A stretch of DNA of 64,000 nt from contig NZ_CP077800.1 in NCBI RefSeq assembly GCF_019112525.1, positions 3,162,001 to 3,226,000 on the forward strand, in the 5' to 3' direction. The position numbers and the translations under genes are program-made. Within the stretch, counting starts at the first letter, position 1; every line of letters starts with the position of its first letter. This document shows positions 1-64,000 of the stretch, in pieces. The notes under the pieces are model-generated. The model was not told the origin of the DNA, searched no databases, and saw only the letters and a list, made by a program, of their open reading frames with translations. The DNA is from Modestobacter sp. L9-4 (GTDB lineage: Bacteria > Actinomycetota > Actinomycetes > Mycobacteriales > Geodermatophilaceae).

Positions 1-1581
1 CAGTACGCGGACGTCGCCGACGGGATCGCCCGCCGACTCGACGGCCGCGTCGTCGTCGCGCACAACGCGCAGTTCGACCACCGGTTCCTCGCCGCAGAGT
101 CCGCCCGGGCAGGTGGCCGCCTGCCGGTGGAGGAACGGCTGTGCACCCTCGCGCTGACCCGCCGGCTGGAGTTGCCGGTCGCCGACTTCAAGCTCTCGTC
201 GGTCGCCTCCTACTGGGGTGTCCGTGCCGAGCGGGCGCACGACGCCGCCGACGACGTCCGTGTCCTCACCGAGGTGCTGCGGCACTCGCTGGTGGCGGCC
301 GCCCGACTCGACGTCGACCTGCCGCTCACCCCGTGCACCGACGACGGTCCGACCGTCTTCCCCGCCAAGGCACCGCGCACGCCCTGTCCCTGGCGAGCGC
401 CGGCGGCCTGGGTCCTCGGCCGACCACTGGTCCAGGGCATGAAGGTGGTCATCACCGGCGGCACCAGCTCGCCGCGGGAGCTCCTCACCCGGCGCTGCAC
501 CACAGCGGGCCTGGACGTCATGAACACCGTCAGCGGGCGCACACACCTGCTGGTCTGCAACCGTGCCGACGAACTGACGGGCAAGGCGGTGAGAGCGCGG
601 CAGAACGGCACGCCCGTGATCAGCGAGGCAGAGCTCGTGCGACTGCTCGCGTCCGTCGAGCCGGGACAGCCCAAGGTCGCCGAGCACGTACCGGGGTCCA
701 CCCCGCCGAAGGCGCCGGCGCCCGCTCGTTCGGCGCCCGTCGGACCCCTGAGCGGCCGACGAGTCCTCGTCCTCGGCGGGACGCACGAGCACGCGGCCGA
801 GACCCGGACCCGGCTGGTCGACGCAGGCGCCAGCGTCGCGGTGAACCTGACCGGCTCGGTGACCGATGTCGTCAACGGGCCGTCGACCGGGTCGGACCCC
901 CGGACGGCCAAGGCGCAGTCGCTCGGCATCCGGCTCCTGGACGACCGGACGTTGCTGCCCGTGCCCTGGCCGGTGGCCTCCGGTCCTGCGCCCGTGATCG
1001 AGTCGCCTGGCGCGGCAACACCCGTGGGCACGACCGACAGGTCCCGGAACCTCGTGCGCGGCGAGGTGTTCGTCCTGCCGCCGCAGGACGAGTGGCTGGT
1101 CGAGGTGCGCTGGCAGGCGCCGGGGCGGCACGCGACCGATCGGTTCGACCTGGACGTCGTCGCCTTCGTGGTCGACGAGGACGAGCAGGTCTCCGTCGAC
1201 GAGGACTTCGTCTTCTTCAACGCGCCGGGACACCCGACCGGATCGGTCGCACTGGAGACGGACGTCCCGGGAGAGGCGTTGTGCCGGCTCCGACCGGGTG
1301 ACCTGCCTGCCGGCCAGCGCCGGGTCCTGCTGGCGGCGGCGATCGACGGGGAGGTCACCTTCGGGGATGTCGGCGGCGTCGAGTTGGTTCTCCGCGACGG
1401 CGACGGGGCACCCGTCGCCCGGGCGACCCTCGACGCGGCGACCCAGGAACGCAGCCTCGTGCTCGGACACCTCTACGAACGGCACGGCAGCTGGCGGTGG
1501 CGACCGGTGGGCCAGGGCTACCAGGACGACCTGGGAGCCCTCGCGGTCCGTCACGGTGTGGACGTCGAGGACGCCGGCTGA
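1..1581 (+). CDS. DnaQ-like exonuclease - BRCT - TerD fusion protein (5' partial)
   Basis: The reading frame is open from the left edge, so the N-terminus, including the first exonuclease motif, is missing; 526 residues are present. Residues 20-31 (VAHNAQFDHRFL) match the second DEDD exonuclease motif and HDAADDV near residue 80 matches the third, H-containing (DEDDh) motif. A BRCT domain covers about 143-217 and a degenerate BRCT-like repeat about 250-322. Residues 350-524 form a TerD domain, seen in FVFFN and in the closing segment with YERHGSWRW. DEDDh nucleases degrade DNA 3' to 5', BRCT domains bind phosphoproteins or DNA ends, and TerD domains bind calcium in stress (tellurite) systems. 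A role in damage-linked DNA processing is inference. No other ter gene is nearby. Confidence 0.85.
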   Translation, partial: QYADVADGIARRLDGRVVVAHNAQFDHRFLAAESARAGGRLPVEERLCTLALTRRLELPVADFKLSSVASYWGVRAERAHDAADDVRVLTEVLRHSLVAAARLDVDLPLTPCTDDGPTVFPAKAPRTPCPWRAPAAWVLGRPLVQGMKVVITGGTSSPRELLTRRCTTAGLDVMNTVSGRTHLLVCNRADELTGKAVRARQNGTPVISEAELVRLLASVEPGQPKVAEHVPGSTPPKAPAPARSAPVGPLSGRRVLVLGGTHEHAAETRTRLVDAGASVAVNLTGSVTDVVNGPSTGSDPRTAKAQSLGIRLLDDRTLLPVPWPVASGPAPVIESPGAATPVGTTDRSRNLVRGEVFVLPPQDEWLVEVRWQAPGRHATDRFDLDVVAFVVDEDEQVSVDEDFVFFNAPGHPTGSVALETDVPGEALCRLRPGDLPAGQRRVLLAAAIDGEVTFGDVGGVELVLRDGDGAPVARATLDAATQERSLVLGHLYERHGSWRWRPVGQGYQDDLGALAVRHGVDVEDAG

Positions 1582-1678
1582 CCGGAGCCGTGTGCGGCGG
1601 CGCCGTCCGGTCCTCGCCCGGTCGTGGCGCCATGGGGCAGGATCGCCCTCGTCGTCCGACCTCAACGGGGAGCCTGCC

Positions 1679-2299
1679 GTGACCGTCCCACCCGCACACC
1701 AGCCCCAGGCCGCCATGGTCGTCCCGCTGTTCTTCATCAAGCAGCGGATCACGGTGATGGTGAACCGGTACGAGGTGCGCGCCGCCAACCCCGACGGCAG
1801 CGAGGGCCCGCTGCTGGCGCTGGCCGAGCAGAAGCGGATGAAGCTCAAGGAGGAGGTGGTCTTCTACTCCGACGAGAGCAAGAGCCGCCGCGTCTTCTCC
1901 TTCAAGGCCCGCCAGCGGCTGGACGTCGGCGCCCAGCACGACGTGTTCGACGAGAGCGGCGCCCCGCTGGGCATGTTCAGCAAGGAGTTCGGGGCCAGCC
2001 TGCTGCGCTCCACCTGGAACCTGCACGCGCCCGGCATCGAGGCCGTCGGCCGCGAGCGCAAGCTGTCGATCGCCCTGCTGCGCCGGTTCTGGAACCTCAT
2101 CCCCTACATCGGGGACATCTGGGTGCCCTTCGTCTTCCACTTCGACTTCCTCGACCAGAAGACGGGTGCGCCCGTGCTCACCAGCGAGCGGAAGATGGCC
2201 ATCCGCGACCGCTACACCGTCACCGTGCCCGACCCGCGGCTGGACTTCCGGGTCGCGGCGTCCATGGCCGTCGCCCTGGACGCCCTGCAGAGCCGCTAG
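1679..2299 (+). CDS. LURP-one-related / scramblase-like protein
   Basis: This 206-aa protein looks like the LURP-one-related (Tubby C-terminal-like beta barrel) family. It has the motif run MVVPLFFIKQRITVMVNRYEV near the N-terminus and a hydrophobic, aromatic C-terminal part (FWNLIPYIGDIWVPF). In this fold a hydrophobic helix threads a beta barrel and the proteins are thought to act at membranes, but bacterial members have no settled function. The GTG at 1679 follows a GGGGAG ribosome site at good spacing; ATG 1715 (MVVPLFF) is a possible shorter start. A CAGGAT hexamer at 1638-1643 may be its -10 box. It lies 97 nt after the exonuclease fusion and ends at a bidirectional hairpin. Confidence 0.7.
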   Translation: MTVPPAHQPQAAMVVPLFFIKQRITVMVNRYEVRAANPDGSEGPLLALAEQKRMKLKEEVVFYSDESKSRRVFSFKARQRLDVGAQHDVFDESGAPLGMFSKEFGASLLRSTWNLHAPGIEAVGRERKLSIALLRRFWNLIPYIGDIWVPFVFHFDFLDQKTGAPVLTSERKMAIRDRYTVTVPDPRLDFRVAASMAVALDALQSR

Positions 2300-2311
2300 G
2301 CCACGACGTCC

Positions 2312-2340
2312 ACCGGCCGGCGCACGTGGCGCCGGCCGGT
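2312..2340. terminator. bidirectional intrinsic-type terminator
   Basis: A perfect 12-bp inverted repeat (ACCGGCCGGCGC and its complement) with a 5-nt loop sits between two convergent genes. It overlaps the first base of the minus-strand stop codon at 2340. There is no clear T run, which is common for high-GC actinomycete terminators. Confidence 0.7.
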
Positions 2341-3287
2341 CAGGGCACGGTCGCGGCGAGGTGCTCGTCGGCCGCCAGGTCGCGGAACGCCGACGCCGCT
2401 GCGTCGGAGGAGCCGATCCGCCAGTCCCGCTCCTTGCGCACGTCGAACCACACCAGCGCCCGCACGTCGGGGAAGCTCTCCCGCAGCGCCGGGACGATCC
2501 CCGCGATCCACGCGGCCTTGCTCCCGCCGGTCTCCGACGAGCCCGTCTCGCCGATCAGGATCGGCTTGCCCAGCGGCTGCAGCTGCTCGTACATCGGGCC
2601 GAACACCTCCGCGAAGGTCTCCCACGCGTGGTCCGGGTCGTCGGTGCCCCAGTTGTAGCCGTCGATCCCGGTCCAGTCGACGTAGTCCTCGCCCGGGTAG
2701 TAGGCGAGCGCCCCGGGGGCGTCCGCGCTGTCGACGTTGTTCGGTGCCCACACCCACACGACGTTCCCCCCGTCGTGCGCGGCGAAGACGTCGTGGACGT
2801 GCCGGTAGGCGGCGACGTACAGCTCCGGGTCGTGCCCGCCCCAGCCCTCCTCCTCGTTCATCTCCGCGGCGAGGTCGACGAACACCGGCTGGTCGAGCGC
2901 CCCGGCCTCCCGGGCGCGGGCGGTGAGCATCTCGTCGTAGGTGCCGTCGACGATCGCGGTGAAGTCCGCGTCGAAGGGCTCCCAGTTGACCAGCGACAGC
3001 TGCCCGCGCTCGGCGTCCTCCGCGACGAACCCCGACGTCGCCCACTCGTCGGCCCAGCCCACGTAGGTCAGGTGCAGCTGCGGCACGACGCCGATCGCCT
3101 CGTCGGTCTCCGCGGCCGGGCGGTCGCCGTAGTAGACGCCGAGGTAGGCGCCCTCGGCGGGCAGCAGCGGTGCGTCGGCGGACGGGCCGGCAGCCGGGAC
3201 GTCGTCCGGGGGCGGAGCGCCGCCGCAGCCGGTGACCGCGAGCGCGAGGACGGCGCCCAGCAGGGCGCGGCGGGCGACGGCGGGCAC
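2340..3287 (-). CDS. GH26-like glycoside hydrolase lipoprotein
   Basis: The 315-aa product has a lipoprotein signal peptide ending in the lipobox VTGC (Cys about residue 21), so it should be exported and lipid-anchored. The body resembles glycoside hydrolase family 26 (beta-mannanase-like TIM barrel): AEMNEEEGW carries the expected acid/base Glu, and PILIGETGSSE near residue 240 the nucleophile Glu. GTG 3287 is preceded by GAGGGA. It starts 53 nt downstream of the reverse transcriptase stop on the same strand, so it could be co-transcribed with the retron locus. A glycosidase has not been described as a retron effector as far as I know, so the neighbourhood may be chance. Substrate is unknown. 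Confidence 0.8.
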   Translation of the reverse strand: MPAVARRALLGAVLALAVTGCGGAPPPDDVPAAGPSADAPLLPAEGAYLGVYYGDRPAAETDEAIGVVPQLHLTYVGWADEWATSGFVAEDAERGQLSLVNWEPFDADFTAIVDGTYDEMLTARAREAGALDQPVFVDLAAEMNEEEGWGGHDPELYVAAYRHVHDVFAAHDGGNVVWVWAPNNVDSADAPGALAYYPGEDYVDWTGIDGYNWGTDDPDHAWETFAEVFGPMYEQLQPLGKPILIGETGSSETGGSKAAWIAGIVPALRESFPDVRALVWFDVRKERDWRIGSSDAAASAFRDLAADEHLAATVP

Positions 3288-3340
3288 CAGGGTCCCTCGC
3301 GGGGCGGACGGCGGGTGGGTGGCCACCCCGCCACCCTGCC

Positions 3341-4690
3341 CTACGCGTCGGCGGCGGCCGACCAGTCGATCCGGTCGGCGAGCACGGCCAGGCGCGCACC
3401 GAACGCAGGGTCCAGCGAGTTGGCCCAGGCGACCCGGCCGAGGACGTGGTCGCGGAAGGTGGCCGGGTCCCGGCCGCGCGTCTGGCCCGCCCACCCGTGC
3501 GTCGCACAGTTGTGCAGCAGCGCCCGCAGCGCGTCCCGTTCCCGGCGGGGGAGCGCGGGGTGGGCGTTCACCACCGCGCCGAGCACCGCCTGGCGGCGCC
3601 CGGCGCCCACCGCCGAGGTCTTCGCGGGGTTGACCCGGAAGCCCTCGTCGGCGACGACCTCGGCGACCAGCGCGGCGAACCGGTCGCCGCCGACCGACGT
3701 CCCGCCGCTGAAGGTGAGGTCGTCGACGTAGCGGGTGTAGGTGGCGCCGAAGGTGGCGGCCAGCCCGGCGAGCCGGCGGTCGAGCCGGAAGCAGACCAGG
3801 TTGGCCAGCGCGGGGGACGTCGGTGCGCCCTGCGGCACGTGCGCGACCGCCAGCCGGCGACCCAGCCGGTGGTGCCGGTCGCGGGCGTCGGCGTCGGCGG
3901 GCACCGGCAGCGCACGCCACACCGGCGCCGGGACGACGGTCGTCACCAGCCCGGTGAGCACGTGCGCGACCGGCTCGGGGAGCCCCGCGGGCCCGAGCAG
4001 CAGCCCGTGCACCCGCCCGGCGGACACACTGGGGAAGAACGCCTCCAGGTCCATCCGCAGGACGACGGCCGCCCCGGCGTGCGGCGCCACGGCGGTGCGC
4101 ACCGACCGGCCGGGCACGCACCCGTGCGCTGCCTCGTGCACCGGGACCTGCGCCAGCACGTGCCGCAGCAGCCGCCGCTGCGCCTCCCGCAGCCGGGGCT
4201 TGGGTGCGGCCAGCAGCCGCACGCCGGAGGGCCGGTCGACCGACCGCCACCGGTAGTGGCGCAGCGGCTCGCGCGCGGTGCGCTCCAGCCCCCGGGTGTC
4301 GGCGAACCAGGCGAGCTCGCCGGCGTCGACGTCCAGCAGCCGGGCCACCGCGGCCTGGTCGGGCAGGTCGGCGACCGGGTACCGGTCCCAGGCCAGTGCG
4401 GTCGGCACCGGCGTCCAGCGTTCGACGCGGGGGAGCGGTTGCGTGTCCTGGCCGCGGGCGAAGCCCTGCGTCGTCAGCAGGAAGCGGGACAGCGCGCGGG
4501 GCCGGTCGACCGGCGGCCGCGGGAAGGCGGTCTGCACCTCGCCGACCATCGTGCCGACCCAGGTCCGCGCGCGGGCCATGCCCAGGGCGACGGCGACCCG
4601 GCGGACCATCTCCGGCCGGCGCCAGGGGCCGGCCAGCAGCGCCGTGGCGATCCCGGACGCGGTGGCCGCGGCGCGCCGGTCGGTCGTCAC
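3341..4690 (-). CDS. ret: retron-type reverse transcriptase
   Basis: This 449-aa RNA-directed DNA polymerase would make multicopy single-stranded DNA from the ncRNA just upstream. Visible motifs: AHGCVPGRS (188-196), catalytic Asp214 in MDLEAFFPSV, PQGAPTSP (286-293), and YVDD (321-324) followed by LTFSGG. VLGAVVN (369-375) stands where retron RTs usually show VTGxVVN, and APH (202-204) where they show NAxxH, so both signatures are degenerate. An N-terminal extension of about 140 residues with AWFAD and LRHYRWR resembles the long extensions of myxobacterial (Mx162/Sa163-type) RTs; that comparison is from memory. No maturase X or HNH domain is seen, arguing against a group II intron. GTG 4690 has no clear ribosome site; ATG 4609 is an alternative start. 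Confidence 0.9.
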   Translation of the reverse strand: MTTDRRAAATASGIATALLAGPWRRPEMVRRVAVALGMARARTWVGTMVGEVQTAFPRPPVDRPRALSRFLLTTQGFARGQDTQPLPRVERWTPVPTALAWDRYPVADLPDQAAVARLLDVDAGELAWFADTRGLERTAREPLRHYRWRSVDRPSGVRLLAAPKPRLREAQRRLLRHVLAQVPVHEAAHGCVPGRSVRTAVAPHAGAAVVLRMDLEAFFPSVSAGRVHGLLLGPAGLPEPVAHVLTGLVTTVVPAPVWRALPVPADADARDRHHRLGRRLAVAHVPQGAPTSPALANLVCFRLDRRLAGLAATFGATYTRYVDDLTFSGGTSVGGDRFAALVAEVVADEGFRVNPAKTSAVGAGRRQAVLGAVVNAHPALPRRERDALRALLHNCATHGWAGQTRGRDPATFRDHVLGRVAWANSLDPAFGARLAVLADRIDWSAAADA

Positions 4691-4702
4691 CGGGCGCCCC
4701 GG

Positions 4703-4723
4703 GGTGCGCGGCGGGGAGGACAG
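4703..4723 (-). repeat. a2 arm of 21-nt perfect inverted repeat
   Basis: On the minus strand this arm begins CTGTCCTCCCC and ends GCGCACC. It pairs with a1 over all 21 bases and lies 12 nt before the RT start codon, the usual position of a2 in retrons. Confidence 0.9.
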
Positions 4724-4844
4724 CCAGTCCCTGGGGGACGTGCCGCTGGGTGCGCGGAGCGCGCGGCGTGGCTCATGACGCTGTGCCTGGCTTCTTCACG
4801 GGTCCCCGGGGTTGCCCCGGGGGGACCGGTCACTGCCGGTCGTC

Positions 4845-4865
4845 CTGTCCTCCCCGCCGCGCACC
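4845..4865 (-). repeat. a1 arm of 21-nt perfect inverted repeat
   Basis: On the minus strand this arm begins GGTGCGCGGCGG and ends GGACAG. It is the exact reverse complement of 4703-4723; pairing stops on both sides at mismatches. It would form the 5' end of the retron ncRNA. Confidence 0.9.
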
Positions 4866-4870
4866 GGCAC

Positions 4871-4876
4871 ACCGTA
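4871..4876 (-). promoter_or_regulatory. -10 element of the retron transcript
   Basis: TACGGT reads on the minus strand and ends 5 nt before a1. The local rule of a TAnnnT box plus about 6 nt puts the transcription start at 4864-4865, the first base of a1. No convincing -35 box is visible. Confidence 0.5.
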
Positions 4877-4897
4877 GGGCCGGCGGGGGTCCCGCGA

Positions 4898-5296
4898 CTA
4901 CAGGTACCGGCTCTCGAGCTCGGCGAAGAAGTCCTTGGCCAGGGCGCTGAACTCCGCCTCCCGGACGGCGATCTCCTCGCCCACCCGGTACCGCAGCACA
5001 GAGCGGCTCGCGTCGTACCGGATGTGCCGGTCGGCGATCAGCGTGCTGCCCTGCGCCAGCGACTCGGCGACCAGCCGCACCTCGGCGCAGGCCGCGCCGC
5101 AGGCACCGCCCCGGCCGTGGTCGGGGAACCAGCTGTCCAGCACGACGACCAGGTCGTTGAAGAAGACGGGTTCGAAGTCGTGGACCGCGCCCGGGTCGTT
5201 CCCGCCGGCCAGCCGCCGGAACGCGGCGACCCGGTCGTCGACCGCCGCGCGGCGCTGGTCGATGTGGTGCAGTGCGCTGGTGCTCTGGGACAACAT
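4898..5296 (-). CDS. hypothetical protein upstream of the retron
   Basis: I do not recognise this 132-aa protein. ATG 5296 follows a strong GAGGAG ribosome site, so the gene is real. It is acidic, with no signal peptide or membrane segment. It shows a central [16 protein letters not shown] segment, two cysteines spaced CGAAC near residue 67, and a C-terminal [10 protein letters not shown] helix. It ends 32 nt before the a1 arm on the same strand, so read-through into the retron transcript is possible. Its position makes it a candidate retron partner, but it resembles none of the effector families I know (nuclease, ATPase/HNH, nucleoside transferase, membrane toxin), and it may be unrelated. 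Confidence 0.7.
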
Positions 5297-5346
5297 GGCG
5301 ACTCCTCGTGAGAGAACGCCCCGTGGCTGCCGAGGGTGCCGTCCAG

Positions 5347-5361
5347 GGTGACACCGGTCAC
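5347..5361. promoter_or_regulatory. inverted repeat in divergent intergenic region
   Basis: GGTGAC-ACC-GGTCAC lies between the hypothetical gene (minus) and the flavin monooxygenase gene (plus). It has the size of a regulator half-site pair. No regulator gene is adjacent. Confidence 0.3.
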
Positions 5362-5456
5362 GCCGTACCGCACCGGGTTCGTGCGCGCGGTCGGGACGGG
5401 GACGGCGAGTCGCGTCGGACCGGCCGGGCGGAGGGCGGGGGAAGCCTCACGACGCC

Positions 5457-5471
5457 GGGTGCGTTGCACCC
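5457..5471. promoter_or_regulatory. palindrome upstream of the LLM oxidoreductase gene
   Basis: GGGTGC-GTT-GCACCC is a perfect 6-bp inverted repeat with a 3-nt spacer, 25 nt before the start at 5496. It could be an operator; nothing in the window shows which regulator would bind. Confidence 0.35.
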
Positions 5472-5495
5472 CTCAACCGACGTGAAAGGCACCTC

Positions 5496-6485
5496 ATGCG
5501 CATCCCGCTGTCCGTCCTCGACCTCGCCCCCATCGCCCGCGGGGAGACCGTCGGCAGCAGCATCGCCGCCAGCGTCGCCCTCGCCCAGCGCGCGGAGGAG
5601 CACGGTTACCGGCGGGTCTGGTACGCCGAGCACCACAACATGCCGAGCATCGCCTCCTCGGCGACCAGCGTGCTCATCTCCCACGTCGGTGCCCACACCA
5701 GCACCATCCGGCTCGGCTCGGGCGGGGTCATGCTGCCCAACCACTCGCCGCTGACGATCGCCGAGCAGTTCGGCACCCTCGACGCGATGTACCCCGGCCG
5801 CATCGACCTGGGCCTGGGCCGGGCGCCCGGCTCGGACCAGAACACGATGTACGCGCTGCGCCGCGACCCGAACTCGGCCGAGTCCTTCCCGCAGGACGTG
5901 CTGGAGCTGCAGGCCTACCTGGCCGGGCAGACCCGTGTCCCCGGCGTCGACGCCGTCCCGGGCAAGAGCTCCCGGGTGCCGCTGTACATCCTGGGGTCCT
6001 CGACCTTCGGCGCCCACCTGGCCGCCGCGCTCGGCCTGCCCTACGCGTTCGCCAGCCACTTCGCGCCGCAGGCGTTGGAGGCCGCCGTCGCCGCCTACCG
6101 GCGTGAGTTCAAGCCCTCAGCGCAGCTGGAGGAGCCGCACGTCATCGCCGGCGTCAACGTGATCGCCGCCGACACCGAGGCCCGCGCCCAGGAGAACCTC
6201 CAGGCCATGCGCCGCACCATGGCGATCGGGCTGTTCGGCCGGGGCCGCAGCTTCACCGACGCCGAGGCCGACCTGCTGCTGGAGCAGGGCGCCGGGCACC
6301 ACATCGACTCGATGTTCACCCACGTCGCGCTCGGCACGCCCCCGCAGGTCGCCGACCACCTCGAGCGCTTCGTGCGCTTCGCGGACGCCGACGAGCTGAT
6401 CGTCGCCCACCAGGCGCCGACCACCGAGGACCGGCTGCGCTCGGTCACCCTCACCGCCGAGGCCCTGGACTCCGTCCCCGCCTGA
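5496..6485 (+). CDS. LLM class flavin-dependent oxidoreductase (MsnO8-like)
   Basis: The 329-aa protein is a luciferase-like monooxygenase: [12 protein letters not shown] at the start, [13 protein letters not shown] around residue 45, [14 protein letters not shown] around residue 75 and [14 protein letters not shown] around residue 105 are typical of this single-component LLM group. These enzymes use reduced flavin (FMNH2 or F420) in a TIM barrel; the substrate cannot be read from sequence. ATG 5496 is preceded by a GAAAGG ribosome site. The gene stands alone, diverges from the hypothetical gene upstream of the retron, and is followed at once by a repeat element and a strong terminator. Confidence 0.9.
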
Positions 6486-6547
6486 GGAAGGACCCCGCTG
6501 CCTCCTCACGCCACGCTCCGCGCGGCGCGGGCTCCTGCAGCGGGGCC
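6486..6547 (+). repeat. dispersed GGACC...GGCC hairpin repeat, copy A
   Basis: The arms GGACCCCGCTGC (6490-6501) and GCAGCGGGGCC (6537-6547) are complementary apart from one bulged A. The element starts right after the stop codon at 6485. The interior CACGCTCCGCGCGGCGCGGG is nearly shared with copy C. Confidence 0.65.
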
Positions 6548-6552
6548 GACGG

Positions 6553-6584
6553 ACAGCCCCCACCGCAGTTGCGGTGGGGGCTGT
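6553..6584. terminator. bidirectional terminator hairpin
   Basis: ACAGCCCCCACCGC pairs perfectly with GCGGTGGGGGCTGT (14 bp, 4-nt loop). It lies between the convergent LLM oxidoreductase and NlpC/P60 genes. Confidence 0.85.
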
Positions 6585-6596
6585 GCGCTGTCCTGA

Positions 6597-7958
6597 TCAG
6601 GCGGTCGGGCGGGCACCGCCGATGAAGCCGCCCCAGCGCATCGAGGTCTCGCGGATGCGCGAGCCGCTCTGCGGGGCCTCCAGGATGCGGTCGTTGCCCA
6701 GGTAGATGGCGACGTGGTGGATGGTCGAGGCGTTGCTGGTGTCGGTGGCCCAGAAGACCAGGTCACCGCGCTGCAGATCGCTGCGGGAGACCTTGGGGAG
6801 CGAGCGGTACTGGGCGCTGCTGTTGCGCGGGATGGAGACGCCGGCCTGGGCGTAGGCGTAGCGGGTGAGCCCCGAGCAGTCGAAGCCCACGATCCCGGCG
6901 TCGATGCCCCAGCCCATGCTCGGGCCGCTCAGCGAACCGCCGCCCCAGGAGTAGATGACGCCGATCTGCTCGCGGGCCGCAGCGATCGCGGTCTCCACGG
7001 CCGAGGAGTCCCCGGCGCCGGCGACCCGGACGGGGGCAGCGGCGGCGGGGGCCCGCACGGCCGCCTGCTGCGTACCGGCGCGAGGAGCCGGGGCGGCCGC
7101 GGCTGCCGCGGCGACGCGCTGGGCGGCGGCCGTCCGCTCGGCCTCGGCCTTGGCCGCGGCTGCCCGGGCGGCGGCGGCCTGCTCGGCGGCGTACCGCTCG
7201 GCCTCGGCGCGGGCGTCCTTCAGGCCCTGCAGGCTCTGCTGGGCCTGCGCCAGCTGCTGCTCCATCGCGGTCTGCTGGTCGGCGAGGTCGGCGGCCTGGG
7301 CGCGGGCGCTGGCCTCGTACTGCTCGGCGATCTGGAGGGCGTCCTCGGCGTCCTGCTTCAGCGCGGCGGCCTGTGCCAGGGCGGCGCGGGCCTCGTCCTG
7401 GGCGGCCCGGGCCTGCTCCTCGGCGGTGGTCACCTGGACGACGACGTCGCCGTGGTGGGCGCCGGCGGCCTCCAGCAGCGCGGCCCGCTCCAGCATCTGG
7501 GCCGGGCCGTCGGCCGTGGTCAGCGCCTCGAGGGCGGGGGAGGTGCTGCCCTGCTGGTAGCTCTGCCGGGCGAAGCTGACGAGAGCGGCGCGGGCGTCGG
7601 CCAGGTCGCGGGCCGCGGCGTCGGCGGCCTCGGTGGCGGCGTCCGCGGTGACCTGTGCGGCCTCGTAGTCGGCCTGCTTGCCCTGGTAGTCGTCCAGCGC
7701 GATGGCCGACTGCTCGCGGGCGGAGTCGACGCTGGCCTGGGCGCCGGCGAGCGCGGCGGTGATGGCGTCGACCTGCTGGGCGGCGGTCTGGGTCTGCTGC
7801 TGGGCGGCGTCGATCTGCGCGTCGGAGGGGTTGACGGGGGCGGCCGCGGCGAGGCCGGGAGCGGCCACCAGGCTGAGCGCCGCCAGGACGGCCACTCCGG
7901 CCAGCCGGCGCACCGGTCGTCCGCCGGCCCGTCGCTGGGTCGCTGCCGTGCTGCCCAT
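6597..7958 (-). CDS. secreted NlpC/P60 peptidoglycan hydrolase with coiled coil
   Basis: The 453-aa protein begins with a signal peptide (hydrophobic segment about 20-38, AAA cleavage region). Residues 45-290 are Ala/Gln/Glu-rich with heptad character, a long coiled coil as in RipA-type hydrolases. A Pro/Ala linker follows, then an NlpC/P60 domain at about 335-453 with catalytic Cys in GFDCSGLTRYAY and His in HHVAIYLG. It should cleave D-Glu-DAP bonds in peptide stems during division. ATG 7958 follows GGAGGGA. The N-terminal coiled coil is thought to autoinhibit such enzymes. It is monocistronic and ends at a strong terminator. Confidence 0.92.
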   Translation of the reverse strand: MGSTAATQRRAGGRPVRRLAGVAVLAALSLVAAPGLAAAAPVNPSDAQIDAAQQQTQTAAQQVDAITAALAGAQASVDSAREQSAIALDDYQGKQADYEAAQVTADAATEAADAAARDLADARAALVSFARQSYQQGSTSPALEALTTADGPAQMLERAALLEAAGAHHGDVVVQVTTAEEQARAAQDEARAALAQAAALKQDAEDALQIAEQYEASARAQAADLADQQTAMEQQLAQAQQSLQGLKDARAEAERYAAEQAAAARAAAAKAEAERTAAAQRVAAAAAAAPAPRAGTQQAAVRAPAAAAPVRVAGAGDSSAVETAIAAAREQIGVIYSWGGGSLSGPSMGWGIDAGIVGFDCSGLTRYAYAQAGVSIPRNSSAQYRSLPKVSRSDLQRGDLVFWATDTSNASTIHHVAIYLGNDRILEAPQSGSRIRETSMRWGGFIGGARPTA

Positions 7959-8030
7959 GTCCGTTCCCTCCATCGTGTCCGTCCGCCCGATCGGGCGACC
8001 TGACACAGAGGTCGGCCCCTCCGTTCGGGT

Positions 8031-8059
8031 ACTTGAACAACGACGGAGAGTGAGGTCAA
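8031..8059 (-). promoter_or_regulatory. candidate promoter of the NlpC/P60 gene
   Basis: On the minus strand TTGACC (8059-8054) and TCAAGT (8036-8031) are spaced by exactly 17 nt. The -35 box matches five of six consensus bases, the -10 box only three. The start codon is 73 nt downstream. Confidence 0.4.
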
Positions 8060-8105
8060 CAGTGCGACGGGATTGTCGACACGTCGACCGGCGACCGTGG
8101 GCGGC

Positions 8106-8303
8106 ATGAACGTCCCCACCGACCACGCCGAGACGCACTGGGTCCCGATCAACGCCGACATGGTCACCGTGCAGACCATCGGCGCCGCGGGACGGCGGGA
8201 GACGCACGTGCTGTCGGTCGCCGACGCGCTCGCCCAGTTCATGGTCGAGTACCCGTTCGTCGACGACGCGCAGGCCGCGGCGCTGTTCGCCCAGGGCGGC
8301 TGA
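8106..8303 (+). CDS. small hypothetical protein
   Basis: A 65-aa protein of unknown function. It has no membrane segment or signal peptide; a segment reading DALAQFMVEYPFVDDAQAAALF could form two amphipathic helices. The ATG at 8106 lacks a good ribosome site and an in-frame ATG exists at 8073. It is divergent from the NlpC/P60 gene and 57 nt before the SGNH hydrolase gene. Confidence 0.55.
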   Translation: MNVPTDHAETHWVPINADMVTVQTIGAAGRRETHVLSVADALAQFMVEYPFVDDAQAAALFAQGG

Positions 8304-8360
8304 CGCGTGGGGAGGCCCGGATCACGGCACAGCGGGGGCTACCGGGTCGTTGTACGCAGC

Positions 8361-8972
8361 GTGACGCTCCGCTTCCTCGTCCTCGGTGACTCCCTCGCCT
8401 TCGGCACCGGTGCCGCGAGCCCGCAGGACACCCTCGGCTCCCGGCTGACCCGTGTCCTGCGCGACTCCGGCCGGGCCACCGAGCTGTCGGTGGTCGCCGT
8501 CCCCGGGGCCACCTCCGCGGGCCTCGCCGAGCAGCTCGGCCGGGCCGCCGCCGCGGACGCCGACCTCGCGCTGCTGGTCGTCGGGGCCAACGACGTCACC
8601 CGCCAGGTGCCGGCCGACCGGTCCGCCGCTGCGATCGGTGCCGCGGTGCGCACGCTGCGGGAGCGCGGGACGGCGGTGCTCGTCGTCCCGACGCCTGATC
8701 TGTCCTCGGTGGCCTGGGTGCCGCCGGCCTTCCGCGCGGTGGTCGCCGCCGTCTGCGACCAGCTGCGCGCCCGCCAGTCGGCGGCCGTGACGGCTGCGGG
8801 CGGGGTCGTGGCACCGGTCGGGCCCGAGCTCGCCGCCCGGTTCACCGCGGACCCCACACTGTTCTCCGCCGACCGCTTCCACCCGTCCTCGGCCGGCTAC
8901 GCGCTGGTCGCCGAGGCGCTGGCCCCGCACCTGCTCCGGCTGGCCGCCGACCTCGGCGAGGCCGCCGCCTAG
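8361..8972 (+). CDS. SGNH/GDSL-family hydrolase
   Basis: The 203-aa protein has the ordered blocks of the SGNH family: VLGDSLAFGTGA with the nucleophile Ser near the N-terminus, VGANDV (block III Asn) near residue 75, and DRFHPSSAGY with the catalytic Asp/His near residue 175. These are esterases or lipases acting on acyl esters; the substrate is not evident. There is no signal peptide, so it is probably cytoplasmic. GTG 8361 places the GDSL block at the usual distance; a longer in-frame start at 8307 exists. Its TAG stop shares CTAG with the stop of the convergent DCC gene. Confidence 0.85.
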   Translation: MTLRFLVLGDSLAFGTGAASPQDTLGSRLTRVLRDSGRATELSVVAVPGATSAGLAEQLGRAAAADADLALLVVGANDVTRQVPADRSAAAIGAAVRTLRERGTAVLVVPTPDLSSVAWVPPAFRAVVAAVCDQLRARQSAAVTAAGGVVAPVGPELAARFTADPTLFSADRFHPSSAGYALVAEALAPHLLRLAADLGEAAA

Positions 8973-9358
8973 GCCGCGTCGCGGGGGAGCACCCGGCAGG
9001 CCGGGGTGCCGCCGGGGAGCCGGTGCCGGTTGGCCGCGACGAGCCGGTAGGCCGCCGGTGCGACCCAGCGCAGCGGCGGCAGCGAGATCAGCACGCCCAG
9101 CACCGACAGGGGCAGCCCCGCGGCGCGCAGCAGGCGGGCGACGGCCGCGGCCCCGCCGGAGACGCTGCCGTCGCCGTCCACCCACAGCACCTCCTGCTGG
9201 GCGCGCTCGGCGGTCACGCCGAGCGCCGGCAGGTCGGCGAACTGCCAGGCCACCACCGTCACCTCGGCGGGGAGCACGCGGCGGGCCACGCCGACGGCGC
9301 TGGTGCAGAAGGCGCAGTCGCCGTCGAAGACGAGCGTGGGGGAGGGCACGCAGCCCAT
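8969..9358 (-). CDS. DCC-family thiol-disulfide oxidoreductase-like protein (DUF393)
   Basis: The 129-aa protein starts with TLVFDGDCAFCTSAV, the DxxCxxC signature of the DCC family. It keeps the later SLPPLRWVAPAAYRLVAANRHRLPGG segment that usually closes the domain. Members are predicted to have a thioredoxin-like fold with redox-active cysteines; a substrate is unknown. ATG 9358. The stop overlaps the SGNH gene stop by 4 bp tail to tail. It is 11 nt upstream of the EEP phosphatase stop and may follow that gene in one transcript. Confidence 0.88.
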   Translation of the reverse strand: MGCVPSPTLVFDGDCAFCTSAVGVARRVLPAEVTVVAWQFADLPALGVTAERAQQEVLWVDGDGSVSGGAAAVARLLRAAGLPLSVLGVLISLPPLRWVAPAAYRLVAANRHRLPGGTPACRVLPRDAA

Positions 9359-9369
9359 CGTCCCCCCGC

Positions 9370-10131
9370 TCAGCCGATGTCGACGGTGAGCGCCCGGTGG
9401 TCCGAGAGCGGCAGGGCCGGTGCCGAGGTCGCGGTGACAGGGCCGAGGGTGCCGCGCAGCAGCACGTGGTCCAGCTGCCGGTCCGGCTCCTCGACCGGGA
9501 AGGTCAGCCCGTCGGCCAGCGACGTCCAGCCGGTCACCCGGGCCGGCGTCGGCGGGGTCATGTTCAGGTCGCCCATCAGCACCAGCGGCCCGGGGAAGGC
9601 GGTGAGGTCGCGCTGCAGCCGGCGCAGCTGGCGGCGGTTCCAGCCGGGCACGAACGACAGGTGGGTGTTGACCACGGTCAGCTCACCGGCCGGGGTCTCG
9701 ACCACGGCGACGACGGCGGCCCGCGGCTCCTCGTGCACCACGATCACCTTGCGCGGGCCGGGCAGCCACATCGGGAACCGGAACGGGATGGGCGAGAGCC
9801 GGACGACCTGCCAGGACCGCACCGGGTACCGCGACAGCAGCGCGATGCCGTACTCCGCCGTCCCGGGCTGCTCGCGGCCGGTCGCGGCCATCCAGGTGGC
9901 CCCCGGGGTGCCGGCGATGGCGGCGACGAAGCGGTGCGCCACCGCCCCCATCGCCTCGGCGGCGACGGCGGTCAGGTCGGCGTGGTGGCTGCGCTCCTGC
10001 CCGCGGTCGACCTCCTGCAGCGCCAGGACGTCGGCGTCCAGGTGTCGCACGGCCGCCGCGAAGCGGTCGACGTCGACCCGGTCGTCGGCGGGGGAGCGGC
10101 CGTGCAGGATGTTGAAGGTCGCGAGGCGCAC
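9370..10131 (-). CDS. endonuclease/exonuclease/phosphatase family protein
   Basis: The 253-aa protein is a member of the EEP (DNase I/sphingomyelinase-like) superfamily. VRLATFNILHGR at the start carries the first Asn, LALQEVDRG near residue 37 the metal-binding Glu, VVNTHLSF, LMGDLNMTPP and the C-terminal SDHRALTVDI carry the remaining catalytic residues. It should hydrolyse phosphodiester bonds of DNA, lipid or nucleotide substrates. GTG 10131 starts 67 nt from the divergent nucleotidyltransferase gene, with a palindrome between them. Longer upstream starts would overlap that palindrome. Confidence 0.88.
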   Translation of the reverse strand: MRLATFNILHGRSPADDRVDVDRFAAAVRHLDADVLALQEVDRGQERSHHADLTAVAAEAMGAVAHRFVAAIAGTPGATWMAATGREQPGTAEYGIALLSRYPVRSWQVVRLSPIPFRFPMWLPGPRKVIVVHEEPRAAVVAVVETPAGELTVVNTHLSFVPGWNRRQLRRLQRDLTAFPGPLVLMGDLNMTPPTPARVTGWTSLADGLTFPVEEPDRQLDHVLLRGTLGPVTATSAPALPLSDHRALTVDIG

Positions 10132-10141
10132 GGGTGACCGA

Positions 10142-10157
10142 CTACCCGCCCGGGTAG
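10142..10157. promoter_or_regulatory. palindrome between divergent genes
   Basis: CTACCC-GCCC-GGGTAG lies midway between the EEP phosphatase (minus) and nucleotidyltransferase (plus) genes. Read on either strand it ends in GGGTAG, so it could be two overlapping -10 boxes or an operator serving both genes. Confidence 0.35.
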
Positions 10158-10198
10158 CTCCACACCCGATCTGCCCACGGACCCGAGGAGCCACCCGC

Positions 10199-10750
10199 GT
10201 GCCAGCCGACCGCGACGCCCTGCGGGGTGCGCTCAAGCGCACCGCCTCCGCCCTCAAGCACGACGGCGTCCCGTTCGCCCTCGCCGGCGGCTACGCGCTC
10301 TGGGCGCACGGGGCGCCGGAGTCGGAGAACGACGTGGACTTCGTCGTCGCCGAGGCCGACGTCGAGCGCGCTGCCGCCGTGCTGGACGCCGCTGGGTTCG
10401 ACGTCATCCGCCCGCCGGAGGACTGGCTGTTCAAGGCCTGCACCGACGACGTCGTGGTCGACCTGCTGCACCGCATCGTCGGTGAGCCGGTCACCGGGGA
10501 CATGCTGGCCCGGTCCGACGAGATGGACCTGCTGGGCGTCCGGCTGCCGGTGCTGCAGGCCACCGACCTGCTGTCGAGCAAGCTGCGCGCGATGACCGAG
10601 CACTACTGCGACTTCGGCTCCCTGCTGCCGCACGTGCGGGCCGTCCGCGAGCAGGTCGACTGGGTGCGGCTGCGGGAGGAGGTGGCAGGCAACGACTTCG
10701 CCGCCGCCTTCCTCTTCCTCACCGACCGGCTCGGCATCAGCGGCGGCTGA
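10199..10750 (+). CDS. MNT-type nucleotidyltransferase-fold protein
   Basis: The 183-aa protein contains GGYALWAHGAPESENDVDFVV near residues 28-48. This is the nucleotidyltransferase helix-turn motif with the paired acidic residues, here Asp-Val-Asp, that bind metal. WLFKACTDDVVVDLLHRI follows, as in AbiEii/DUF6036-like proteins. It could transfer nucleotides to proteins or RNA, but no HEPN or toxin partner is adjacent. GTG 10199 is preceded by GAGGAG. The function beyond the fold is unknown. Confidence 0.8.
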   Translation: MPADRDALRGALKRTASALKHDGVPFALAGGYALWAHGAPESENDVDFVVAEADVERAAAVLDAAGFDVIRPPEDWLFKACTDDVVVDLLHRIVGEPVTGDMLARSDEMDLLGVRLPVLQATDLLSSKLRAMTEHYCDFGSLLPHVRAVREQVDWVRLREEVAGNDFAAAFLFLTDRLGISGG

Positions 10751-10824
10751 GGGGCCTCCCCACGACGGGGGGCGTCGCCGGATGTGGCCTCAAGCACAGC
10801 CCGGGGGACGCCGATCCGCGTCCC

Positions 10825-13128
10825 ATGACAGGCACCGGCTCCCGTGCGACGGAGCACCCGGCGCGGTCGTCGGGTGACCGGCGGCTCCGCGTCCTGCGCG
10901 TCATCGGCGCGTGCCTGTCCCTCGGCTACGTCTCGTCGACCCTCGTCGCCTCCTTCGGCTCCGACGCCTGGTCGCAGGCCCTGCAGACCGGGGGTGACAG
11001 CGCCTTCCTCGGTGGGCTCGTCATCGTCGTGCTGCTGCGGGCGCGGCTGTACCGGCAGGACCGCCGGGCGTGGACCGCCCTCGCCCTCGCGCTGCTCAGC
11101 TACCTCCTCGGCGGGCTCGTCGACGCGCTCGACCCCGTCCCGCCCGGCGTCGTCGGCCGGCCCTCCTGGGCCGACCTCGGCTGGCTCGCCTTCTACCCGC
11201 TCACCGTCCTGGCGCTGGTCTCCATGCTCCGCGCCCGGGCACCCCGGCTGTCCGCGGTCACCTGGCTCGACGGCATCGTGGTCGGCCTCACCGTCGCGAC
11301 CCTCGGGTCCGCCTTCGCCGTCGGCGGTGTGCTCCGGGGGACCGAGGGCAGCCCGGCCGCCGTGGCGACCGCCATCGCCTACCCGCTGCTGGACACCCTG
11401 CTGCTGGTGCTGCTCGTCGGCGCCCTGGTGGTGATCGGCCGTGGCGCCGGCGCCGCCTGGTGGTGGCTGAGCCTGGGTGTCGCCCTGTTCGCCGGCAGCG
11501 ACGCCGTCTACGCCCTGCGGGTGGCCGACGGTGCCGACCCGATCACCGGGCTGCTCGGCCTGGGCTGGGGGCTGGCCCTGATCTGCTTCGGGGCGGCGGC
11601 CTGCCAGCCGCCGCGCACCGAGCTCACCACCCGGCCCGACAGCCGGGTCGGGCTGGTCCTGCCCGGCGTCTGCGCCGTCGCGACGCTGACCCTGATGTAC
11701 GTCGGCTACCTCGACCACGGACCCCTCGACGACGGTGGCCCGCTGGTCGGCGCGCTGGCCCTCGGATCGGTGCTCGCGGCCCTCGGCCGGGCCTCCCTGT
11801 CCTTCCGGGCCGTCCGTGCGCTGGCCGACAGCCGCCAGCAGGCCCGCACCGACGAGCTGACCGGGCTGCCCAACCGGCGCAGCGTCTTCGAGTCCCTCGC
11901 CCGCGCCGACACGCAGCTGGCCGCCGGTGTGCCGATCGCCGTCCTGGTGGTCGACCTGGACCGGTTCAAGGAGATCAACGACTCGCTCGGGCACGTCGCC
12001 GGCGACGAGCTGCTGCGCCAGGTCGGGCCGCGACTGGCCGCCCACCTGCGTGACGTCGACCTGCTGGCCCGCCTCGGCGGGGACGAGTTCGTCGTCGTCG
12101 CCCACGACGTCCGCACCGAGGACGCGCTGCTGCTGGCCCGCCGGCTGCGCGGTGAGCTGCAGCGCGCGTTCCGCTTCGGCAGCGTGGAGCTCACCGTCGA
12201 CGCCAGCATCGGCGTCGCCGTCGGCCCGCTGCACTCCGGCTCGGCCGAGGAGCTGCTGCAGCTCGCCGACCTGGCGATGTACTCCGCCAAGCGCTCCCGG
12301 GCCGGGGCGGTGCTCTTCGACGACGCCCGGGACGGCGAGGGCCGCCACCGGCTGGAGACCGTCGAGCAGCTGCGCACCGGCATCGCCGAGGGCCAGCTCG
12401 TGCTGCACTACCAGCCCAAGCTCGACCTGCGCACCGGTGAGGTGGAGGCGGTCGAGGCCCTGGTCCGCTGGGCCCACCCCGAGCGCGGCCTGCTCTTCCC
12501 CGACGCCTTCATCGACATCGCGGAGTCCGCCGGGCTCATGTCGCGGCTCACCTCCGCGGTGCTGGGGCAGGCGCTGGCCCAGTGCCGGACCTGGGCCGAC
12601 GCGGGCCTGGTGCTCGACGTGTCGGTCAACGTCAGCCCCTCGGACCTGACCGACGAGGCGTTCCCCGCCGAGGTCGCCCGGCAGCTGCTCCTGCACCGCC
12701 TGCCGGGCACCCGGCTGGTCCTCGAGGTCACCGAGAGCCTGCTGATGACCGACCGCGAGCGCGCCGTCCGGGTGCTCGAGGCGCTCCGGTCGACCGGCGT
12801 CGGCATCTCCATCGACGACTACGGCACCGGCTACTCCAGCCTGGCCTACCTCGCCTCGCTGCCGGTGACCGAGCTCAAGCTGGACCGCACCTTCATCAAC
12901 TCGATGCCCACCAGCCCGCGGGCGACCGCCGTCGTCACCTCGACGCTGCAGCTGGCCCGGTCACTGGGCCTGGTGATGGTCGCCGAGGGGGCCGAGGACG
13001 CCGAGACGGTCACCGCGCTCAGCGCGCTGGACTGCGACCTGGTGCAGGGCTACCACGTGAGCCGCCCGCTGCCGCCGGAACGACTGACCACCTGGCTGCG
13101 CGAACGCAGCGCCGTCGCCCGGCCCTGA
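10825..13128 (+). CDS. membrane-bound GGDEF-EAL cyclic-di-GMP protein
   Basis: The 767-aa protein has about eight to ten transmembrane segments in residues 25-330 forming an unrecognised sensor. A GGDEF domain (about 340-505, intact LGGDEF) follows, then an EAL domain (about 515-765) with EALVRWAHPERG, EVTESLLM, DDYGTGYSSL, KLDR and AEGAED. The first domain makes c-di-GMP, the second hydrolyses it to pGpG. Both active sites look complete except DDYG for DDFG, so the net activity cannot be told. It is monocistronic, has no clear ribosome site, and ends at a hairpin. Confidence 0.92.
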   Translation: MTGTGSRATEHPARSSGDRRLRVLRVIGACLSLGYVSSTLVASFGSDAWSQALQTGGDSAFLGGLVIVVLLRARLYRQDRRAWTALALALLSYLLGGLVDALDPVPPGVVGRPSWADLGWLAFYPLTVLALVSMLRARAPRLSAVTWLDGIVVGLTVATLGSAFAVGGVLRGTEGSPAAVATAIAYPLLDTLLLVLLVGALVVIGRGAGAAWWWLSLGVALFAGSDAVYALRVADGADPITGLLGLGWGLALICFGAAACQPPRTELTTRPDSRVGLVLPGVCAVATLTLMYVGYLDHGPLDDGGPLVGALALGSVLAALGRASLSFRAVRALADSRQQARTDELTGLPNRRSVFESLARADTQLAAGVPIAVLVVDLDRFKEINDSLGHVAGDELLRQVGPRLAAHLRDVDLLARLGGDEFVVVAHDVRTEDALLLARRLRGELQRAFRFGSVELTVDASIGVAVGPLHSGSAEELLQLADLAMYSAKRSRAGAVLFDDARDGEGRHRLETVEQLRTGIAEGQLVLHYQPKLDLRTGEVEAVEALVRWAHPERGLLFPDAFIDIAESAGLMSRLTSAVLGQALAQCRTWADAGLVLDVSVNVSPSDLTDEAFPAEVARQLLLHRLPGTRLVLEVTESLLMTDRERAVRVLEALRSTGVGISIDDYGTGYSSLAYLASLPVTELKLDRTFINSMPTSPRATAVVTSTLQLARSLGLVMVAEGAEDAETVTALSALDCDLVQGYHVSRPLPPERLTTWLRERSAVARP

Positions 13129-13135
13129 ACGCTGA

Positions 13136-13167
13136 ACGGCCCGGCACCCACAGGGGTACCGGGCCGT
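13136..13167. terminator. terminator after the GGDEF-EAL gene
   Basis: ACGGCCCGG pairs with CCGGGCCGT at the outer ends, with further partial pairing (CACCC/GGGGT) inside. It starts 8 nt after the stop and is followed by repeat copy D. Confidence 0.65.
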
Positions 13168-13169
13168 CA

Positions 13170-13228
13170 GGCCCCGTCCAGAGGCTCGTCCCGAGCGTGC
13201 GAGGGATGAGGAGGACGGGGTCCTTCGA
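13170..13228 (-). repeat. dispersed GGACC...GGCC hairpin repeat, copy D
   Basis: On the minus strand it starts right after the sdhB stop codon. GGACCCCGTCC (13223-13213) pairs with GGACGGGGCC (13179-13170) apart from one bulged A, the same defect as in copies A-C. Confidence 0.65.
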
Positions 13229-14004
13229 CTAGCTGGTCGGGACCGCGCCGGCGCGCAGGGCGCCGAGCAGGTCGTGGTTCAGCCGGGAGATCGTCTCCAT
13301 CGAGATGCCCTTGGGGCAGACCGCGGAGCACTCGCCGATGTTGCTGCAGCCACCGAAGTCCTCGGCGTCCTGCTGGGCCACCATCCGCAGCACCCGGGTG
13401 TCGCGCTCGGGCTGGCCCTGCGGCATGAGCCCGAGGTGGGCGACCTTGGCCGCGGTGAACAGCATCGCCGAGCCGTTGGGGCAGGCGGCGACGCAGGCGC
13501 CGCAGCCGATGCAGGTGGCGGCGTCGAACGCGGCGTCGGAGTCGCTCTTGGGCACCGGGGTCGCGTGCGCGTCCGGGGCCGTGCCGGTGGGGGCGCTGAT
13601 GAACCCGGCGGCGGAGATGATCCGGTCGAAGGCCGACCGGTCGACCGCGAGGTCCTTGACCACCGGGAAGCCACCGGAACGCCACGGCTCGATGTCCAGC
13701 ACGTCGCCGTCCTTGAACGAGCGCATGTGCAGCTGGCAGACCGCGGTCTGCTCCGGGCCGTGGGCGATGCCGTCGATCATGACGCCGCACGAGCCGCAGA
13801 TGCCCTCGCGGCAGTCGTGGTCGAAGGCGATCGGGTCGTCGTCGCTGAGGATCAGCTTCTCGTTGAGCACGTCGAGCATCTCGAGGAAGGACATGTCGGG
13901 CGAGACGTCGGTGACGTGGTAGGTCACCATCTTGCCCTTCTTGGTGCGGTCCCGCTGCCGCCAGATGTTCAGGGTCAGGCTCATCGTGCCGGTCTGTGTG
14001 CTGG

Positions 14005-14008
<4 letters not shown>
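13229..14008 (-). CDS. sdhB: succinate dehydrogenase iron-sulfur subunit
   Basis: The 259-aa subunit passes electrons from SdhA to quinone. [15 protein letters not shown] plus a later Cys in [10 protein letters not shown] binds the 2Fe-2S cluster. [17 protein letters not shown] and [15 protein letters not shown] bind the 4Fe-4S and 3Fe-4S clusters. GTG 14008 overlaps the SdhA stop (GTGA), so translation is coupled; ATG 13984 is a shorter alternative. It is the last gene of sdhCAB. It resembles the two-haem (type B) family more than the E. coli type, in agreement with the single large SdhC. Confidence 0.95.
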
Positions 14009-15951
<1,943 letters not shown>

Positions 15952-15968
15952 GGCTGGGTGCTCCTGTC

Positions 15969-16679
15969 TCAGTCGATCAGGCCGAAGGCGACGGACAGCG
16001 GCACGATGACGAACCCGATGCCGATGAGCCCGGAGATGAGGTACGCGATGCCGTTGACGGCGCGCTCGCGCTTCTTGTTGGTCTGCCCGAGGGTCTGCGT
16101 GGCAGCGAAGATCCCGTGCCGGATGTGCCAGGCCAGGATCAGCATCGAGACCACGTAGAAGAGCGTGATCGGGATGTTGGAGAAGCTGGCGATCATCCGG
16201 TCGTAGGGCGTGGTGCCCGTGCCGGCCGGGTTCACGACCCCGAAGGTGAGGTCGAGGATGTGCCAGACGATGAAGAGGGCGAGGATGATCCCGCCCCAGC
16301 GCACGGTGCGGGAGGCGAAGCTCTGCTGCACCCGCTTCTTGGTCACGTAGGGCACGGGGCGCGCACGGCGCGCCTGCCGCCACAGCGAGATGGCCGCCCA
16401 GAAGTGCGAGACCACCGCGGTCAGCATGACGACCCGGATGATCCACAGCGTCGTCTGCTCCGGGACGGCGGGCTCCCCGATGGTGCGGAGCCAGTGCGAG
16501 TACCCGTTGAACTCGTCGGCGCCCTGGAAGGCGTGCAGGTTGCCGATCATGTGCGCGATCAAGTACAGGATCATGATGATCCCGCTGACCGCCATCACGG
16601 TCTTCTTCACGACCGAGCTGCTGAAACGGCCGGTCTTCGGGGCCCTGCGCTGGGCCGGTTGCGTCGTCACTGTCGCCAC
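15969..16679 (-). CDS. sdhC: succinate dehydrogenase cytochrome b subunit (b558 family)
   Basis: The 236-aa protein has five predicted membrane helices and His residues placed for two haems: [29 protein letters not shown] and [10 protein letters not shown]. It anchors SdhAB and reduces menaquinone. The GTG at 16679 is chosen because TACCGT lies exactly 6 nt upstream, the leaderless pattern seen widely in this window; the first possible start (16712) would lie upstream of that box. It is the first gene of sdhCAB. Confidence 0.9.
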
Positions 16680-16685
16680 GACGCC

Positions 16686-16691
16686 ACGGTA
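16686..16691 (-). promoter_or_regulatory. -10 element of the sdhCAB promoter
   Basis: TACCGT on the minus strand is followed by GGCGTC and GTG 16679. Transcription would begin at or next to the start codon. Confidence 0.5.
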
Positions 16692-16882
16692 GGCCCACTC
16701 CACACGTGACACCCAGGTGAACCCGCCGTGACGCCCGTCATGTAAGGGCGTACTACGTGCCGCAGCTGGGCAACACCGCCCGCCCGCCGCTCTCTTCCCG
16801 CCCGTCCACGGCCGTTGGACGGGCCGCCGCCGGGTGGAGGAAGATCGCCCGCGTCCCGATCAGCCCCCGAGAGGACGACGAC

Positions 16883-17497
16883 GTGCCCGGACCCACCCGC
16901 GGCTTCCTCGGCCGCCGCCGCAGTGCCGGCGACCCCCGGCTCCCACCCGGCCAGTACGACGCCGGCTCCGACTGGCCGGTGCTCACCGCCGAGCCCACCC
17001 CGCGGATCACCCCGGAGACGTGGTCGATCACCGTCGACGGAGCGGTGGAGAACCCCACCACCTGGACCTGGGACGAGGCGCACGCCCTCCCGGGTGCCGA
17101 GTACAACGGCGACATCCACTGCGTGACCACCTGGTCGAAGTTCGACACCCACTTCGCCGGCGTCAGCGTCGACTCCCTGCTGGAGGTCGCGAGGCCGAAG
17201 CCGGAGGGCCGGTTCGTCATGGAGACGGCCAAGACCGGCTACACGACCAACCTGCCGATCGAGGACGTCACCGGCGGCAAGGCCTGGCTGGTCTGGGAGT
17301 TCGACGGCAAGCCGCTGGCGGTCGAGCACGGCGGCCCGGTGCGGATGCTGGTGCCGCACCTGTACTTCTGGAAGAGCACCAAGTGGATCAGCCGGATCAC
17401 GGTCATGGAGCGCGACCAGCCCGGCTTCTGGGAGCAGAACGGCTACCACGACCGCGGCGACCCGTGGAAGCAGCAGCGCTACCAGGGCGATCTGTGA
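16883..17497 (+). CDS. sulfite oxidase-like molybdopterin oxidoreductase
   Basis: The 204-aa protein matches the oxidoreductase molybdopterin-binding (sulfite oxidase/YedY-like) domain. ITPETWSITVDGAVENP opens the domain, DIHCVTTWSKFD carries the Cys that ligates molybdenum, and PVRMLVPHLYFWKSTKWI follows. There is no Tat signal or membrane helix, so it should be cytoplasmic, unlike MsrP. The GTG at 16883 follows a GAGAGGA ribosome site. The next gene, a flavin/NAD reductase, overlaps it by 4 nt and probably exchanges electrons with it. The substrate is unknown. Confidence 0.88.
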   Translation: MPGPTRGFLGRRRSAGDPRLPPGQYDAGSDWPVLTAEPTPRITPETWSITVDGAVENPTTWTWDEAHALPGAEYNGDIHCVTTWSKFDTHFAGVSVDSLLEVARPKPEGRFVMETAKTGYTTNLPIEDVTGGKAWLVWEFDGKPLAVEHGGPVRMLVPHLYFWKSTKWISRITVMERDQPGFWEQNGYHDRGDPWKQQRYQGDL

Positions 17498-18258
17498 CGG
17501 CGGACCCGGGCCCGGACTCGGGCGCGACCGGCGTCACGGCCGGTGGGGGAGCCCCGGCGGGCGGCTGGACGACGGCGACCGTCTCCGGGGTCCGCCGCCC
17601 GATCGCCCGGTCGGTGGAGCTGCGCCTGGACGTCCACGACCGCGTCGACCACCTGCCGGGCCAGCACTACGTCGTCCGGCTGACCGCCGAGGACGGCTAC
17701 ACCGCGCAGCGGTCCTACTCGGTGGCCTCGCCGCCCGGTGACCCGCTGGTCGAGCTGTTCGTCGAGCGGCTGGACGACGGCGAGGTGTCGACCTACCTCG
17801 CCGACGTCGTCGAGCCCGGCGACGAGCTGGAGGTGCGCGGGCCGATCGGTGGCTGGTTCGTCTGGGACGGCGAGACGCCCGCGCTGCTGGTGGGCGGTGG
17901 CTCCGGCGTCGTCCCGCTGGTGGCGATGGTGCGGCACGCCCGCGACATCGGGCGGCTGGACCTGCTGCGGGTGGCGGTCTCGGCCCGGACGCTGGCCGCG
18001 CTGCCCTACGCCGACGAGCTGGCCGAGGCGGGTGCGCAGATCGTGCTCACCCGCGAGCCCCGCGGCATCCGCCCGGCGTCCCGGCTGACCGGGATGGACC
18101 TCTTCCCGCTGGTCGAGCCGGGGCAGACGGCGTTCGTGTGCGGTTCGACCGGCTTCGCCACCGCGGCCACCCAGCTGCTCGTGGAGCTCGGTGTGCCGAC
18201 GACGGCCATCCGGGTGGAGCAGTTCGGGCCCTCGGCGCTGGAGCTGCCGAAGCGCTGA
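17494..18258 (+). CDS. ferredoxin reductase-type FAD/NAD(P) oxidoreductase
   Basis: The 254-aa protein has an FAD-binding barrel with QRSYSVASPP (the RxYS flavin motif) near residue 70. An NAD(P) domain follows with GGGSGVVPLVAMVRHA near residue 132 and FVCGSTGFATAATQLL near residue 212. It lacks a 2Fe-2S domain. GTG 17494 overlaps the stop of the molybdopterin oxidase gene (GTGA), so the two are made together and likely form an NAD(P)H-linked pair. The first 20 residues are Gly/Ala-rich and disordered. Confidence 0.9.
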   Translation: MTADPGPDSGATGVTAGGGAPAGGWTTATVSGVRRPIARSVELRLDVHDRVDHLPGQHYVVRLTAEDGYTAQRSYSVASPPGDPLVELFVERLDDGEVSTYLADVVEPGDELEVRGPIGGWFVWDGETPALLVGGGSGVVPLVAMVRHARDIGRLDLLRVAVSARTLAALPYADELAEAGAQIVLTREPRGIRPASRLTGMDLFPLVEPGQTAFVCGSTGFATAATQLLVELGVPTTAIRVEQFGPSALELPKR

Positions 18259-18281
18259 CGAGCCCCTGTGATCGGGCTGGG

Positions 18282-18300
18282 TAAGGACAGGCTAACCTCT
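18282..18300 (+). promoter_or_regulatory. iron box (IdeR/DmdR-type operator)
   Basis: TAAGGACAGGCTAACCTCT matches 14 of 19 positions of the DtxR/IdeR consensus (TTAGGTTAGGCTAACCTAA). It lies 34 nt before the siderophore-binding protein start, and its TAACCT part may double as a -10 box. Iron-loaded repressor bound here would block transcription. Confidence 0.75.
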
Positions 18301-18333
18301 GCTGGTCAGTCGTTGATCTTGAGGAGCCTGCCC

Positions 18334-19344
18334 GTGCCCCGCCCGTCCCGCCTCGCCGTCCCCCTCGCCGCCCTGGCCCTGACCGCCGGGCTCGCCGCCT
18401 GCGGCGGAGGCTCCGACGACGCGGCGGCCGCACCCTCGGCCGCTGCGTCGTCGTCCTCGACGGCCTTCCCGGTCAGCATCGAGAACAAGTTCGGCACCAC
18501 CGAGGTCCCCGCCGAGCCGCAGCGGGTGGTCACCGTCGGCTTCAACGACGAGGACTTCGTGCTCGCGCTGGGTGTGGTCCCGGTCGGTGTGCGTGACCTC
18601 ATCGGGGACTACGACGCCCCGAGCCGGCCGTGGGCGCAGGAGCAGCTCGGCGGGGCGGAGCTCCCGACCGTCGGCGGCACGGAGCTCGACGTCGAGGCCA
18701 TCGCAGCGCTGGACCCCGACCTGATCGTCGGCGTGTACTCCTACATCGACCAGGCGGTGTACGACCAGCTGTCGAAGATCGCGCCGACCCTCGCGCAGAC
18801 CGACGCGTACGCCGACGGCGCCACCCCCTGGCAGGAGCAGACGCTGCTCACCGGCCGGGCGCTCGGCCGTGAGGACCGGGCCCAGGAGCTGGTCGACGAC
18901 GTCGAGGGCCGGTTCGACGAGGCCGTCGGTGCCCACCCCGACCTCGCGGGCAAGGCGATCGCCGTCGACCTCACCGGCGTGGGCTCGGGCCACTACCTGC
19001 TCGGCAGCGACGACCTGCGCACCCAGTTCTTCACCGACCTCGGCCTCACCGTCCCCGGGACCAGCACCGACGTCAGCCCGGAGCGGATGGACCTGCTCGA
19101 CGCCGACGTCCTCGCGGTCAACGGCTACGACCAGGCGAAGGCCGACGCCGACCCGCTGCTGTCCGCGCTCGACGTCGTCACCTCCGGCCGCACCGTCCTG
19201 CTCGGTGGGTACGAGGGAGACGTCTCCGCCGCGCTGGGCTTCGGCAGCCCGCTGTCGCTGCCCTACCTGCTCGACGAGGTCGTGCCCGCGCTCGCCGCCG
19301 CCGCCGACGGCGACCCCGCCACCGCGGTCACCCCGCTCAGCTGA
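18334..19344 (+). CDS. iron-siderophore ABC transporter substrate-binding lipoprotein
   Basis: The 336-aa protein has a lipoprotein signal (hydrophobic segment, LAACGG lipobox near residue 21) and a FecB/FepB-like two-lobe fold. Matching segments are PAEPQRVVTVGFNDEDFVLALGVVPVGV, ALDPDLIVGVYSYIDQAVYDQLSKIAPTL and a C-terminal SPLSLPYLLDEVVPAL. It should capture ferric siderophore outside the membrane. GTG 18334 follows GAGGAG. The iron box upstream indicates repression by iron. No permease or ATPase gene is adjacent, so it must use a transporter encoded elsewhere. A terminator follows the stop codon. Confidence 0.92.
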   Translation: MPRPSRLAVPLAALALTAGLAACGGGSDDAAAAPSAAASSSSTAFPVSIENKFGTTEVPAEPQRVVTVGFNDEDFVLALGVVPVGVRDLIGDYDAPSRPWAQEQLGGAELPTVGGTELDVEAIAALDPDLIVGVYSYIDQAVYDQLSKIAPTLAQTDAYADGATPWQEQTLLTGRALGREDRAQELVDDVEGRFDEAVGAHPDLAGKAIAVDLTGVGSGHYLLGSDDLRTQFFTDLGLTVPGTSTDVSPERMDLLDADVLAVNGYDQAKADADPLLSALDVVTSGRTVLLGGYEGDVSAALGFGSPLSLPYLLDEVVPALAAAADGDPATAVTPLS

Positions 19345-19355
19345 GTCCTGGTGAG

Positions 19356-19393
19356 GGAGTCCCAGCGCTGCAGGGAGCGAGCGCTGGGACTCC
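19356..19393. terminator. terminator after the siderophore-binding protein gene
   Basis: GGAGTCCCAGCGCT and AGCGCTGGGACTCC form a perfect 14-bp stem with a 10-nt loop, 12 nt after the stop. Confidence 0.85.
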
Positions 19394-19491
19394 ATCGGCT
19401 GCGGGTGTGCGGCGTGTCGGCGCGGGGGTACGACCCGTCCGGACGCGCAGTCCGATCAGCGGACGTCGACGTGCGCGACACGAGGAGCACC

Positions 19492-20316
19492 GTGGCAGCC
19501 CACGACCACGCCCAGGCCCGCAGCGAGCTCGGCGACAGCGACGGCCCGCAGGAGGACCAGCTCCAGGAGGCCTTCGACGCGATCGTCAGCGAGGGCGCCC
19601 AGCGGCTGCACCGCACCTGGCGCGAGGTGCTCACCACCGGTCTGGCCGGCGGCATCGAGGTGGCCGTCGGCGTGCTGGTGCTCTTCGCCGTCTACGCCGA
19701 GACCGGCAGCCACCTGCTGGCCGGGCTGGCCTTCTCCGTGGGCTTCATCGCCCTGGCGCTGGCCCGCAGCGAGCTGTTCACCGAGGGCTTCCTGGTGCCG
19801 GTGACCGCCGTCGCCGCCGGCCGGGGGAGCCTCGCGCAGCTGGGCAAGCTGTGGTCGGGCACGCTGGTGGGCAACCTGGTCGGCGGCTGGCTGCTCATGT
19901 GGCTCGTCGTCCAGGCGTTCCCCGACCTGCGGGCCACCGCGATCACCAGCGCGACCCACTTCGTGGACGCCCCGCTGGACCTGCAGTCGGCCTCGCTGGC
20001 CTTCCTCGCCGGCATCGGCATCACGCTGATGACCCGCATGCAGCACGGGACGACGTCGGACGTGGCCAAGATCGTCGCCGCGGTCGTCGGCGCCCTGGTG
20101 CTGGCCGGGCTCCAGTTGTTCCACTCGATCCTGGACTCGCTGATCGTCTTCGCCGCGCTGCACGCCGGTGCGCCGTTCGGCTACGGCGACTGGGCCGCCT
20201 GGTTCTGGTACACCACCCTGCTCAACATGGCCGGCGGCCTGTTCGTGGTGACCCTGCTCCGGCTCGTGCGCAGCAAGGACATGCTGCAGCGCGAGCGCGC
20301 CGACGCAGCCGCCTAG
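19492..20316 (+). CDS. formate/nitrite transporter (FNT) family protein
   Basis: The 274-aa protein has a charged N-terminal stretch of about 45 residues followed by six membrane segments. It carries FNT-like features: LARSELFTEGFLVPVTAV near residue 95, GTLVGNLVGGWL near residue 122 and MTRMQHGTTSDVAKI with the central pore His. FNT channels pass small monovalent acids such as formate, nitrite or hydrosulfide. The N-terminal extension and sequence fit the YfdC-like branch, whose substrate is unclear. GTG 19492 follows GAGGAG. Its TAG stop shares CTAG with the stop of the convergent DUF1990 gene. Confidence 0.88.
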   Translation: MAAHDHAQARSELGDSDGPQEDQLQEAFDAIVSEGAQRLHRTWREVLTTGLAGGIEVAVGVLVLFAVYAETGSHLLAGLAFSVGFIALALARSELFTEGFLVPVTAVAAGRGSLAQLGKLWSGTLVGNLVGGWLLMWLVVQAFPDLRATAITSATHFVDAPLDLQSASLAFLAGIGITLMTRMQHGTTSDVAKIVAAVVGALVLAGLQLFHSILDSLIVFAALHAGAPFGYGDWAAWFWYTTLLNMAGGLFVVTLLRLVRSKDMLQRERADAAA

Positions 20317-20858
20317 CGGCTCGCGGCCCTGCGGATCGCCGTGACGTAGCGGTCCAGGGCCAGGGTCTGCACCCGGCGGCTGACCGGCCCGCCCAGTCGT
20401 GACAGCCGGGTGCCCAGCCGGGAGAACGCCCGCAGCTCGTAGACGACCTCGCCGTCCGGGCGCAGCGAGACGACGAAGGACTCCTCGCCGCTCTCGGGGT
20501 GTCCCGGCAGCGTGCCGTAGGCGAAGCCCCGGCGGTCCGGCTCGTCGACGACCCACACGACGCGGCACGGGATGTCCAGCCCCAGCCGCTGCAGCCCGGC
20601 GGTCATCAGGACGACGGTGCCCACGGCGCTGGCCGGCCCGTCGGCGCGGATCCGCAGCCCGGCGCCGCGCTGGGCGTCCCAGCGGAGGACCGCGGCCGCG
20701 GCCCGCTCGAACGCCTCCCGCCCGGAGCCGACCACGTGGGCGCGTTCGACCAGGTGGTACCCGGCGGGCAGCACGCCGTCGCGGGTGCCGCCGACCTCGT
20801 CGTAGGTGAACGGGGCGTCGGTGTACTGGTCGACGGTGGCGCGGCGGAGGAGTCCCAC
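20313..20858 (-). CDS. DUF1990 family protein
   Basis: The 181-aa protein has the typical DUF1990 course: FTYDEVGGTRDGVLPAGYHL near residue 17, VGSGREAFERAAAAVLRWDAQRGAGLRI, CRVVWVVDEPDRRGFAYGTLPGHPESGEESF and a C-terminal VQTLALDRYVTAIRRAA. The family has a START-like predicted fold and no known activity. GTG 20858 lies 50 nt from the divergent SDR gene. Its stop overlaps the FNT gene stop by 4 bp. Confidence 0.88.
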   Translation of the reverse strand: MGLLRRATVDQYTDAPFTYDEVGGTRDGVLPAGYHLVERAHVVGSGREAFERAAAAVLRWDAQRGAGLRIRADGPASAVGTVVLMTAGLQRLGLDIPCRVVWVVDEPDRRGFAYGTLPGHPESGEESFVVSLRPDGEVVYELRAFSRLGTRLSRLGGPVSRRVQTLALDRYVTAIRRAASR

Positions 20859-20908
20859 CTGCCCAGTGTGTGCTGCGTCGGTGGGCGCCGGCGGGGTAGG
20901 GGTGCCGG

Positions 20909-21571
20909 GTGGCCGGGGCCTTGGTGGTGGGTGCGAGCAGCGAGATCGGCGCGGCCGTGGTCGGGGCGCTGCGCGCGGCCGGCCACGAGTGCCTCGGCTG
21001 GGGCCGGGACGCCGGTCGGCTGGCGGCGGCGGGGTGCGCCGGCCGGGTGGTCGACCTGCGGTCCCCGGCGGAGGTGGACGCGGCGCTGGCCGAGCTGCCG
21101 GACCGGTTGTCGGTCGTCGTGTACGCGGCCGGCCTCTTCGACTGGGCCCCGGCCGACACCGGCGACCCCGACGTCTGGGACGAGCTGGTGACGGTGAACC
21201 TGGCGGCGGCCATGCGGGTGACGCGCGGGGTGCTCCCCGCCCTGGTCGCCGCGGCGCCCTCGTCGCTGGTCCTGCTCGGCTCGGCCGCGTCCCACCGGGC
21301 GTTCGCCGGCAACCCGGCCTACGTCGCCAGCAAGCACGGGCTGGCCGGGTTCGCCCGCTCGGTGTTCCTCGACGTCCGCGACCGGGACGTCGCCGTGACG
21401 CTGCTGTCCCCGGGCCTGGTGGCGGCCGGTGCCGGGTCGCGCGCGCCGGGGGTGCGACCCGACGAGCTGCTGCAGCCCGCCGACGTGGCCGAGGCGGTGC
21501 GCTGGGTCGTGGGCACGCCGGCGCACGTCTGCCCGGTGGAGGTGCACCTGCAACCGCAGCGGACGGCATAG
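20909..21571 (+). CDS. SDR family NAD(P)-dependent oxidoreductase
   Basis: The 220-aa protein is a short-chain dehydrogenase with the cofactor motif VVGASSEIGAAVV at the N-terminus, YAAG in place of the NAG motif near residue 72, Ser in LLGSAASHRA, and the catalytic pair YVASK near residue 136. The substrate is unknown. GTG 20909 is the sixth base after a TAGGGG -10-like box, suggesting a leaderless start. The HipA-like kinase gene starts 12 nt downstream, so the SDR may belong to the same transcript. Confidence 0.88.
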   Translation: MAGALVVGASSEIGAAVVGALRAAGHECLGWGRDAGRLAAAGCAGRVVDLRSPAEVDAALAELPDRLSVVVYAAGLFDWAPADTGDPDVWDELVTVNLAAAMRVTRGVLPALVAAAPSSLVLLGSAASHRAFAGNPAYVASKHGLAGFARSVFLDVRDRDVAVTLLSPGLVAAGAGSRAPGVRPDELLQPADVAEAVRWVVGTPAHVCPVEVHLQPQRTA

Positions 21572-21583
21572 GGTCACGGCACT

Positions 21584-22441
21584 GTGCTCGCCGCCGTCTC
21601 CGCCACCCGCTACGTCACCCCGCTGCGCGAGGGTGGCTCGCTGCCCGGTCTCATGGAGGCCGACGACCTGGGCACGTACGTGGTCAAGTGGCGGGCCGCC
21701 GGCCAGGGCGTGAAGGTCCTCGCCGCCGAGGTGGTCTGCGGTGAGCTGGCCCGCCGGCTCTCCCTGCCGGTGCCCGCGCTGGTGACCGTGGACGTCGTCC
21801 CCGAGCTCGCGGTGGGGGAGCCGGACTACGAGGTGCAGGAGCTGCTGCGCAACTCCGCCGGGACGAACCTGGGCACGGACTACCTGCCCGGTGCGCTGGA
21901 CTTCGAGGCCGGGGCGGCCCGGGTCACCCCCGAGCTGGCCGGGCGGGTGCTGTGGTTCGACGCGCTCATCGGCAACGTCGACCGCTCGTGGCGCAACCCG
22001 AACATGCTCTTCTGGCACGGCCGGCTGTACCTGATCGACCACGGCGCCGCGCTGACCTTCCACCACCACTGGCCCGGCGCCCCGGCAGCGGTGACCCGCG
22101 CCTACGACGCCGCGCAGCACGCGCTGATCGAGTGCGCACCCGACGTCCCCGCCGCCGACGCCGCGCTCGGCCGGCTGGTCACCCGGCCGCTGCTCACCGA
22201 CGTGCTCGCCCAGGTGCCCGACGCCTGGCTGGAGGGCCCCAGCCCGGACGACGGCCCTGAGGCGGTGCGCGAGCGCTACGTCGACCAGCTGCTGGCCCGG
22301 CTCGCCGCCCGCGACGCCTGGCTGCCCGGACTGGTCGCCGCAGCGGCCGCCGGGGGTGCGGGCCGGGGGAGTGCCCCGCGGGGGCAGAACCGGCCGTCCT
22401 GGCTCGGCCCGCCGCCGCCGGAGGGCGTGACCCAGCGGTGA
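21584..22441 (+). CDS. HipA-like kinase family protein
   Basis: The 285-aa protein resembles the short HipA-type kinases that occur with DUF3037 proteins. TYVVKWRAAGQGVKVLAAEVVCGELARRL near residue 28 carries the ATP-binding Lys and Glu. LWFDALIGNVDRSWRNPNMLFWHGRLYLIDHG near residues 124-155 carries the catalytic Asp/Asn and metal-binding Asp. Ser/Thr phosphorylation is likely. It lacks the N-terminal subdomain of E. coli HipA, and no HipB-like DNA-binding partner is present. GTG 21584 starts 12 nt after the SDR gene, and its stop overlaps the DUF3037 start (GTGA). Confidence 0.8.
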   Translation: MLAAVSATRYVTPLREGGSLPGLMEADDLGTYVVKWRAAGQGVKVLAAEVVCGELARRLSLPVPALVTVDVVPELAVGEPDYEVQELLRNSAGTNLGTDYLPGALDFEAGAARVTPELAGRVLWFDALIGNVDRSWRNPNMLFWHGRLYLIDHGAALTFHHHWPGAPAAVTRAYDAAQHALIECAPDVPAADAALGRLVTRPLLTDVLAQVPDAWLEGPSPDDGPEAVRERYVDQLLARLAARDAWLPGLVAAAAAGGAGRGSAPRGQNRPSWLGPPPPEGVTQR

Positions 22442-22827
22442 GGGAGACCTTCGAGTACGCCGTGCTGCGGGTCGTGCCCCGGGTGGAGCGCGGGGAGTCG
22501 CTGAACGCCGGCGTCCTCGTCTACTGCCGGCAGCGCGACTACCTCGGCTCGCGCGTGCACCTGGACGTCGCCCGGCTGCGGGCGCTGGACCCGACCGCCG
22601 ACCCGGTCGCGATCACCGCCGCGCTGCAGGCCTCGGCCGACGTCTGCTCGGCCGCGGTGGGCGTGGGGGCCGCCGGCCGCGAGGCGCTGGGCTCGCGGTT
22701 CCGCTGGCTCACCGCGCCGCGCAGCACCGTCGTGCAGCCCGGACCGGTGCACACGGGCCTCACCACCGACCCCGACGCCGAGGCCGACCGCCTCCTGCAG
22801 CTGCTGGTCCTCCCCGTCACCGACTGA
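22438..22827 (+). CDS. DUF3037 family protein
   Basis: The 129-aa protein shows the DUF3037 pattern: FEYAVLRVVPRVERGESLNAGVLVYCRQRDYLG near the start, then FRWLTAPRSTVVQPGPVHTGLTTDP. No enzymatic motif is evident. GTG 22438 overlaps the HipA-like kinase stop by 4 nt, so the two are translationally coupled. DUF3037 genes commonly sit beside this kinase type, which suggests a substrate or regulatory partner; that is inference. Confidence 0.85.
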   Translation: MRETFEYAVLRVVPRVERGESLNAGVLVYCRQRDYLGSRVHLDVARLRALDPTADPVAITAALQASADVCSAAVGVGAAGREALGSRFRWLTAPRSTVVQPGPVHTGLTTDPDAEADRLLQLLVLPVTD

Positions 22828-22834
22828 CGCCGGG

Positions 22835-23272
22835 TCAGGTGCAGAACTCGTTGCCCTCGGGGTCGAGCAGCACCGCCCACGAGGTGCCCATGCCGGACCG
22901 GTTCTCGACGAAGGTCGCACCCAGGGCGGTGAGCCGCTCGACGGCCGCGGCGATCCGCCCCTGCTGCTCCGCGGGGGGCACCGACGGCCCGCCACCGGCC
23001 TGCAGGTCCAGGTGCACGCGGTTCTTCACCGTCTTGGGCTCGGGCACCCGCTGGAAGAACAGCCGCGGCTGGGCCGGGTCGGTGCTCTCCACGGCGGAGG
23101 CGTCGTTCCAGTGGTCCTCCGGCACGCCACGGGCGGCCAGCCAGCTCGGCCAGTCGGCGGCGCCGTCCGGCGGGCCGGGCACGCGGTAGCCGCGGTCGGC
23201 GAGGGCAGCGGCCCAGAAGCCGGCCAGTCGCCCGGGGTCCTCGGCGTCGAAGACGATCTGCACGGGTCTCAT
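22835..23272 (-). CDS. VOC (glyoxalase-like) family protein
   Basis: The 145-aa protein resembles the glyoxalase-like VOC subgroup. VQIVFDAEDPGRLAGFWAAAL opens the domain, FFQRVPEPKTVKNRVHLDLQ sits in the middle and VLLDPEGNEFCT closes it, giving the usual Asp/His and Glu metal-site positions. Members are metal-dependent lyases, dioxygenases or resistance proteins; which one cannot be said. ATG 23272 is divergent from the frameshifted VOC gene. Confidence 0.85.
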   Translation of the reverse strand: MRPVQIVFDAEDPGRLAGFWAAALADRGYRVPGPPDGAADWPSWLAARGVPEDHWNDASAVESTDPAQPRLFFQRVPEPKTVKNRVHLDLQAGGGPSVPPAEQQGRIAAAVERLTALGATFVENRSGMGTSWAVLLDPEGNEFCT

Positions 23273-23338
23273 GGCGGCAGTGTGGCGCCGGGGACCGACC
23301 GGACGGAAGGTGTCGGTGCCCTCCGGTAGGACGTCGGC

Positions 23339-23738
23339 ATGGAGATCTCCGCGGTGGGCGTGAGCGCCACCGACCTGCGCCGGGCCGTCGCCTTCTACGA
23401 GCTGCTCGGGTTCGTCTTCCCCCCCGTTCGACGACGGGGAGGACCACGTCCAGACCGCCCCCGGGACCGGTGCCCAGCTCATGATCGACAGCGCCACGCT
23501 GATGACCGGCCTGCTGGGTGAGCCGCCGCAGGCGGGCAACACCGCCGCCTTCGCCGTCCGCTGCGCGTCACCCGCGCAGGTGGACGAGGTCACCGCCCGG
23601 GTGGCCGCGGCCGGGCACACCGTCGTCACGCCACCGTGGGACGCGCCCTGGGGCCAGCGCTACGCCGTCGTCGCGGACCCCGACGGGTACCGGGTCGACC
23701 TCTACGCGTCCTCGGACCCGGCCTCGTCGTCGGACTGA
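23339..23738 (+). pseudogene. frameshifted VOC family gene
   Basis: The first frame (ATG 23339) reads MEISAVGVSATDLRRAVAFY and then LLGFVFPP, the start of a VOC domain, and then turns into Arg/Pro-rich nonsense. The second frame supplies the rest: FDDGEDHVQTAPGTGAQL, then MIDSATLMTG, AAGHTVVTPPWDAPWGQRYAVV and DPDGYRVDLYA. The break is a run of seven C at 23419-23425; six C would give one intact 132-aa protein. It is either a real inactivating insertion, a slippage-prone site, or a sequencing error. The 3' end overlaps the convergent pterin dehydratase gene by 37 nt. Confidence 0.8.
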
Positions 23739-24025
23739 GCGGCGAGGAGCTCGTCGGCCCGGCGGGCGAACTCGACGTCGAGCTCGGTGACCGCGTCGAC
23801 CGAGTGGGTCAGCAGGTGGACCGTCAGGGTCCCGTAGCCGATCTCGACGTCGGGGTGGTGGTCGAGCGCGTCGGCCACGTCGGCCAGCGCGAGCACGTGC
23901 GCGGCGGCGGCGCGGAAGTCGATGCCCCGGGTCCGGCGGTGGATCCCGTGCACGTCCCCGGCCCAGCCGGGCAGCTCCGCCAGGGCATCGGCGAGGTCCT
24001 CAGGGGTCAGCGGTGTGCGAGCCAT
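23702..24025 (-). CDS. 4a-hydroxytetrahydrobiopterin dehydratase
   Basis: The 107-aa protein is a pterin-4a-carbinolamine dehydratase. It carries ALDHHPDVEIGYGTLTVHLLTHSVDAVTELDVEFA, which includes the HHPD catalytic signature. It recycles pterin cofactor after aromatic hydroxylation; no hydroxylase gene is present in the window. ATG 24025 is 6 nt after a CAGGAT box, suggesting a leaderless message. The C-terminal 12 codons overlap the frameshifted VOC gene on the other strand. Confidence 0.9.
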   Translation of the reverse strand: MARTPLTPEDLADALAELPGWAGDVHGIHRRTRGIDFRAAAAHVLALADVADALDHHPDVEIGYGTLTVHLLTHSVDAVTELDVEFARRADELLAAQSDDEAGSEDA

Positions 24026-24031
24026 CCACCG

Positions 24032-24037
24032 ATCCTG
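24032..24037 (-). promoter_or_regulatory. -10-like element of the pterin dehydratase gene
   Basis: CAGGAT on the minus strand is followed by 6 nt and ATG 24025. The same hexamer stands 7-8 nt before the GNAT, Rrf2 and tldD starts. Confidence 0.35.
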
Positions 24038-24097
24038 CCGTGCACGTCCGGCCCCGTCCCAGGGGCCCGCGGCGCGCGGAGCGCGTCGCGGGGATCC

Positions 24098-24160
24098 GGC
24101 CCTGCTGCAGGGGCCCGCCCTGAGCCTGCGAAGGACGGGGGGCAGGAGGGTCCTTCCACT
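24098..24160 (-). repeat. dispersed GGACC...GGCC hairpin repeat, copy B
   Basis: It starts just after the cysH stop codon on the minus strand. GGACCCTCCTGCC (24153-24141) and GCAGCAGGGCC (24108-24098) pair except for one mismatch and the bulged A shared by all four copies. Confidence 0.6.
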
Positions 24161-24163
24161 TCC

Positions 24164-24877
24164 TCAGGTGTGCAGGCCGCACTCGACCTTGTTCTTGCCG
24201 GCCCAGCGGCCGGCGCGGGGGTCCTCGCCGGGGGCGACGGGGCGGGTGCACGGCTCGCAGCCGATGGAGGCGTAGCCGATCTCGGCCAGCGGGTTCACCG
24301 GCACCTGGTGCTCGGCGATGTAGGCGTCCACGTCGTCGGAGGTCCAGGCGGCGAGCGGGTTGACCTTCACCATGCCGCGCTTGGCGTCCCAGTCGACGAC
24401 CTTCGTGCCTGTGCGGCTGGGCGACTCGTCGCGCCGCACGCCGGAGCCCCAGGCGGTGTAGCCGGCGAGTGCAGCGGCCAGCGGCTGCACCTTGCGCAGC
24501 GAGCAGCACAGGTCGGGGTCGCGCTCGTACAGCCGCGGGCCGTGCTCGGCGTCCTGCTCGGCGACGGTGCGCGCCGGCATGATGCTGTGCACGGTGATCG
24601 GCAGGACGCTGCTGATCCAGTCGCGGGTGCCGATGGTCTCGGCGAAGTGGTAGCCGGTCTCCAGGAACACCACGTTCACCCCGGGGACGGCGCGGCCGGC
24701 CAGGTGCGCCAGCAGCCCGTCGGCCATGGACGAGGTGATGGCGAAGGAGTCGCCGAACGTCTCACCGGCCCAGGTGAGCACGGCCAGCGCCTGCTCGACC
24801 GGGTCGGTGATGCCCTCGAAGCGGGCGTCGGCCTCGGCGGCGAGCTCGGGCGTCGGTGTCGCGATCGCGGTCGTCAT
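24164..24877 (-). CDS. cysH: assimilatory adenylylsulfate (APS) reductase
   Basis: The 237-aa enzyme reduces activated sulfate to sulfite with thioredoxin. FAITSSMADGLLAHL forms the nucleotide loop, VVFLETGYHFAET and GSGVRRDESPSRT follow. DLCCSLRKV (Cys-Cys) near residue 122 with CEPC near residue 206 are the four 4Fe-4S ligands that mark the APS-reducing type, and KVECGLHT at the C-terminus holds the catalytic Cys. ATG 24877 overlaps the stop of the 56-aa zinc-ribbon gene (ATGA). It is the last gene of the sir operon. Confidence 0.94.
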   Translation of the reverse strand: MTTAIATPTPELAAEADARFEGITDPVEQALAVLTWAGETFGDSFAITSSMADGLLAHLAGRAVPGVNVVFLETGYHFAETIGTRDWISSVLPITVHSIMPARTVAEQDAEHGPRLYERDPDLCCSLRKVQPLAAALAGYTAWGSGVRRDESPSRTGTKVVDWDAKRGMVKVNPLAAWTSDDVDAYIAEHQVPVNPLAEIGYASIGCEPCTRPVAPGEDPRAGRWAGKNKVECGLHT

Positions 24878-25044
24878 GGGCGCTGGACCCCCGTTCCGGT
24901 CAGGTGGACGGTGAAGGCGCGCAGGCAGGCGCCGCAGCGCCAGCCGTCCGGGTCCTCGCCGTGCGGGACGAGGTCCTCCTCGCCGCAGTACGGGCAGTGG
25001 AACACCGGCAGCTGGCGCTGCCTTCCCGGGCCCGGCTCGCTCAT
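24874..25044 (-). CDS. small zinc-ribbon protein between sir and cysH
   Basis: This 56-aa protein runs from ATG 25044 to the stop at 24876-24874. It contains HCPYCGEEDL near residue 16 and WRCGACLRAF near residue 35: two CxxC knuckles spaced as in a rubredoxin-like zinc ribbon. Its start overlaps the Sir stop (ATGA) and its stop overlaps the CysH start (ATGA), so all three proteins are translated in tandem. A role in metal or electron handling for sulfite reduction is inference. The double coupling and the cysteine pattern support a real gene despite its size. Confidence 0.85.
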   Translation of the reverse strand: MSEPGPGRQRQLPVFHCPYCGEEDLVPHGEDPDGWRCGACLRAFTVHLTGTGVQRP

Positions 25045-26714
25045 CGCAGCCAGTCGTCCTCGGCCCGGGCCACGTAGGCGGCGAACCGCTCACCCTCGGT
25101 GCGCCGGTCCATGAACCCGCGCAGGACCCGCTCGCAGTAGTCCGCGGTCTCGTCCTTGGTGATCTTGTGGGCGCGCAGCTTGCGGCCGAAGGTCGCCTCG
25201 ATGCCGAGGTGGCCGCCCAGGTGCACCTGGAAGCCCTCGACGCTCTGGCCGGCGGCGTCGGTGACGATCATGCCCTTGAAGCCGATGTCCGCGGTCTGGA
25301 ACCGGGCGCAGGCGTTCGGGCAGCCGTTGACGTTGATCGCGATGGGCTCGTCGAACTCCGGCAGCCGGCGCTCGAGCTCGGTGAAGAGGTCCTGGGCGTG
25401 CGCCTTGGTCTCCACGATCGCCAGCTTGCAGAACTCCAGGCCGGTGCAGGCCATGGTGCCGCGGCGGAAGGCGCTGGGGCGCACCTGTAGGTCGAGTGCG
25501 TCCAGCTCGGCGATCAGCGCCTCCACCTGGTCGTCGGCGACGTCCAGGATGGCCAGCTTCTGCTGTGCCGTCGTCCGGATCCGGCCCTGCGCGTACCGGT
25601 CGGCCAGCTCGGCGACCTGGGTGAGCAGCGTGCCGCTGACCCGGCCGGTGCGCAGTGCGAAGCCCAGCACGTTCAGGCCGTCGCGCTGCTTGGAGACGCC
25701 GACGTGGTCGCGCTGGTCGTGCGCGGCCGGGGCCGGGGCGGGGCCGTCGGGCAGCTTCTCCTGCAGGAACTCGTCCTCCAGCACCTGGCGGAACTTCTCC
25801 GGGCCCCAGTCGGCGAGCAGGAACTTCAGCCGAGCGTGGGTCCGCGAGCGGCGGTAGCCGTAGTCGCGGAAGACCGAGCAGACCGCGGCCCAGACGTCGG
25901 AGACCTGGTCGGGGCGGACGAAGACGCCCAGCCGCACCGCCAGCTTCGGGTTGGTGGACAGGCCACCGCCCACCCACACGTCGTATCCGGCCTCGCCGTC
26001 GGCGTTCACGACGCCGACGAAGGAGAGGTCGTTGATCTCGTGGCCGGTGCAGTGGTCGGTGCAGCCGGACATCGAGGTCTTGAACTTGCGGGGCAGGTTG
26101 GAGAACTCCGGGCTGCCGACGTACTTCTCCACCGTCTCGGCGATCACGCCGGTGGCGTCGATGACCTCGTCGGACAGGACGCCGGCCAGCGGGCAGTTGA
26201 GCATGGTGCGCGGGGTGTCACCGCACGCCTCCATGGTCGACAGGCCCACGGACTCCAGCCGGTCCCAGATCGCCGGGACGTCCTCGATGCGGATCCAGTG
26301 GTACTGGACGTTCTGCCGGTCGGTGACGTCGGCGACGTCCCGGCCGAAGTCGGTGCTGATCGAGGCGAGCACGCGCAGCTGGTCGCTGGACAGCTGCCCG
26401 CCGTCGATGCGAGCGCGCAGCATGAAGTAGCGGTCCTCGAGCTCCTCGGGCTCCAGCACGGCGGTCTTGCCGCCGGGGATGCCCTGGGCGCGCTGGGTGT
26501 AGAGCCCGAACCAGCGCATCCGGCCGCGGAGGTCACCCGGGTCGATGGAGTCGAAGCCGGCCTTGGAGTAGATGTCGATGATCCGCTGGCGCACCTCGAG
26601 CCCGTCGGAGTCCTTCTTCATCCGCTCGTTGGGGTTCAGCGGCTCGCGGTAGCCCAGCGCCCACTGGCCCTGTCCGCGGACGGGCTTGCTGCTGCTGCGG
26701 GTGGGGGTGGACAC
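25041..26714 (-). CDS. sir: ferredoxin-dependent sulfite (nitrite/sulfite) reductase
   Basis: The 557-aa enzyme carries two ferredoxin-like half domains and the sirohaem/4Fe-4S site: ACTGLEFCKLAIVETK near residue 425 and NVNGCPNACARFQTAD near residue 468 provide the four Cys. Arg/Lys residues in RFGLYTQR-like (RMRWFGLYTQRAQG), DRQNVQYHWIR and MSGCTDHCTGHEI segments bind sulfite. It reduces sulfite to sulfide with ferredoxin. GTG 26714 follows a 94-nt gap from a cysteine-containing leader peptide. Nitrite reductase is the main alternative, but the neighbouring cysH favours sulfite. Confidence 0.93.
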   Translation of the reverse strand: MSTPTRSSSKPVRGQGQWALGYREPLNPNERMKKDSDGLEVRQRIIDIYSKAGFDSIDPGDLRGRMRWFGLYTQRAQGIPGGKTAVLEPEELEDRYFMLRARIDGGQLSSDQLRVLASISTDFGRDVADVTDRQNVQYHWIRIEDVPAIWDRLESVGLSTMEACGDTPRTMLNCPLAGVLSDEVIDATGVIAETVEKYVGSPEFSNLPRKFKTSMSGCTDHCTGHEINDLSFVGVVNADGEAGYDVWVGGGLSTNPKLAVRLGVFVRPDQVSDVWAAVCSVFRDYGYRRSRTHARLKFLLADWGPEKFRQVLEDEFLQEKLPDGPAPAPAAHDQRDHVGVSKQRDGLNVLGFALRTGRVSGTLLTQVAELADRYAQGRIRTTAQQKLAILDVADDQVEALIAELDALDLQVRPSAFRRGTMACTGLEFCKLAIVETKAHAQDLFTELERRLPEFDEPIAINVNGCPNACARFQTADIGFKGMIVTDAAGQSVEGFQVHLGGHLGIEATFGRKLRAHKITKDETADYCERVLRGFMDRRTEGERFAAYVARAEDDWLR

Positions 26715-26770
26715 GTCAGACGGTCTCCATCTGCATCGGCACGGGACGTGCGCGACGCGGCCGGGGGAGT

Positions 26771-26790
26771 GCAGCCGGAGTCGGGGCTGC
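26771..26790 (-). promoter_or_regulatory. hairpin between leader peptide and sir
   Basis: GCAGCC and GGCTGC form a 6-bp stem with an 8-nt loop, 18 nt after the leader stop codon. It could belong to an attenuation switch; alternative folds were not computed. Confidence 0.35.
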
Positions 26791-26807
26791 GGAGGACAGA
26801 GCCGGGG

Positions 26808-26870
26808 TCAGCGCGAGGCGCGACAGGCGGCGCTGCAGACGCGCGCCAGGTCGACGTGCAGGCGCGCCAC
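26808..26870 (-). CDS. cysteine-containing leader peptide of the sulfur operon
   Basis: GTG 26870 opens a 20-aa ORF whose core HVDLARVCSAAC matches the pattern of actinobacterial leader peptides found before sulfur-assimilation genes (H-V/I-DL followed by R and S...C). It has two Cys codons, and its stop lies 93 nt before the sir start. In-frame GTG codons at 26897 and 26894 would add up to nine residues. Ribosome stalling at the Cys codons under cysteine shortage is the expected control; this is known for related leaders and inferred here. Confidence 0.7.
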   Translation of the reverse strand: MARLHVDLARVCSAACRASR

Positions 26871-26928
26871 GAGGGGAACGCCGCAGTCCGTCACCACCCG
26901 ATCGTCCCACACCCGGGGGGCGTGCCGG

Positions 26929-27645
26929 TCAGCGCTCGGCGAGCAGCGCCCGGACGGCGGGCAGCAGCGGCCGGTCGGCGGGGATCCAGTCCAGTGCCTC
27001 GAGCTCGTCGGCGGGCAGCCAGCGCAGCTCGGAGTGCTCCAGGGCGACCAGCTCGCCGCCGGTGATGCGGCCCGCCCACACCCGCAGGGTCGAGGCCCCC
27101 GGCGTGCCCCCGGCGACCACCCCGTCCAGCGGCACCTCGCCGAGGAAGGCCCCGGGCGTGACGAGGACGCCCAGCTCCTCCCGGCACTCCCGGACCAGCG
27201 CCGCCCGTTCGGCCTCGCCGCGCTCCACCTTGCCGCCGGGGAACTCCCACAGGCCGGCCAGCCCGCCGGCGGCGCGCTGGGCGACGAGCACCCGGCGCCG
27301 GTCGTCGACCAGGGCCGCGCCCACGACCTGGGTGACGTCCAGTGCCCGCCGGGCGGCGGCCGCGGCGTAGGCGTCCAGGTGGGCGGTCATGGCCCGGGCG
27401 ACCCGGCGGCGGTCCAGCGGCCGGCGCGGCGCCCACTCGACCCGCTCGTGCACCAGCGTGCCGGCCTCGGTGGCCACGAACTCCCGCGTGTGCACCAGGC
27501 CGGGTGCTGCGTAGACGTCGCGCTGGGGCCGCTCGGCGCTGACCTCGGTCAACGGGCGGGACCACGGCCGCCCCAGCGCACGGGCCACGTCGAAGGCGAC
27601 GGTGAGCGGGGCCTCCACCAGAGTGGTGAAGCTCAGCTGCGGCAC
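26929..27645 (-). CDS. Nudix hydrolase with N-terminal ligand-barrel domain
   Basis: The 238-aa protein joins two parts. Residues 1-95 (LSFTTLVEAPLTVAFDVARAL ... LVHERVEWAPRR) look like an SRPBCC/START-type ligand barrel. Residues 103-236 form a MutT-like Nudix domain with GLWEFPGGKVERGE and RECREELGV, the full Nudix box. MutT-type enzymes hydrolyse oxidised nucleotides such as 8-oxo-dGTP. What the barrel binds is unknown. GTG 27645 is 36 nt from the divergent Rrf2 regulator gene, so the two promoters overlap. Confidence 0.85.
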   Translation of the reverse strand: MPQLSFTTLVEAPLTVAFDVARALGRPWSRPLTEVSAERPQRDVYAAPGLVHTREFVATEAGTLVHERVEWAPRRPLDRRRVARAMTAHLDAYAAAAARRALDVTQVVGAALVDDRRRVLVAQRAAGGLAGLWEFPGGKVERGEAERAALVRECREELGVLVTPGAFLGEVPLDGVVAGGTPGASTLRVWAGRITGGELVALEHSELRWLPADELEALDWIPADRPLLPAVRALLAER

Positions 27646-27668
27646 GCGGGCCAGCTTCCCAGATCCGG

Positions 27669-27674
27669 CAGGAT
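27669..27674 (+). promoter_or_regulatory. -10-like element of the Rrf2 regulator gene
   Basis: CAGGAT ends 7 nt before GTG 27682, the spacing seen for other apparently leaderless genes here. Confidence 0.35.
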
Positions 27675-27681
27675 GGGCTGC

Positions 27682-28158
27682 GTGCGCATCTCTGCCCGGG
27701 TCGACTACGCGGTCCGTGCCGCCGTCGAGCTGGCCGCCGTCGCCCCCGAGTCACTCACCTCCGACCGGATCGCGCAGGCGCAGGGCATCCCGGCGCGCTT
27801 CCTGCAGGCCATCCTCGGCGACCTGCAGCACGCCCGGCTGGTCACCAGCCAGCGCGGCCGGGAGGGCGGGTACCGGCTGGCGATGCCGCCCTCGGAGGTC
27901 TCCATCGCCCGGGTCATGCGCGTGGAGCAGGGGTTCCTGGCCGAGGTGCACGGCCAGCGGCCCGAGGACGTCGCCTACCCCGGCGCCGCGGGACCGCTGG
28001 CCTCGGTCTGGGTCGCCGCGCGCGAGGCCTACCGCCGGGTGCTGGAGAACGTCACCCTGGCCGACGTCGTCGCCGGGCGGATGCCGCCGGAGGTCGCCGA
28101 GATGATCGAGCTCGACAGCGCCTGGCGCTCCTTCGGCGTCGTCGCCGACCGGGACTGA
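27682..28158 (+). CDS. Rrf2 family transcriptional regulator
   Basis: The 158-aa protein has an N-terminal winged helix: RISARVDYAVRAAVELA, then IPARFLQAILGDLQHARLVTSQRGREGGYRLA near residues 38-68, both typical of Rrf2. It has no cysteine at all, so it cannot carry the Fe-S cluster of IscR or NsrR and in this respect is like CymR, the cysteine-metabolism repressor. The neighbouring sir-cysH operon makes control of sulfur genes plausible; no binding site was identified. GTG 27682 is preferred to ATG 27673 because of the CAGGAT box spacing. Confidence 0.88.
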   Translation: MRISARVDYAVRAAVELAAVAPESLTSDRIAQAQGIPARFLQAILGDLQHARLVTSQRGREGGYRLAMPPSEVSIARVMRVEQGFLAEVHGQRPEDVAYPGAAGPLASVWVAAREAYRRVLENVTLADVVAGRMPPEVAEMIELDSAWRSFGVVADRD

Positions 28159-28180
28159 CCTCCGCTCCGTCCCACCCGGC

Positions 28181-29536
28181 TCAGCCGGCGGCGTTGCCGG
28201 TGACGTTCCAGCCGGCCAGCCGCAGCGCGGGCACGGCGACCCGGTTGTAGCCCATCGGCCCCATCAGCCGGGTCGGCTGCCCCTCGACCACGGAGCCGAC
28301 GGTCACCGCCCCCGGGGCCAGTGCCTCCAGGTAGGACTGCGTGAACCGCAGCGTGCTCACCGGCGCCACGACCTGCCCGCCCTCGACCAGCCAGACCCCG
28401 TTGCGGGTCAGCCCGGTCCACACCGACCGCTTGGGGTCGACGGCGCGGGTGTACCAGAGGTCGCTGACCAGCAGGCCGCGGTCCAGCCCGGCCACGAGCT
28501 CGTCGACCGTCCCGCCGTCGCCGGGGGAGAGGGCCGGGTCACCGGCCACCGGGCCCCACGTGGAGGCGGCGTCCGAGCCGTGCCCGGACGGCGTCCGGCC
28601 CAGTGCCGCGGCGACCCGGGCGTCGGTGGTCAGACCCACCGGGATGCCGCCGCGCACCAGCTCGGTGCGGCCGGTCGGCGTCCCCTCGGTGTCGAAGGGC
28701 AGGCCGACGCCGGCGCGCGGGTCGTCGGCCAGGGTGACCGCGCGGTCGAACTGCTGCTCGCCCAGCCGCAGCCCCGAGGTGCCGTCGACGACGGCCTTGC
28801 CGTTGAACTGCCCGGACACCAGCCCGGCGACGACGTCGGTGACCGCGGCCGGCTCGAGCACCACGGAGTACACGCCCGGGTCGACGGGGACGGCGTCGAC
28901 GCCGGCGCGGGCCTTGGCGCCGGCCCGCGCGCCGAGGACCGCGCAGTCCAGGTCGGCCAGCCGCCCGGTCATGGCGCGGGCCACGCCGTCGGCGCCGGAG
29001 AGCCGGGCGATGCCGTCGCCGATCGCCGACGTGGTGGCGCCGCGCAGGTGCCGGCCGGCGGTGTCGGCGAGCACCGTGGTCAGCGACGCGGTCTGCACGA
29101 AGCCCGCGGTGCTGAGCCCGCCGGCGGCCCCGACGAAGGCGGCGACGGCGGCCGCCCGCTCGTCGGGGGAGGCGTCGGCGGTCGCGGGGTCGAACGAGCC
29201 GTCCCAGGTGAGCGGCGCCGGGGTGCCGAGCCCGGGCCGGTCCGGGTCGCGCGGACGCAGCCGGGCCGCGGCGAGCGTGGCGGCCACCAGGTCGGCGAGC
29301 GCGTCGGGACGGCTGCGGGTGGTCGCCGCGGTCGCCGTCCGGCCGCCGTCGACGGTCAGCTGCAGGTGCACCGTGACCCGCTCGTCGGCGACGTTCTGGT
29401 GGATCGCGGAGTCGGCGAACCGGGTCAGCGCCAGCGCGGCCTGCTCCACGCGCACGGTCGCCTGCGCGTCGGGGCCGGCCTGCGCACGGACCTGGTCGAG
29501 GACCGCACCGGCGAGGGCGTCGAGGTCGGCGGTCAC
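28181..29536 (-). CDS. metalloprotease regulator TldE/PmbA family
   Basis: The 451-aa protein is the non-catalytic partner of TldD: it has the common fold (SVVLEPAAVTDVVAGLVSGQFNGKAVVDG near residue 225, GLPFDTEGTPTGRTELVRGGIPVGL near residue 270, LWYTRAVDPKRSVWTGLTRNGVWLVEGG near residue 365) but lacks the HExxxH zinc motif. TldD/TldE form a heterodimeric peptidase that degrades small unfolded peptides. GTG 29536 overlaps the TldD stop (GTGA), which agrees with equal production. Confidence 0.92.
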   Translation of the reverse strand: MTADLDALAGAVLDQVRAQAGPDAQATVRVEQAALALTRFADSAIHQNVADERVTVHLQLTVDGGRTATAATTRSRPDALADLVAATLAAARLRPRDPDRPGLGTPAPLTWDGSFDPATADASPDERAAAVAAFVGAAGGLSTAGFVQTASLTTVLADTAGRHLRGATTSAIGDGIARLSGADGVARAMTGRLADLDCAVLGARAGAKARAGVDAVPVDPGVYSVVLEPAAVTDVVAGLVSGQFNGKAVVDGTSGLRLGEQQFDRAVTLADDPRAGVGLPFDTEGTPTGRTELVRGGIPVGLTTDARVAAALGRTPSGHGSDAASTWGPVAGDPALSPGDGGTVDELVAGLDRGLLVSDLWYTRAVDPKRSVWTGLTRNGVWLVEGGQVVAPVSTLRFTQSYLEALAPGAVTVGSVVEGQPTRLMGPMGYNRVAVPALRLAGWNVTGNAAG

Positions 29537-31041
29537 CCGCGCACCCCCACCCGGACGCCGGAGAAGCGGGCCGGCGCGGCGCCGTGCCCGGTGTGCCCGA
29601 CCTGCCCGGGCTGGCCCTTGCCGCAGTTGGGCGTGCCCCACGCCCGCCACTCGCCCGGTGCCGCGCCGCCGAGCATGTCCAGCGACTGCCAGAACCGCGG
29701 CCCGATCCCGGTGTAGGAGGGGTTCCTCAGCATCCGTCCGCGCTCCCCGTCCTTGATCTCCCAGCCGATCTCGCAGCCGAACTGGAAGTTGAGCCGGCGG
29801 TCGTCGATCGACCACGACCGGTTGTGCTCCATCAGCACGCCGTCGTCGGTGGCGGCCACCATCTCCTCCAGCGTGTGCGGGCCGGGCTCCAGCCCCACGT
29901 TGGTCATCCGGACCATCGGCAGCCGGGCGTACCCGTCGGCGCGCACGGAGCCGGCGTAGGGGAGCCCGGCCACCGCGGCGGAGTCCCGGCCGGCCAGGAC
30001 GCCGACCCAGATCCCGTCGCGGACGGCGTCCCGGGCGGTGGCCGGGGTGCCCTCGTCGTCGAAGCCGAAGCTGCCCAGCGCACCGGGGATGGTCGGGTCG
30101 ATCGTGATGTTCATCAGCTCCGAGCCGAAGCGCAACGAGCCCAGCTGGGAGAGGTCCAGCCACGAGGTGCCGGCGAAGGCCGCCTCCCAGCCGAGGATGC
30201 GGTCGAGCTCGATGGCGTGCCCCACCGACTCGTGGATCTGCAGCGACATCTGCTCACCGCCCAGGATCAGCGTCGTGTCCCCGGAGGGGCACTGCGGCGC
30301 GGTGAGCAGCTCCTGGCACTCGGCGGCGATCCGGTCGGCGTGCGCGGGCAGGTCGATCTCACGCACCAGCTCCCAGCCGCGGGTGCCGTACTGGCCGCGG
30401 AACGCCGGGTAGGACCGGCGCTGGGTCTCCCCGTCGCCCATCGTCAGGCAGTGCATGCCGGCGCCGACCTCGCGCACGTGCTGGCCGATCCGCGCACCCT
30501 CGCTGGAGACGAACGCGGTGCGGGTGTCCCAGGCCTGGTACAGCGCCTCGGCGACGGCCACACCCGCCGCCCTCATCGTCGCGGTGACCCCGGTGAGCAG
30601 CGCGGCCTTCTCCGCCAGCGGGACGGCGAAGGGGTCCTCGAGGCACTCGCTGGACCAGCCGCCCTGCACCGCCGGGACGGCGACGAGCTCCATCGGCGGC
30701 CCCGGGACGGCGGCCGAGGCCCGGGCGATCGCGGTGGCCCGCGCGCCGGTGCGGCGGGCGTCGGCGTCCCCGGCCGGGTCGCCCAGGGCGGCGAAGCCCC
30801 AGGAGCTGCCCACCAGGGCGCGGACGCCGAGCCCGACCGACGCCGTCTGGTCCAGCGTGCGGACGTCGCCGTCCCGGGCGGTCATCGACTCGTGCCGCCG
30901 GTCGACCACCCGCGCGTCGGCGTAGCGGGCGCCGGCGGCGAGCGCGGCCTGCACGGCGGCCGCGGCGGTGTCGAACGCGGCGCCGTCCACGGCGGCCGGA
31001 ACGGCGCCGAACGGGCTCATCTCATTAGCAGCGCTCATCAT
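29533..31041 (-). CDS. tldD: zinc metalloprotease TldD
   Basis: The 502-aa catalytic subunit carries HESVGHAIELDR (HExxxH motif) near residue 268 and a third metal ligand region FQFGCEIGWEIKDGE near residue 440, with GFDDEGTPA in between. It cleaves short peptides within the TldD/TldE dimer. Three starts are clustered: GTG 31044, ATG 31041 and ATG 31038. 31041 is chosen because AGGATG sits 7 nt upstream. It precedes tldE with a 4-nt overlap and is separated from csbD by a strong terminator. Confidence 0.93.
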   Translation of the reverse strand: MMSAANEMSPFGAVPAAVDGAAFDTAAAAVQAALAAGARYADARVVDRRHESMTARDGDVRTLDQTASVGLGVRALVGSSWGFAALGDPAGDADARRTGARATAIARASAAVPGPPMELVAVPAVQGGWSSECLEDPFAVPLAEKAALLTGVTATMRAAGVAVAEALYQAWDTRTAFVSSEGARIGQHVREVGAGMHCLTMGDGETQRRSYPAFRGQYGTRGWELVREIDLPAHADRIAAECQELLTAPQCPSGDTTLILGGEQMSLQIHESVGHAIELDRILGWEAAFAGTSWLDLSQLGSLRFGSELMNITIDPTIPGALGSFGFDDEGTPATARDAVRDGIWVGVLAGRDSAAVAGLPYAGSVRADGYARLPMVRMTNVGLEPGPHTLEEMVAATDDGVLMEHNRSWSIDDRRLNFQFGCEIGWEIKDGERGRMLRNPSYTGIGPRFWQSLDMLGGAAPGEWRAWGTPNCGKGQPGQVGHTGHGAAPARFSGVRVGVRG

Positions 31042-31092
31042 CACGGCCCATCCTGCGCCGTCGCGTCCCGGGGCACAACCGCCCCGGACGTG

Positions 31093-31132
31093 CGAGAGCG
31101 CCGCCCCCGACGGTCCGGGGGCGGCGCTCTCG
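31093..31132. terminator. terminator between csbD and tldD
   Basis: A perfect 17-bp stem (CGAGAGCGCCGCCCCCG and its complement) with a 6-nt loop follows the CsbD stop on the minus strand. Confidence 0.9.
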
Positions 31133-31159
31133 ACAGGCGGTCTCAGCGACCGCCGCAGG

Positions 31160-31330
31160 TCACTTGAAGACGTCCTTGACCTTCTCGCCGGCCTGCTTCA
31201 CGTTGCCCGCGGCCTGGTCCTTCTGGCCCTCGGCCTGCAGGTCGCGGTTGTCGGTCGCGTCGCCGACGGCCTCCTTGCCCTGGCCGGACAGCTCCTGGGC
31301 CTTGTTCTTGATCTTGTCCACGGCACTCAT
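31160..31330 (-). CDS. CsbD family stress protein
   Basis: This 56-aa, highly charged protein reads MSAVDKIKNKAQELSGQGKE at the start and repeats amphipathic DKIKNKAQ, KEAVGDATDN and GNVKQAGEKVKDVF units, the hallmark of CsbD proteins. CsbD is a sigma-B-dependent general stress protein in Bacillus; its molecular role is unknown. ATG 31330 follows GAGGAGG. A sigma-B-like promoter stands 36 nt upstream. Confidence 0.92.
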   Translation of the reverse strand: MSAVDKIKNKAQELSGQGKEAVGDATDNRDLQAEGQKDQAAGNVKQAGEKVKDVFK

Positions 31331-31366
31331 GTGTCCTCCTCGGTCAGGCGGTTGTCGGGATGTGAC

Positions 31367-31393
31367 TACCCCGGGCGCTCCCGGCCGACACAC
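31367..31393 (-). promoter_or_regulatory. sigma-B-like promoter of csbD
   Basis: On the minus strand GTGTGT (31393-31388) and GGGGTA (31372-31367) are 15 nt apart, close to the GTTT...GGGTA pattern of alternative stress sigma factors in actinomycetes. Confidence 0.4.
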
Positions 31394-31511
31394 CCTGCCG
31401 ACCGCCCGGCGGGAGGGCCTGCCTGGGAGGCCGTTGTGAGGCCCGCCATTTCGGCGGTGTTTCGGGTTCCGGACGGGCTCGTGACGGGAGGTAACAAAAC
31501 GGTGACGGCCG

Positions 31512-31541
31512 TGGACTCACTCTTTCGGGTCTGCCTAGGGT
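31512..31541 (+). promoter_or_regulatory. candidate promoter of the peptide-binding protein gene
   Basis: TGGACT (31512-31517) and TAGGGT (31536-31541) are spaced by 18 nt. Transcription would start near 31548 and give a 140-nt leader. Confidence 0.4.
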
Positions 31542-31688
31542 TCGCCCGTCGCCCCTTGCTCGACAGCGTCCCGACAGCTGCTCGACAGGCGGTGTTCATG
31601 CAGTCCAGCCCAGTCCGCCCGGCGATCCCGGGTCGGTCAGACCTGAACGTCCCCCCGCGCTCCCGCGGGTCGGAGGAGGCAGTCGAAC

Positions 31689-33437
31689 GTGAAGTTGAGC
31701 AAGCGCAGTGCAGTGCTCATCGCCACCGGGGTGACCGGCGCGATGGCGCTGGCGGCCTGTGGTGGCGGCGACGACAGCGGGAACGGTGGCGGCGAGAAGG
31801 CCGCCGGCGGTTCCGGTCGTGTCGTCTTCGGTGAGTCCACGGACTTCCCCGAGAACCTCTTCCCCCTGATCTCCGCCGGCAACGCCACCTCGGTGGCGAA
31901 CATCTCGGCGCAGCTGCTGCCCCAGACCTTCGACGTCCAGCCGGACTTCTCGGTGACGTACAACAAGGACCTGCTGGCCTCCGAGCCGACCCTGTCCACC
32001 GACGGCGGCACGCAGGTGAACGTCTACCAGATCAAGCCCGAGGCGGTCTGGAGCGACGGCACCCCCATCACCGCCGAGGACTTCGAGTTCTCGTGGCAGA
32101 TGCAGAAGAACTCCGACCCGGCGACCGGCGGCTGCGCCGACCTGCTCGGCACCACCGGCTACGACCAGGTCGCCTCGGTCGAGGGCAGCGGTGACGGCAA
32201 CAAGACCGTGACCGTCACCTACACCAAGCCCTACGCCGACTGGCAGAGCATGTGGGCCGGTTCGTCCAACCCGGTCTTCCCGGCGCACCTGATGGCCCAC
32301 AGCACCCCCGAGGAGCTGTGCTCCACGGTCGCTGCCGGCTGGCCGATCGCCGAGGGTCTGCCCAGCGACATCTCCGGCGGCCCCTGGCAGCTGAAGAAGG
32401 AGAACATCAACGTCGGTCAGCAGACCGTCACCCTGACCCCCAACGCCGCGTGGTGGGGCCAGCCGACCGGCCTGCAGGCCCTGGTCATCCAGAACATCGG
32501 CAACGACCCGACGACCGCCGTCCAGGCGCTCTCCAACCAGGAGATCGGGGTCATCTACCCGCAGCCGCAGCTGGACCTGGTGCAGCAGATCGAGGGCCTC
32601 GCGCCCAACGTCACCAGTGACGTGACCTTCGGCCTGTCCTTCGAGCACCTGGACTTCAACACCACCGACCCGCACCTGGCCGACCTCAAGGTGCGTCAGG
32701 CGTTCACCCGGGCGCTGGACCGCCAGCAGATCGTCGACCAGACCGTCGGCCAGTTCTCCGACGACGCCGAGGTGCTGGGCAACCGCATCTACTTCAACAA
32801 CCAGCCGCAGTACCAGGACACCACCCCGGCTGAGTACAAGACCCAGGACACCGCGGGTGCCAAGCAGCTCCTCGAGAGCGACGGCTACACCCTCGGCGCC
32901 GACGGGATCTACACCCACCCGACGCGTGGTCGCCTGTCCATCAAGATCGACACCACGGTGAACAACCCGCTGCGCCAGACCACGATCGAGGTCATGATCC
33001 CGCAGCTGAAGGCCGCCGGCATCGAGGCGTCCTTCAACGGCAACCCGGACATCTTCAAGGGTCCGGAGTCCCCGAACAGCCTGGTCGGCGGTGGCTTCCA
33101 GGCCGCTGTCTTCGCCTGGGTCGGCTCGCCGTTCCGTGGCTCCACGCAGTCGATCTACGAGACCCCGGCCGCGCCGGACTCGGTCGGTCAGAACTACAGC
33201 CGTCAGGGCACCCCTGAGATCGACGCCCTGTTCGCCCAGTTCCAGACCACGCCCGACCCCGACGCGCAGGCCGTGATCGGCAACCAGATCGACGCGCTGC
33301 TCTGGGGTCAGGTGGCCACCGTGCCGCTGTACCAGAAGCCCACGTTCATCGCCCACCAGAGCACCATCAACGGCGTCGTGGACAACTCCACGCAGTCCGG
33401 CCCGCTCTGGAACGCCAGCACGTGGACGGTGCAGTGA
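31689..33437 (+). CDS. peptide ABC transporter substrate-binding lipoprotein (family 5)
   Basis: The 582-aa protein starts with a lipoprotein signal peptide (hydrophobic segment, LAACGGG, Cys about 24). It then follows the SBP family 5 pattern: VYQIKPEAVWSDGTPITAEDFEFSW near residue 115, and LADLKVRQAFTRALDRQQIV near residue 330. The C-terminal half has the usual segments for peptide binding. It should deliver oligopeptides to the permeases encoded downstream. GTG 31689 has GGAGGAGG 9 nt away. Two large hairpins follow the stop, so it is probably transcribed in excess over the rest of the transporter. Confidence 0.93.
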   Translation: MKLSKRSAVLIATGVTGAMALAACGGGDDSGNGGGEKAAGGSGRVVFGESTDFPENLFPLISAGNATSVANISAQLLPQTFDVQPDFSVTYNKDLLASEPTLSTDGGTQVNVYQIKPEAVWSDGTPITAEDFEFSWQMQKNSDPATGGCADLLGTTGYDQVASVEGSGDGNKTVTVTYTKPYADWQSMWAGSSNPVFPAHLMAHSTPEELCSTVAAGWPIAEGLPSDISGGPWQLKKENINVGQQTVTLTPNAAWWGQPTGLQALVIQNIGNDPTTAVQALSNQEIGVIYPQPQLDLVQQIEGLAPNVTSDVTFGLSFEHLDFNTTDPHLADLKVRQAFTRALDRQQIVDQTVGQFSDDAEVLGNRIYFNNQPQYQDTTPAEYKTQDTAGAKQLLESDGYTLGADGIYTHPTRGRLSIKIDTTVNNPLRQTTIEVMIPQLKAAGIEASFNGNPDIFKGPESPNSLVGGGFQAAVFAWVGSPFRGSTQSIYETPAAPDSVGQNYSRQGTPEIDALFAQFQTTPDPDAQAVIGNQIDALLWGQVATVPLYQKPTFIAHQSTINGVVDNSTQSGPLWNASTWTVQ

Positions 33438-33517
33438 CCCGTCCGGCCCTGCCGGACCGAGCACCGCACCTGTAGCACCGCACGACCTGCACCACCGCAC
33501 CACCGCACGACCCCGGT

Positions 33518-33545
33518 CCGGCGCCGCCCGCTGAGGCGGCGCCGG
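33518..33545. terminator. first hairpin after the peptide-binding gene
   Basis: CCGGCGCCGCC and GGCGGCGCCGG form an 11-bp perfect stem with a 6-nt loop, adjoining the larger hairpin. Confidence 0.65.
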
Positions 33546-33600
33546 GTCCGGACACACCGCGGCCCCCAGGTCACCCTGGGGGCCGCGGTGCGTCCGGACC
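33545..33600. terminator. very stable terminator between binding protein and permease genes
   Basis: A 25-bp stem with a single A-C mismatch (9 bp GGTCCGGAC outside, 16 bp CACCGCGGCCCCCAGG inside) closes on a TCAC loop. With the preceding hairpin it lies in a 331-nt gap that contains no gene; the rest of the gap holds the promoter at 33757. Confidence 0.88.
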
Positions 33601-33756
33601 GGATGTGTCAGGGCTGTGTCGCCCTCGTGTCCCTCCGGCACCGCCGGGGGCGCGGTCCCCGTGCTCGCCGTGCGGCCCCTGGGCGCCGGCTGTGCCGCAC
33701 CCGGACAGTCCTCGCTGTACCTGGTCGCTCCCGCCGGACGACTTCCGCTGTCGGCG

Positions 33757-33762
33757 TAAGGT
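33757..33762 (+). promoter_or_regulatory. -10 element of the permease operon
   Basis: TAAGGT is followed by 6 nt and ATG 33769, so the permease message would be leaderless. No ribosome site is present upstream of that ATG. Confidence 0.5.
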
Positions 33763-33768
33763 TCCCGC

Positions 33769-34758
33769 ATGTTCTTCTTCACGATCCGACGGATCCTGGC
33801 CTCCGTCTTCGTGTTGTTCGCCAGCTCGTTCCTGGTGTTCGCGCTCTGTGCGGCCAGCTTCGACCCGCTCGCGAAGTACTACACGCGACAGCCGCTGCCC
33901 TCCCCGGAGTTCTTCGAGAACCTCAAGGAGCAGCTGGGCCTCAACGACAGCTTCATCGTCCGGTACTTCCGCTGGCTGGGTCACGCGCTCACCGGCGACC
34001 TCGGCAACACGCTCAACGGCACGCCGGTCACCGACCAGCTGCTGCCCCGCCTGGCCGTCACCGGGCGGATGATCATCGCCGCCGTCGTCATCGCGGTCGT
34101 GCTGGCGATCATCGTCGGCGTCATCGGCGCCGTCCGGCAGTACAAGGCCTCGGACTACGTCTTCACCTTCATCGCCTACACGCTGATCGCCCTGCCGGTC
34201 TTCTGGTTCGCCGCCCTGCTCAAGGAGTTCGTGGCCGGCGGCGTGAACGACCTGTTCGGCAGCCAGGTGCTCTACACGATCGGCGAGGAGACCCCCGGGA
34301 TCGGTGCCTACGGCACGACCTCGGAGATCTGGGGCGACCGGCTCGGGCACCTCGTGCTGCCCACGGTCAGCCTGGCGCTGCTGACGTTCGCGGCATGGAG
34401 CCGCTTCCAGCGGGCCGCCATGCTCGACGTCCTGGGTTCGGACTACATGCGCCTGGCCCGAGCCAAGGGCCTCACCTACCGGCGCACCGTCCTCAAGCAC
34501 GGCCTGCGCAACGCCCTCATCCCGCTGACCACGGTCGTGGCGCTGGGCATCGGGACGCTCTTCGGTGGTGCGGTCATCACCGAGACCGTCTTCGTCTGGC
34601 ACGGCATGGGGGAGTACCTCATCAGCAGCGGCATCGAGCAGGAGGACATCAACGTCGTCCTGGGCTGGCTGCTGGTCAGCGCGGTGTTCGTCGTGCTCTT
34701 CAACCTGATCGCCGACATCCTCTACGCGGTCCTCGACCCGCGGATCCGACTGGGCTGA
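33769..34758 (+). CDS. peptide ABC transporter permease (DppB/OppB type)
   Basis: The 329-aa inner-membrane protein has six predicted helices. The typical N-terminal segment is IRRILASVFVLFASSFLVFAL and the EAA-loop region is SDYMRLARAKGLTYRRTVLKHGLRNALIPLTT near residue 225. It forms half of the translocation pore for peptides. No ribosome site precedes ATG 33769, but a TAAGGT box does. It starts the permease-ATPase operon, separated from the binding-protein gene by two hairpins. Confidence 0.93.
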   Translation: MFFFTIRRILASVFVLFASSFLVFALCAASFDPLAKYYTRQPLPSPEFFENLKEQLGLNDSFIVRYFRWLGHALTGDLGNTLNGTPVTDQLLPRLAVTGRMIIAAVVIAVVLAIIVGVIGAVRQYKASDYVFTFIAYTLIALPVFWFAALLKEFVAGGVNDLFGSQVLYTIGEETPGIGAYGTTSEIWGDRLGHLVLPTVSLALLTFAAWSRFQRAAMLDVLGSDYMRLARAKGLTYRRTVLKHGLRNALIPLTTVVALGIGTLFGGAVITETVFVWHGMGEYLISSGIEQEDINVVLGWLLVSAVFVVLFNLIADILYAVLDPRIRLG

Positions 34759-34801
34759 GCAGCCCGCCCCCCGCTCAGCGACCAGACACCTAGGACGGAC
34801 C

Positions 34802-35767
34802 ATGGCCACCACGCAAGCGACCACCGACACCGCCGGGGCCACCCCGCCCGGACAGTCGGGCTCCGCCCGGACCGGCAACGTCGAGCGCGAGTTCGGCGTC
34901 CAGGCGCGCAGCCAGCGCCAGCAGATCATCCGGCGGTTCCTGCACGACAAGGTCGGCATGACCGGCCTGACGATCTTCCTGCTGCTGCTCGTCTTCGGCT
35001 TCATCGGGCCGCTGGTCGACGGCAAGGACTACGCCACGCAGAACCAGAACGCCCAGTCGCTGTCCCCGGGCAAGGGCGGCTACCTGCTCGGCAGCGACGC
35101 CATCGGCCGCGACCTGCTCGCCGGCCTCATGCAGGGCGTGCAGCGCTCGCTGTTCATCGTGCTGCTGTTCGTCGTCATCGCCTTCCCGCTCGGGCTGATG
35201 ATCGGTGCGCTGGCCGGCTACTTCGGCAAGTGGCTCGACAGCGTGCTGATGCGCGTGGTCGACCTGATCCTCACCGTGCCGCTGCTGGTCGTGCTCATCG
35301 TCGTGGCCAGCAACTTCCCCAGCTCCCGCACCCCGCTGGGCGTCGGCATCATCCTGGGACTCTTCGGCTGGATGGACCTCGCCCGCATCGTGCGCAGCCA
35401 GTTCCTGTCGCTGCGGGAGAAGGAGTACGTCGAGGCCGCGCACGCCATGGGCGCCTCGAACGCGCGGATCATCTTCCGGCACCTGATCCCCAACACCCTG
35501 GGGTCGCTGATCGTCTGGACGACGCTGGCCGCGGCCAACGCGATCATCCTCGAGGCGTCGCTGACCTACCTGGGCTTCGGTGTCAACGCAGCCAACGAGA
35601 CGTCCCTGGGCCGCCTGGTGTCCGAGGGCGTGCAGGCCGCGAGCACCCGACCCTGGCTCTTCTACTTCCCCGGCATCACCCTGCTGATCATCGTGCTGTC
35701 GATCAACCTGATCGGCGACGGCATCCGGGACGCCTTCGACCCGAGCAACCGCCGCGTGCGGGCCTGA
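34802..35767 (+). CDS. peptide ABC transporter permease (DppC/OppC type)
   Basis: The 321-aa permease has a hydrophilic N-terminus of about 45 residues, then six helices. LLGSDAIGRDLLAGLMQGVQRSL near residue 97 and EYVEAAHAMGASNARIIFRHLIPNTLGS (EAA loop) near residue 210 are the DppC markers. It pairs with the preceding permease. ATG 34802 follows an AGGACGGACC sequence. The gene is 43 nt after its partner. Confidence 0.93.
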   Translation: MATTQATTDTAGATPPGQSGSARTGNVEREFGVQARSQRQQIIRRFLHDKVGMTGLTIFLLLLVFGFIGPLVDGKDYATQNQNAQSLSPGKGGYLLGSDAIGRDLLAGLMQGVQRSLFIVLLFVVIAFPLGLMIGALAGYFGKWLDSVLMRVVDLILTVPLLVVLIVVASNFPSSRTPLGVGIILGLFGWMDLARIVRSQFLSLREKEYVEAAHAMGASNARIIFRHLIPNTLGSLIVWTTLAAANAIILEASLTYLGFGVNAANETSLGRLVSEGVQAASTRPWLFYFPGITLLIIVLSINLIGDGIRDAFDPSNRRVRA

Positions 35768-35789
35768 CAGAACAGTGACGGAGACCCCC

Positions 35790-37094
35790 ATGTCCACCCC
35801 TGGGTCCCACGGCGCCACCGCCGTCTCCTCCTCGGGGACGCTGAGCCAGGCGCCCGGGAAGCAGAGCCGCAACACCAGCCTGCCGGGCTTCGACGCCTCG
35901 GCGCCGCTGCTGGAGGTGACCGACCTCAACGTCCGCTTCCCCACCGAGGACGGGCTGGTCCACGCCGTCCGCGGCGTCGACTACACGCTCCGCTCCGGTG
36001 AGGTGCTGGGCATCGTCGGCGAGTCCGGCTCCGGCAAGTCCGTCACCTCGCTGGCGGTCATGGGCCTGCTGCCCGGCTCCGCCCGGGTCACCGGCTCGGT
36101 CAAGTACCGCGGTCAGGAGCTGCTGGGCCAGAACGACCGCAGCCTGTCGCGCGTGCGCGGCAAGGGCGTGTCGATGATCTTCCAGGACCCGATGACCTCG
36201 CTGGACCCGGTGTACAAGATCGGTGCCCAGATCCAGGAGACCCTGCGGGTCCACGACCGGTCGCTGTCGTCCAAGGCCGCCGAGGCGCGCGCGGTCGACC
36301 TGCTCGAGCTCGTCGGCATCCCCAACGCCCGCGACCGCGTGCACTCCTACCCGCACGAGTTCTCCGGCGGCATGCGCCAGCGCGTGGTCATCGCCATCGC
36401 CATGGCCAACCAGCCCGAGGTGATCATCGCCGACGAGCCGACCACGGCCCTCGACGTCACCGTCCAGGCCCAGATCCTCGAGGTGCTGCAGACCGCCCTC
36501 ACCGAGACCGGCGCCGCGATGGTCATGATCACCCACGACCTCGGGGTCGTCGCCGGCATCGCCGACCGCGTGCTGGTCATGTACGCCGGCCGCCCGGTCG
36601 AGATCGGCAGCGTCGACGACATCTACTACGAGCCGCGCATGCCCTACACGCTCGGGCTGCTGGGCTCCCTGCCGCGCGTGGACTCCACGAGTCGCGAGCG
36701 GCTCACGCCCATCACCGGCTCCCCGCCCTCGCTGCTCAACATGCCGCCCGGCTGCCCGTTCGCGCCCCGCTGCCCGCTGCACATCGCCGCGTGCGACGAG
36801 GCCGAGCCCGAGCGCTTCCAGGTCGGCCCCGGCCACACCGCCGCCTGCATCCGCACCGAGCAGGTCGAGCGTGCGCACGGGCACGCCGCGGAGGTCTTCA
36901 GCGAGACCGCCGACGACTCCGTGCTGGCCACCGAGGCCGTGCCGGTCGACCTCGCCGTCGCCGAGGGCGGGCGTGACCTCGACGCCCCGGGCACCCCGCC
37001 GGGCGACCAGGTCGCTCCCGGCGCCGGCACCACCGGCGGCACCGGCAGCCTGATCAGCTCCCCGACGAGCCCCACGAACGGAGACCGGGCATGA
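35790..37094 (+). CDS. peptide ABC transporter ATP-binding protein (DppD/OppD type)
   Basis: The 434-aa ATPase has Walker [12 protein letters not shown] near residue 74, Q-loop [12 protein letters not shown], signature [20 protein letters not shown] and Walker [13 protein letters not shown]. The C-terminal [19 protein letters not shown] motif is typical of peptide-transporter ATPases and of the Fe-S-binding loop reported for some. An extra Gly/Thr/Pro-rich tail of about 60 residues has no known role. ATG 35790 (GGAG upstream) is preferred over GTG 35775. The stop overlaps the next start (ATGA). Confidence 0.94.
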
Positions 37095-38155
37095 GCGCCC
37101 CCACCACCGAGCGCACGGCCGACGGCGCCCCCGACCGCGGCGAGCCCATCCTGTCCGTCCGCGGGCTGGAGAAGCACTTCCCGATCAAGGGCGGTGGGCT
37201 GATCAAGCGCACCGTGGGCGCGGTCCGGGCCGTCGACGGCGTGGACCTGGACCTCTACCCCGGCGAGGTGCTGGGGCTGGTCGGTGAGTCCGGCTGCGGC
37301 AAGTCCACCACCGGGCGCGCCATCCTGAACCTGCAGCCGGCCACCGCCGGTTCGGTCAAGTTCCAGGGCCGCGAGCTCGTCGGACTGGACCGCAAGGCCA
37401 TGCGCCCGCTGCGCCGGGACATCCAGCTGGTCTTCCAGGACCCCTACGCCTCGCTGAACCCGCGGCTGCCCGTCTTCGACATCGTCGCCGAGCCGCTGGT
37501 CATCCACGGGCTCACCAAGGACGACAAGGAGCTGCGCTCCCGCGTCCGCGAGCTCGTCGAGACCGTCGGGCTCAACCCCGAGCACACCAACCGCTACCCG
37601 GCCGAGTTCTCCGGCGGGCAGCGGCAGCGCATCGGCATCGCCCGCGCGCTGGCCCTGCAGCCCAAGGTGCTGGTGCTCGACGAGCCGGTGTCGGCCCTGG
37701 ACGTGTCGATCCAGGCTGGCGTCATCAACCTGCTCGAGGACCTCAAGAACGAGATGGACCTCAGCTACCTGTTCATCGCCCACGACCTGTCGGTGGTGCG
37801 GCACATCTCCGACCGGGTCGCGGTCATGTACCTGGGCCGGATCATCGAGATCGCCGAGCGCGACGAGCTGTTCAGCCGCCCCGCGCACCCCTACACGCAG
37901 GCGCTGCTCTCGGCGATCCCGCTGCCCGACCCCCGCCGCGAGCGGGCCCGTCAGCGGATCATCATCACCGGCGACGTGCCCAGCCCCGCCAACCCGCCCT
38001 CGGGCTGCCGGTTCCGCACCCGCTGCCAGAAGTTCGCCAACGTCCTCAACGACGGCGAGCGGGAGATCTGCATGACCGTGGACCCGGCGCTCGAGACCCG
38101 CGGCACCGGGCACCTCAACGCCTGCCACTACGCGGAGGCCACGTCTGTCTTGTGA
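37091..38155 (+). CDS. peptide ABC transporter ATP-binding protein (DppF/OppF type)
   Basis: The 354-aa ATPase has Walker A GESGCGKSTTGRA near residue 65, Q-loop VFQDPYASLNPRL, signature FSGGQRQRIGIARALALQPK and Walker B VLVLDEPVSALD. The C-terminal CRFRTRCQKF loop is present. It pairs with the preceding ATPase to drive peptide uptake. ATG 37091 overlaps the previous stop (ATGA). A short inverted repeat covers the stop codon. Confidence 0.94.
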   Translation: MSAPTTERTADGAPDRGEPILSVRGLEKHFPIKGGGLIKRTVGAVRAVDGVDLDLYPGEVLGLVGESGCGKSTTGRAILNLQPATAGSVKFQGRELVGLDRKAMRPLRRDIQLVFQDPYASLNPRLPVFDIVAEPLVIHGLTKDDKELRSRVRELVETVGLNPEHTNRYPAEFSGGQRQRIGIARALALQPKVLVLDEPVSALDVSIQAGVINLLEDLKNEMDLSYLFIAHDLSVVRHISDRVAVMYLGRIIEIAERDELFSRPAHPYTQALLSAIPLPDPRRERARQRIIITGDVPSPANPPSGCRFRTRCQKFANVLNDGEREICMTVDPALETRGTGHLNACHYAEATSVL

Positions 38156-38170
38156 TCCTGGCGGATCACA
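38151..38170. terminator. hairpin at the end of the peptide transporter operon
   Basis: TGTGATCC and GGATCACA form an 8-bp stem with a 4-nt loop that includes the stop codon. No T run follows, so termination strength is uncertain. Confidence 0.5.
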
Positions 38171-38267
38171 CCGCGGCCAGGAGCCGTGCCCACGTGCGAT
38201 GAGACGCTCGCTCCGCTCGCGCACTGCAGCGCGACTGCGCAGCTCTCCGGTCGGTCCTCGCGTGTTC

Positions 38268-38311
38268 GTCGGGTCCGGGCAGGACCCTCCGGGTCCGTGC
38301 CCGGACCCGAC
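38268..38311. promoter_or_regulatory. long hairpin upstream of mshB
   Basis: GTCGGGTCCGGGCA pairs with TGCCCGGACCCGAC (14 bp), and the intervening bases fold again as GGACCC-TCC-GGGTCC with one bulged G. It sits in the 227-nt gap between the transporter operon and mshB. Related CGCTCGC repeats flank it. It may end the upstream transcript. Confidence 0.55.
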
Positions 38312-38370
38312 AGCTCGCTGCGCTCGCGTCCGTGGGTGGCGTGGGGTGCGGGCGTTGGTCGAGGTCACGG

Positions 38371-38376
38371 TCTAAT
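38371..38376 (+). promoter_or_regulatory. -10 element of mshB
   Basis: TCTAAT, one base off TATAAT, ends 6 nt before GTG 38383. No ribosome site is present, so a leaderless start is expected. Confidence 0.5.
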
Positions 38377-38382
38377 TGCCGT

Positions 38383-39306
38383 GTGACCGCACCTCCCCGC
38401 CGGCTGCTGTTCGTGCACGCCCACCCTGACGACGAGACGATCAACAACGGGGCCACGATGGCCCGGTACGTCGCCGAGGGGGTCCAGGTCACCCTGCTCA
38501 CCTGCACGCTGGGGGAGGAGGGGGAGATCCTGGTGCCGGAGCTGGCCCAGCTGGCCGCCGACGGTGCGGACCAGCTCGGCGGGTACCGGATCGGTGAGCT
38601 GTCGGCCGCGATGGCGGCGCTGGGGGTCACCGACCAGCGGTTCCTCGGCGGGGCCGGGCACCACCGCGACTCCGGGATGATCGGCACCCCGGCCAACGAC
38701 CGGCCCCGCGCGTTCTGGCGGGCCGACCTGGACGAGGCGATCGCGCAGGCGGTCGCCGTCGTCCGGGACGTGCGGCCGCACGTGCTGGTCACCTACGACG
38801 AGGTGGGCGGGTACGGGCACCCCGACCACGTGCAGGCCCACCGGGTGGCGATGGCGGCGGTCGACGCCGCCGCCGACCCGGCCCACCGTCCCGACCTGGG
38901 CGGGGCCTGGGCGGTGCGGAAGGTCTACTGGAACGCGATGCCCCGCTCGGTCGTGCAGCGCGGCATCGAGGCGCTCACCGCGCTCGGGGACGAGGCGCCC
39001 TTCACCCCGCTCGGCGAGCTCGACGACGTGCCGTTCGCCGTCGCCGACGACGTGGTCACCACCGAGGTCGACGGACGCCGGTACACCGCGGCCAAGGTGG
39101 CGGCGCTGCGCGCGCACCGCACCCAGGTCGTCGTCGACGAGCCGTTCTTCGCGCTGTCCAACGGCCTGGGGCAGGAGGTCCTGGCCGTCGAGCACTACCG
39201 CCTGGTGCGCGGCGCCCGGGGCCCGGCCGGCTTCAACGCGCACGGCTGGGAGGACGACCTGTTCGCCGGCCTGGACGACGGCAGTGCCTCGGCGGTGTCC
39301 GGGTGA
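38383..39306 (+). CDS. mshB: mycothiol deacetylase MshB
   Basis: The 307-aa zinc enzyme removes acetate from GlcNAc-inositol, the second enzymatic step of mycothiol synthesis. [18 protein letters not shown] at the N-terminus (HPDDE motif) and [13 protein letters not shown] near residue 144 give the metal ligands, and the C-terminal [17 protein letters not shown] segment is typical of MshB rather than of the mycothiol conjugate amidase. GTG 38383 follows the TCTAAT box. The next gene overlaps the stop codon (GTGA). Confidence 0.93.
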
Positions 39307-39719
39307 GGGCGCTGCAGCTGGTGGGGTGGGCCGTCGCTGCGGTGGCCGTCGCGGTGTGGCTCGCGCTGGTCGAGGTGCTCTGGCTGCCCTGGCGGGTCGG
39401 CGGTGTGCCGGTGCCGGTCTCGGTGGTCGCCGCGGTGGCCGGCAACCTGCTGCTGGTCGGCGCGGCCCACCGGCTGTCCGGCTCGCGGCTGGTGGCGGCC
39501 CTGCCCGCGCTGGCCTGGCTGGGGGTCGCGCTGGCCGCGGCGTCCCGGCGCCCCGAGGGCGACCTGCTGCTGCCCGGCGGGAACGCGGTCACCCAGACGT
39601 TGAACCTGGGCTTCCTCTTCCTGGGGGTGGTGTCCGCCGCCCTCGCGATCGGCCGCGTGCTGGGTTCTCCGCCGGTCAGGCGGGCCCGCGCCGGTACCAG
39701 TAGCGGTGCTGCTCGATGA
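39303..39719 (+). CDS. hypothetical four-helix membrane protein
   Basis: A 138-aa protein with four predicted membrane helices (about 5-25, 39-57, 65-83 and 100-118). I do not recognise the family, although small membrane proteins often follow mshB in actinomycetes. GTG 39303 overlaps the mshB stop (GTGA). Its 3' end overlaps the convergent acetyltransferase gene by 44 nt. Confidence 0.75.
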
Positions 39720-40419
39720 GCCCCGCCCGGCGGTAGAGCTCGCGCGCGGGGGCGTTGTCCTCGGTCACCTGCAGGTACACCGAGTGCCCGCCGCGCTCGA
39801 CGGCCCAGCCGCGCAGCGCGTCCAGCAGCGCGGTCGCCAGCCCCTGCCGGCGGTGCCCGGGGTCCACGTTCACCGCGGCGACCCCCAGCCACCCGTCGGT
39901 CAGCACCCCGCGGGCGACGGCGACCGGCGGGCCCGGGGACGGGCAGACGGCGGCGAACACGACGTCCTCGGCGGAGGTGAGCACCGACCGGGCCGCGGGC
40001 GGCAGCGCGCCGCCACCGGAGTAGGCGGCCAGCCACGCCTCGTCCGGGGTGGGGGAGAGCTCCACGGGGGCCGCCGGCGCCGGGGCGGTGCCCAGCGGTG
40101 CGGTGAGCATCAGCACGGTGTCGCTCCGCTCCCAGCCAGCGGCGGCGAACGCCGCGTCGGCGCGCCGGGCCTGCACGCCGGGCAGCATGGCGCGGGGGGC
40201 CAGGCCGCGGTCGGTGTACCAGCGGGCCACGGCCGTCACCGCCTCGGCCGGCGGGAGCCCGGGGTCGCCGACCACCAGGGCAGAGTTGGCCCGGCCGGTG
40301 AACCCGCCCGCGGCACGTAGCAGCCACTCGCCCAGCTGCTCCTCCTCCTGCGCCCGCCAGCCCCGCGCGGCGAGCCGCTGCAGGTCCGCGACGCCCAGCG
40401 ATGACCGTGCCTGTCCCAT
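39676..40419 (-). CDS. GNAT acetyltransferase (cg3035/Rv0428c-like)
   Basis: The 247-aa protein has an N-terminal half with WLLRAAGGFTGRANSALVVGDPGLP, as in the Rv0428c-type group. A C-terminal GNAT domain carries VAAVNVDPGHRRQGLATALLDAL near residue 185 (acetyl-CoA loop RRQGLA) and [17 protein letters not shown]. The acetyl acceptor is unknown. Although it lies beside mshB, it is shorter than MshD and shows a single clear acetyltransferase domain. ATG 40419 is 7 nt after a CAGGAT box. Confidence 0.85.
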   Translation of the reverse strand: MGQARSSLGVADLQRLAARGWRAQEEEQLGEWLLRAAGGFTGRANSALVVGDPGLPPAEAVTAVARWYTDRGLAPRAMLPGVQARRADAAFAAAGWERSDTVLMLTAPLGTAPAPAAPVELSPTPDEAWLAAYSGGGALPPAARSVLTSAEDVVFAAVCPSPGPPVAVARGVLTDGWLGVAAVNVDPGHRRQGLATALLDALRGWAVERGGHSVYLQVTEDNAPARELYRRAGLIEQHRYWYRRGPA

Positions 40420-40502
40420 GGGGGAGATCCTGCGCCCGGCGTCCGGGAGCCCGTCGCAGCGGGTCCCGCCCACCCGTCGCGCCCGCACGAGGGGTGCCGG
40501 GT

Positions 40503-40508
40503 GATACT
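40503..40508 (+). promoter_or_regulatory. -10 element of fdxA-dapC
   Basis: GATACT, preceded by TG one base away, would start a transcript near 40515. This leaves a 50-nt leader with a GGAGGA ribosome site before GTG 40565. Confidence 0.4.
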
Positions 40509-40564
40509 TGGGCCGTTCGATCGCACCCCTGGCCCGCCAGGGAAACCGCTCTCGGAGGAACCCC

Positions 40565-40891
40565 GTGACCTACGTCATCACCCAGGCCTGCGTCGACGTC
40601 CTCGACAAGGCGTGCATCGACGAGTGTCCGGTGGACTGCATCTACGAGGGCGACCGGATGCTCTACATCCACCCCGACGAGTGCGTCGACTGCGGTGCCT
40701 GCGAGCCGGTCTGCCCGGTGGAGGCCATCTACTACGAGGACGACGTCCCGGACAAGTGGAAGGACTTCTACAACGCCAACGTGGAGTTCTTCTCCGACCT
40801 GGGCAGCCCTGGCGGTGCGGCCAAGACCGGCAAGATCGACAAGGACCACCCGCTGGTCGCCGCGCTCCCGCCGCAGGGCGAGGGGCACTGA
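40565..40891 (+). CDS. fdxA: 7Fe ferredoxin
   Basis: The 108-aa electron carrier has CIDECPVDCIYEG (3Fe-4S region) and CVDCGACEPVCPVEAIYY (4Fe-4S region), the layout of actinobacterial FdxA/FdxC seven-iron ferredoxins. GTG 40565 follows GGAGGA. The dapC reading frame overlaps its stop codon. It may serve the ferredoxin-dependent sulfite reductase encoded in this window, but that is inference. Confidence 0.95.
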   Translation: MTYVITQACVDVLDKACIDECPVDCIYEGDRMLYIHPDECVDCGACEPVCPVEAIYYEDDVPDKWKDFYNANVEFFSDLGSPGGAAKTGKIDKDHPLVAALPPQGEGH

Positions 40892-41988
40892 GCGCGGTCC
40901 GGCTGCCGGACTTCCCCTGGGACTCGCTCGCCGCAGCCCGCGCCCGCGCTGCTGAGCACGACGGCGGCGTGGTCGACCTGTCGATCGGCACGCCGGTCGA
41001 CCCGACCCCGCCGCTGCTGGGCGAGGCGCTGGCCGCGGCCGGTGACGCCCCGGGGTACCCGACGGCCCTCGGGACCGCCGACGTGCGCCGGGCCGCGGCC
41101 GGGTGGCTCTCGCGCCGGCTGGGCGTCGAGCTCGCCGACCCGTTCGGTGCCTACCCGTCGGTGATCCCGACGGTGGGCTCCAAGGAGCTGGTGGCCCTGC
41201 TGCCCACGCTCCTCGGGCTGTCCGGCTCCGGCACCGTGCTGATCCCCGAGGTCGCCTACCCGACCTACGAGGTCGGTGCGGTGGTCGCCGGCCTCTCCGT
41301 GCTGCGCACCGACACCCCGCCGGAGTCCCCGGGGGACGCCGTCCTGGTCTGGCTGAACTCCCCGGGCAACCCGCACGGGCGGGTGCTCACCGACGACCAG
41401 CTGCGCGCCTGGGTCACCTGGGGGCGGGCACACGGTGTGCCGGTCGTCGCCGACGAGTGCTACGTCGAGCTGGGCTGGGACGTCGCGCCGCGGTCGGTGC
41501 TGCACCCGGCGATCGCCGGGGACGACCACACCGGCCTGTTGGCGGTGCACTCGCTGTCCAAGCAGTCGACCGCGGCCGGCTACCGCGCCGGGCTGCTGTC
41601 GGGTGACCCCGCGCTGGTCCGCCGCGTCTGGGAGACCCGCCGGCACCTGGGCCTGCTCGTGCCCACCCCGGTGCAGGCGGCGATGGCCGCGGCACTGGCC
41701 GACGACGCGCACGTGGACGTCGCACGCGAGCGCTACCGGGGCCGCCGCGACCGGCTGGCCGCCGCGGTGCGCGCTGCGGGTGCCCGCATCGACCACTCCG
41801 AGGCCGGGCTCTACCTCTGGGTGACCCGCGACGAGGACTGCTGGACGACGATCGACTGGCTCGCCGGGCTGGGCGTCGTGGCCGCCCCGGGCAGCTTCTA
41901 CGGCCCTGCCGGTGCCCGGCACGTCCGGATGGCGCTTACCGCCACCGACGAGCGCATCGACGCCGCCGTCACCCGCCTCGCGGGCTGA
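40888..41988 (+). CDS. dapC: succinyldiaminopimelate transaminase (CTG start)
   Basis: The 366-aa class I/II aminotransferase makes N-succinyl-LL-DAP precursors in lysine and peptidoglycan synthesis. It begins RLPDFPWDSLAAARARA, then VDLSIGTPVDPTPP, the family start; SLSKQSTAAGYRAG near residue 226 holds the PLP Lys. No ATG, GTG or TTG lies in frame between the upstream region and the conserved RLPDFPWD. The only sensible start is CTG 40888, which overlaps the fdxA stop as CTGA with GAGGGG just upstream. dapD and dapE follow within 6 kb. Confidence 0.92.
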   Translation: MSAVRLPDFPWDSLAAARARAAEHDGGVVDLSIGTPVDPTPPLLGEALAAAGDAPGYPTALGTADVRRAAAGWLSRRLGVELADPFGAYPSVIPTVGSKELVALLPTLLGLSGSGTVLIPEVAYPTYEVGAVVAGLSVLRTDTPPESPGDAVLVWLNSPGNPHGRVLTDDQLRAWVTWGRAHGVPVVADECYVELGWDVAPRSVLHPAIAGDDHTGLLAVHSLSKQSTAAGYRAGLLSGDPALVRRVWETRRHLGLLVPTPVQAAMAAALADDAHVDVARERYRGRRDRLAAAVRAAGARIDHSEAGLYLWVTRDEDCWTTIDWLAGLGVVAAPGSFYGPAGARHVRMALTATDERIDAAVTRLAG

Positions 41989-42006
41989 CGGCGGCGCCGC
42001 GGCCGG

Positions 42007-42672
42007 TCAGTCCGCGCTGACCTGGTGGCGGAAGCGGTCGCGCGTCACGTGCAGGTCCCACAGCAGCCCGGCCAGGACGTCGGGGTCCTTCTCCGGGTCA
42101 CCGGCGACGATCTTGCCGCCGATGACCAGCTGGGACACCTGGATGCCCTCCTCGCCGAGCACCTCGTGCAGCAGCTGGGCGTAGGCGGCCTGCCCGGCGA
42201 AGGCGACCGACGTCCCCGTGACGTTGCGTCCCGGCGTCACCGCCGAGCCGCCGTTCACGAACAGGATCGTGCCCCGGTTCTCGCCCAGGAAGCGCATCCC
42301 CGGCAGCACCTGGTGGACGGCGGCGACCGGACCGTAGATCGAGAACTCGACCGGCCCGACCAGGTCGGCCGGGGTGGTCTCCAGCACCGGGCGCATGAAG
42401 TCCTTCTGCGGCAGCGGGCTGTACTGCAGCACCTCGATCGGGCCGAGGACGGCGGTCACCTGCTCCAGCGCCCGGGTGACCGAGGCGGGGTCGCGGACGT
42501 CGGCGGCGAAGCCCTGGGCGTGCACGCCGTCGCGGCGCAGGTCCTCGGCCAGGGCGTCGACGCGGGCCTGGGAGCGGGAGAGGAGGCCGACGGAGAAGCC
42601 CTCGGCGCCGAACCGGCGGGCGACGGCCGCCCCGAGTCCGGAGCCGGCGCCGATGATCGCGATGGAGGTCAT
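42007..42672 (-). CDS. SDR family protein lacking the catalytic Lys
   Basis: The 221-aa protein has the SDR cofactor motif AIIGAGSGLGAAVARRFG and an Asp after DV (FAADVRDPASV). The active-site helix reads AFAGQAAYAQLLHEVL, so the Lys four residues after the Tyr is missing. Such proteins may bind NAD(P) without normal dehydrogenase activity. ATG 42672 is 74 nt downstream of the aldo/keto reductase stop on the same strand, with a terminator between. Confidence 0.8.
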   Translation of the reverse strand: MTSIAIIGAGSGLGAAVARRFGAEGFSVGLLSRSQARVDALAEDLRRDGVHAQGFAADVRDPASVTRALEQVTAVLGPIEVLQYSPLPQKDFMRPVLETTPADLVGPVEFSIYGPVAAVHQVLPGMRFLGENRGTILFVNGGSAVTPGRNVTGTSVAFAGQAAYAQLLHEVLGEEGIQVSQLVIGGKIVAGDPEKDPDVLAGLLWDLHVTRDRFRHQVSAD

Positions 42673-42710
42673 GTCAGGGTGCAAGCCCGCGCCCCCGTGA
42701 TCGCTTCCCG

Positions 42711-42740
42711 CGGGGGCCGGCACCACGGCGCCGGCCCCCG
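42711..42740. terminator. terminator after the aldo/keto reductase gene
   Basis: CGGGGGCCGGC and GCCGGCCCCCG form an 11-bp perfect stem with an 8-nt loop just after the minus-strand stop at 42747. Confidence 0.75.
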
Positions 42741-42746
42741 GGACGG

Positions 42747-43739
42747 TCAGCGGTGCAGCGAGGCCATGCCCGTGGGTGCGTACCGGTCGCCCGCGGCCAC
42801 GCCGACCGGGGCGGCCGCCTCGATGGAGGCCAGCTCCTCGGTCGTGAGCGTGATGTCGACGGCGGCCGCGTTCTCCTCCAGGTTGGCGATGCGCCGGGTG
42901 CCCGGGATCGGCACGACGTCCTCGCCCTGGGCCAGCACCCAGGCCAGCGCGAGCTGGCTGGGCGTGACGCCCTTGTCCTCCGCGATCGCCACGACCCGGT
43001 CGAGCACCTCGAGGTTCTTGGTGAAGTTCTCGCCCTGGAAGCGCGGGGAGGTGCGGCGGAAGTCGCCCTCCTCGAAGTCCTCGACCGAGCGGTACTTGCC
43101 GGAGAGGAAGCCGCGGCCCAGCGGGGAGTAGGGCACGAACCCGATGCCGAGCTCGCGGACGGTGGCCAGCACGCCGTTGTCCTCGACGTCCCGGGTGAAC
43201 AGCGACCACTCGGTCTGCACGGCGGTCAGCGGGTGCGTGGCGTGGGCGCGGCGGATGGTGTCCGGGGCGGCCTCGCTGATGCCGACGTAGCGCACCTTGC
43301 CCGCAGCGACCAGCTCGCCGAGGGCACCGAAGGTCTCCTCGACCGGGGTGTCGGGGTCGACGCGGTGCTGGTAGTAGAGGTCGATGACGTCGATGCCCAG
43401 CCGCTGGAGCGAGCCGTCGACGGACTTGCGGACGTACTCCGGACGGCCGTTGTTGCCGCCCGTGCGCACGCCGTCGTCGTCGAGCTCGTTGCCGAACTTG
43501 GTGGCCAGCACGATCTCGTCGCGGCGCTCGGCCAGCACGCCGGAGAGCAGCCGCTCGTTGGTCAGGGGGCCGTAGACGTCGGCGGTGTCGAGGAGGGTGA
43601 TGCCCAGGTCCAGGGCGCGGTGCAGGGTGGCGGTCGACTCGGCGTCGTCGAAGGCGCCGTACCAGGCGCTCATGCCCATGCAGCCCAGGCCCTGGGCGGA
43701 GACGGTGAGGCCCTGCTGTCCGAGTGTGCGGGTGTCCAT
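42747..43739 (-). CDS. aldo/keto reductase
   Basis: The 330-aa NADPH-dependent TIM-barrel oxidoreductase has the tetrad Asp/Tyr in [17 protein letters not shown] near residue 53, Lys in VLATKFG near residue 81 and His in [11 protein letters not shown] near residue 122. The C-terminal cofactor segment [18 protein letters not shown] is typical of AKR13-like enzymes. The substrate is unknown. ATG 43739 follows GGAGGAG, which lies inside a 7-bp hairpin. Confidence 0.92.
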
Positions 43740-43747
43740 GACCTGCT

Positions 43748-43767
43748 CCTCCCCGCCGCCGGGGAGG
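43748..43767. promoter_or_regulatory. hairpin covering the aldo/keto reductase ribosome site
   Basis: CCTCCCC and GGGGAGG pair with a 6-nt loop. On the minus strand the second arm contains the GGAGG ribosome site, so folding could reduce translation; it may also end the upstream transcript. Confidence 0.4.
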
Positions 43768-43778
43768 TGGCAAACCCG

Positions 43779-44639
43779 TCAGAGGGTGAGCTGCACCGTG
43801 AGCACCCCGGGGTCACCGGAGCCGTCGGCCCAGCCGCCCTCCGCCGTCCACTCCCAGCCGGCGTAGCGGATCGAGGCCAGCTGCAGCCGGGAGGCGTGCG
43901 CCACCGCCCAGCTCGCGGCCGGCCAGCCCTCCCCGGGCACGGTGATGCTCCCGCCGAGGTGGGCCTGCGCGGGGCCGGCCTCGCGGCGCAGCGCGTCGAC
44001 GACCACCGCGGTGCGCGGGTCGACCGCGCCGGAGGCCTCGTCGGGACGGTAGGTGCAGGTCAGCTGCCCCGGCTGGTCGGACAGCAGGGCCCCGGCGAGC
44101 GCCGTCGCCATCGGCTCCCACTGCTGGTACGCCTCGGGGAAGCCGCTGCGCTGCACCGCCTGGGCGACGTCGGTGAGCCGGCCGGTCTCCCAGTCGGGCA
44201 CCTCGACCAGGCCGTCGAGGAACTTCCCGGTGGCGTACACCGGGTCCTGCACCTGGGCCTCGGAGCCCCAGCCCTGCGACGGGCGCTGCTGGAACAGGCC
44301 GAGGGAGTCGCGGTCGCCGTGGTCGAGGTTGCGGATCCGGGACTCCTGCTGGGCGGTGGCCAGCGCGATCACCGTGGCCCGCGGCGGCAGGCCCCGCGAG
44401 CGGGCGACGGCGGCGATGGTGGCGGCGTTGGCGGCCTGCTCGGAGGACACCCGCACGTCGGAGCCGGCGACGGTGCACTCGGTGGACACGGCCGACGATC
44501 CTCCTCCGCCCACCGACACGACCACCACGGTGACCAGCACGGCCAGCAGCACCAGCAGCAGCCGGAGCGGCGCGGACCCGGGCGGGCGGGACGCCGGCCG
44601 GGCCGGTGGCCGTCGGCCCACGACCGTGCTGCCAGCCAC
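43779..44639 (-). CDS. membrane-anchored lysozyme-like protein
   Basis: The 286-aa protein has a cytoplasmic Arg/Pro-rich N-terminus, one membrane segment (about 25-43) and an extracytoplasmic domain. IALATAQQESRIRNLDHGDRDSLGLFQQRPSQGWG near residues 91-125 resembles lytic transglycosylase active sites, with Glu99 as candidate acid. A second domain of about 75 residues closes the protein and is unrecognised. Peptidoglycan cleavage is plausible but unproven. GTG 44639 lies 6 nt after a TACCAT box. Confidence 0.7.
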   Translation of the reverse strand: MAGSTVVGRRPPARPASRPPGSAPLRLLLVLLAVLVTVVVVSVGGGGSSAVSTECTVAGSDVRVSSEQAANAATIAAVARSRGLPPRATVIALATAQQESRIRNLDHGDRDSLGLFQQRPSQGWGSEAQVQDPVYATGKFLDGLVEVPDWETGRLTDVAQAVQRSGFPEAYQQWEPMATALAGALLSDQPGQLTCTYRPDEASGAVDPRTAVVVDALRREAGPAQAHLGGSITVPGEGWPAASWAVAHASRLQLASIRYAGWEWTAEGGWADGSGDPGVLTVQLTL

Positions 44640-44645
44640 TCGCCG

Positions 44646-44651
44646 ATGGTA
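44646..44651 (-). promoter_or_regulatory. -10 element of the lysozyme-like protein gene
   Basis: TACCAT on the minus strand is followed by 6 nt and GTG 44639. Confidence 0.45.
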
Positions 44652-44699
44652 AGGGGCCAGGGCCTGCCGACCGCGGACGACGGCGCCCGCGCGGCGGCG

Positions 44700-45686
44700 T
44701 CAGTTGGCGTGCAGTGCGGCGTTCAGGCTGCCCCAGTCGCCGTTGCGCGCCACGGCCTCCAGCGCCCCGGAGACCGAGTTGCGCCGGAACAGCAGCCCGT
44801 CGCGCCCGGACAGCTCGGCGGCCTTGACCACCGTGCCGTCGGGCAGGGCGACCTTGGACCCGGCGGTCACGTAGCAGCCGGCCTCCACCACGCAGCCGTC
44901 GCCCAGGGAGATCCCGATGCCGGAGTTCGCGCCGAGCAGCGTGCCCTCGCCGATCGAGACGACCTGCTTCCCGCCACCGGACAGCGTGCCCATGATCGAG
45001 GCGCCACCGCCCACGTCGGAGCCGGCGCCGACGACCACGCCGGCGCTGATCCGGCCCTCGACCATGGAGGCGCCCAGCGTCCCGGCGTTGTAGTTGACGA
45101 ACCCCTCGTGCATGACGGTGGTGCCCTCGGCCAGGTGCGCACCCAGCCGCACCCGGTCGGCGTCGGCGACCCGCACGCCGGAGGGGAGGACGTAGTCGAC
45201 CATCCGCGGGAACTTGTCCACGCCGAACACGGTCACCTGCCCGTGGGCGGCGCGCAGCAGGGCGCGGCGGGCGGGCGTGAGGTCGGTGCCGAGCACCGGG
45301 CCGGCGCTGGTCCAGGCCACGTTGGCCAGCAGCCCGAAGACGCCGTCCAGGTTCGTGCCGTGCGGGCGCACGAGCCGGTGCGAGAGCAGGTGCAGCCGCA
45401 GGTACACGTCGTGGGCGTCGACCGGGGGAGCCGAGAGGTCGGCGACGGTGGTGGCCACCGCGACCACCTGCACGCCGCGGGCGTCGTCGGTGCGCACCAG
45501 GCCGGAGTACTCGGGGCCGAGCAGGCCGGTCAGCTCCTCGACGCCGATCTGCTGGGTGCCGGTCTCGCCCTGGTCGGCGCTGCTGAGCGCAGGGGCGGGG
45601 AACCAGGTGTCCAGGACGGTGCCGTCTCCGGTCACGGTGGCCAGGCCCACACCGTTGGCGCCGGTGGTCTGCTCGCTGCTCGTCAC
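44700..45686 (-). CDS. dapD: tetrahydrodipicolinate N-succinyltransferase
   Basis: The 328-aa enzyme adds succinyl-CoA to tetrahydrodipicolinate in the DAP pathway. The C-terminal half is a left-handed beta helix of hexapeptide repeats ([25 protein letters not shown], then [25 protein letters not shown]). The N-terminal [28 protein letters not shown] is typical of actinobacterial DapD. GTG 45686 follows TAGCGT by 7 nt, a leaderless arrangement. It diverges from the Nudix and dapE genes. Confidence 0.95.
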
Positions 45687-45693
45687 GGCCCCC

Positions 45694-45699
45694 ACGCTA
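45694..45699 (-). promoter_or_regulatory. -10 element of dapD
   Basis: TAGCGT on the minus strand ends 7 nt before GTG 45686 and overlaps no coding sequence. Confidence 0.45.
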
Positions 45700-45708
45700 C
45701 CGAGCAGG

Positions 45709-46170
45709 TCAGGCCAGCAGGATCGCAGGCAGCGGCGTCCCGGCGGCCAGGAACGCCAGCACCTGGGCCTCCTGCGGCTGCACGGGGTGCGGCAGCGCGG
45801 TGAGCGGGAACCACTCCAGGCCGGCGTTCTTGCCCGGCTCGGCCACCCGCGGGTCGCCCGACCAGCGCCGCGCGGCGAAGAAGAAGTCCACCCGCTGCTC
45901 GATCTGCCCGGCACCCGGGGCGACCCGGTGGACGGCGGTCAGCGGCTGCAGGTCGGCCGGGTCGAGCTCGACGTCGGCCTCCTCCCGCACCTCGCGGACG
46001 GCGGCGGCGACGGCGGTCTCCTCGGCCTCGACGTGCCCGGCCAGGCTCGCCCAGTGCCCGTCCATGTAGCCGGTGCCCTGCCGCAGGTGCAGCAGCACCT
46101 CGGTGCCGCCGTCGGCGCCGTCGCGGAGGAGGAACACGTAGGACGACGGGATCAACAGGCTCCGGGGCAC
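45709..46170 (-). CDS. Nudix hydrolase
   Basis: The 153-aa protein has a complete Nudix box, [25 protein letters not shown] near residues 43-67, and a WASL segment before it. It should hydrolyse a nucleoside diphosphate derivative, substrate unknown. GTG 46170 is 6 nt after TACCGT. It ends 22 nt upstream of dapD on the same strand. Confidence 0.88.
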
Positions 46171-46176
46171 CGCACC

Positions 46177-46182
46177 ACGGTA
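46177..46182 (-). promoter_or_regulatory. -10 element of the Nudix gene
   Basis: TACCGT on the minus strand is followed by 6 nt and GTG 46170, the same sequence and spacing as at sdhC. Confidence 0.45.
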
Positions 46183-46203
46183 GGCGCCGGGCACAGCCCG
46201 TCC

Positions 46204-46261
46204 GGCCTGCCTGCAGGGACCCGCGCCGCGCGCAGCGTGGGGTGGGGGGCAGGCAGGTCCC
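46204..46261 (-). repeat. dispersed GGACC...GGCC hairpin repeat, copy C
   Basis: GGACCTGCCTGC (46260-46249, minus strand) pairs with GCAGGCAGGCC (46214-46204) apart from the bulged A. Unlike the other copies it sits between divergent genes (Nudix and dapE). Confidence 0.65.
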
Positions 46262-46266
46262 TTCAC

Positions 46267-46272
46267 TACGCT
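46267..46272 (+). promoter_or_regulatory. -10 element of dapE
   Basis: TACGCT ends 8 nt before GTG 46281. No ribosome site is visible. Confidence 0.4.
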
Positions 46273-46280
46273 CGGGCGTC

Positions 46281-47416
46281 GTGAGCCCCGACCAGCCGCT
46301 GCCCGCGCTCGACCTGACCGCCGACGTCCTGACCCTGACCCGCGCGCTGGTCGACGCCCCGTCGGTGTCGGGCACCGAGGGGCCGCTGGCCGACGCGGTG
46401 GAGGCGGCGCTGCGCGCCCTCGGCGGCCTGGAGGTGCTCCGGGTCGGCGACACCGTGCTGGCCCGCACGAACCTCGACCGCGACTCCCGGATCGTGCTGG
46501 CCGGGCACCTGGACACCGTGCCGATCGCGGACAACCTGCCCAGCCGGCTGGAGACCGTGGACGGCGAGGAGCGGCTCTACGGCTGCGGGACGTCGGACAT
46601 GAAGGCCGGCGACGCGGTCATGCTGCGGCTGGCCGGCCGCTTCGGCGTCCCCGGGGCCGAGCCCGCCCGCGACCTCACGTTCGTCTTCTACGACAACGAG
46701 GAGGTCGAGGCGGTGCGCAACGGCCTCGGCCGGGTGGCCCGGGAGCACCGCGGCTGGCTGTACGGCGACCTGGCGATCCTGATGGAGCCCACCGACGGCG
46801 CCATCGAGGGCGGCTGCCAGGGCACGCTGCGCGTGGTGCTGACTGTGCCGGGCAAGCGCGCTCACAGCGCCCGGTCGTGGCTCGGCGTCAACGCCGTCCA
46901 CGGTGCGGCCGGGGTGCTGGCCACCCTCGCCGCCTACGAGGCGCGCGAGGTCGACATCGACGGGCTGCGCTACCACGAGGGCCTCAACGCCGTGCGCATC
47001 GAGGGCGGGGTCGCCGGCAACGTCGTCCCCGACGAGTGCCGGGTGACGGTCAACTTCCGCTTCGCCCCCGACCGGGACGAGGACGACGCCGTGGCGCACG
47101 TGCGCGAGGTGTTCGCCGACGCGCTGGCCGCCGGGGTGACCTTCGAGGTCACCGACCTGTCCGGCGGCGCGCTGCCCGGGCTGGGCGAGCCGGCCGCCGC
47201 CGCGTTCCTGGCCGCCGTCGGGCAGCCGGCCCGGGCCAAGCTGGGCTGGACCGACGTCGCACGGTTCGCCGCCTTCGGCATCCCGGCGCTCAACTACGGC
47301 CCGGGCGAGCCGAACCTGGCGCACCAGGTCGGCGAGTACACCCGGGTGGACCGCCTGCAGCCGGCCGAGGACGCGCTGGTCGCCTACCTGACCGAGACCG
47401 ACACGGGGAGCAACGC

Positions 47417-47420
<4 letters not shown>
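46281..47420 (+). CDS. dapE: succinyl-diaminopimelate desuccinylase
   Basis: The 379-aa M20 metallohydrolase releases succinate from N-succinyl-LL-DAP. [14 protein letters not shown] near residue 70, [16 protein letters not shown] near residue 98, [17 protein letters not shown] near residue 135 and [16 protein letters not shown] near residue 165 carry the two-zinc ligands and catalytic Glu. The C-terminal [16 protein letters not shown] holds the last His. GTG 46281 is the leaderless choice after TACGCT. The stop overlaps the LOG gene start (ATGA). Confidence 0.95.
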
Positions 47421-48238
<818 letters not shown>

Positions 48239-48239
48239 C

Positions 48240-48641
48240 GTGGCCGGGCTGGTCTTCGTCCTCGGGCTGGTCGTCGTCGGCGGCCTGCTCTTCCTCGGCG
48301 CCTCGCTGCTGCTCGGCCGCGGCGAGAGCCAGCCCCCCGCGGTGCCGGGCCGCTCGCCGGTCGAGCTGCCTGACGACCGGCCGGTGGTCGCCGACGACCT
48401 CCGGGCGCTGCGCATCTCGGTGGCGTTCCGCGGCTACCGGATGACCGAGGTCGACTGGCTGCTGGACCAGCTCGGCCAGGTGCTCGACGAGCGCGACACC
48501 GAGCTCGCGCAGCTGCGGGCCCGCCTGGAGGATCACCGGGGGCAGCCGGCGGCGGCGGGAGCGCACGCCGCACGGCATCCTGTCGAGGAGCACGGCACCG
48601 ACGCGCACGACCCCGACGACGAAGGGCGGACCGGTGCCTGA
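48240..48641 (+). CDS. DivIVA-domain small membrane protein
   Basis: The 133-aa protein has one N-terminal membrane helix (about 3-25), then SVAFRGYRMTEVDWLLDQLGQVLDERDTEL, a short DivIVA-like lipid-binding/coiled-coil segment, and a His/Asp-rich tail. It probably sits at the membrane and may follow polar growth proteins. GTG 48240 is 1 nt after the LOG stop. The 3' end overlaps the next gene by 8 nt. Confidence 0.8.
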   Translation: MAGLVFVLGLVVVGGLLFLGASLLLGRGESQPPAVPGRSPVELPDDRPVVADDLRALRISVAFRGYRMTEVDWLLDQLGQVLDERDTELAQLRARLEDHRGQPAAAGAHAARHPVEEHGTDAHDPDDEGRTGA

Positions 48642-49095
48642 ACTGGTGCTGCAGGTGGACACGGAGGCCTCGCCGGAGCAGGCGTGGGCGGCGCTGGTCG
48701 ACTGGGACCGGCAGGGCGAGTGGATGCTGCTCACCGACGTGCGCGCCGGCGCCCAGGGCGGTCAGGGCGTGGGCGGTGAGCTGGCGGCGGTCACCGGGGT
48801 GAAGCTCCCGGGCCTGAAGCGGCTGGGCGTGCTGGACACCATGCTGATCACCCGCTGGGACGAACCCCGCCGGGTCGACGTGCGGCACACCGGCCGCGTC
48901 GTCCGCGGCACGGGCACCTTCGAGCTGCGTCCGCGCACCGGCGGTGGCTCGACCTTCGTCTGGACCGAGGGCCTGGACCTGCCGTTGGGCGTGCTCGGCC
49001 GGCTCGGCTGGCCGCTGGTGAAGCCGCTGTTCGCGGCCGGCGTCCAGCTGTCGCTGCGCCGCTTCGCCATCTACGCGGCGGCGTACCCGCACTGA
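48634..49095 (+). CDS. SRPBCC family protein
   Basis: The 153-aa protein matches the SRPBCC/polyketide cyclase-like ligand barrel: LVLQVDTEASPEQAWAALVDWDRQGEWM at the start and a long C-terminal helix LGWPLVKPLFAAGVQLSLRRFA. These bind hydrophobic ligands; the ligand is unknown. GTG 48634 overlaps the DivIVA-like gene by 8 nt. It converges with the CtaG gene, 4 nt apart. Confidence 0.85.
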   Translation: MPELVLQVDTEASPEQAWAALVDWDRQGEWMLLTDVRAGAQGGQGVGGELAAVTGVKLPGLKRLGVLDTMLITRWDEPRRVDVRHTGRVVRGTGTFELRPRTGGGSTFVWTEGLDLPLGVLGRLGWPLVKPLFAAGVQLSLRRFAIYAAAYPH

Positions 49096-49099
49096 GCCG

Positions 49100-49846
49100 T
49101 CAGGCCGGGACGGCGGCGAGCTCCGCCGAACGCACGGCGGCACGGGACACGTACCACTGCCGCCACAGCACCGCGGCGACCAGCAGGTGCACGACCGTGC
49201 CACCGTTGTACATCAGCTCCGCACCCTCCGCGGCGCGCGTCGTACCGGCCGGCGGGTGCGCGTACAGCGTCTTCGCGAGCACGTCGTGGGCGGCCGCGCC
49301 GGCCGCCAGCGCGACCGCCCGGGCGGCCACACCCCGCCGGTGCGGTGCTGGGTCCAGCGCGAGCACGGCGGCGGTGGCCAGCCAGCCGGTGAGCAGCACG
49401 TGCACCGAGACCAGCGCGTGCAGCCCGGGGGAGTGGACCATCGCGGTGAGCAGCCCGGTGCCGTAGAGCACCCACAGCCCGGCTGCGTTGAGCGCCACGG
49501 CGACGAACGGGTCGCCGAGCACCCGCAGCGGCGCGCTGCGCAGCACCCGGCTCAGCCGCCGGGCCCCGAGCAGCGGCAGCGTCCGCAGCGCCAGGGTGAC
49601 CGGCCGGGCGAGCACCAGCAGCAGCGGCGCGACCATGCCCAGCAGCAGGTGACCGGCCATGTGCGCGCGCAGGTCGCCGTGCGCGGTGGCCGGCGGCCCG
49701 GTCAGCGCGACGAGGACGCAGGCCAGCCCGCCGAGCCAGGCCACCGAGCGCCCGACCGGCCACCGCGCCCGGTCCCGCAGGACGGGCACCAGGTGGGCGG
49801 CGCCCAGGTACACCGCGGCCGCGAGGACGCAGGCCAGCACGGTCAC
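49100..49846 (-). CDS. cytochrome c oxidase assembly protein, CtaG family
   Basis: The 248-aa protein has about six to seven membrane helices and the Caa3_CtaG pattern: HGDLRAHMAGHLLLGMVAPLLLVLARPVTLALR near residue 55, and later ALVSVHVLLTGW and HPPAGT segments with histidines that could bind copper. It is thought to help insert copper into the terminal oxidase. GTG 49846 overlaps the DUF2243 stop (GTGA). Confidence 0.88.
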   Translation of the reverse strand: MTVLACVLAAAVYLGAAHLVPVLRDRARWPVGRSVAWLGGLACVLVALTGPPATAHGDLRAHMAGHLLLGMVAPLLLVLARPVTLALRTLPLLGARRLSRVLRSAPLRVLGDPFVAVALNAAGLWVLYGTGLLTAMVHSPGLHALVSVHVLLTGWLATAAVLALDPAPHRRGVAARAVALAAGAAAHDVLAKTLYAHPPAGTTRAAEGAELMYNGGTVVHLLVAAVLWRQWYVSRAAVRSAELAAVPA

Positions 49847-50307
49847 GCCGCAGCCCGCCCCCGGCGCAGCAGCAGGAGGACGCCGGCCAGCAGCACCAGC
49901 ACACCCGCGCCGGTCCAGGCCAGGTCGTAGCCGGTGAGGTCGACGCCGTAGCGCACCTGGTGCAGCCGCAGCAGCTTGTGCTGGACCACGCCGTCCCAGG
50001 TCTGGAACGCACCGGCGCCCACCAGCACCGCCCCCCACCAGGCGGCCGGGGCGAAGGCGGCCCGGCGGCGGACGTCGGCCAGCAGGGCCAGCCCGGCCAC
50101 CGTCGCCGACCAGGTGGCCGCGTGCAGCAGGCCGTCGGAGACCAGCCCGGCGGTGCTGGTGGACCGGTCGTAGAAGTGGTGCCAGTGCAGCAGCTGGTGG
50201 AACACGATCTCGTCGACCGCGCCGGCCGCGCCCAGCCCCAGCAGCAGCCCGGACACCAGCAGGCGCCGCCGGTCGGACGTCGGCCGGTCGTGCTGCGGTG
50301 CGGTCAC
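49843..50307 (-). CDS. DUF2243 membrane protein
   Basis: The 154-aa protein has four predicted membrane helices and His-rich elements GAVDEIVFHQLLHWHHFYD near residue 30, SDGLLHAATW and FQTWDGVVQHKLLRLHQVRYG. DUF2243 proteins commonly neighbour CtaG-type proteins, and the histidines could bind copper or haem; function is unproven. GTG 50307 starts the two-gene operon. Confidence 0.88.
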   Translation of the reverse strand: MTAPQHDRPTSDRRRLLVSGLLLGLGAAGAVDEIVFHQLLHWHHFYDRSTSTAGLVSDGLLHAATWSATVAGLALLADVRRRAAFAPAAWWGAVLVGAGAFQTWDGVVQHKLLRLHQVRYGVDLTGYDLAWTGAGVLVLLAGVLLLLRRGRAAA

Positions 50308-50431
50308 GAGGGCTCCGTCGTCGAGGTGCGGTGTCGTCCGGGGGTGGGGCCGGCCCAGTCTCGCTGCCCGCCGTCCCGGCGCGGGAAACCCGGCGCCATG
50401 ATGGCGCGGTGACGGGCGAGGGGGAGCGGGC

Positions 50432-51343
50432 GTGAGCCGGCGCGGGTGGGTGCTGTTCGTCGCGCTCTCGGTGATCTGGGGCGTGCCCTACCTGCTGATC
50501 AAGGTGGCGGTCGGGGAGTTCTCCCCGGTGGTCGTCGTGTTCGGGCGCTGCGTGATCGGCGCGGCCCTGCTGCTGCCGTGGACGCTCGCCCGCGGCCGGC
50601 TCGGCCCGGCGCTGCGGGCGCACTGGCGGGCGCTGCTGCTGTTCACCGTGCTGGAGATGACCGCCCCGTGGCTGCTGCTGTCGTGGGCGGAGACCGAGCT
50701 GTCCTCCTCGCTGACCGGGCTGCTGGTGGCCGGCGTGCCCTTCGTGGCCGCGCTGACCGCCCGGCTGGCGGGGGAGGAGGAGCGGCTGTCCCCGGTGCGG
50801 CTGGTCGGCATGGCGGTCGGGGTCGTCGGCATCGCCGTCCTGCTCGGCCTGGACGTCGGCGGCGCGCAGCTGGGGCCGCTGCTGGCCGTGGCGCTGGTCG
50901 TCGTCGGGTACGCGACCGCGCCGATGGTGATCAGCCGCCGGCTCTCCGACGTCCCGGGTGTGACCGCCAGCGCCTTCGCGCTGGTGGCGACCGCGGTGGT
51001 CTACGCGCCGTTCGCCGTCCCGCGGCTGGGTGCCGCGGTCCACGCCCCGGCCGGTGCCTGGGCGGCGCTCGTCGTGCTGGGCGTGGTGTGCACCGCGGCG
51101 GCGCTGGCGCTGTTCTTCGCCCTGATCCGCGAGGCCGGTCCGCAGCGGGCGCTGGTGATCACCTTCGTCAACCCGGCGGTCGCGGTGGGGCTCGGCGTCC
51201 TGCTGCTCGACGAGCCGTTCACGCTCGGGCTGGCGGTCGGGCTGCCGCTGGTGCTCCTCGGCTGCGTGCTGGCCACCCGCCGCAGCCCCGCCCCGGCGGG
51301 CACCGCGGACGAGGCCGCCGAGGTCCCGGCCGCCCGCCCGTGA
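50432..51343 (+). CDS. EamA/DMT family transporter
   Basis: The 303-aa protein has ten predicted membrane helices in two EamA halves; ALSVIWGVPYLLIKVAVGEFSPV near residue 10 and EAGPQRALVITFVNPAVAVGLGVLLLDEPF near residue 232 are typical. Such carriers export amino acids, nucleosides or drugs; substrate unknown. GTG 50432 follows GAGGGGGAGCGG. The peptidase-like gene overlaps its stop (GTGA). Confidence 0.9.
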   Translation: MSRRGWVLFVALSVIWGVPYLLIKVAVGEFSPVVVVFGRCVIGAALLLPWTLARGRLGPALRAHWRALLLFTVLEMTAPWLLLSWAETELSSSLTGLLVAGVPFVAALTARLAGEEERLSPVRLVGMAVGVVGIAVLLGLDVGGAQLGPLLAVALVVVGYATAPMVISRRLSDVPGVTASAFALVATAVVYAPFAVPRLGAAVHAPAGAWAALVVLGVVCTAAALALFFALIREAGPQRALVITFVNPAVAVGLGVLLLDEPFTLGLAVGLPLVLLGCVLATRRSPAPAGTADEAAEVPAARP

Positions 51344-52071
51344 CCGTCTTCCTCGTCGGCGGCGGCCCCGACACCGCCGGCCCCGGGCTGGTCGCGCCGT
51401 TCCTGGCCGAGGTCCGCGCGGCCGCCACCGGCCGGGCCCGGGTGGCGGTGCTGCTGTGCGGCCCGGCACACCGCACCTGGCGGCAGCTGCCCGCCGCCCG
51501 GCGGGTCCTGGCCGACGCCGCCGTGGACCTGCGGCCGGTGCACCTGCGGGCGGGGCGGCCGGTGCCCGCGGCCGCGCTCGCCGGGGTCGGCGGCGTCGTC
51601 GTCGGGGGCGGGGTGCCGGGTGCGTACCTGGCGTCCCTGGCGCCGGTGGCCGCCGAGGTGGCCGCCGCGGTCGCCGCCGGCACGCCCTATCTCGGCTTCT
51701 CCGCCGGCGCGATGGTCGCCGCGCGCACCGCGCTGCTCGGCGGGCACCGGTCGGGCGGGCGCGAGGTCTGCCCGGCGGGCTGGTCGGAGGGGCTGATGCC
51801 GGTGACGGTCGCCCCCGGGCTCGGCCTGGTCGGCTTCCCCGTCGACGCGCACACCGCCGCCGCCGGCACGCTGGGCCGCACGGTCGCCCTGGTCGACGCC
51901 GGCACGGCCCCGGTCGCCGCCGGGATCGACGAGGGCACCTGCCTGGCCCTCCCGGTCGGCGCGCAGGACCCCGCCGACGGCGTGGTCACCGGCTCGGGCG
52001 GCGTGTGGACCGTCCGCCGGGGCGGCGACGGGGCGGTGGTCACGGTCCGCTCCGGGCGGGACGCGGGCTAG
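51340..52071 (+). CDS. peptidase S51-like (cyanophycinase/GAT fold) protein
   Basis: The 243-aa protein has a class I amidotransferase-like fold of the S51 group. VFLVGGGPDTAGPGL opens it, GGVVVGGGVPGAYL lies mid-protein, and YLGFSAGAMVAARTALL near residue 117 holds the nucleophile Ser in a GFSAGA elbow, with GFPVDAHTAAAG later for the His. It may cleave Asp-containing peptides; identity of the substrate is open. GTG 51340 overlaps the transporter stop (GTGA). Confidence 0.82.
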   Translation: MTVFLVGGGPDTAGPGLVAPFLAEVRAAATGRARVAVLLCGPAHRTWRQLPAARRVLADAAVDLRPVHLRAGRPVPAAALAGVGGVVVGGGVPGAYLASLAPVAAEVAAAVAAGTPYLGFSAGAMVAARTALLGGHRSGGREVCPAGWSEGLMPVTVAPGLGLVGFPVDAHTAAAGTLGRTVALVDAGTAPVAAGIDEGTCLALPVGAQDPADGVVTGSGGVWTVRRGGDGAVVTVRSGRDAG

Positions 52072-52074
52072 CGT
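52069..52074 (+). promoter_or_regulatory. -10 element of tag
   Basis: TAGCGT overlaps the stop codon of the upstream gene and ends 7 nt before GTG 52082. Confidence 0.4.
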
Positions 52075-52081
52075 CCGGACC

Positions 52082-52642
52082 GTGGAGCTGATCCGGTGCG
52101 GCTGGGCGACCAGTGCCCCCGAGTACGTGGCCTACCACGACGAGGAGTGGGGGACCCCGCTGCACGGCGACGACGCCCTGTTCGAGCGGCTGACCCTGGA
52201 GGCGTTCCAGTCCGGGCTGTCCTGGATCACGATCCTGCGCAAGCGCCCGGCGTTCCGGGCCGCCTTCGCCGGGTTCGACGTCGCGGCGGTCGCGGCGTTC
52301 ACCGCCGCCGACGAGGCCCGGCTGATGGCCGACGCCGGCATCGTCCGGAACCGGGCCAAGGTGGCCGCCGCGCTCGGCAACGCCCGGGCCGCGCTGGAGC
52401 TCCCCGAGGGGCTGTCGGCGCTGCTGTGGTCGTTCGCGCCGACCACGCCCCGGCCCCGCCCGCGCACGCTCGCCGACGTCCCGGCGACCTCGCCGGAGTC
52501 GGTCGCGATGGCGAGGGAGCTCAAGCGTCGCGGGTTCGCCTTCGTGGGGCCGACCACCGCCCACGCCCTGATGCAGGCCACCGGGATGGTCGACGAGCAC
52601 GTCGCGGACTGCTTCCGGGCGGGCGCGACGGGCCGTTCCTGA
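52082..52642 (+). CDS. tag: DNA-3-methyladenine glycosylase I
   Basis: The 186-aa base-excision enzyme removes 3-methyladenine. CGWATSAPEYVAYHDEEWGTPLHGDDALFERLTLEAFQSGLSWITIL near the N-terminus is the family signature, with the recognition Glu and Trp. The C-terminal GFAFVGPTTAHALMQATGMVDEH holds a zinc-binding His; the first Cys pairs with it. GTG 52082. DUF3117 and pepA follow. Confidence 0.95.
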   Translation: MELIRCGWATSAPEYVAYHDEEWGTPLHGDDALFERLTLEAFQSGLSWITILRKRPAFRAAFAGFDVAAVAAFTAADEARLMADAGIVRNRAKVAAALGNARAALELPEGLSALLWSFAPTTPRPRPRTLADVPATSPESVAMARELKRRGFAFVGPTTAHALMQATGMVDEHVADCFRAGATGRS

Positions 52643-52755
52643 GGGGTGCGGTTGGTCGATCGGCGCGGATACGGGATCATGTGGGGGAGCTCTGCACGAA
52701 CAGTCGGCACACCACGGCCCAGCCGGACCGTGGGTGGCCGGTGAAGGAGGCACGC

Positions 52756-52923
52756 ATGGCGGCCATGAAGCCGCGTACGGGTGAAGGTCCCCTCGAGGTC
52801 ACCAAGGAGGGCCGCGGCCTGGTCATGCGCGTCCCGCTGGAGGGTGGCGGCCGACTGGTCGTCGAGCTGTCCCCCGACGAGGCGACCGCCCTCTCCGAGG
52901 CACTGACGGGCGCGACCAGCTGA
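52756..52923 (+). CDS. DUF3117 family protein
   Basis: The 55-aa protein reads MAAMKPRTGEGPLEVTKEGR and continues with VMRVPLEGGGRLVVELSPDEA, the highly conserved actinobacterial DUF3117 sequence (Rv1211 in M. tuberculosis). No function is known. ATG 52756 follows GAAGGAGG. The pepA frame overlaps its stop as CTGA. Confidence 0.95.
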   Translation: MAAMKPRTGEGPLEVTKEGRGLVMRVPLEGGGRLVVELSPDEATALSEALTGATS

Positions 52924-54536
52924 GCACCGCCGCGAGCCTGCCCCCGGGCAGCCCCGCGGACGACGACACGGCCCCGGCCGCCGGCAGCACGCCGGCGTCC
53001 GGGGCCGCGCCGTTCCCGCAGGTCGTCCTCGCCGCGGCGCTGCCCGCGTCCGGGGACGACGACGTCCTCGTGGTCCCGGTCGGCGCACGTGGGGCCCTGC
53101 CGGACTGGCTGACCGCCGCGCCGCAGCCACCGGTCGCCCCCGGCCTGCTCGCCGGCGCCCTGGCCGACACCGGCAACGGCGGGAAGCCGGGTGGCCTGAC
53201 CGCGGTGCCGGTGCCCGGCCGCCGGCCGCGCACGGTGCTGGCCGTCGGCGTCGGTGACGCCACGCTGCCCCAGCTGCGCTCGGCCGTCGCGGTCGCGGTG
53301 CGCCGCGCCCAGACCCTGGCCGAGTCCGGTGCCCGGCGGCTGGTCCTGCCGCTGGACACCACCGTCGCCCCCGCCGGCGCCGACGAGGTGCGCACCGCGG
53401 TGGAGACGGCGCTGCTGGCCGGCTACCGGTACCGCGACGCGTCGACCCCGCACCCGCCGCGGCTGGTCGAGGTCCTCGTGGTCGCGGCCGACGCGGCGGA
53501 CCCCGCCGTCGCCGCCGCCGCGCGCACCGGTCGGGTGGCCGCGGAGTCCGTCGCCTGGGCCCGCGACCTGGTCAACACCCCGAGCAGCACCAAGGACCCC
53601 GCCTGGCTGGCCGACCAGGCCGTCGCCCGCCTGGGCGGGCTGGACGGCGTGACCGTGACGGTGCTCGGCCCCGAGGAGCTGTCCGCCGGCGGTTTCGGCG
53701 GCGTGCTGGCCGTCGGGGGTGGCTCGGCCTCGCCGCCCCGGGTCGTCATCGCCTCCTACCGGGCGGCCGGGCGGGCGCACCCGGTGCTGGTCGGCAAGGG
53801 CATCACCTTCGACACCGGTGGTCTGTCGATCAAGACCAACGCCGGCCTGCGGGACATGAAGACCGACATGGCCGGGGGAGCCGCGGTGCTGGCCGCGGTC
53901 GACGCCGCCGCCCGGCTCCGGCTGCCCACCCCGGTGACCGCGGTCGTCGCGGTGGCCGAGAACGCGGTGGGCGGCGGCAGCTACCGCCCGGCCGACGTCG
54001 TCCGGCACGTCGGCGGGCGCACGACGGAGGTGCGCAACACCGACGCCGAGGGCCGGCTGGTGCTCGCCGACGCCCTGGCGCACGCGCGGCTGGCGCTGGG
54101 CGCCACGGTGCTCGTCGACGTCGCCACCCTCACCGGGGCGATGCGGACGGCGCTGGGCGCCCGGACCGCCGGGCTCTACGCCACCACCGACGGCCTGGCC
54201 GGCGCGCTGCTCACCGCGGCCGGGCACGCGGGGGAGTCGTTCTGGCGGATGCCGCTGGCCGAGGAGCACGTCGGGCACCTGCGGGCGCAGCTGGAGTCCC
54301 CGGTGGCCGACGCCAACAACGCCCCGGGCAACCCCGGCTCGACGACGGCCGCGCTGTTCCTGCAGCCCTTCGCCGGTGACCTGCCCTGGGCGCACCTGGA
54401 CGTCGCCGGCCCGGCCCGTGCCGGCGGCGACGACGCCGAGGTGGTCAAGGGCGGCACCGGCTTCGCGGTCCGCACCCTGCTGCGCTGGCTGGAGGCCGGG
54501 GCACCGGTGGAGCAGGCGGAGACCGTCCTCTACTGA
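52920..54536 (+). CDS. pepA: leucyl aminopeptidase (CTG start)
   Basis: The 538-aa M17 peptidase removes N-terminal residues from peptides using two metals. VLVGKGITFDTGGLSIKT, DMKTDMAGGAAVLAAV and NTDAEGRLVLADALAHA carry the metal and catalytic residues. In frame, GTG 53070 would remove about 50 residues including the first strand of the N-domain (PQVVLAAALPASGDDDVLVVPVG). The frame is open back to CTG 52920, which overlaps the DUF3117 stop as CTGA, so that start is preferred. Confidence 0.92.
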   Translation: MSTAASLPPGSPADDDTAPAAGSTPASGAAPFPQVVLAAALPASGDDDVLVVPVGARGALPDWLTAAPQPPVAPGLLAGALADTGNGGKPGGLTAVPVPGRRPRTVLAVGVGDATLPQLRSAVAVAVRRAQTLAESGARRLVLPLDTTVAPAGADEVRTAVETALLAGYRYRDASTPHPPRLVEVLVVAADAADPAVAAAARTGRVAAESVAWARDLVNTPSSTKDPAWLADQAVARLGGLDGVTVTVLGPEELSAGGFGGVLAVGGGSASPPRVVIASYRAAGRAHPVLVGKGITFDTGGLSIKTNAGLRDMKTDMAGGAAVLAAVDAAARLRLPTPVTAVVAVAENAVGGGSYRPADVVRHVGGRTTEVRNTDAEGRLVLADALAHARLALGATVLVDVATLTGAMRTALGARTAGLYATTDGLAGALLTAAGHAGESFWRMPLAEEHVGHLRAQLESPVADANNAPGNPGSTTAALFLQPFAGDLPWAHLDVAGPARAGGDDAEVVKGGTGFAVRTLLRWLEAGAPVEQAETVLY

Positions 54537-54577
54537 CGGACGGGCGTGTTCCGCGACCGCTCCGGACCGTCCGGCCC

Positions 54578-54583
54578 TAGGGT
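54578..54583 (+). promoter_or_regulatory. -10 element of the 54590 gene
   Basis: TAGGGT ends exactly 6 nt before ATG 54590. No ribosome site is visible. Confidence 0.45.
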
Positions 54584-54589
54584 CGCGCC

Positions 54590-55288
54590 ATGCTGCCGGC
54601 CGCCGCACCGAGCCTCCCCTCGCAGGCGCGCCGCCGGACCTCCCTGCGGGACCCGGCGACGGCCCTGCGGGTGGCCCTGGCCGCGGGGTGGCTGGTGCTC
54701 GCGCTGACCACCGTGCTGGTCGGCCAGCGGCCGGCCTCGCTCGAGGACCTGCGAGCCGGGATCAAGGCCGGCGAGATCACCGAGGTGCGGGTGAGCGAGG
54801 GCCTCGAGCCGGGCGCGACCGGGTACGCCACCCAGGCCGTGGTCTGGCGGGACGGCCTGCTGGGCCACCGCACCGAGGGCTGGCAGCTCAGCCCCGGGGT
54901 CGACGCCCCGTCGGGCGGGGAGCCGGTGCTCGGACCCGACCTGGCCGGGGAACTGCGTGCCGAGGGCGTGAGCGTCCTGCCGCTGGCCGACCGGTCCGCC
55001 CACTCGGAGGTGGCCGGCTGGCAGGTGCCCCAGCAGGTCGGGCTGCTGCTGTTCGCCGAGTGGGTCGTCACGCTGTTCCTGCTGGTGGGCGGGCCGGTGC
55101 CGGAGCGGGCCACCCGCTGGGCCTGGTTCTGGCTGAACTCCGGCCCGTTCGGCGTGCTGGCGTTCCTGCTGCTGTCCGGGCCGTTCCCCGGTGTCCCGGC
55201 GCCACGTCCCGGTGCCCGCCGGCTGACCGGCGGCTGGGCGTTCCTGGTGAGCCTGGTCCTCGGCGGCGCGTACCTCGGCGCGAGCTGA
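54590..55288 (+). CDS. hypothetical membrane protein
   Basis: A 232-aa protein not recognised. It has one helix near residue 28-45, a soluble middle (EDLRAGIKAGEITEVRVSEGL ... VLPLADRSAHSEVAGWQV), then three helices after residue 150 with WAWFWLNSGPFGVLAFLLLSGP. The middle part resembles no enzyme I know. It has its own leaderless-type promoter and stands before the two-component system on the opposite strand. Confidence 0.75.
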   Translation: MLPAAAPSLPSQARRRTSLRDPATALRVALAAGWLVLALTTVLVGQRPASLEDLRAGIKAGEITEVRVSEGLEPGATGYATQAVVWRDGLLGHRTEGWQLSPGVDAPSGGEPVLGPDLAGELRAEGVSVLPLADRSAHSEVAGWQVPQQVGLLLFAEWVVTLFLLVGGPVPERATRWAWFWLNSGPFGVLAFLLLSGPFPGVPAPRPGARRLTGGWAFLVSLVLGGAYLGAS

Positions 55289-55315
55289 CCGGCGGCCCGA
55301 CCGTCACCAGTGGCC

Positions 55316-56026
55316 TCAGCCCCACGGCCGGCCCACCGCCGGCCCGCCGCTGCCGGGGACCACGAGCCCGTGCTCGTAGGCCAGCACCACCGCCTGCACC
55401 CGGGTCAGCACCCCGAGCTTGGCCAGCACCCGGCTCACGTGCGTCTTCACCGTCGCCTCGCCGATCTGCAGGGCATCGGCCACCTCCTCGTTGCTGGCAC
55501 CCCGCGCTACCTCGCGCAGCACGTCCAGTTCCCGTGGCGTGAGGTGCTGCAGCGCGCCGGTGGGGACACCCGTGGGCGCGGGGGCGAGCTGCTCGACGAG
55601 CCGGAGGGTCACCCGGGGGTCCAGCAGCGAGGTGCCGCTGCCCACGGCCCGCACGGCGGCCAGCAGGTGGGCCTCGGGGGCGTCCTTGAGCACGAAGCCG
55701 CCCGCGCCGGCGCGCAGAGCGGCGTAGACGTGCTCGTCGGCGTCGAAGGTGGTGAGGACGAGCACCGCGGGCGGGTGGTCGAGCCGGGACAGCCGCCGGG
55801 TCGCCTCGATGCCGTCCACCCGCGGCATCCGCAGGTCCATCACCACGACGTCGGGGGACAGCGCCCGGACCTGCGTCAGCGCCTCGGCGCCGTCGGCTGC
55901 CTCGCCGACGACGGTCAGGCCGGGGTCGGAGTCCAGGATCGAGACCAGGCCCCGCCGCACCAGCCGGTCGTCGTCGACCACCAGCACCCGGCGGGACCGC
56001 GCCCCGTCGGCTACCGGGCCGGTCAC
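55316..56026 (-). CDS. LuxR-type response regulator
   Basis: The 236-aa NarL-family regulator has a receiver domain (RVLVVDDDRLVRRGL, phospho-Asp in VVVMDLRMPRVDG near residue 62, Lys in FVLKDAPEAHL) and a C-terminal LuxR HTH (LTPRELDVLREVARGASNEEVADALQIGEATVKTHVSRVLAKLG near 164-208). GTG 56026 overlaps the histidine kinase stop (GTGA), so the pair is coupled. Targets may include the adjacent ABC exporter or the membrane protein gene; that is inference. Confidence 0.94.
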   Translation of the reverse strand: MTGPVADGARSRRVLVVDDDRLVRRGLVSILDSDPGLTVVGEAADGAEALTQVRALSPDVVVMDLRMPRVDGIEATRRLSRLDHPPAVLVLTTFDADEHVYAALRAGAGGFVLKDAPEAHLLAAVRAVGSGTSLLDPRVTLRLVEQLAPAPTGVPTGALQHLTPRELDVLREVARGASNEEVADALQIGEATVKTHVSRVLAKLGVLTRVQAVVLAYEHGLVVPGSGGPAVGRPWG

Positions 56027-57210
56027 GCCGCCACCGGGACCTCGGCCCGCACCCGGAACCCGCCGTCAGCGCCCGGACCGCAGTGGACCCGGCCACCGAC
56101 GAGGCCGACGCGTTCCTGCATGCCGTCCAGGCCGCGCCCACCGCCCGCACCCGCCGTGCCGCCGCAGCCGTCGTCCGCCACCTCGATGACGAGTGCGTCC
56201 GCGGCCCACTCCAGCCGGACCTCGGTGTGCCGCGCGGCCGCGTGCCGGACGACGTTCGTCAGCGACTCCTGCACCACCCGGTAGGCCACCAGCTCCGCAC
56301 CGGGCGTGAGCGTGCGGGCCGTCCCGGCGGTGGTCAGCCGGACGTCGAGACCCGTGGCGCGCACGTCGCCGACGAGCTCGGGCAGGTCGGCCAGTGTGGG
56401 CTGGGGCGCCAGCGGGAGCCCGGCGCCGGAGGTGGTGACCGTCAGCAGCCGGCGCATGTCCTGGAGCGCCCGGCTGGCGACGGCGTCGATGTCGCGCAGG
56501 GCGGCCCCGGCGCTGGCGGGGTCGGCGTCGAGGTCGTGCACCGCGCCGCGTGCCCGCAGGACGACCACCGACAGACCGTGGGCCACCACGTCGTGCAGGT
56601 CGCGCGCCACCCGCCGTCGCTCGGCCTCCACGGCGAGCTCGGCCCGGGCGTCGGCCAGCCGGTGCGCCGCGTCGGCCAGCTGCCGCGCGGCGTCGGCCGC
56701 CTCCCGGTACCGGCGCACGAGCGCGGCCACCCCCCACACGAGCAGGGCGTAGGTGGCGTTCGCCAGGGCGGCGCCGGCCCCGTAGCGGTCGTCGAGGGCG
56801 CCCTGGGTCGCGAGCAGGAGCGCCGAGGCGAGGCCGCAGGCGAGGGACCCGCGCCAGGTCCGGGCGCCGACGGCCGCGGTGTACGGGCCGAGGACGAAGA
56901 CGGCGATCGCGACGAGGAAGACCTCGGCGGGGACCAGGACGAGCGTGGCGAGGGTCAGCACCGCCTGCACACCCAGGCCCACCGCGACGGGCGCCGCGGT
57001 CCGGGCCGCGAAGGGCAGCGTCACCGCCAGCGCCAGCAGCACCTGTGCGGGGGTGACCGCCGGCTGTCCCGGGTCGCGGGCGCCGGACACCCCGCTGAGC
57101 AGCTCGGTGACGGCCGCGGCGCCGAGCAGCGCGGCGGGTCCGACGTCGGTCCAGACCCGCGGCAGCCCGTGGCGGTGCCCCGTCCCCGCGGAGCCGCCCG
57201 GCCAGCGCAC
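56023..57210 (-). CDS. sensor histidine kinase (HisKA_3 family)
   Basis: The 395-aa kinase has five to six membrane helices in residues 30-165, then ERRRVARDLHDVVAHGLSVVVLRARG (phospho-His), and a HATPase domain with QESLTNVVRHAAA, VADDGCGG and GGGRGLDGMQERV. It is a NarX/DesK-like kinase with an integral-membrane sensor and no large extracellular domain. GTG 57210 is preferred over 57216 because TAACCT lies exactly 6 nt upstream. Confidence 0.93.
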   Translation of the reverse strand: MRWPGGSAGTGHRHGLPRVWTDVGPAALLGAAAVTELLSGVSGARDPGQPAVTPAQVLLALAVTLPFAARTAAPVAVGLGVQAVLTLATLVLVPAEVFLVAIAVFVLGPYTAAVGARTWRGSLACGLASALLLATQGALDDRYGAGAALANATYALLVWGVAALVRRYREAADAARQLADAAHRLADARAELAVEAERRRVARDLHDVVAHGLSVVVLRARGAVHDLDADPASAGAALRDIDAVASRALQDMRRLLTVTTSGAGLPLAPQPTLADLPELVGDVRATGLDVRLTTAGTARTLTPGAELVAYRVVQESLTNVVRHAAARHTEVRLEWAADALVIEVADDGCGGTAGAGGGRGLDGMQERVGLVGGRVHCGPGADGGFRVRAEVPVAA

Positions 57211-57216
57211 GCGCAC

Positions 57217-57222
57217 AGGTTA
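57217..57222 (-). promoter_or_regulatory. -10 element of the two-component operon
   Basis: TAACCT on the minus strand ends 6 nt before GTG 57210. Confidence 0.45.
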
Positions 57223-57305
57223 GGACCTCCCCGGCCGCGCCGGGGTCCCTCCTGGGACGGACCCGGATCGGGCGCAGGACGGACGCCGGCGGACTCCGCG
57301 GCTCC

Positions 57306-57311
57306 TAGCGT
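57306..57311 (+). promoter_or_regulatory. -10 element of the 57353 gene
   Basis: TAGCGT would start a short leader of about 35 nt that includes the GGAGG ribosome site. Confidence 0.35.
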
Positions 57312-57352
57312 TCCGCGGCGTCCGACACCGTCCGATGCCACCGGAGGTCCCC

Positions 57353-58105
57353 GTGTCCGTCCATCCCCCTGCCCAGGTCTCCACCCCGCCGGCACCGTCC
57401 GGCCGGCTGCGACCGGGCCGCCGCGACCGGCGCCATCGGGCGGCTGCGGTCGCCCTGGCCGCCGGTGCGCTCACGATGGCCGTGGCCGAGACGGTCCACC
57501 CGCGCGGCGGTGCCGACGGGGCGGCCGGGCTGCTGCAGGAGTTCACCGAGGCGCCGGGGACGTGGACGGCGTGGGCACTGCTGCTCATGGCCACGGCGCT
57601 GCTGCAGCTGCCCGGCGTGCTCGCCTGGCGGGCCCGGCTGGCGGCCGGTCGCGGCGCCGCGTTCGTCGGCGTGGCGACGCTGCTGCTGGGCGCCGGGCTG
57701 GTCGCGCTGTTCAGCTTCGGGGAGTCGCACGGGGAGGGGGTGGCCGTCGCCGGCGACGGTCCGGTCTCCCCGGAGCTCGCCGAGGCCTACACACGACTGG
57801 AGGCAGCGGCGCCACTCGGCGTCATGACGGTGCTGACCCTCCTGGGGTTCCACCTCGGCTGGGCGCTGTTCGCGGTGGCCCTCGCGCGGGCCGGGGTCCT
57901 CCCGTGGCCGGTCGGGCTGCTGGGCGTCGTCGGTGCCCTGGCCCCCTTCTTCCTCTCCGAGGTCTGGAGCACCGGGGAGACCCTCGGCTTCTGGCTGCTG
58001 GCCGGGGTCGTCGGCTGGGCGTCCGTCCGGCTGTTCGCCGCCGCGAGCGCAGAGCACGGTGGCGACCGCCCCGCCCCGCCCACCCTCCCGGCTCCCGGCG
58101 CCTGA
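57353..58105 (+). CDS. hypothetical six-helix membrane protein
   Basis: A 250-aa protein with a Pro/Arg-rich cytoplasmic start (1-30) and six predicted helices (for example ALLLMATALLQLPGVLAW, TLLLGAGLVALFSFGESHG, GLLGVVGALAPFFLSEVW). I do not recognise the family; DUF4386-like membrane proteins are one possibility. GTG 57353 has GGAGG 5 nt upstream; ATG 57335 is an alternative. It is divergent from the kinase and upstream of the ABC exporter. Confidence 0.78.
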   Translation: MSVHPPAQVSTPPAPSGRLRPGRRDRRHRAAAVALAAGALTMAVAETVHPRGGADGAAGLLQEFTEAPGTWTAWALLLMATALLQLPGVLAWRARLAAGRGAAFVGVATLLLGAGLVALFSFGESHGEGVAVAGDGPVSPELAEAYTRLEAAAPLGVMTVLTLLGFHLGWALFAVALARAGVLPWPVGLLGVVGALAPFFLSEVWSTGETLGFWLLAGVVGWASVRLFAAASAEHGGDRPAPPTLPAPGA

Positions 58106-58241
58106 ACCGCACGCCTCGGCACGGGGCGCCCTGACCGACACCCCGGGTGGCGGTCAGGGTGACCCCGTCGGGGCCGGATCAGGGTCGGCTGGGGGCCCTC
58201 CCTGATGGTCCCGACGAGAGCGCGTCGCCAGGCTCGTCGGC

Positions 58242-58283
58242 ATGGACACCACACCCCGTCAGCGCTCCCGGGACCGGCGATGA
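58242..58283 (+). CDS. possible 13-aa upstream ORF
   Basis: ATG 58242 opens MDTTPRQRSRDRR, whose stop overlaps the ABC ATPase start as ATGA. It may be a leader peptide that couples translation. Nothing but the overlap supports it. Confidence 0.3.
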   Translation: MDTTPRQRSRDRR

Positions 58284-59209
58284 TCGTCGCCCGCGGCCTC
58301 ACCAAGACCTACGGCGACGTGACCGCCGTCGACCACCTGAGCTTCACCGTCGAGCCCGGCCGGGTCACCGGCTTCCTCGGGCCCAACGGTGCCGGCAAGT
58401 CCACGACGATGCGCATGCTGGTCGGACTCGACCGCCCCACCGCGGGCAGCGTCACCGTCAACGGACGCTCCTACGCCCACTCACCCGCACCGCTGCGCGA
58501 GGTGGGCGCCCTCCTGGAGGCCCGCGCGCTGCACCCGGGCCGCACCGCCCGCGACCACCTGCGCTGGCTGGCGGCCAGCAACGGCATCCCGCGCACCCGC
58601 ATCGACGAGGTCCTCGACCTGGTCGGCCTGGAGTCGGTGGCCGACCAGCGCGTGGGCCGGTTCTCCCTGGGCATGGGCCAGCGGCTGGGCATCGCCGTCG
58701 CACTGCTCGGTGAGCCACCGGTCGTCGTCCTGGACGAGCCGGTCAACGGCCTGGACCCCGAGGGCATCCGCTGGGTGCGCAACCTGGCCCGGGAGCTGGC
58801 CGGCCAGGGCCGCGCCGTGCTGGTGTCCAGCCACCTGATGTCGGAGATGGCGCTGACCGCCGACCACCTGCTCGTCGTCGGCCGCGGGCGGATGCTCGCC
58901 GACTGCTCGATGAGCGAGTTCATCGCCGACCACGCCGCCTCGCACGTGCGGGTGCGCAGCCCGCGCACCGCCGAGGCCGCGACGCTGCTGCGCAGCGAGG
59001 GCCTGGACGTCGAGCAGCACGGGGACGAGCTGCGGGTGCAGGGGCGCGACGCCGCGGGGGTGGGCGAGCTGCTCGGGCACGCCGGACTCCACCTGCAGGA
59101 GCTGACCCTGGTGCGCTCCTCGCTGGAGGACGCGTTCATGACCCTCACCGCCGACAGCGTCGAGTACGCCTCCGGGGCGCGGGTCCGGGAAGCGCAGGCC
59201 GTCCGATGA
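58280..59209 (+). CDS. ABC transporter ATP-binding protein (exporter type)
   Basis: The 309-aa ATPase resembles the DrrA/BcrA group: Walker A GPNGAGKSTTMRMLVG near residue 38, signature FSLGMGQRLGIAVALL near residue 133, Walker B VVVLDEPVNGLDPEGIRW and H-loop VSSHLMSEM. The C-terminal 90 residues are the usual regulatory extension. It works with the permease that overlaps its stop (ATGA). Antibiotic, lipid or peptide export is possible. ATG 58280. Confidence 0.92.
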   Translation: MIVARGLTKTYGDVTAVDHLSFTVEPGRVTGFLGPNGAGKSTTMRMLVGLDRPTAGSVTVNGRSYAHSPAPLREVGALLEARALHPGRTARDHLRWLAASNGIPRTRIDEVLDLVGLESVADQRVGRFSLGMGQRLGIAVALLGEPPVVVLDEPVNGLDPEGIRWVRNLARELAGQGRAVLVSSHLMSEMALTADHLLVVGRGRMLADCSMSEFIADHAASHVRVRSPRTAEAATLLRSEGLDVEQHGDELRVQGRDAAGVGELLGHAGLHLQELTLVRSSLEDAFMTLTADSVEYASGARVREAQAVR

Positions 59210-60033
59210 CCGCCACCGTCGACACCGTCCACCTCGACCCCCGCCGGAACGTGCCCGGTGTGCACCGGGTCGGGTTCCGCGAGGCCCTGGCGGCCGAGTG
59301 GGTCAAGTTCTGGACCGTGCGCTCCACGCGCTGGTCGCTGGTGCTGTTGTTCGTCCTCGGCGCCGGCCTGACGACCCTGGTCTGCTGGGCCGCCGCGGCC
59401 GAGATCGCCAGCGGCGAGGCGGGGGAGGCCGCCGGGTCGTTCCTCACCTGGGGGCTGGTCTTCTCCCAGCTGGCCGCGATCGCGCTGGGCACGCTGGTGG
59501 TCACCGGCGAGTACGGCACCGGCATGATCCGGGCGACGCTGAGCGCGGTGCCCCGGCGCGGACGGGTGCTGGCGGCCAAGGCGCTGGTGGTCACCGGCGT
59601 CCTGTTCGTCGCCGGGACCGTGACCGCGGTGGTGGGGTACCTCGGCGGCAACTGGTTCCTCGACCGCGAGGGCGTCGGCCTGGCGCTGTCCGACGACGGG
59701 GTGCTCCGCGCGCTGCTCGGCAGTGGCCTCTACCTCGCCGGCCTCGGCCTGTTCGCCCTCGGGCTGGGGCTGCTGGTCCGGCACACCGCCGCCGCGCTGA
59801 CCGTCGGCATGGCGCTGGTGCTGGTGATCGGCAACCTCGCCTACGTGCTGCCCGGTGAGTGGGGCGAGTGGGTCGCGAAGCTCCTGCCCGGCAACGCCGG
59901 CAGCCAGGTGGCCACCGCGGTCTCGTTCAGCCCGGTGGCGCTCTCGCCCTGGACCGGCTTCGCGGTCTTCGCCGCCGAGACCGCCGCCGTCCTGCTGGCC
60001 GGCCACCTGGTCTTCCGCCGCCGGGACGCCTGA
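59206..60033 (+). CDS. ABC-2 type permease
   Basis: The 275-aa protein has six predicted helices, with FREALAAEWVKFWTVRSTRWSLVLLFVL at the start and VVTGEYGTGMIRATLSAVPRRGRVLAAKALVV near residue 100, both typical of single-gene ABC-2 permeases. It should form a homodimer with the upstream ATPase. ATG 59206 overlaps the previous stop (ATGA). It converges with an SDR gene 4 nt away. Confidence 0.9.
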   Translation: MTATVDTVHLDPRRNVPGVHRVGFREALAAEWVKFWTVRSTRWSLVLLFVLGAGLTTLVCWAAAAEIASGEAGEAAGSFLTWGLVFSQLAAIALGTLVVTGEYGTGMIRATLSAVPRRGRVLAAKALVVTGVLFVAGTVTAVVGYLGGNWFLDREGVGLALSDDGVLRALLGSGLYLAGLGLFALGLGLLVRHTAAALTVGMALVLVIGNLAYVLPGEWGEWVAKLLPGNAGSQVATAVSFSPVALSPWTGFAVFAAETAAVLLAGHLVFRRRDA

Positions 60034-60037
60034 CCGG

Positions 60038-60970
60038 TCAGCCGGCGCGGAGCGCGAGCTCCCAGAGCCGGTCGGCGGCGGCCGGGTCGACCGCCCAGTC
60101 CGCGACCATGCCGCTGCCCGACGCGGTCCCGCCCGGCACGACCACGGCCTCCTGGTTGTCCTCGAAGTAGCGGCCGGTCACCCCGGCGAGCAGCGGGGAG
60201 GCGGCGAGCAGGACGGTGGTGGCGGCGCCCTGCGCGGGGGTCTTGTAGTGGGCGGGGGTGAGCAGCTGCCCGTCGGCGTCCATCGCACCCAGGGCCTGCA
60301 TGGTGGCGGTGTCGAGGTGCCGGACCAGGTCGGTGTGGATCCACCCCGGGGCCAGGGCGTTGGCGGTGATCCCGTCGGCCCCCCAGCGCCGGGAGATGCC
60401 CACGGCGAGCAGCACGTCGGCGGTCTTGGACTGCGCGTAGGCCGCCCACGGGTCGTAGGGACGGCGCTCGAACTGCGGGTCGTCCAGGTCCACCCCGCCC
60501 ATCAGCTGGGCGCCGGAGCTCACGACGACGACGCGGCCACCGGCTGCCGCGAGCGCACCGCGCAGCCCGGTCGCGAGCTGGAAGTGGCCCAGGAAGTTCG
60601 TCGCCAGCTGCAGCTCCCAGCCCTGGGCGGTCAGCTGCCGGGTGGGCAGCGCCATCACCCCGGCGTTGGCGACCAGGCCGTCGAGCGGGCCGGTCCACCC
60701 GGCGACGACGGCGCGCACGGACGCCGGGTCGGCGAGGTCGAGGGCGACGGCGTCGACCGCGGGGAACTCGGCGGTGAGCCCCGCGGCGGCGGCGGGGTCG
60801 CGGGTGGCGACGGTGACGCCGGCCCCGGCGCCGGCGAGCGCGCGGACGGTCTCCCTGCCCAGTCCGCCGGCCCCGCCGGTGACGAGGTAGCGGCGTCCGG
60901 TGAGGTCGACGCCGGCGAGCACCTCGGCGGCGGTGGCGGACGCGGGGAAGGGGGTGGTGAGGGAGGACAT
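60038..60970 (-). CDS. SDR family oxidoreductase (retinol dehydrogenase-like)
   Basis: The 310-aa protein has YLVTGGAGGLGRETVRALAG near residue 30, LVANAGVMALP near residue 100, Ser in VVVSSGAQLMGG and YAQSKTADVL near residue 180 with the catalytic Tyr/Lys pair. It is of the longer SDR type that acts on alcohols or aldehydes. The AraC-type regulator starts 15 nt or so away on the other strand and is its likely regulator. Confidence 0.92.
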   Translation of the reverse strand: MSSLTTPFPASATAAEVLAGVDLTGRRYLVTGGAGGLGRETVRALAGAGAGVTVATRDPAAAAGLTAEFPAVDAVALDLADPASVRAVVAGWTGPLDGLVANAGVMALPTRQLTAQGWELQLATNFLGHFQLATGLRGALAAAGGRVVVVSSGAQLMGGVDLDDPQFERRPYDPWAAYAQSKTADVLLAVGISRRWGADGITANALAPGWIHTDLVRHLDTATMQALGAMDADGQLLTPAHYKTPAQGAATTVLLAASPLLAGVTGRYFEDNQEAVVVPGGTASGSGMVADWAVDPAAADRLWELALRAG

Positions 60971-60973
60971 GCC

Positions 60974-60981
60974 ACCATGGT
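60974..60981. promoter_or_regulatory. palindrome serving two divergent starts
   Basis: ACCATGGT is a perfect palindrome. Read outward it gives GACCAT 6 nt before ATG 60970 (minus) and CACCAT 7 nt before GTG 60986 (plus). Confidence 0.35.
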
Positions 60982-60985
60982 CTGC

Positions 60986-61981
60986 GTGCCAGGCTGGACT
61001 GCCCATGCTGCGGAGACCGGCGTAGTTGCGCCGTCGTCCGACATCGCGGTGGACCCGTTGGACGACGTGCTGCGCCTGCTCGGGGTGCGCGGCTCGCTGT
61101 CGGCCCCGCTGGTCGCCGGGGGCGACTGGGCCGTCGCCTTCCCGCCGCCGGCCGGGGTGAAGTTCGTCGGCGTCCGGCGGGGCACCGCGCTGCTGCAGGT
61201 CGAGGGCGAGCCGGAGCCGGTCGTGCTCGGCACTGGCGACTGCTGCCTGGTCACCCGGCCGCGCCCGTTCGTGGTGGGCAGCGACCTGACCGTGCAACCG
61301 CAGCCGGCCCACCCGCTCTACGTGGCCGCGGCGGCCGACGGCCTCGCCCGGGCCGGTGCGGGCGAGGAGTTCTTGGCCCTGGGCGGCAGCTTCGACTTCG
61401 GGGACCGGGCGCGCACCCTGCTGCTCGACGGCCTGCCCCCGGTGGTCCGGGTGCCGGCCGGGACGGCGGAGGCGGGCGCGCTGGACTGGTCGCTGCAGCA
61501 GTTGGAGCGCGAGGTGCGGCACCCGGGGATCGGGTCCCGGCTGGTCGTGGAGCACCTGGTCCTGGTGATGCTCGTGCAGGTGCTGCGGGCGCACCTGGCC
61601 ACCGCCGGCGAGGACGCGCCGGGGCTGCTCGCCGCGCTGGCCGACCCGGTGGTCGCGCCGGCGCTGCGGGCGATGCACGCCCGGCCCGCGCACCCGTGGA
61701 CGGTCGCCGAGCTCGCCGCCACCGCCGCGGTCTCGCGGTCGACGCTGGCGGCACGGTTCAGCCGGGCGCTGGGCAACGGGCCGCTGGAGCACCTCACCCG
61801 CTGGCGGATCGAGCTGGCGGCCGAGCGGCTGCGGGACGGCTCGGACACCCTGGCCGTCATCGCCCGCACGGTCGGCTACGGCTCGGAGAGCGCGCTGAGC
61901 AACGCCTTCAAGCGGGTCACCGGCAGCTCGCCCCGGCAGTACCGGCTGCAGGCGGGCCGACGCCTCCCGGCCCCGGCCTGA
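60986..61981 (+). CDS. AraC family transcriptional regulator
   Basis: The protein has an N-terminal cupin-type sensor (VDPLDDVLRLLGVRGSLSAPLVAGGDWAVAFP, then VLGTGDCCLVTRPRPF). The C-terminal double HTH contains WTVAELAATAAVSRSTLAARFSRALG and TLAVIARTVGYGSESALSNAFKRVTGSSPRQYR. It should respond to a small molecule and control the divergent SDR gene. The start is uncertain: GTG 60986 has a CAnnnT box at 7 nt, ATG 60977 is also in frame, and GTG 61049 is nearest to the conserved domain. Confidence 0.88.
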   Translation: MPGWTAHAAETGVVAPSSDIAVDPLDDVLRLLGVRGSLSAPLVAGGDWAVAFPPPAGVKFVGVRRGTALLQVEGEPEPVVLGTGDCCLVTRPRPFVVGSDLTVQPQPAHPLYVAAAADGLARAGAGEEFLALGGSFDFGDRARTLLLDGLPPVVRVPAGTAEAGALDWSLQQLEREVRHPGIGSRLVVEHLVLVMLVQVLRAHLATAGEDAPGLLAALADPVVAPALRAMHARPAHPWTVAELAATAAVSRSTLAARFSRALGNGPLEHLTRWRIELAAERLRDGSDTLAVIARTVGYGSESALSNAFKRVTGSSPRQYRLQAGRRLPAPA

Positions 61982-61997
61982 GCCGGGGACGGGAGGC
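61962..61997. terminator. bidirectional terminator between AraC and GH3 genes
   Basis: GCCTCCCG + CCCCGGC pairs with GCCGGGG + CGGGAGGC (15 bp with one G-A mismatch, CTGA loop). It spans the AraC stop codon. Confidence 0.85.
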
Positions 61998-62002
61998 AGG
62001 GC

Positions 62003-64000
62003 TCAGGCGAGTCGCAGGACGGTGGCCTGCGGGTCGTGCGCGTGGGCGCCGACCTCGAGCTCGACGTCGCTGACCTCGGGCAGCACGCGCTCGCGGCGGT
62101 CGGCGTCCCAGCGGGCCAGCGCCAGCAGGGAGACGGGGACCTCGACGGTCACCGAGCCACCCGCGGGCACGGCGACGGGGGCGAAGCCGACCACGGCACG
62201 CTCGCCGGCGTAGCCGCCGGTCAGGGTGCGGCCGTAGACCTGCACGACGTGCCGGCCGTCCCGGTCGCCGGTGTTGGTGACCGTGGCGGTGACGGTGTCC
62301 CCGGCCGCGGTCACCTCGCCGATGGTGAACGACGTGTAGGACAGCCCGAACCCGTGCGGGTACGCGGCCTCGACGCCGAGGCGGTCCAGCAGCCGCTGGC
62401 CGTGCCAGCGGTCGTAGGTGATCGCGGTGGCGTCAACGTCGAAGAAGGGCAGGTGCTCCTCGCTGGTGGGCACCGAGAACGGCAGCCGGCCCGAGGGCTC
62501 GGCGGCACCGGTGAGGACGTCGGCCAGGGCCACGCCGCCCTCCATCCCGGCGTACCACATCAGCACGATCGCCGGAACGCGCTGGCGCCACTCCTCGGTC
62601 AGCACCGGGCCGGCCGCCACCATCGTCACCACGGTGCGCGGGTTGGCCGCGACGGTGGCCGCGATGACCTGCTCGTCCACCGGGCGCAGGCGCAGCGAGG
62701 AGCGGTCGCCGCCGAAGCCCTCGCCGGCGGTCATCACGACCTCGTCGCCGGTGGCCTGCACGCCGTCCGGGCGCGGCGGGTAGAGCGCCACCAGCGCCGG
62801 GTCGGTCATGGTGTCCGGGCCGACGTACTCGCCCTCGTCCTCGGCGTCGAAGCCGGCGACCACGATCGCCACGTCGGCGTCGGCGGCCGCTGCTGCGGCA
62901 GCCGCCGGGTCGTCGTCCTCCACCAGGGTGACCCGGGCGCCGGGGAACGCGGCGGTGATGCCGTCGAGCGGGGTGCTGCTGCTGGGCGCGCGGACGTCGG
63001 AGGAGCCGTGGTCGCCCATGTTGCCCGCGGTGGCCAGCCGGCCGATGACCGCGATCGAGGTGACCGTCGCCGGGTCCAGCGGCAGCAGGGGAGCGCCGTC
63101 GACCGGCTCGTTGCGCAGCAGCACCATGGCGCGGGTGGCCGCCTCGCGGGCCAGCGCGCGGGCCTCGTCACCGGCCATGAGCGCGGGGGTGAACTCGCCG
63201 TCGGTGCGGGTGGCGTACGAGCGCAGCATCGCCGCGATCATCCGGACGCCGGAGCGCCGCACGCTGTCCCAGGACGCCGTCCCGTCCTCCAGCTGCCCGC
63301 GCAGGTGCTGGCCGCGCTGCTGGGTGAACGGCTCCTCCAGGTCCAGCCCGGCCTCCAGCGAGGCGCCGGCGTCGCGCAGGCCCCAGATGAAGTCGCTGAC
63401 GGTGATCCCGTCCCAGCGCCACTGGTCGCGCAGCACGGTGGTGAGCAGGTACCGGTTCTGCCCGGCCCACTCGCCGTTGACCGAGTTGTAGGCGCTCATG
63501 ATCGCCGCGACGCCCTCGTCGACGGTGCGCTTGAAGTGCGGCAGGTAGACGTCGTGCAGCGTCTCGTCGTCGATGGTGACGTCGACCGTGAAGCGGGCGT
63601 TCTCCATCGAGTTGAGCGCGTAGTGCTTGGCGCAGGCCATCACGTACCGCTGGGTGCCGCGCACGAGGGCGGCGCCCATCTCGCCGAGGTGGTGCGGGTC
63701 GTCGCCGTAGGTCTCCTGCGCGCGGCCCCAGGCGGGGTGGCGCAGCAGGTTGATGCAGACGCCGCCGAAGAAGTTGCCGCCGACCGCCCGCACCTCACGG
63801 CCGATGACGTCACCGATCCGCTCCTCGAGCTCGACGTCCCAGGTGGCGCCGCGGGCCATGGAGACCGGGAAGGCGGTGCCGTTGCCGGAGACGGCGCCGC
63901 GCGGGCCGTCGACGAACTGGGTGCCCGGGACGCCGAGCCGCTCCACCGCCCCGTGCGGGATCGGCACGGTGTTGTAGCCGCCGGTGAGCATGGCCAGGAA
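62003..64000 (-). CDS. beta-glucosidase, glycoside hydrolase family 3 (5' partial)
   Basis: The right edge cuts the N-terminus: the frame stays open upstream as FLAMLTGGYN. About 665 residues remain. CAKHYALNSMEN holds the Lys-His pair and DGITVSDFIWG the nucleophile Asp of GH3; domain 2 (AVIGRLATAGNMGDHGSSDV ... IVVAGFDAEDEGEY) and a C-terminal fibronectin-like domain (VTATVTNTGDRDGRHVVQVYG) follow. It should cleave beta-linked glucosides or related sugars; no signal peptide can be judged. It ends at a shared terminator with the AraC gene. Confidence 0.92.
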   Translation of the reverse strand, partial: FLAMLTGGYNTVPIPHGAVERLGVPGTQFVDGPRGAVSGNGTAFPVSMARGATWDVELEERIGDVIGREVRAVGGNFFGGVCINLLRHPAWGRAQETYGDDPHHLGEMGAALVRGTQRYVMACAKHYALNSMENARFTVDVTIDDETLHDVYLPHFKRTVDEGVAAIMSAYNSVNGEWAGQNRYLLTTVLRDQWRWDGITVSDFIWGLRDAGASLEAGLDLEEPFTQQRGQHLRGQLEDGTASWDSVRRSGVRMIAAMLRSYATRTDGEFTPALMAGDEARALAREAATRAMVLLRNEPVDGAPLLPLDPATVTSIAVIGRLATAGNMGDHGSSDVRAPSSSTPLDGITAAFPGARVTLVEDDDPAAAAAAAADADVAIVVAGFDAEDEGEYVGPDTMTDPALVALYPPRPDGVQATGDEVVMTAGEGFGGDRSSLRLRPVDEQVIAATVAANPRTVVTMVAAGPVLTEEWRQRVPAIVLMWYAGMEGGVALADVLTGAAEPSGRLPFSVPTSEEHLPFFDVDATAITYDRWHGQRLLDRLGVEAAYPHGFGLSYTSFTIGEVTAAGDTVTATVTNTGDRDGRHVVQVYGRTLTGGYAGERAVVGFAPVAVPAGGSVTVEVPVSLLALARWDADRRERVLPEVSDVELEVGAHAHDPQATVLRLA

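Follow-up and report, generated by a model that had tools for sequence, protein, structure and literature searches.

A covarying msr-msd-like RNA directly before an untyped retron reverse transcriptase in Modestobacter and its relatives: a probable two-component retron

The window, meaning the whole 64-kb stretch of DNA that was analysed (Modestobacter sp. L9-4, contig NZ_CP077800.1, positions 3,162,001 to 3,226,000), carries on its minus strand a reverse transcriptase (RT) gene and, before it, a structured noncoding element (Table 1). The outermost 21 nt at each end of this element, a1 and a2, are exact complements, and the RT open reading frame starts 12 nt past a2. The gene hyp132 (4898-5296) and a gene for a GH26-like glycosidase (2340-3300) lie on either side. 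An earlier note, made from the sequence alone, had flagged 3341-4865 as a candidate retron. That observation is confirmed, and the comparisons described here support reading the locus as a retron.

No exact inverted repeat in the window that spans 100-260 nt is longer than these 21 bp, and the runner-up has 14. Shuffling the window 60 times with dinucleotides preserved gave repeats of 17 at most, none reaching 21. Chance is therefore rejected as the origin of the 4703-4865 stem, and the repeat scan and shuffles bear out the earlier description of a perfect a1/a2 repeat around a 163-nt RNA shortly before the RT. The element with its flanks (190 nt) has a folding energy of -120.3 kcal/mol (z = -5.44); none of 200 shuffles folded as low.

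Table 1. Features of the locus, in window coordinates
Feature	Position	Strand	Basis
Retron RT, 449 aa, GTG start; residues ~1-105 N-terminal extension, remainder retron RT domain	3341..4690	-	PADLOC, Pfam RVT_1, tree
Retron ncRNA (msr-msd), a1 to a2, 163 nt	4703..4865	-	21-bp terminal repeat; covarying structure, 37 sequences; model R1 143.7 bits, E 1.2e-22 (the window sequence is itself an R1 training row)
a1, terminal stem 5' arm	4845..4865	-	Alignment A2: 13/13 consensus pairs with two-sided changes, 89.0% of cells paired
Likely priming (branch) guanosine, first base 3' of a1; alternative G4845	4844	-	G in at least 90% of A2; role predicted from the rule in PMC6868368
msr hairpin 1, 6 bp	4824..4841	-	96.8% of cells paired, two-sided change in 3/6 pairs
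msr hairpin 2, 8 bp, CCCCGGGG-NNN-CCCCGGGG (window loop CAA)	4804..4822	-	99.0% of cells paired
msd hairpin, conserved apical GCGC-UCC-GCGC	4742..4772	-	Two helices, 97.3% and 98.9% of cells paired; two-sided change in 5/9 pairs
a2, terminal stem 3' arm	4703..4723	-	Exact 21-nt complement of a1
Predicted reverse-transcribed template, outer limit, between a2 and hairpin 2	4724..4803	-	Predicted from anatomy
Conserved -10-like box TACGGT (TANNNT), 5 nt upstream of a1	4871..4876	-	Motif count over 58 loci

Judged by profiles and by phylogeny, the protein is a retron RT. It carries YVDD, PQGAPTSP, and AHGxxPGRS, as the earlier note had said. Two PADLOC models for untyped retron RTs match nearly its full length: RT_other (PDLC02949, 540 bits) and RT_outgroup (PDLC03740, 509 bits). 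The best typed model, RT_XIII, scores 279 bits, half of the RT_other score, and its match (residues 107-440) excludes the N-terminal extension. All 42 family proteins collected in alignment A4 likewise match RT_other, RT_outgroup, and RT_XIII. The NCBIfam retron St85 model gives 147.6 bits, below its cut-off of 235, and the NCBIfam group II model 36.4 bits against a cut-off of 300. Among solved structures, the closest sequence matches are the retron RTs Ec86, Ec67, and Ec78.

A 58-row tree, with retron and group II RTs but no DGR RTs as references, splits 49 retron-type rows from 9 group II rows at 100/100. The RT thus falls among retron RTs, the placement that the earlier note had made a test of its reading. 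The reference labels stood up to a check: all nine group II references pass the group II cut-off (304.9-422.2 bits), and all nine retron references match typed retron RT models best (seven III-A, two I-C). The 38 family rows cluster at 92/96, a moderate value, short of what the programme itself counts as strong support. Two proteins first labelled as family, L014 and L118, fall instead with references L122, L123, and L125, in agreement with the lack of a match to the RNA model R1 (below) in either locus. A group II intron is rejected on the tree, on the group II score, and on an Rfam scan of the window that found no intron RNA.

Departures from the retron consensus (YVDD, VLG, and a NAxxH motif that is not intact) had suggested a divergent lineage. 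At the level of the clade this stands: the RTs match untyped models, and the N of NAxxH is absent in 41 of the 42 A4 members. The site reads AVAPH in the window; its H is present in 42/42 and its N only in L086. This N is also absent in 2 of 16 known retron RTs (PMC6868368). YVDD and VLG, on the other hand, are mostly local. The 11 nearest members of A4 share YVDD, VLG, and a NAxxH site without N, whereas among the 31 others 25 have A in YxDD, and the middle residue of VTG is T in 14, A in nine, and L in four (one retains the N). The T of VTG is accordingly found in 14/42.

The RT domain is under purifying selection. In nine comparisons with the window RT, dN/dS was 0.18-0.38 for this domain and 0.40-0.79 for the N-terminal 105 residues. 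Moreover, the extension is absent in five members (L012, L060, L062, L063, and L073; 334-352 aa, counted from the first start codon after the RNA). Weak constraint and absence together argue against a built-in effector common to all.

Relatives of the RT came from 14 loci on genome contigs and from the 76 genomes, in a set of 196 related ones, that had a match. An inverted repeat of similar span recurs before their RTs, with both arms differing in sequence; at 46% RT identity, for example, the arm GTCGACGACGGCAGGCGA is paired with the arm TCGCCTGCCGTCGTCGAC. From 74 distinct loci, 58 with a clear stem (span 151-183 nt) were kept; the 16 dropped include RT fragments and misplaced RT starts. Alignment A2 holds 37 sequences picked from the 58 loci. 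RNAalifold found 36 pairs in A2, of which 22 show compensatory (two-sided) changes, compared with 12.0 in shuffles; cells with two-sided changes number 101 versus 23.4 shuffled; 94.8% of cells are paired versus 85.6% shuffled; and the covariation score is 0.298 versus 0.131 shuffled and 0.053-0.095 in slid registers, all controls that lean towards the structure because it was derived from A2 itself. The earlier note had asked whether relatives keep the inverted repeat by covariation; they do, to about 40-46% RT identity.

A covariance model built on A2, R1, finds a match upstream of the RT in 67 of the 74 sources (E up to 6e-4), 37 of which are training rows and 30 lie outside training, some of these 30 being close kin of trained rows. 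Two weaker additional matches fall on the opposite strand. At this threshold seven sources gave none: L014, L072 (E 0.019), L074, L075, L076, L079, and L084. In further loci with a strong RT_other match, R1 detects the RNA in nine of ten (E up to 2.3e-8), with E 0.013 for the tenth, L093. Of these nine, two had been counted already (L090 is L070, and L092 is L073). Nothing significant was found in L014, L074, L075, L076, L096, L097, or 17 group II-like loci (L098-L114). Loci from a plasmid collection gave four matches in 11 (two Burkholderia, Dietzia, and Tsukamurella), and none in the other seven.

RNA and RT are closely coupled. The gap from the RNA to the RT, measured to the first in-frame start codon, is 0-30 nt in 62 of 69 loci, and in the others 33, 33, 44, 50, 68, 93, and 158 nt. 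A scan of 97 genomes with R1 under stricter filters found one match each in 37, always beside the RT. An RT match is present in 41 of these genomes; the four without the RNA comprise three RT fragments (G002, G034, G049) and one divergent RT (G115). In the 56 RT-less genomes of this set the RNA was found 0 times. Scanned against Rfam, the window holds no family at the gathering threshold, and the two matches near the element (E 5.1 and 9.5) are taken as chance; a known Rfam RNA is therefore rejected as its identity.

Retron RNAs lie directly upstream of the RT, with ends that pair over about 8-30 nt as a1/a2; in the window these ends pair over 21 bp, and the pairing covaries in relatives. Inside them the consensus structure follows retron order: the msr hairpins, then the msd hairpin, all within a1/a2. 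The earlier note had drawn an 11-bp hairpin inside the repeat; in its place the consensus has the 8-bp hairpin 2 and the 6-bp hairpin 1. Hairpin 2 has the top pairing of the five helices and a two-sided change in just one of its eight pairs, so it is backed by conservation more than by covariation. About 30 nt between hairpin 2 and the msd hairpin are mainly single-stranded in the consensus, and a further unpaired stretch separates the msd hairpin from a2.

The inner end of a retron a1 stem either contains the priming G or ends just 5' of it (PMC6868368). Of the two candidates named earlier, G4844 is favoured, since it lies just inside the terminal stem (RNA position 22) and is highly conserved in A2; G4845 is less likely. 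The priming context is mostly TAGC, with the variants CAGA, CAGC, GAGC, and ACGC (PMC6868368). Here it is CAGG in the window and CGAG in distant members, neither of which is TAGC or a variant quoted in that paper.

Each arm of hairpin 2 (CCCCGGGG, 4804-4822), the best-kept helix of the family, is itself a palindrome. Pairing between two RNAs through hairpin 2 is therefore possible.

Upstream of a1, 44 of 58 loci have the motif TANNNT ending 2-10 nt ahead of the stem (at 4-6 nt in 36; 14 loci lack it), whereas their more distant upstream sequence predicts 0.4 loci; the 58 loci share kinship and so are not independent events. Because this -10-like box stands just before a1 in so many loci, the transcript probably starts near a1. 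In the Burkholderia copies, L115 has TTGACA upstream of TTTAAAGT, and L116 has a similar box.

The neighbourhood was examined for a third component. The two proteins flanking the window RT gave no match in a PADLOC scan. Among the 28 nearest neighbours in 14 relatives, 20 were scanned (all but both neighbours of L054, L055, and L061 and the upstream neighbours of L048 and L058); only UvrA matched, and none matched a retron effector. An adjacent or fused effector, the mark of the typed three-part retrons I-XIII, was thus found neither in the two flanking window proteins nor among these 20. Eight more neighbours, some of them non-adjacent, are a pentapeptide-repeat protein, PIG-L, SelO, VanW, a permease, a HAD hydrolase, a Na/H exchanger, and one unknown. 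By gene calls made with a rough G+C rule, the RT faces a convergent gene as its nearest downstream neighbour in 12 of the 14 relatives' loci. Synteny around the RT holds mainly within genera.

Individual candidates fared no better. Among the loci compared, hyp132 was matched only in Modestobacter-type loci, and in L003, L006, and L022 a gene on the opposite strand stands between it and the RNA. The GH26 gene has no match beside the RT in L001 and L002. An all-against-all comparison of flanking open reading frames, with frames from all six phases included, gave a widest group of 18 out of 75 loci, and the groups follow genera; a universal partner is rejected. In L001 and L002 the ncRNA and the RT are all that separates hyp132 from the next gene, a convergent one whose end meets the RT stop codon. 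At an empty site, L142 (in G018, which has its own retron elsewhere), the distance from hyp132 to the next gene is about 30 nt.

Two side observations concern these neighbours. In the window the RT and the convergent gene, end to end in L001 and L002, are separated by the GH26-like glycosidase gene, which looks like a further insertion. Across loci L001-L142, a pentapeptide-repeat gene follows closely after the RT only in L060 (5004-5591), L062 (5061-5645), and L063 (3400-3981); these three are close relatives, and their RTs have no N-terminal extension.

What lies at the locus, then, is a structured, covarying RNA of retron anatomy, just before an RT and behind a -10-like box, with no conserved third gene found. 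Neither the box nor the missing effector figures in the earlier note. In all likelihood the locus is a solitary retron of two components that belongs to none of the typed systems, because comparison with the empty site delimits RNA and RT only, and no effector gene was found nearby. Several features make this reading less certain: the CAGG priming context; the N of NAxxH, missing nearly throughout A4; VLG in the window; the failure of R1 in 7/74 sources; the lack of the -10 box in 14/58 loci; the lack of an Rfam family; and the very lack of an effector.

By the usual retron scheme, RNA and RT would be made from one transcript starting near a1. The a1/a2 duplex would present G4844 (or G4845), and its 2'-OH would prime the RT, which, starting at 4724, would copy the msd in the direction of hairpin 2 and halt ahead of the msr hairpins. 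Host RNase H would strip the copied RNA, leaving a branched msDNA, predicted at about 50-80 nt, that would remain bound to the RT. More speculatively, and by analogy with other retrons, the RT-msDNA complex might act as a sensor of phage or stress; the output of the sensor might then come from the RT protein or from a partner whose gene lies at another place.

On one rival explanation the RT would belong to a group II intron, a DGR, or another non-retron element, and the repeat would be fortuitous or a terminator. The general RT fold (RVT_1) is common to both, but the tree (with respect to group II RTs), the low group II score, a window Rfam scan that gave no intron RNA, and a repeat longer than in every shuffle make this exceedingly improbable. 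The RNA might instead be a 5' leader that controls RT translation, as an attenuator or autoregulatory element, and serve as no template. Its end does lie near the start codon, at 12 nt in the window and within 30 nt in most relatives. However, helices of the order and kind of an msr-msd, a conserved G inside the terminal stem, an RT that is a retron RT, and an apical msd GCGC-UCC-GCGC conserved though far from the start codon all speak for a template, and the leader is a very improbable alternative.

A graver challenge is an ordinary three-part antiphage retron whose effector lies elsewhere in the genome. Typed retrons use effectors (PMC12548924), and the RT is under purifying selection though it has no local partner. 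Yet none of the 20 scanned neighbours is a retron effector, the downstream gene is usually convergent, and the cassette occurs at different sites without a partner; an effector in trans is a doubtful option, but one with real weight. Taking the two-component retron further, RNA and RT may be the whole of the unit: an effector-free class, selected in Actinomycetota and with members in Burkholderia too, whose msDNA-RT complex would itself do the job (defence or a host function) without guarding a toxin. This extension is put forward tentatively, as a possibility that falls short of an even chance.

Known systems resemble the two-component retron in part. The myxobacterial retrons Mx162, Mx65, and Sa163, compared by description, share with it an extended RT N-terminus and inheritance within related species (PMC6868368). 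The priming context is of CAG type in both (CAGC in Mx162 and Sa163 according to PMC6868368, CAGG here). In contrast, the Mx162 msDNA has 162 nt (PMC6868368), against about 50-80 nt predicted here, and the present hosts are actinobacteria. As for type XIII, RT_XIII is the best typed model, but the scanned neighbours match no retron partner model. Retron-Bth1 and Retron-Sda1, both untyped, likewise combine a retron RT and an ncRNA without the usual effector gene; they are called disrupted by intervening genes (PMC12548924), whereas here the two-part form recurs over many genera. Some retrons without a clear effector-gene association are already noted (PMC8867640, citing Mestre 2020), so a retron without an effector is no novelty in itself.

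Retron RTs of this clade are already known as protein models, RT_other and RT_outgroup. Added here are the cognate ncRNA, the promoter-like box, and a neighbourhood in which no partner was found. An RNA is now assigned to a clade of retron RTs left untyped by the protein models applied here; no description of it was found in Rfam or in the literature searched, the main retron surveys lying outside that search. Most retrons are read as a sensor with a toxin. A retron seemingly of RNA and RT only, present in many genera and under purifying selection, offers a clean way to ask about the role of msDNA on its own, a long-standing question for the myxobacterial retrons. In addition, R1 provides a covariance model for retron RNAs of high-GC actinobacteria, and the window RT is a candidate for DNA production in high-GC actinobacterial hosts.

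The history of the cassette has left some traces. In L006 and L022 the retron and the convergent gene stand in the opposite order to that in L001, L003, and the window. A cassette placed on either side of one gene in different Modestobacter suggests, and fits, local movement of RNA and RT together; the alternative is that the neighbours were rearranged. Repeated GCGACTCTGCAGGGC-like units lie between hyp132 and the next gene at the empty site L142. In G002 an RT remnant of 200 nt (L139, 1907-2191) lies between hyp132 and the next gene, and RT matches are split over frames in other relatives (for example L047, L077, L078, and L082). The retron may have decayed in some relatives, and assembly errors could look alike. 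A phage origin is rejected: among the best 80 of 166 viral-contig relatives the top best-segment identity was 36%, and among 14 phage records it was 31.5%.

Finally, L115 and L116 place the same RNA-RT unit on large Burkholderia replicons. Its presence so far from the actinobacteria points to horizontal transfer.
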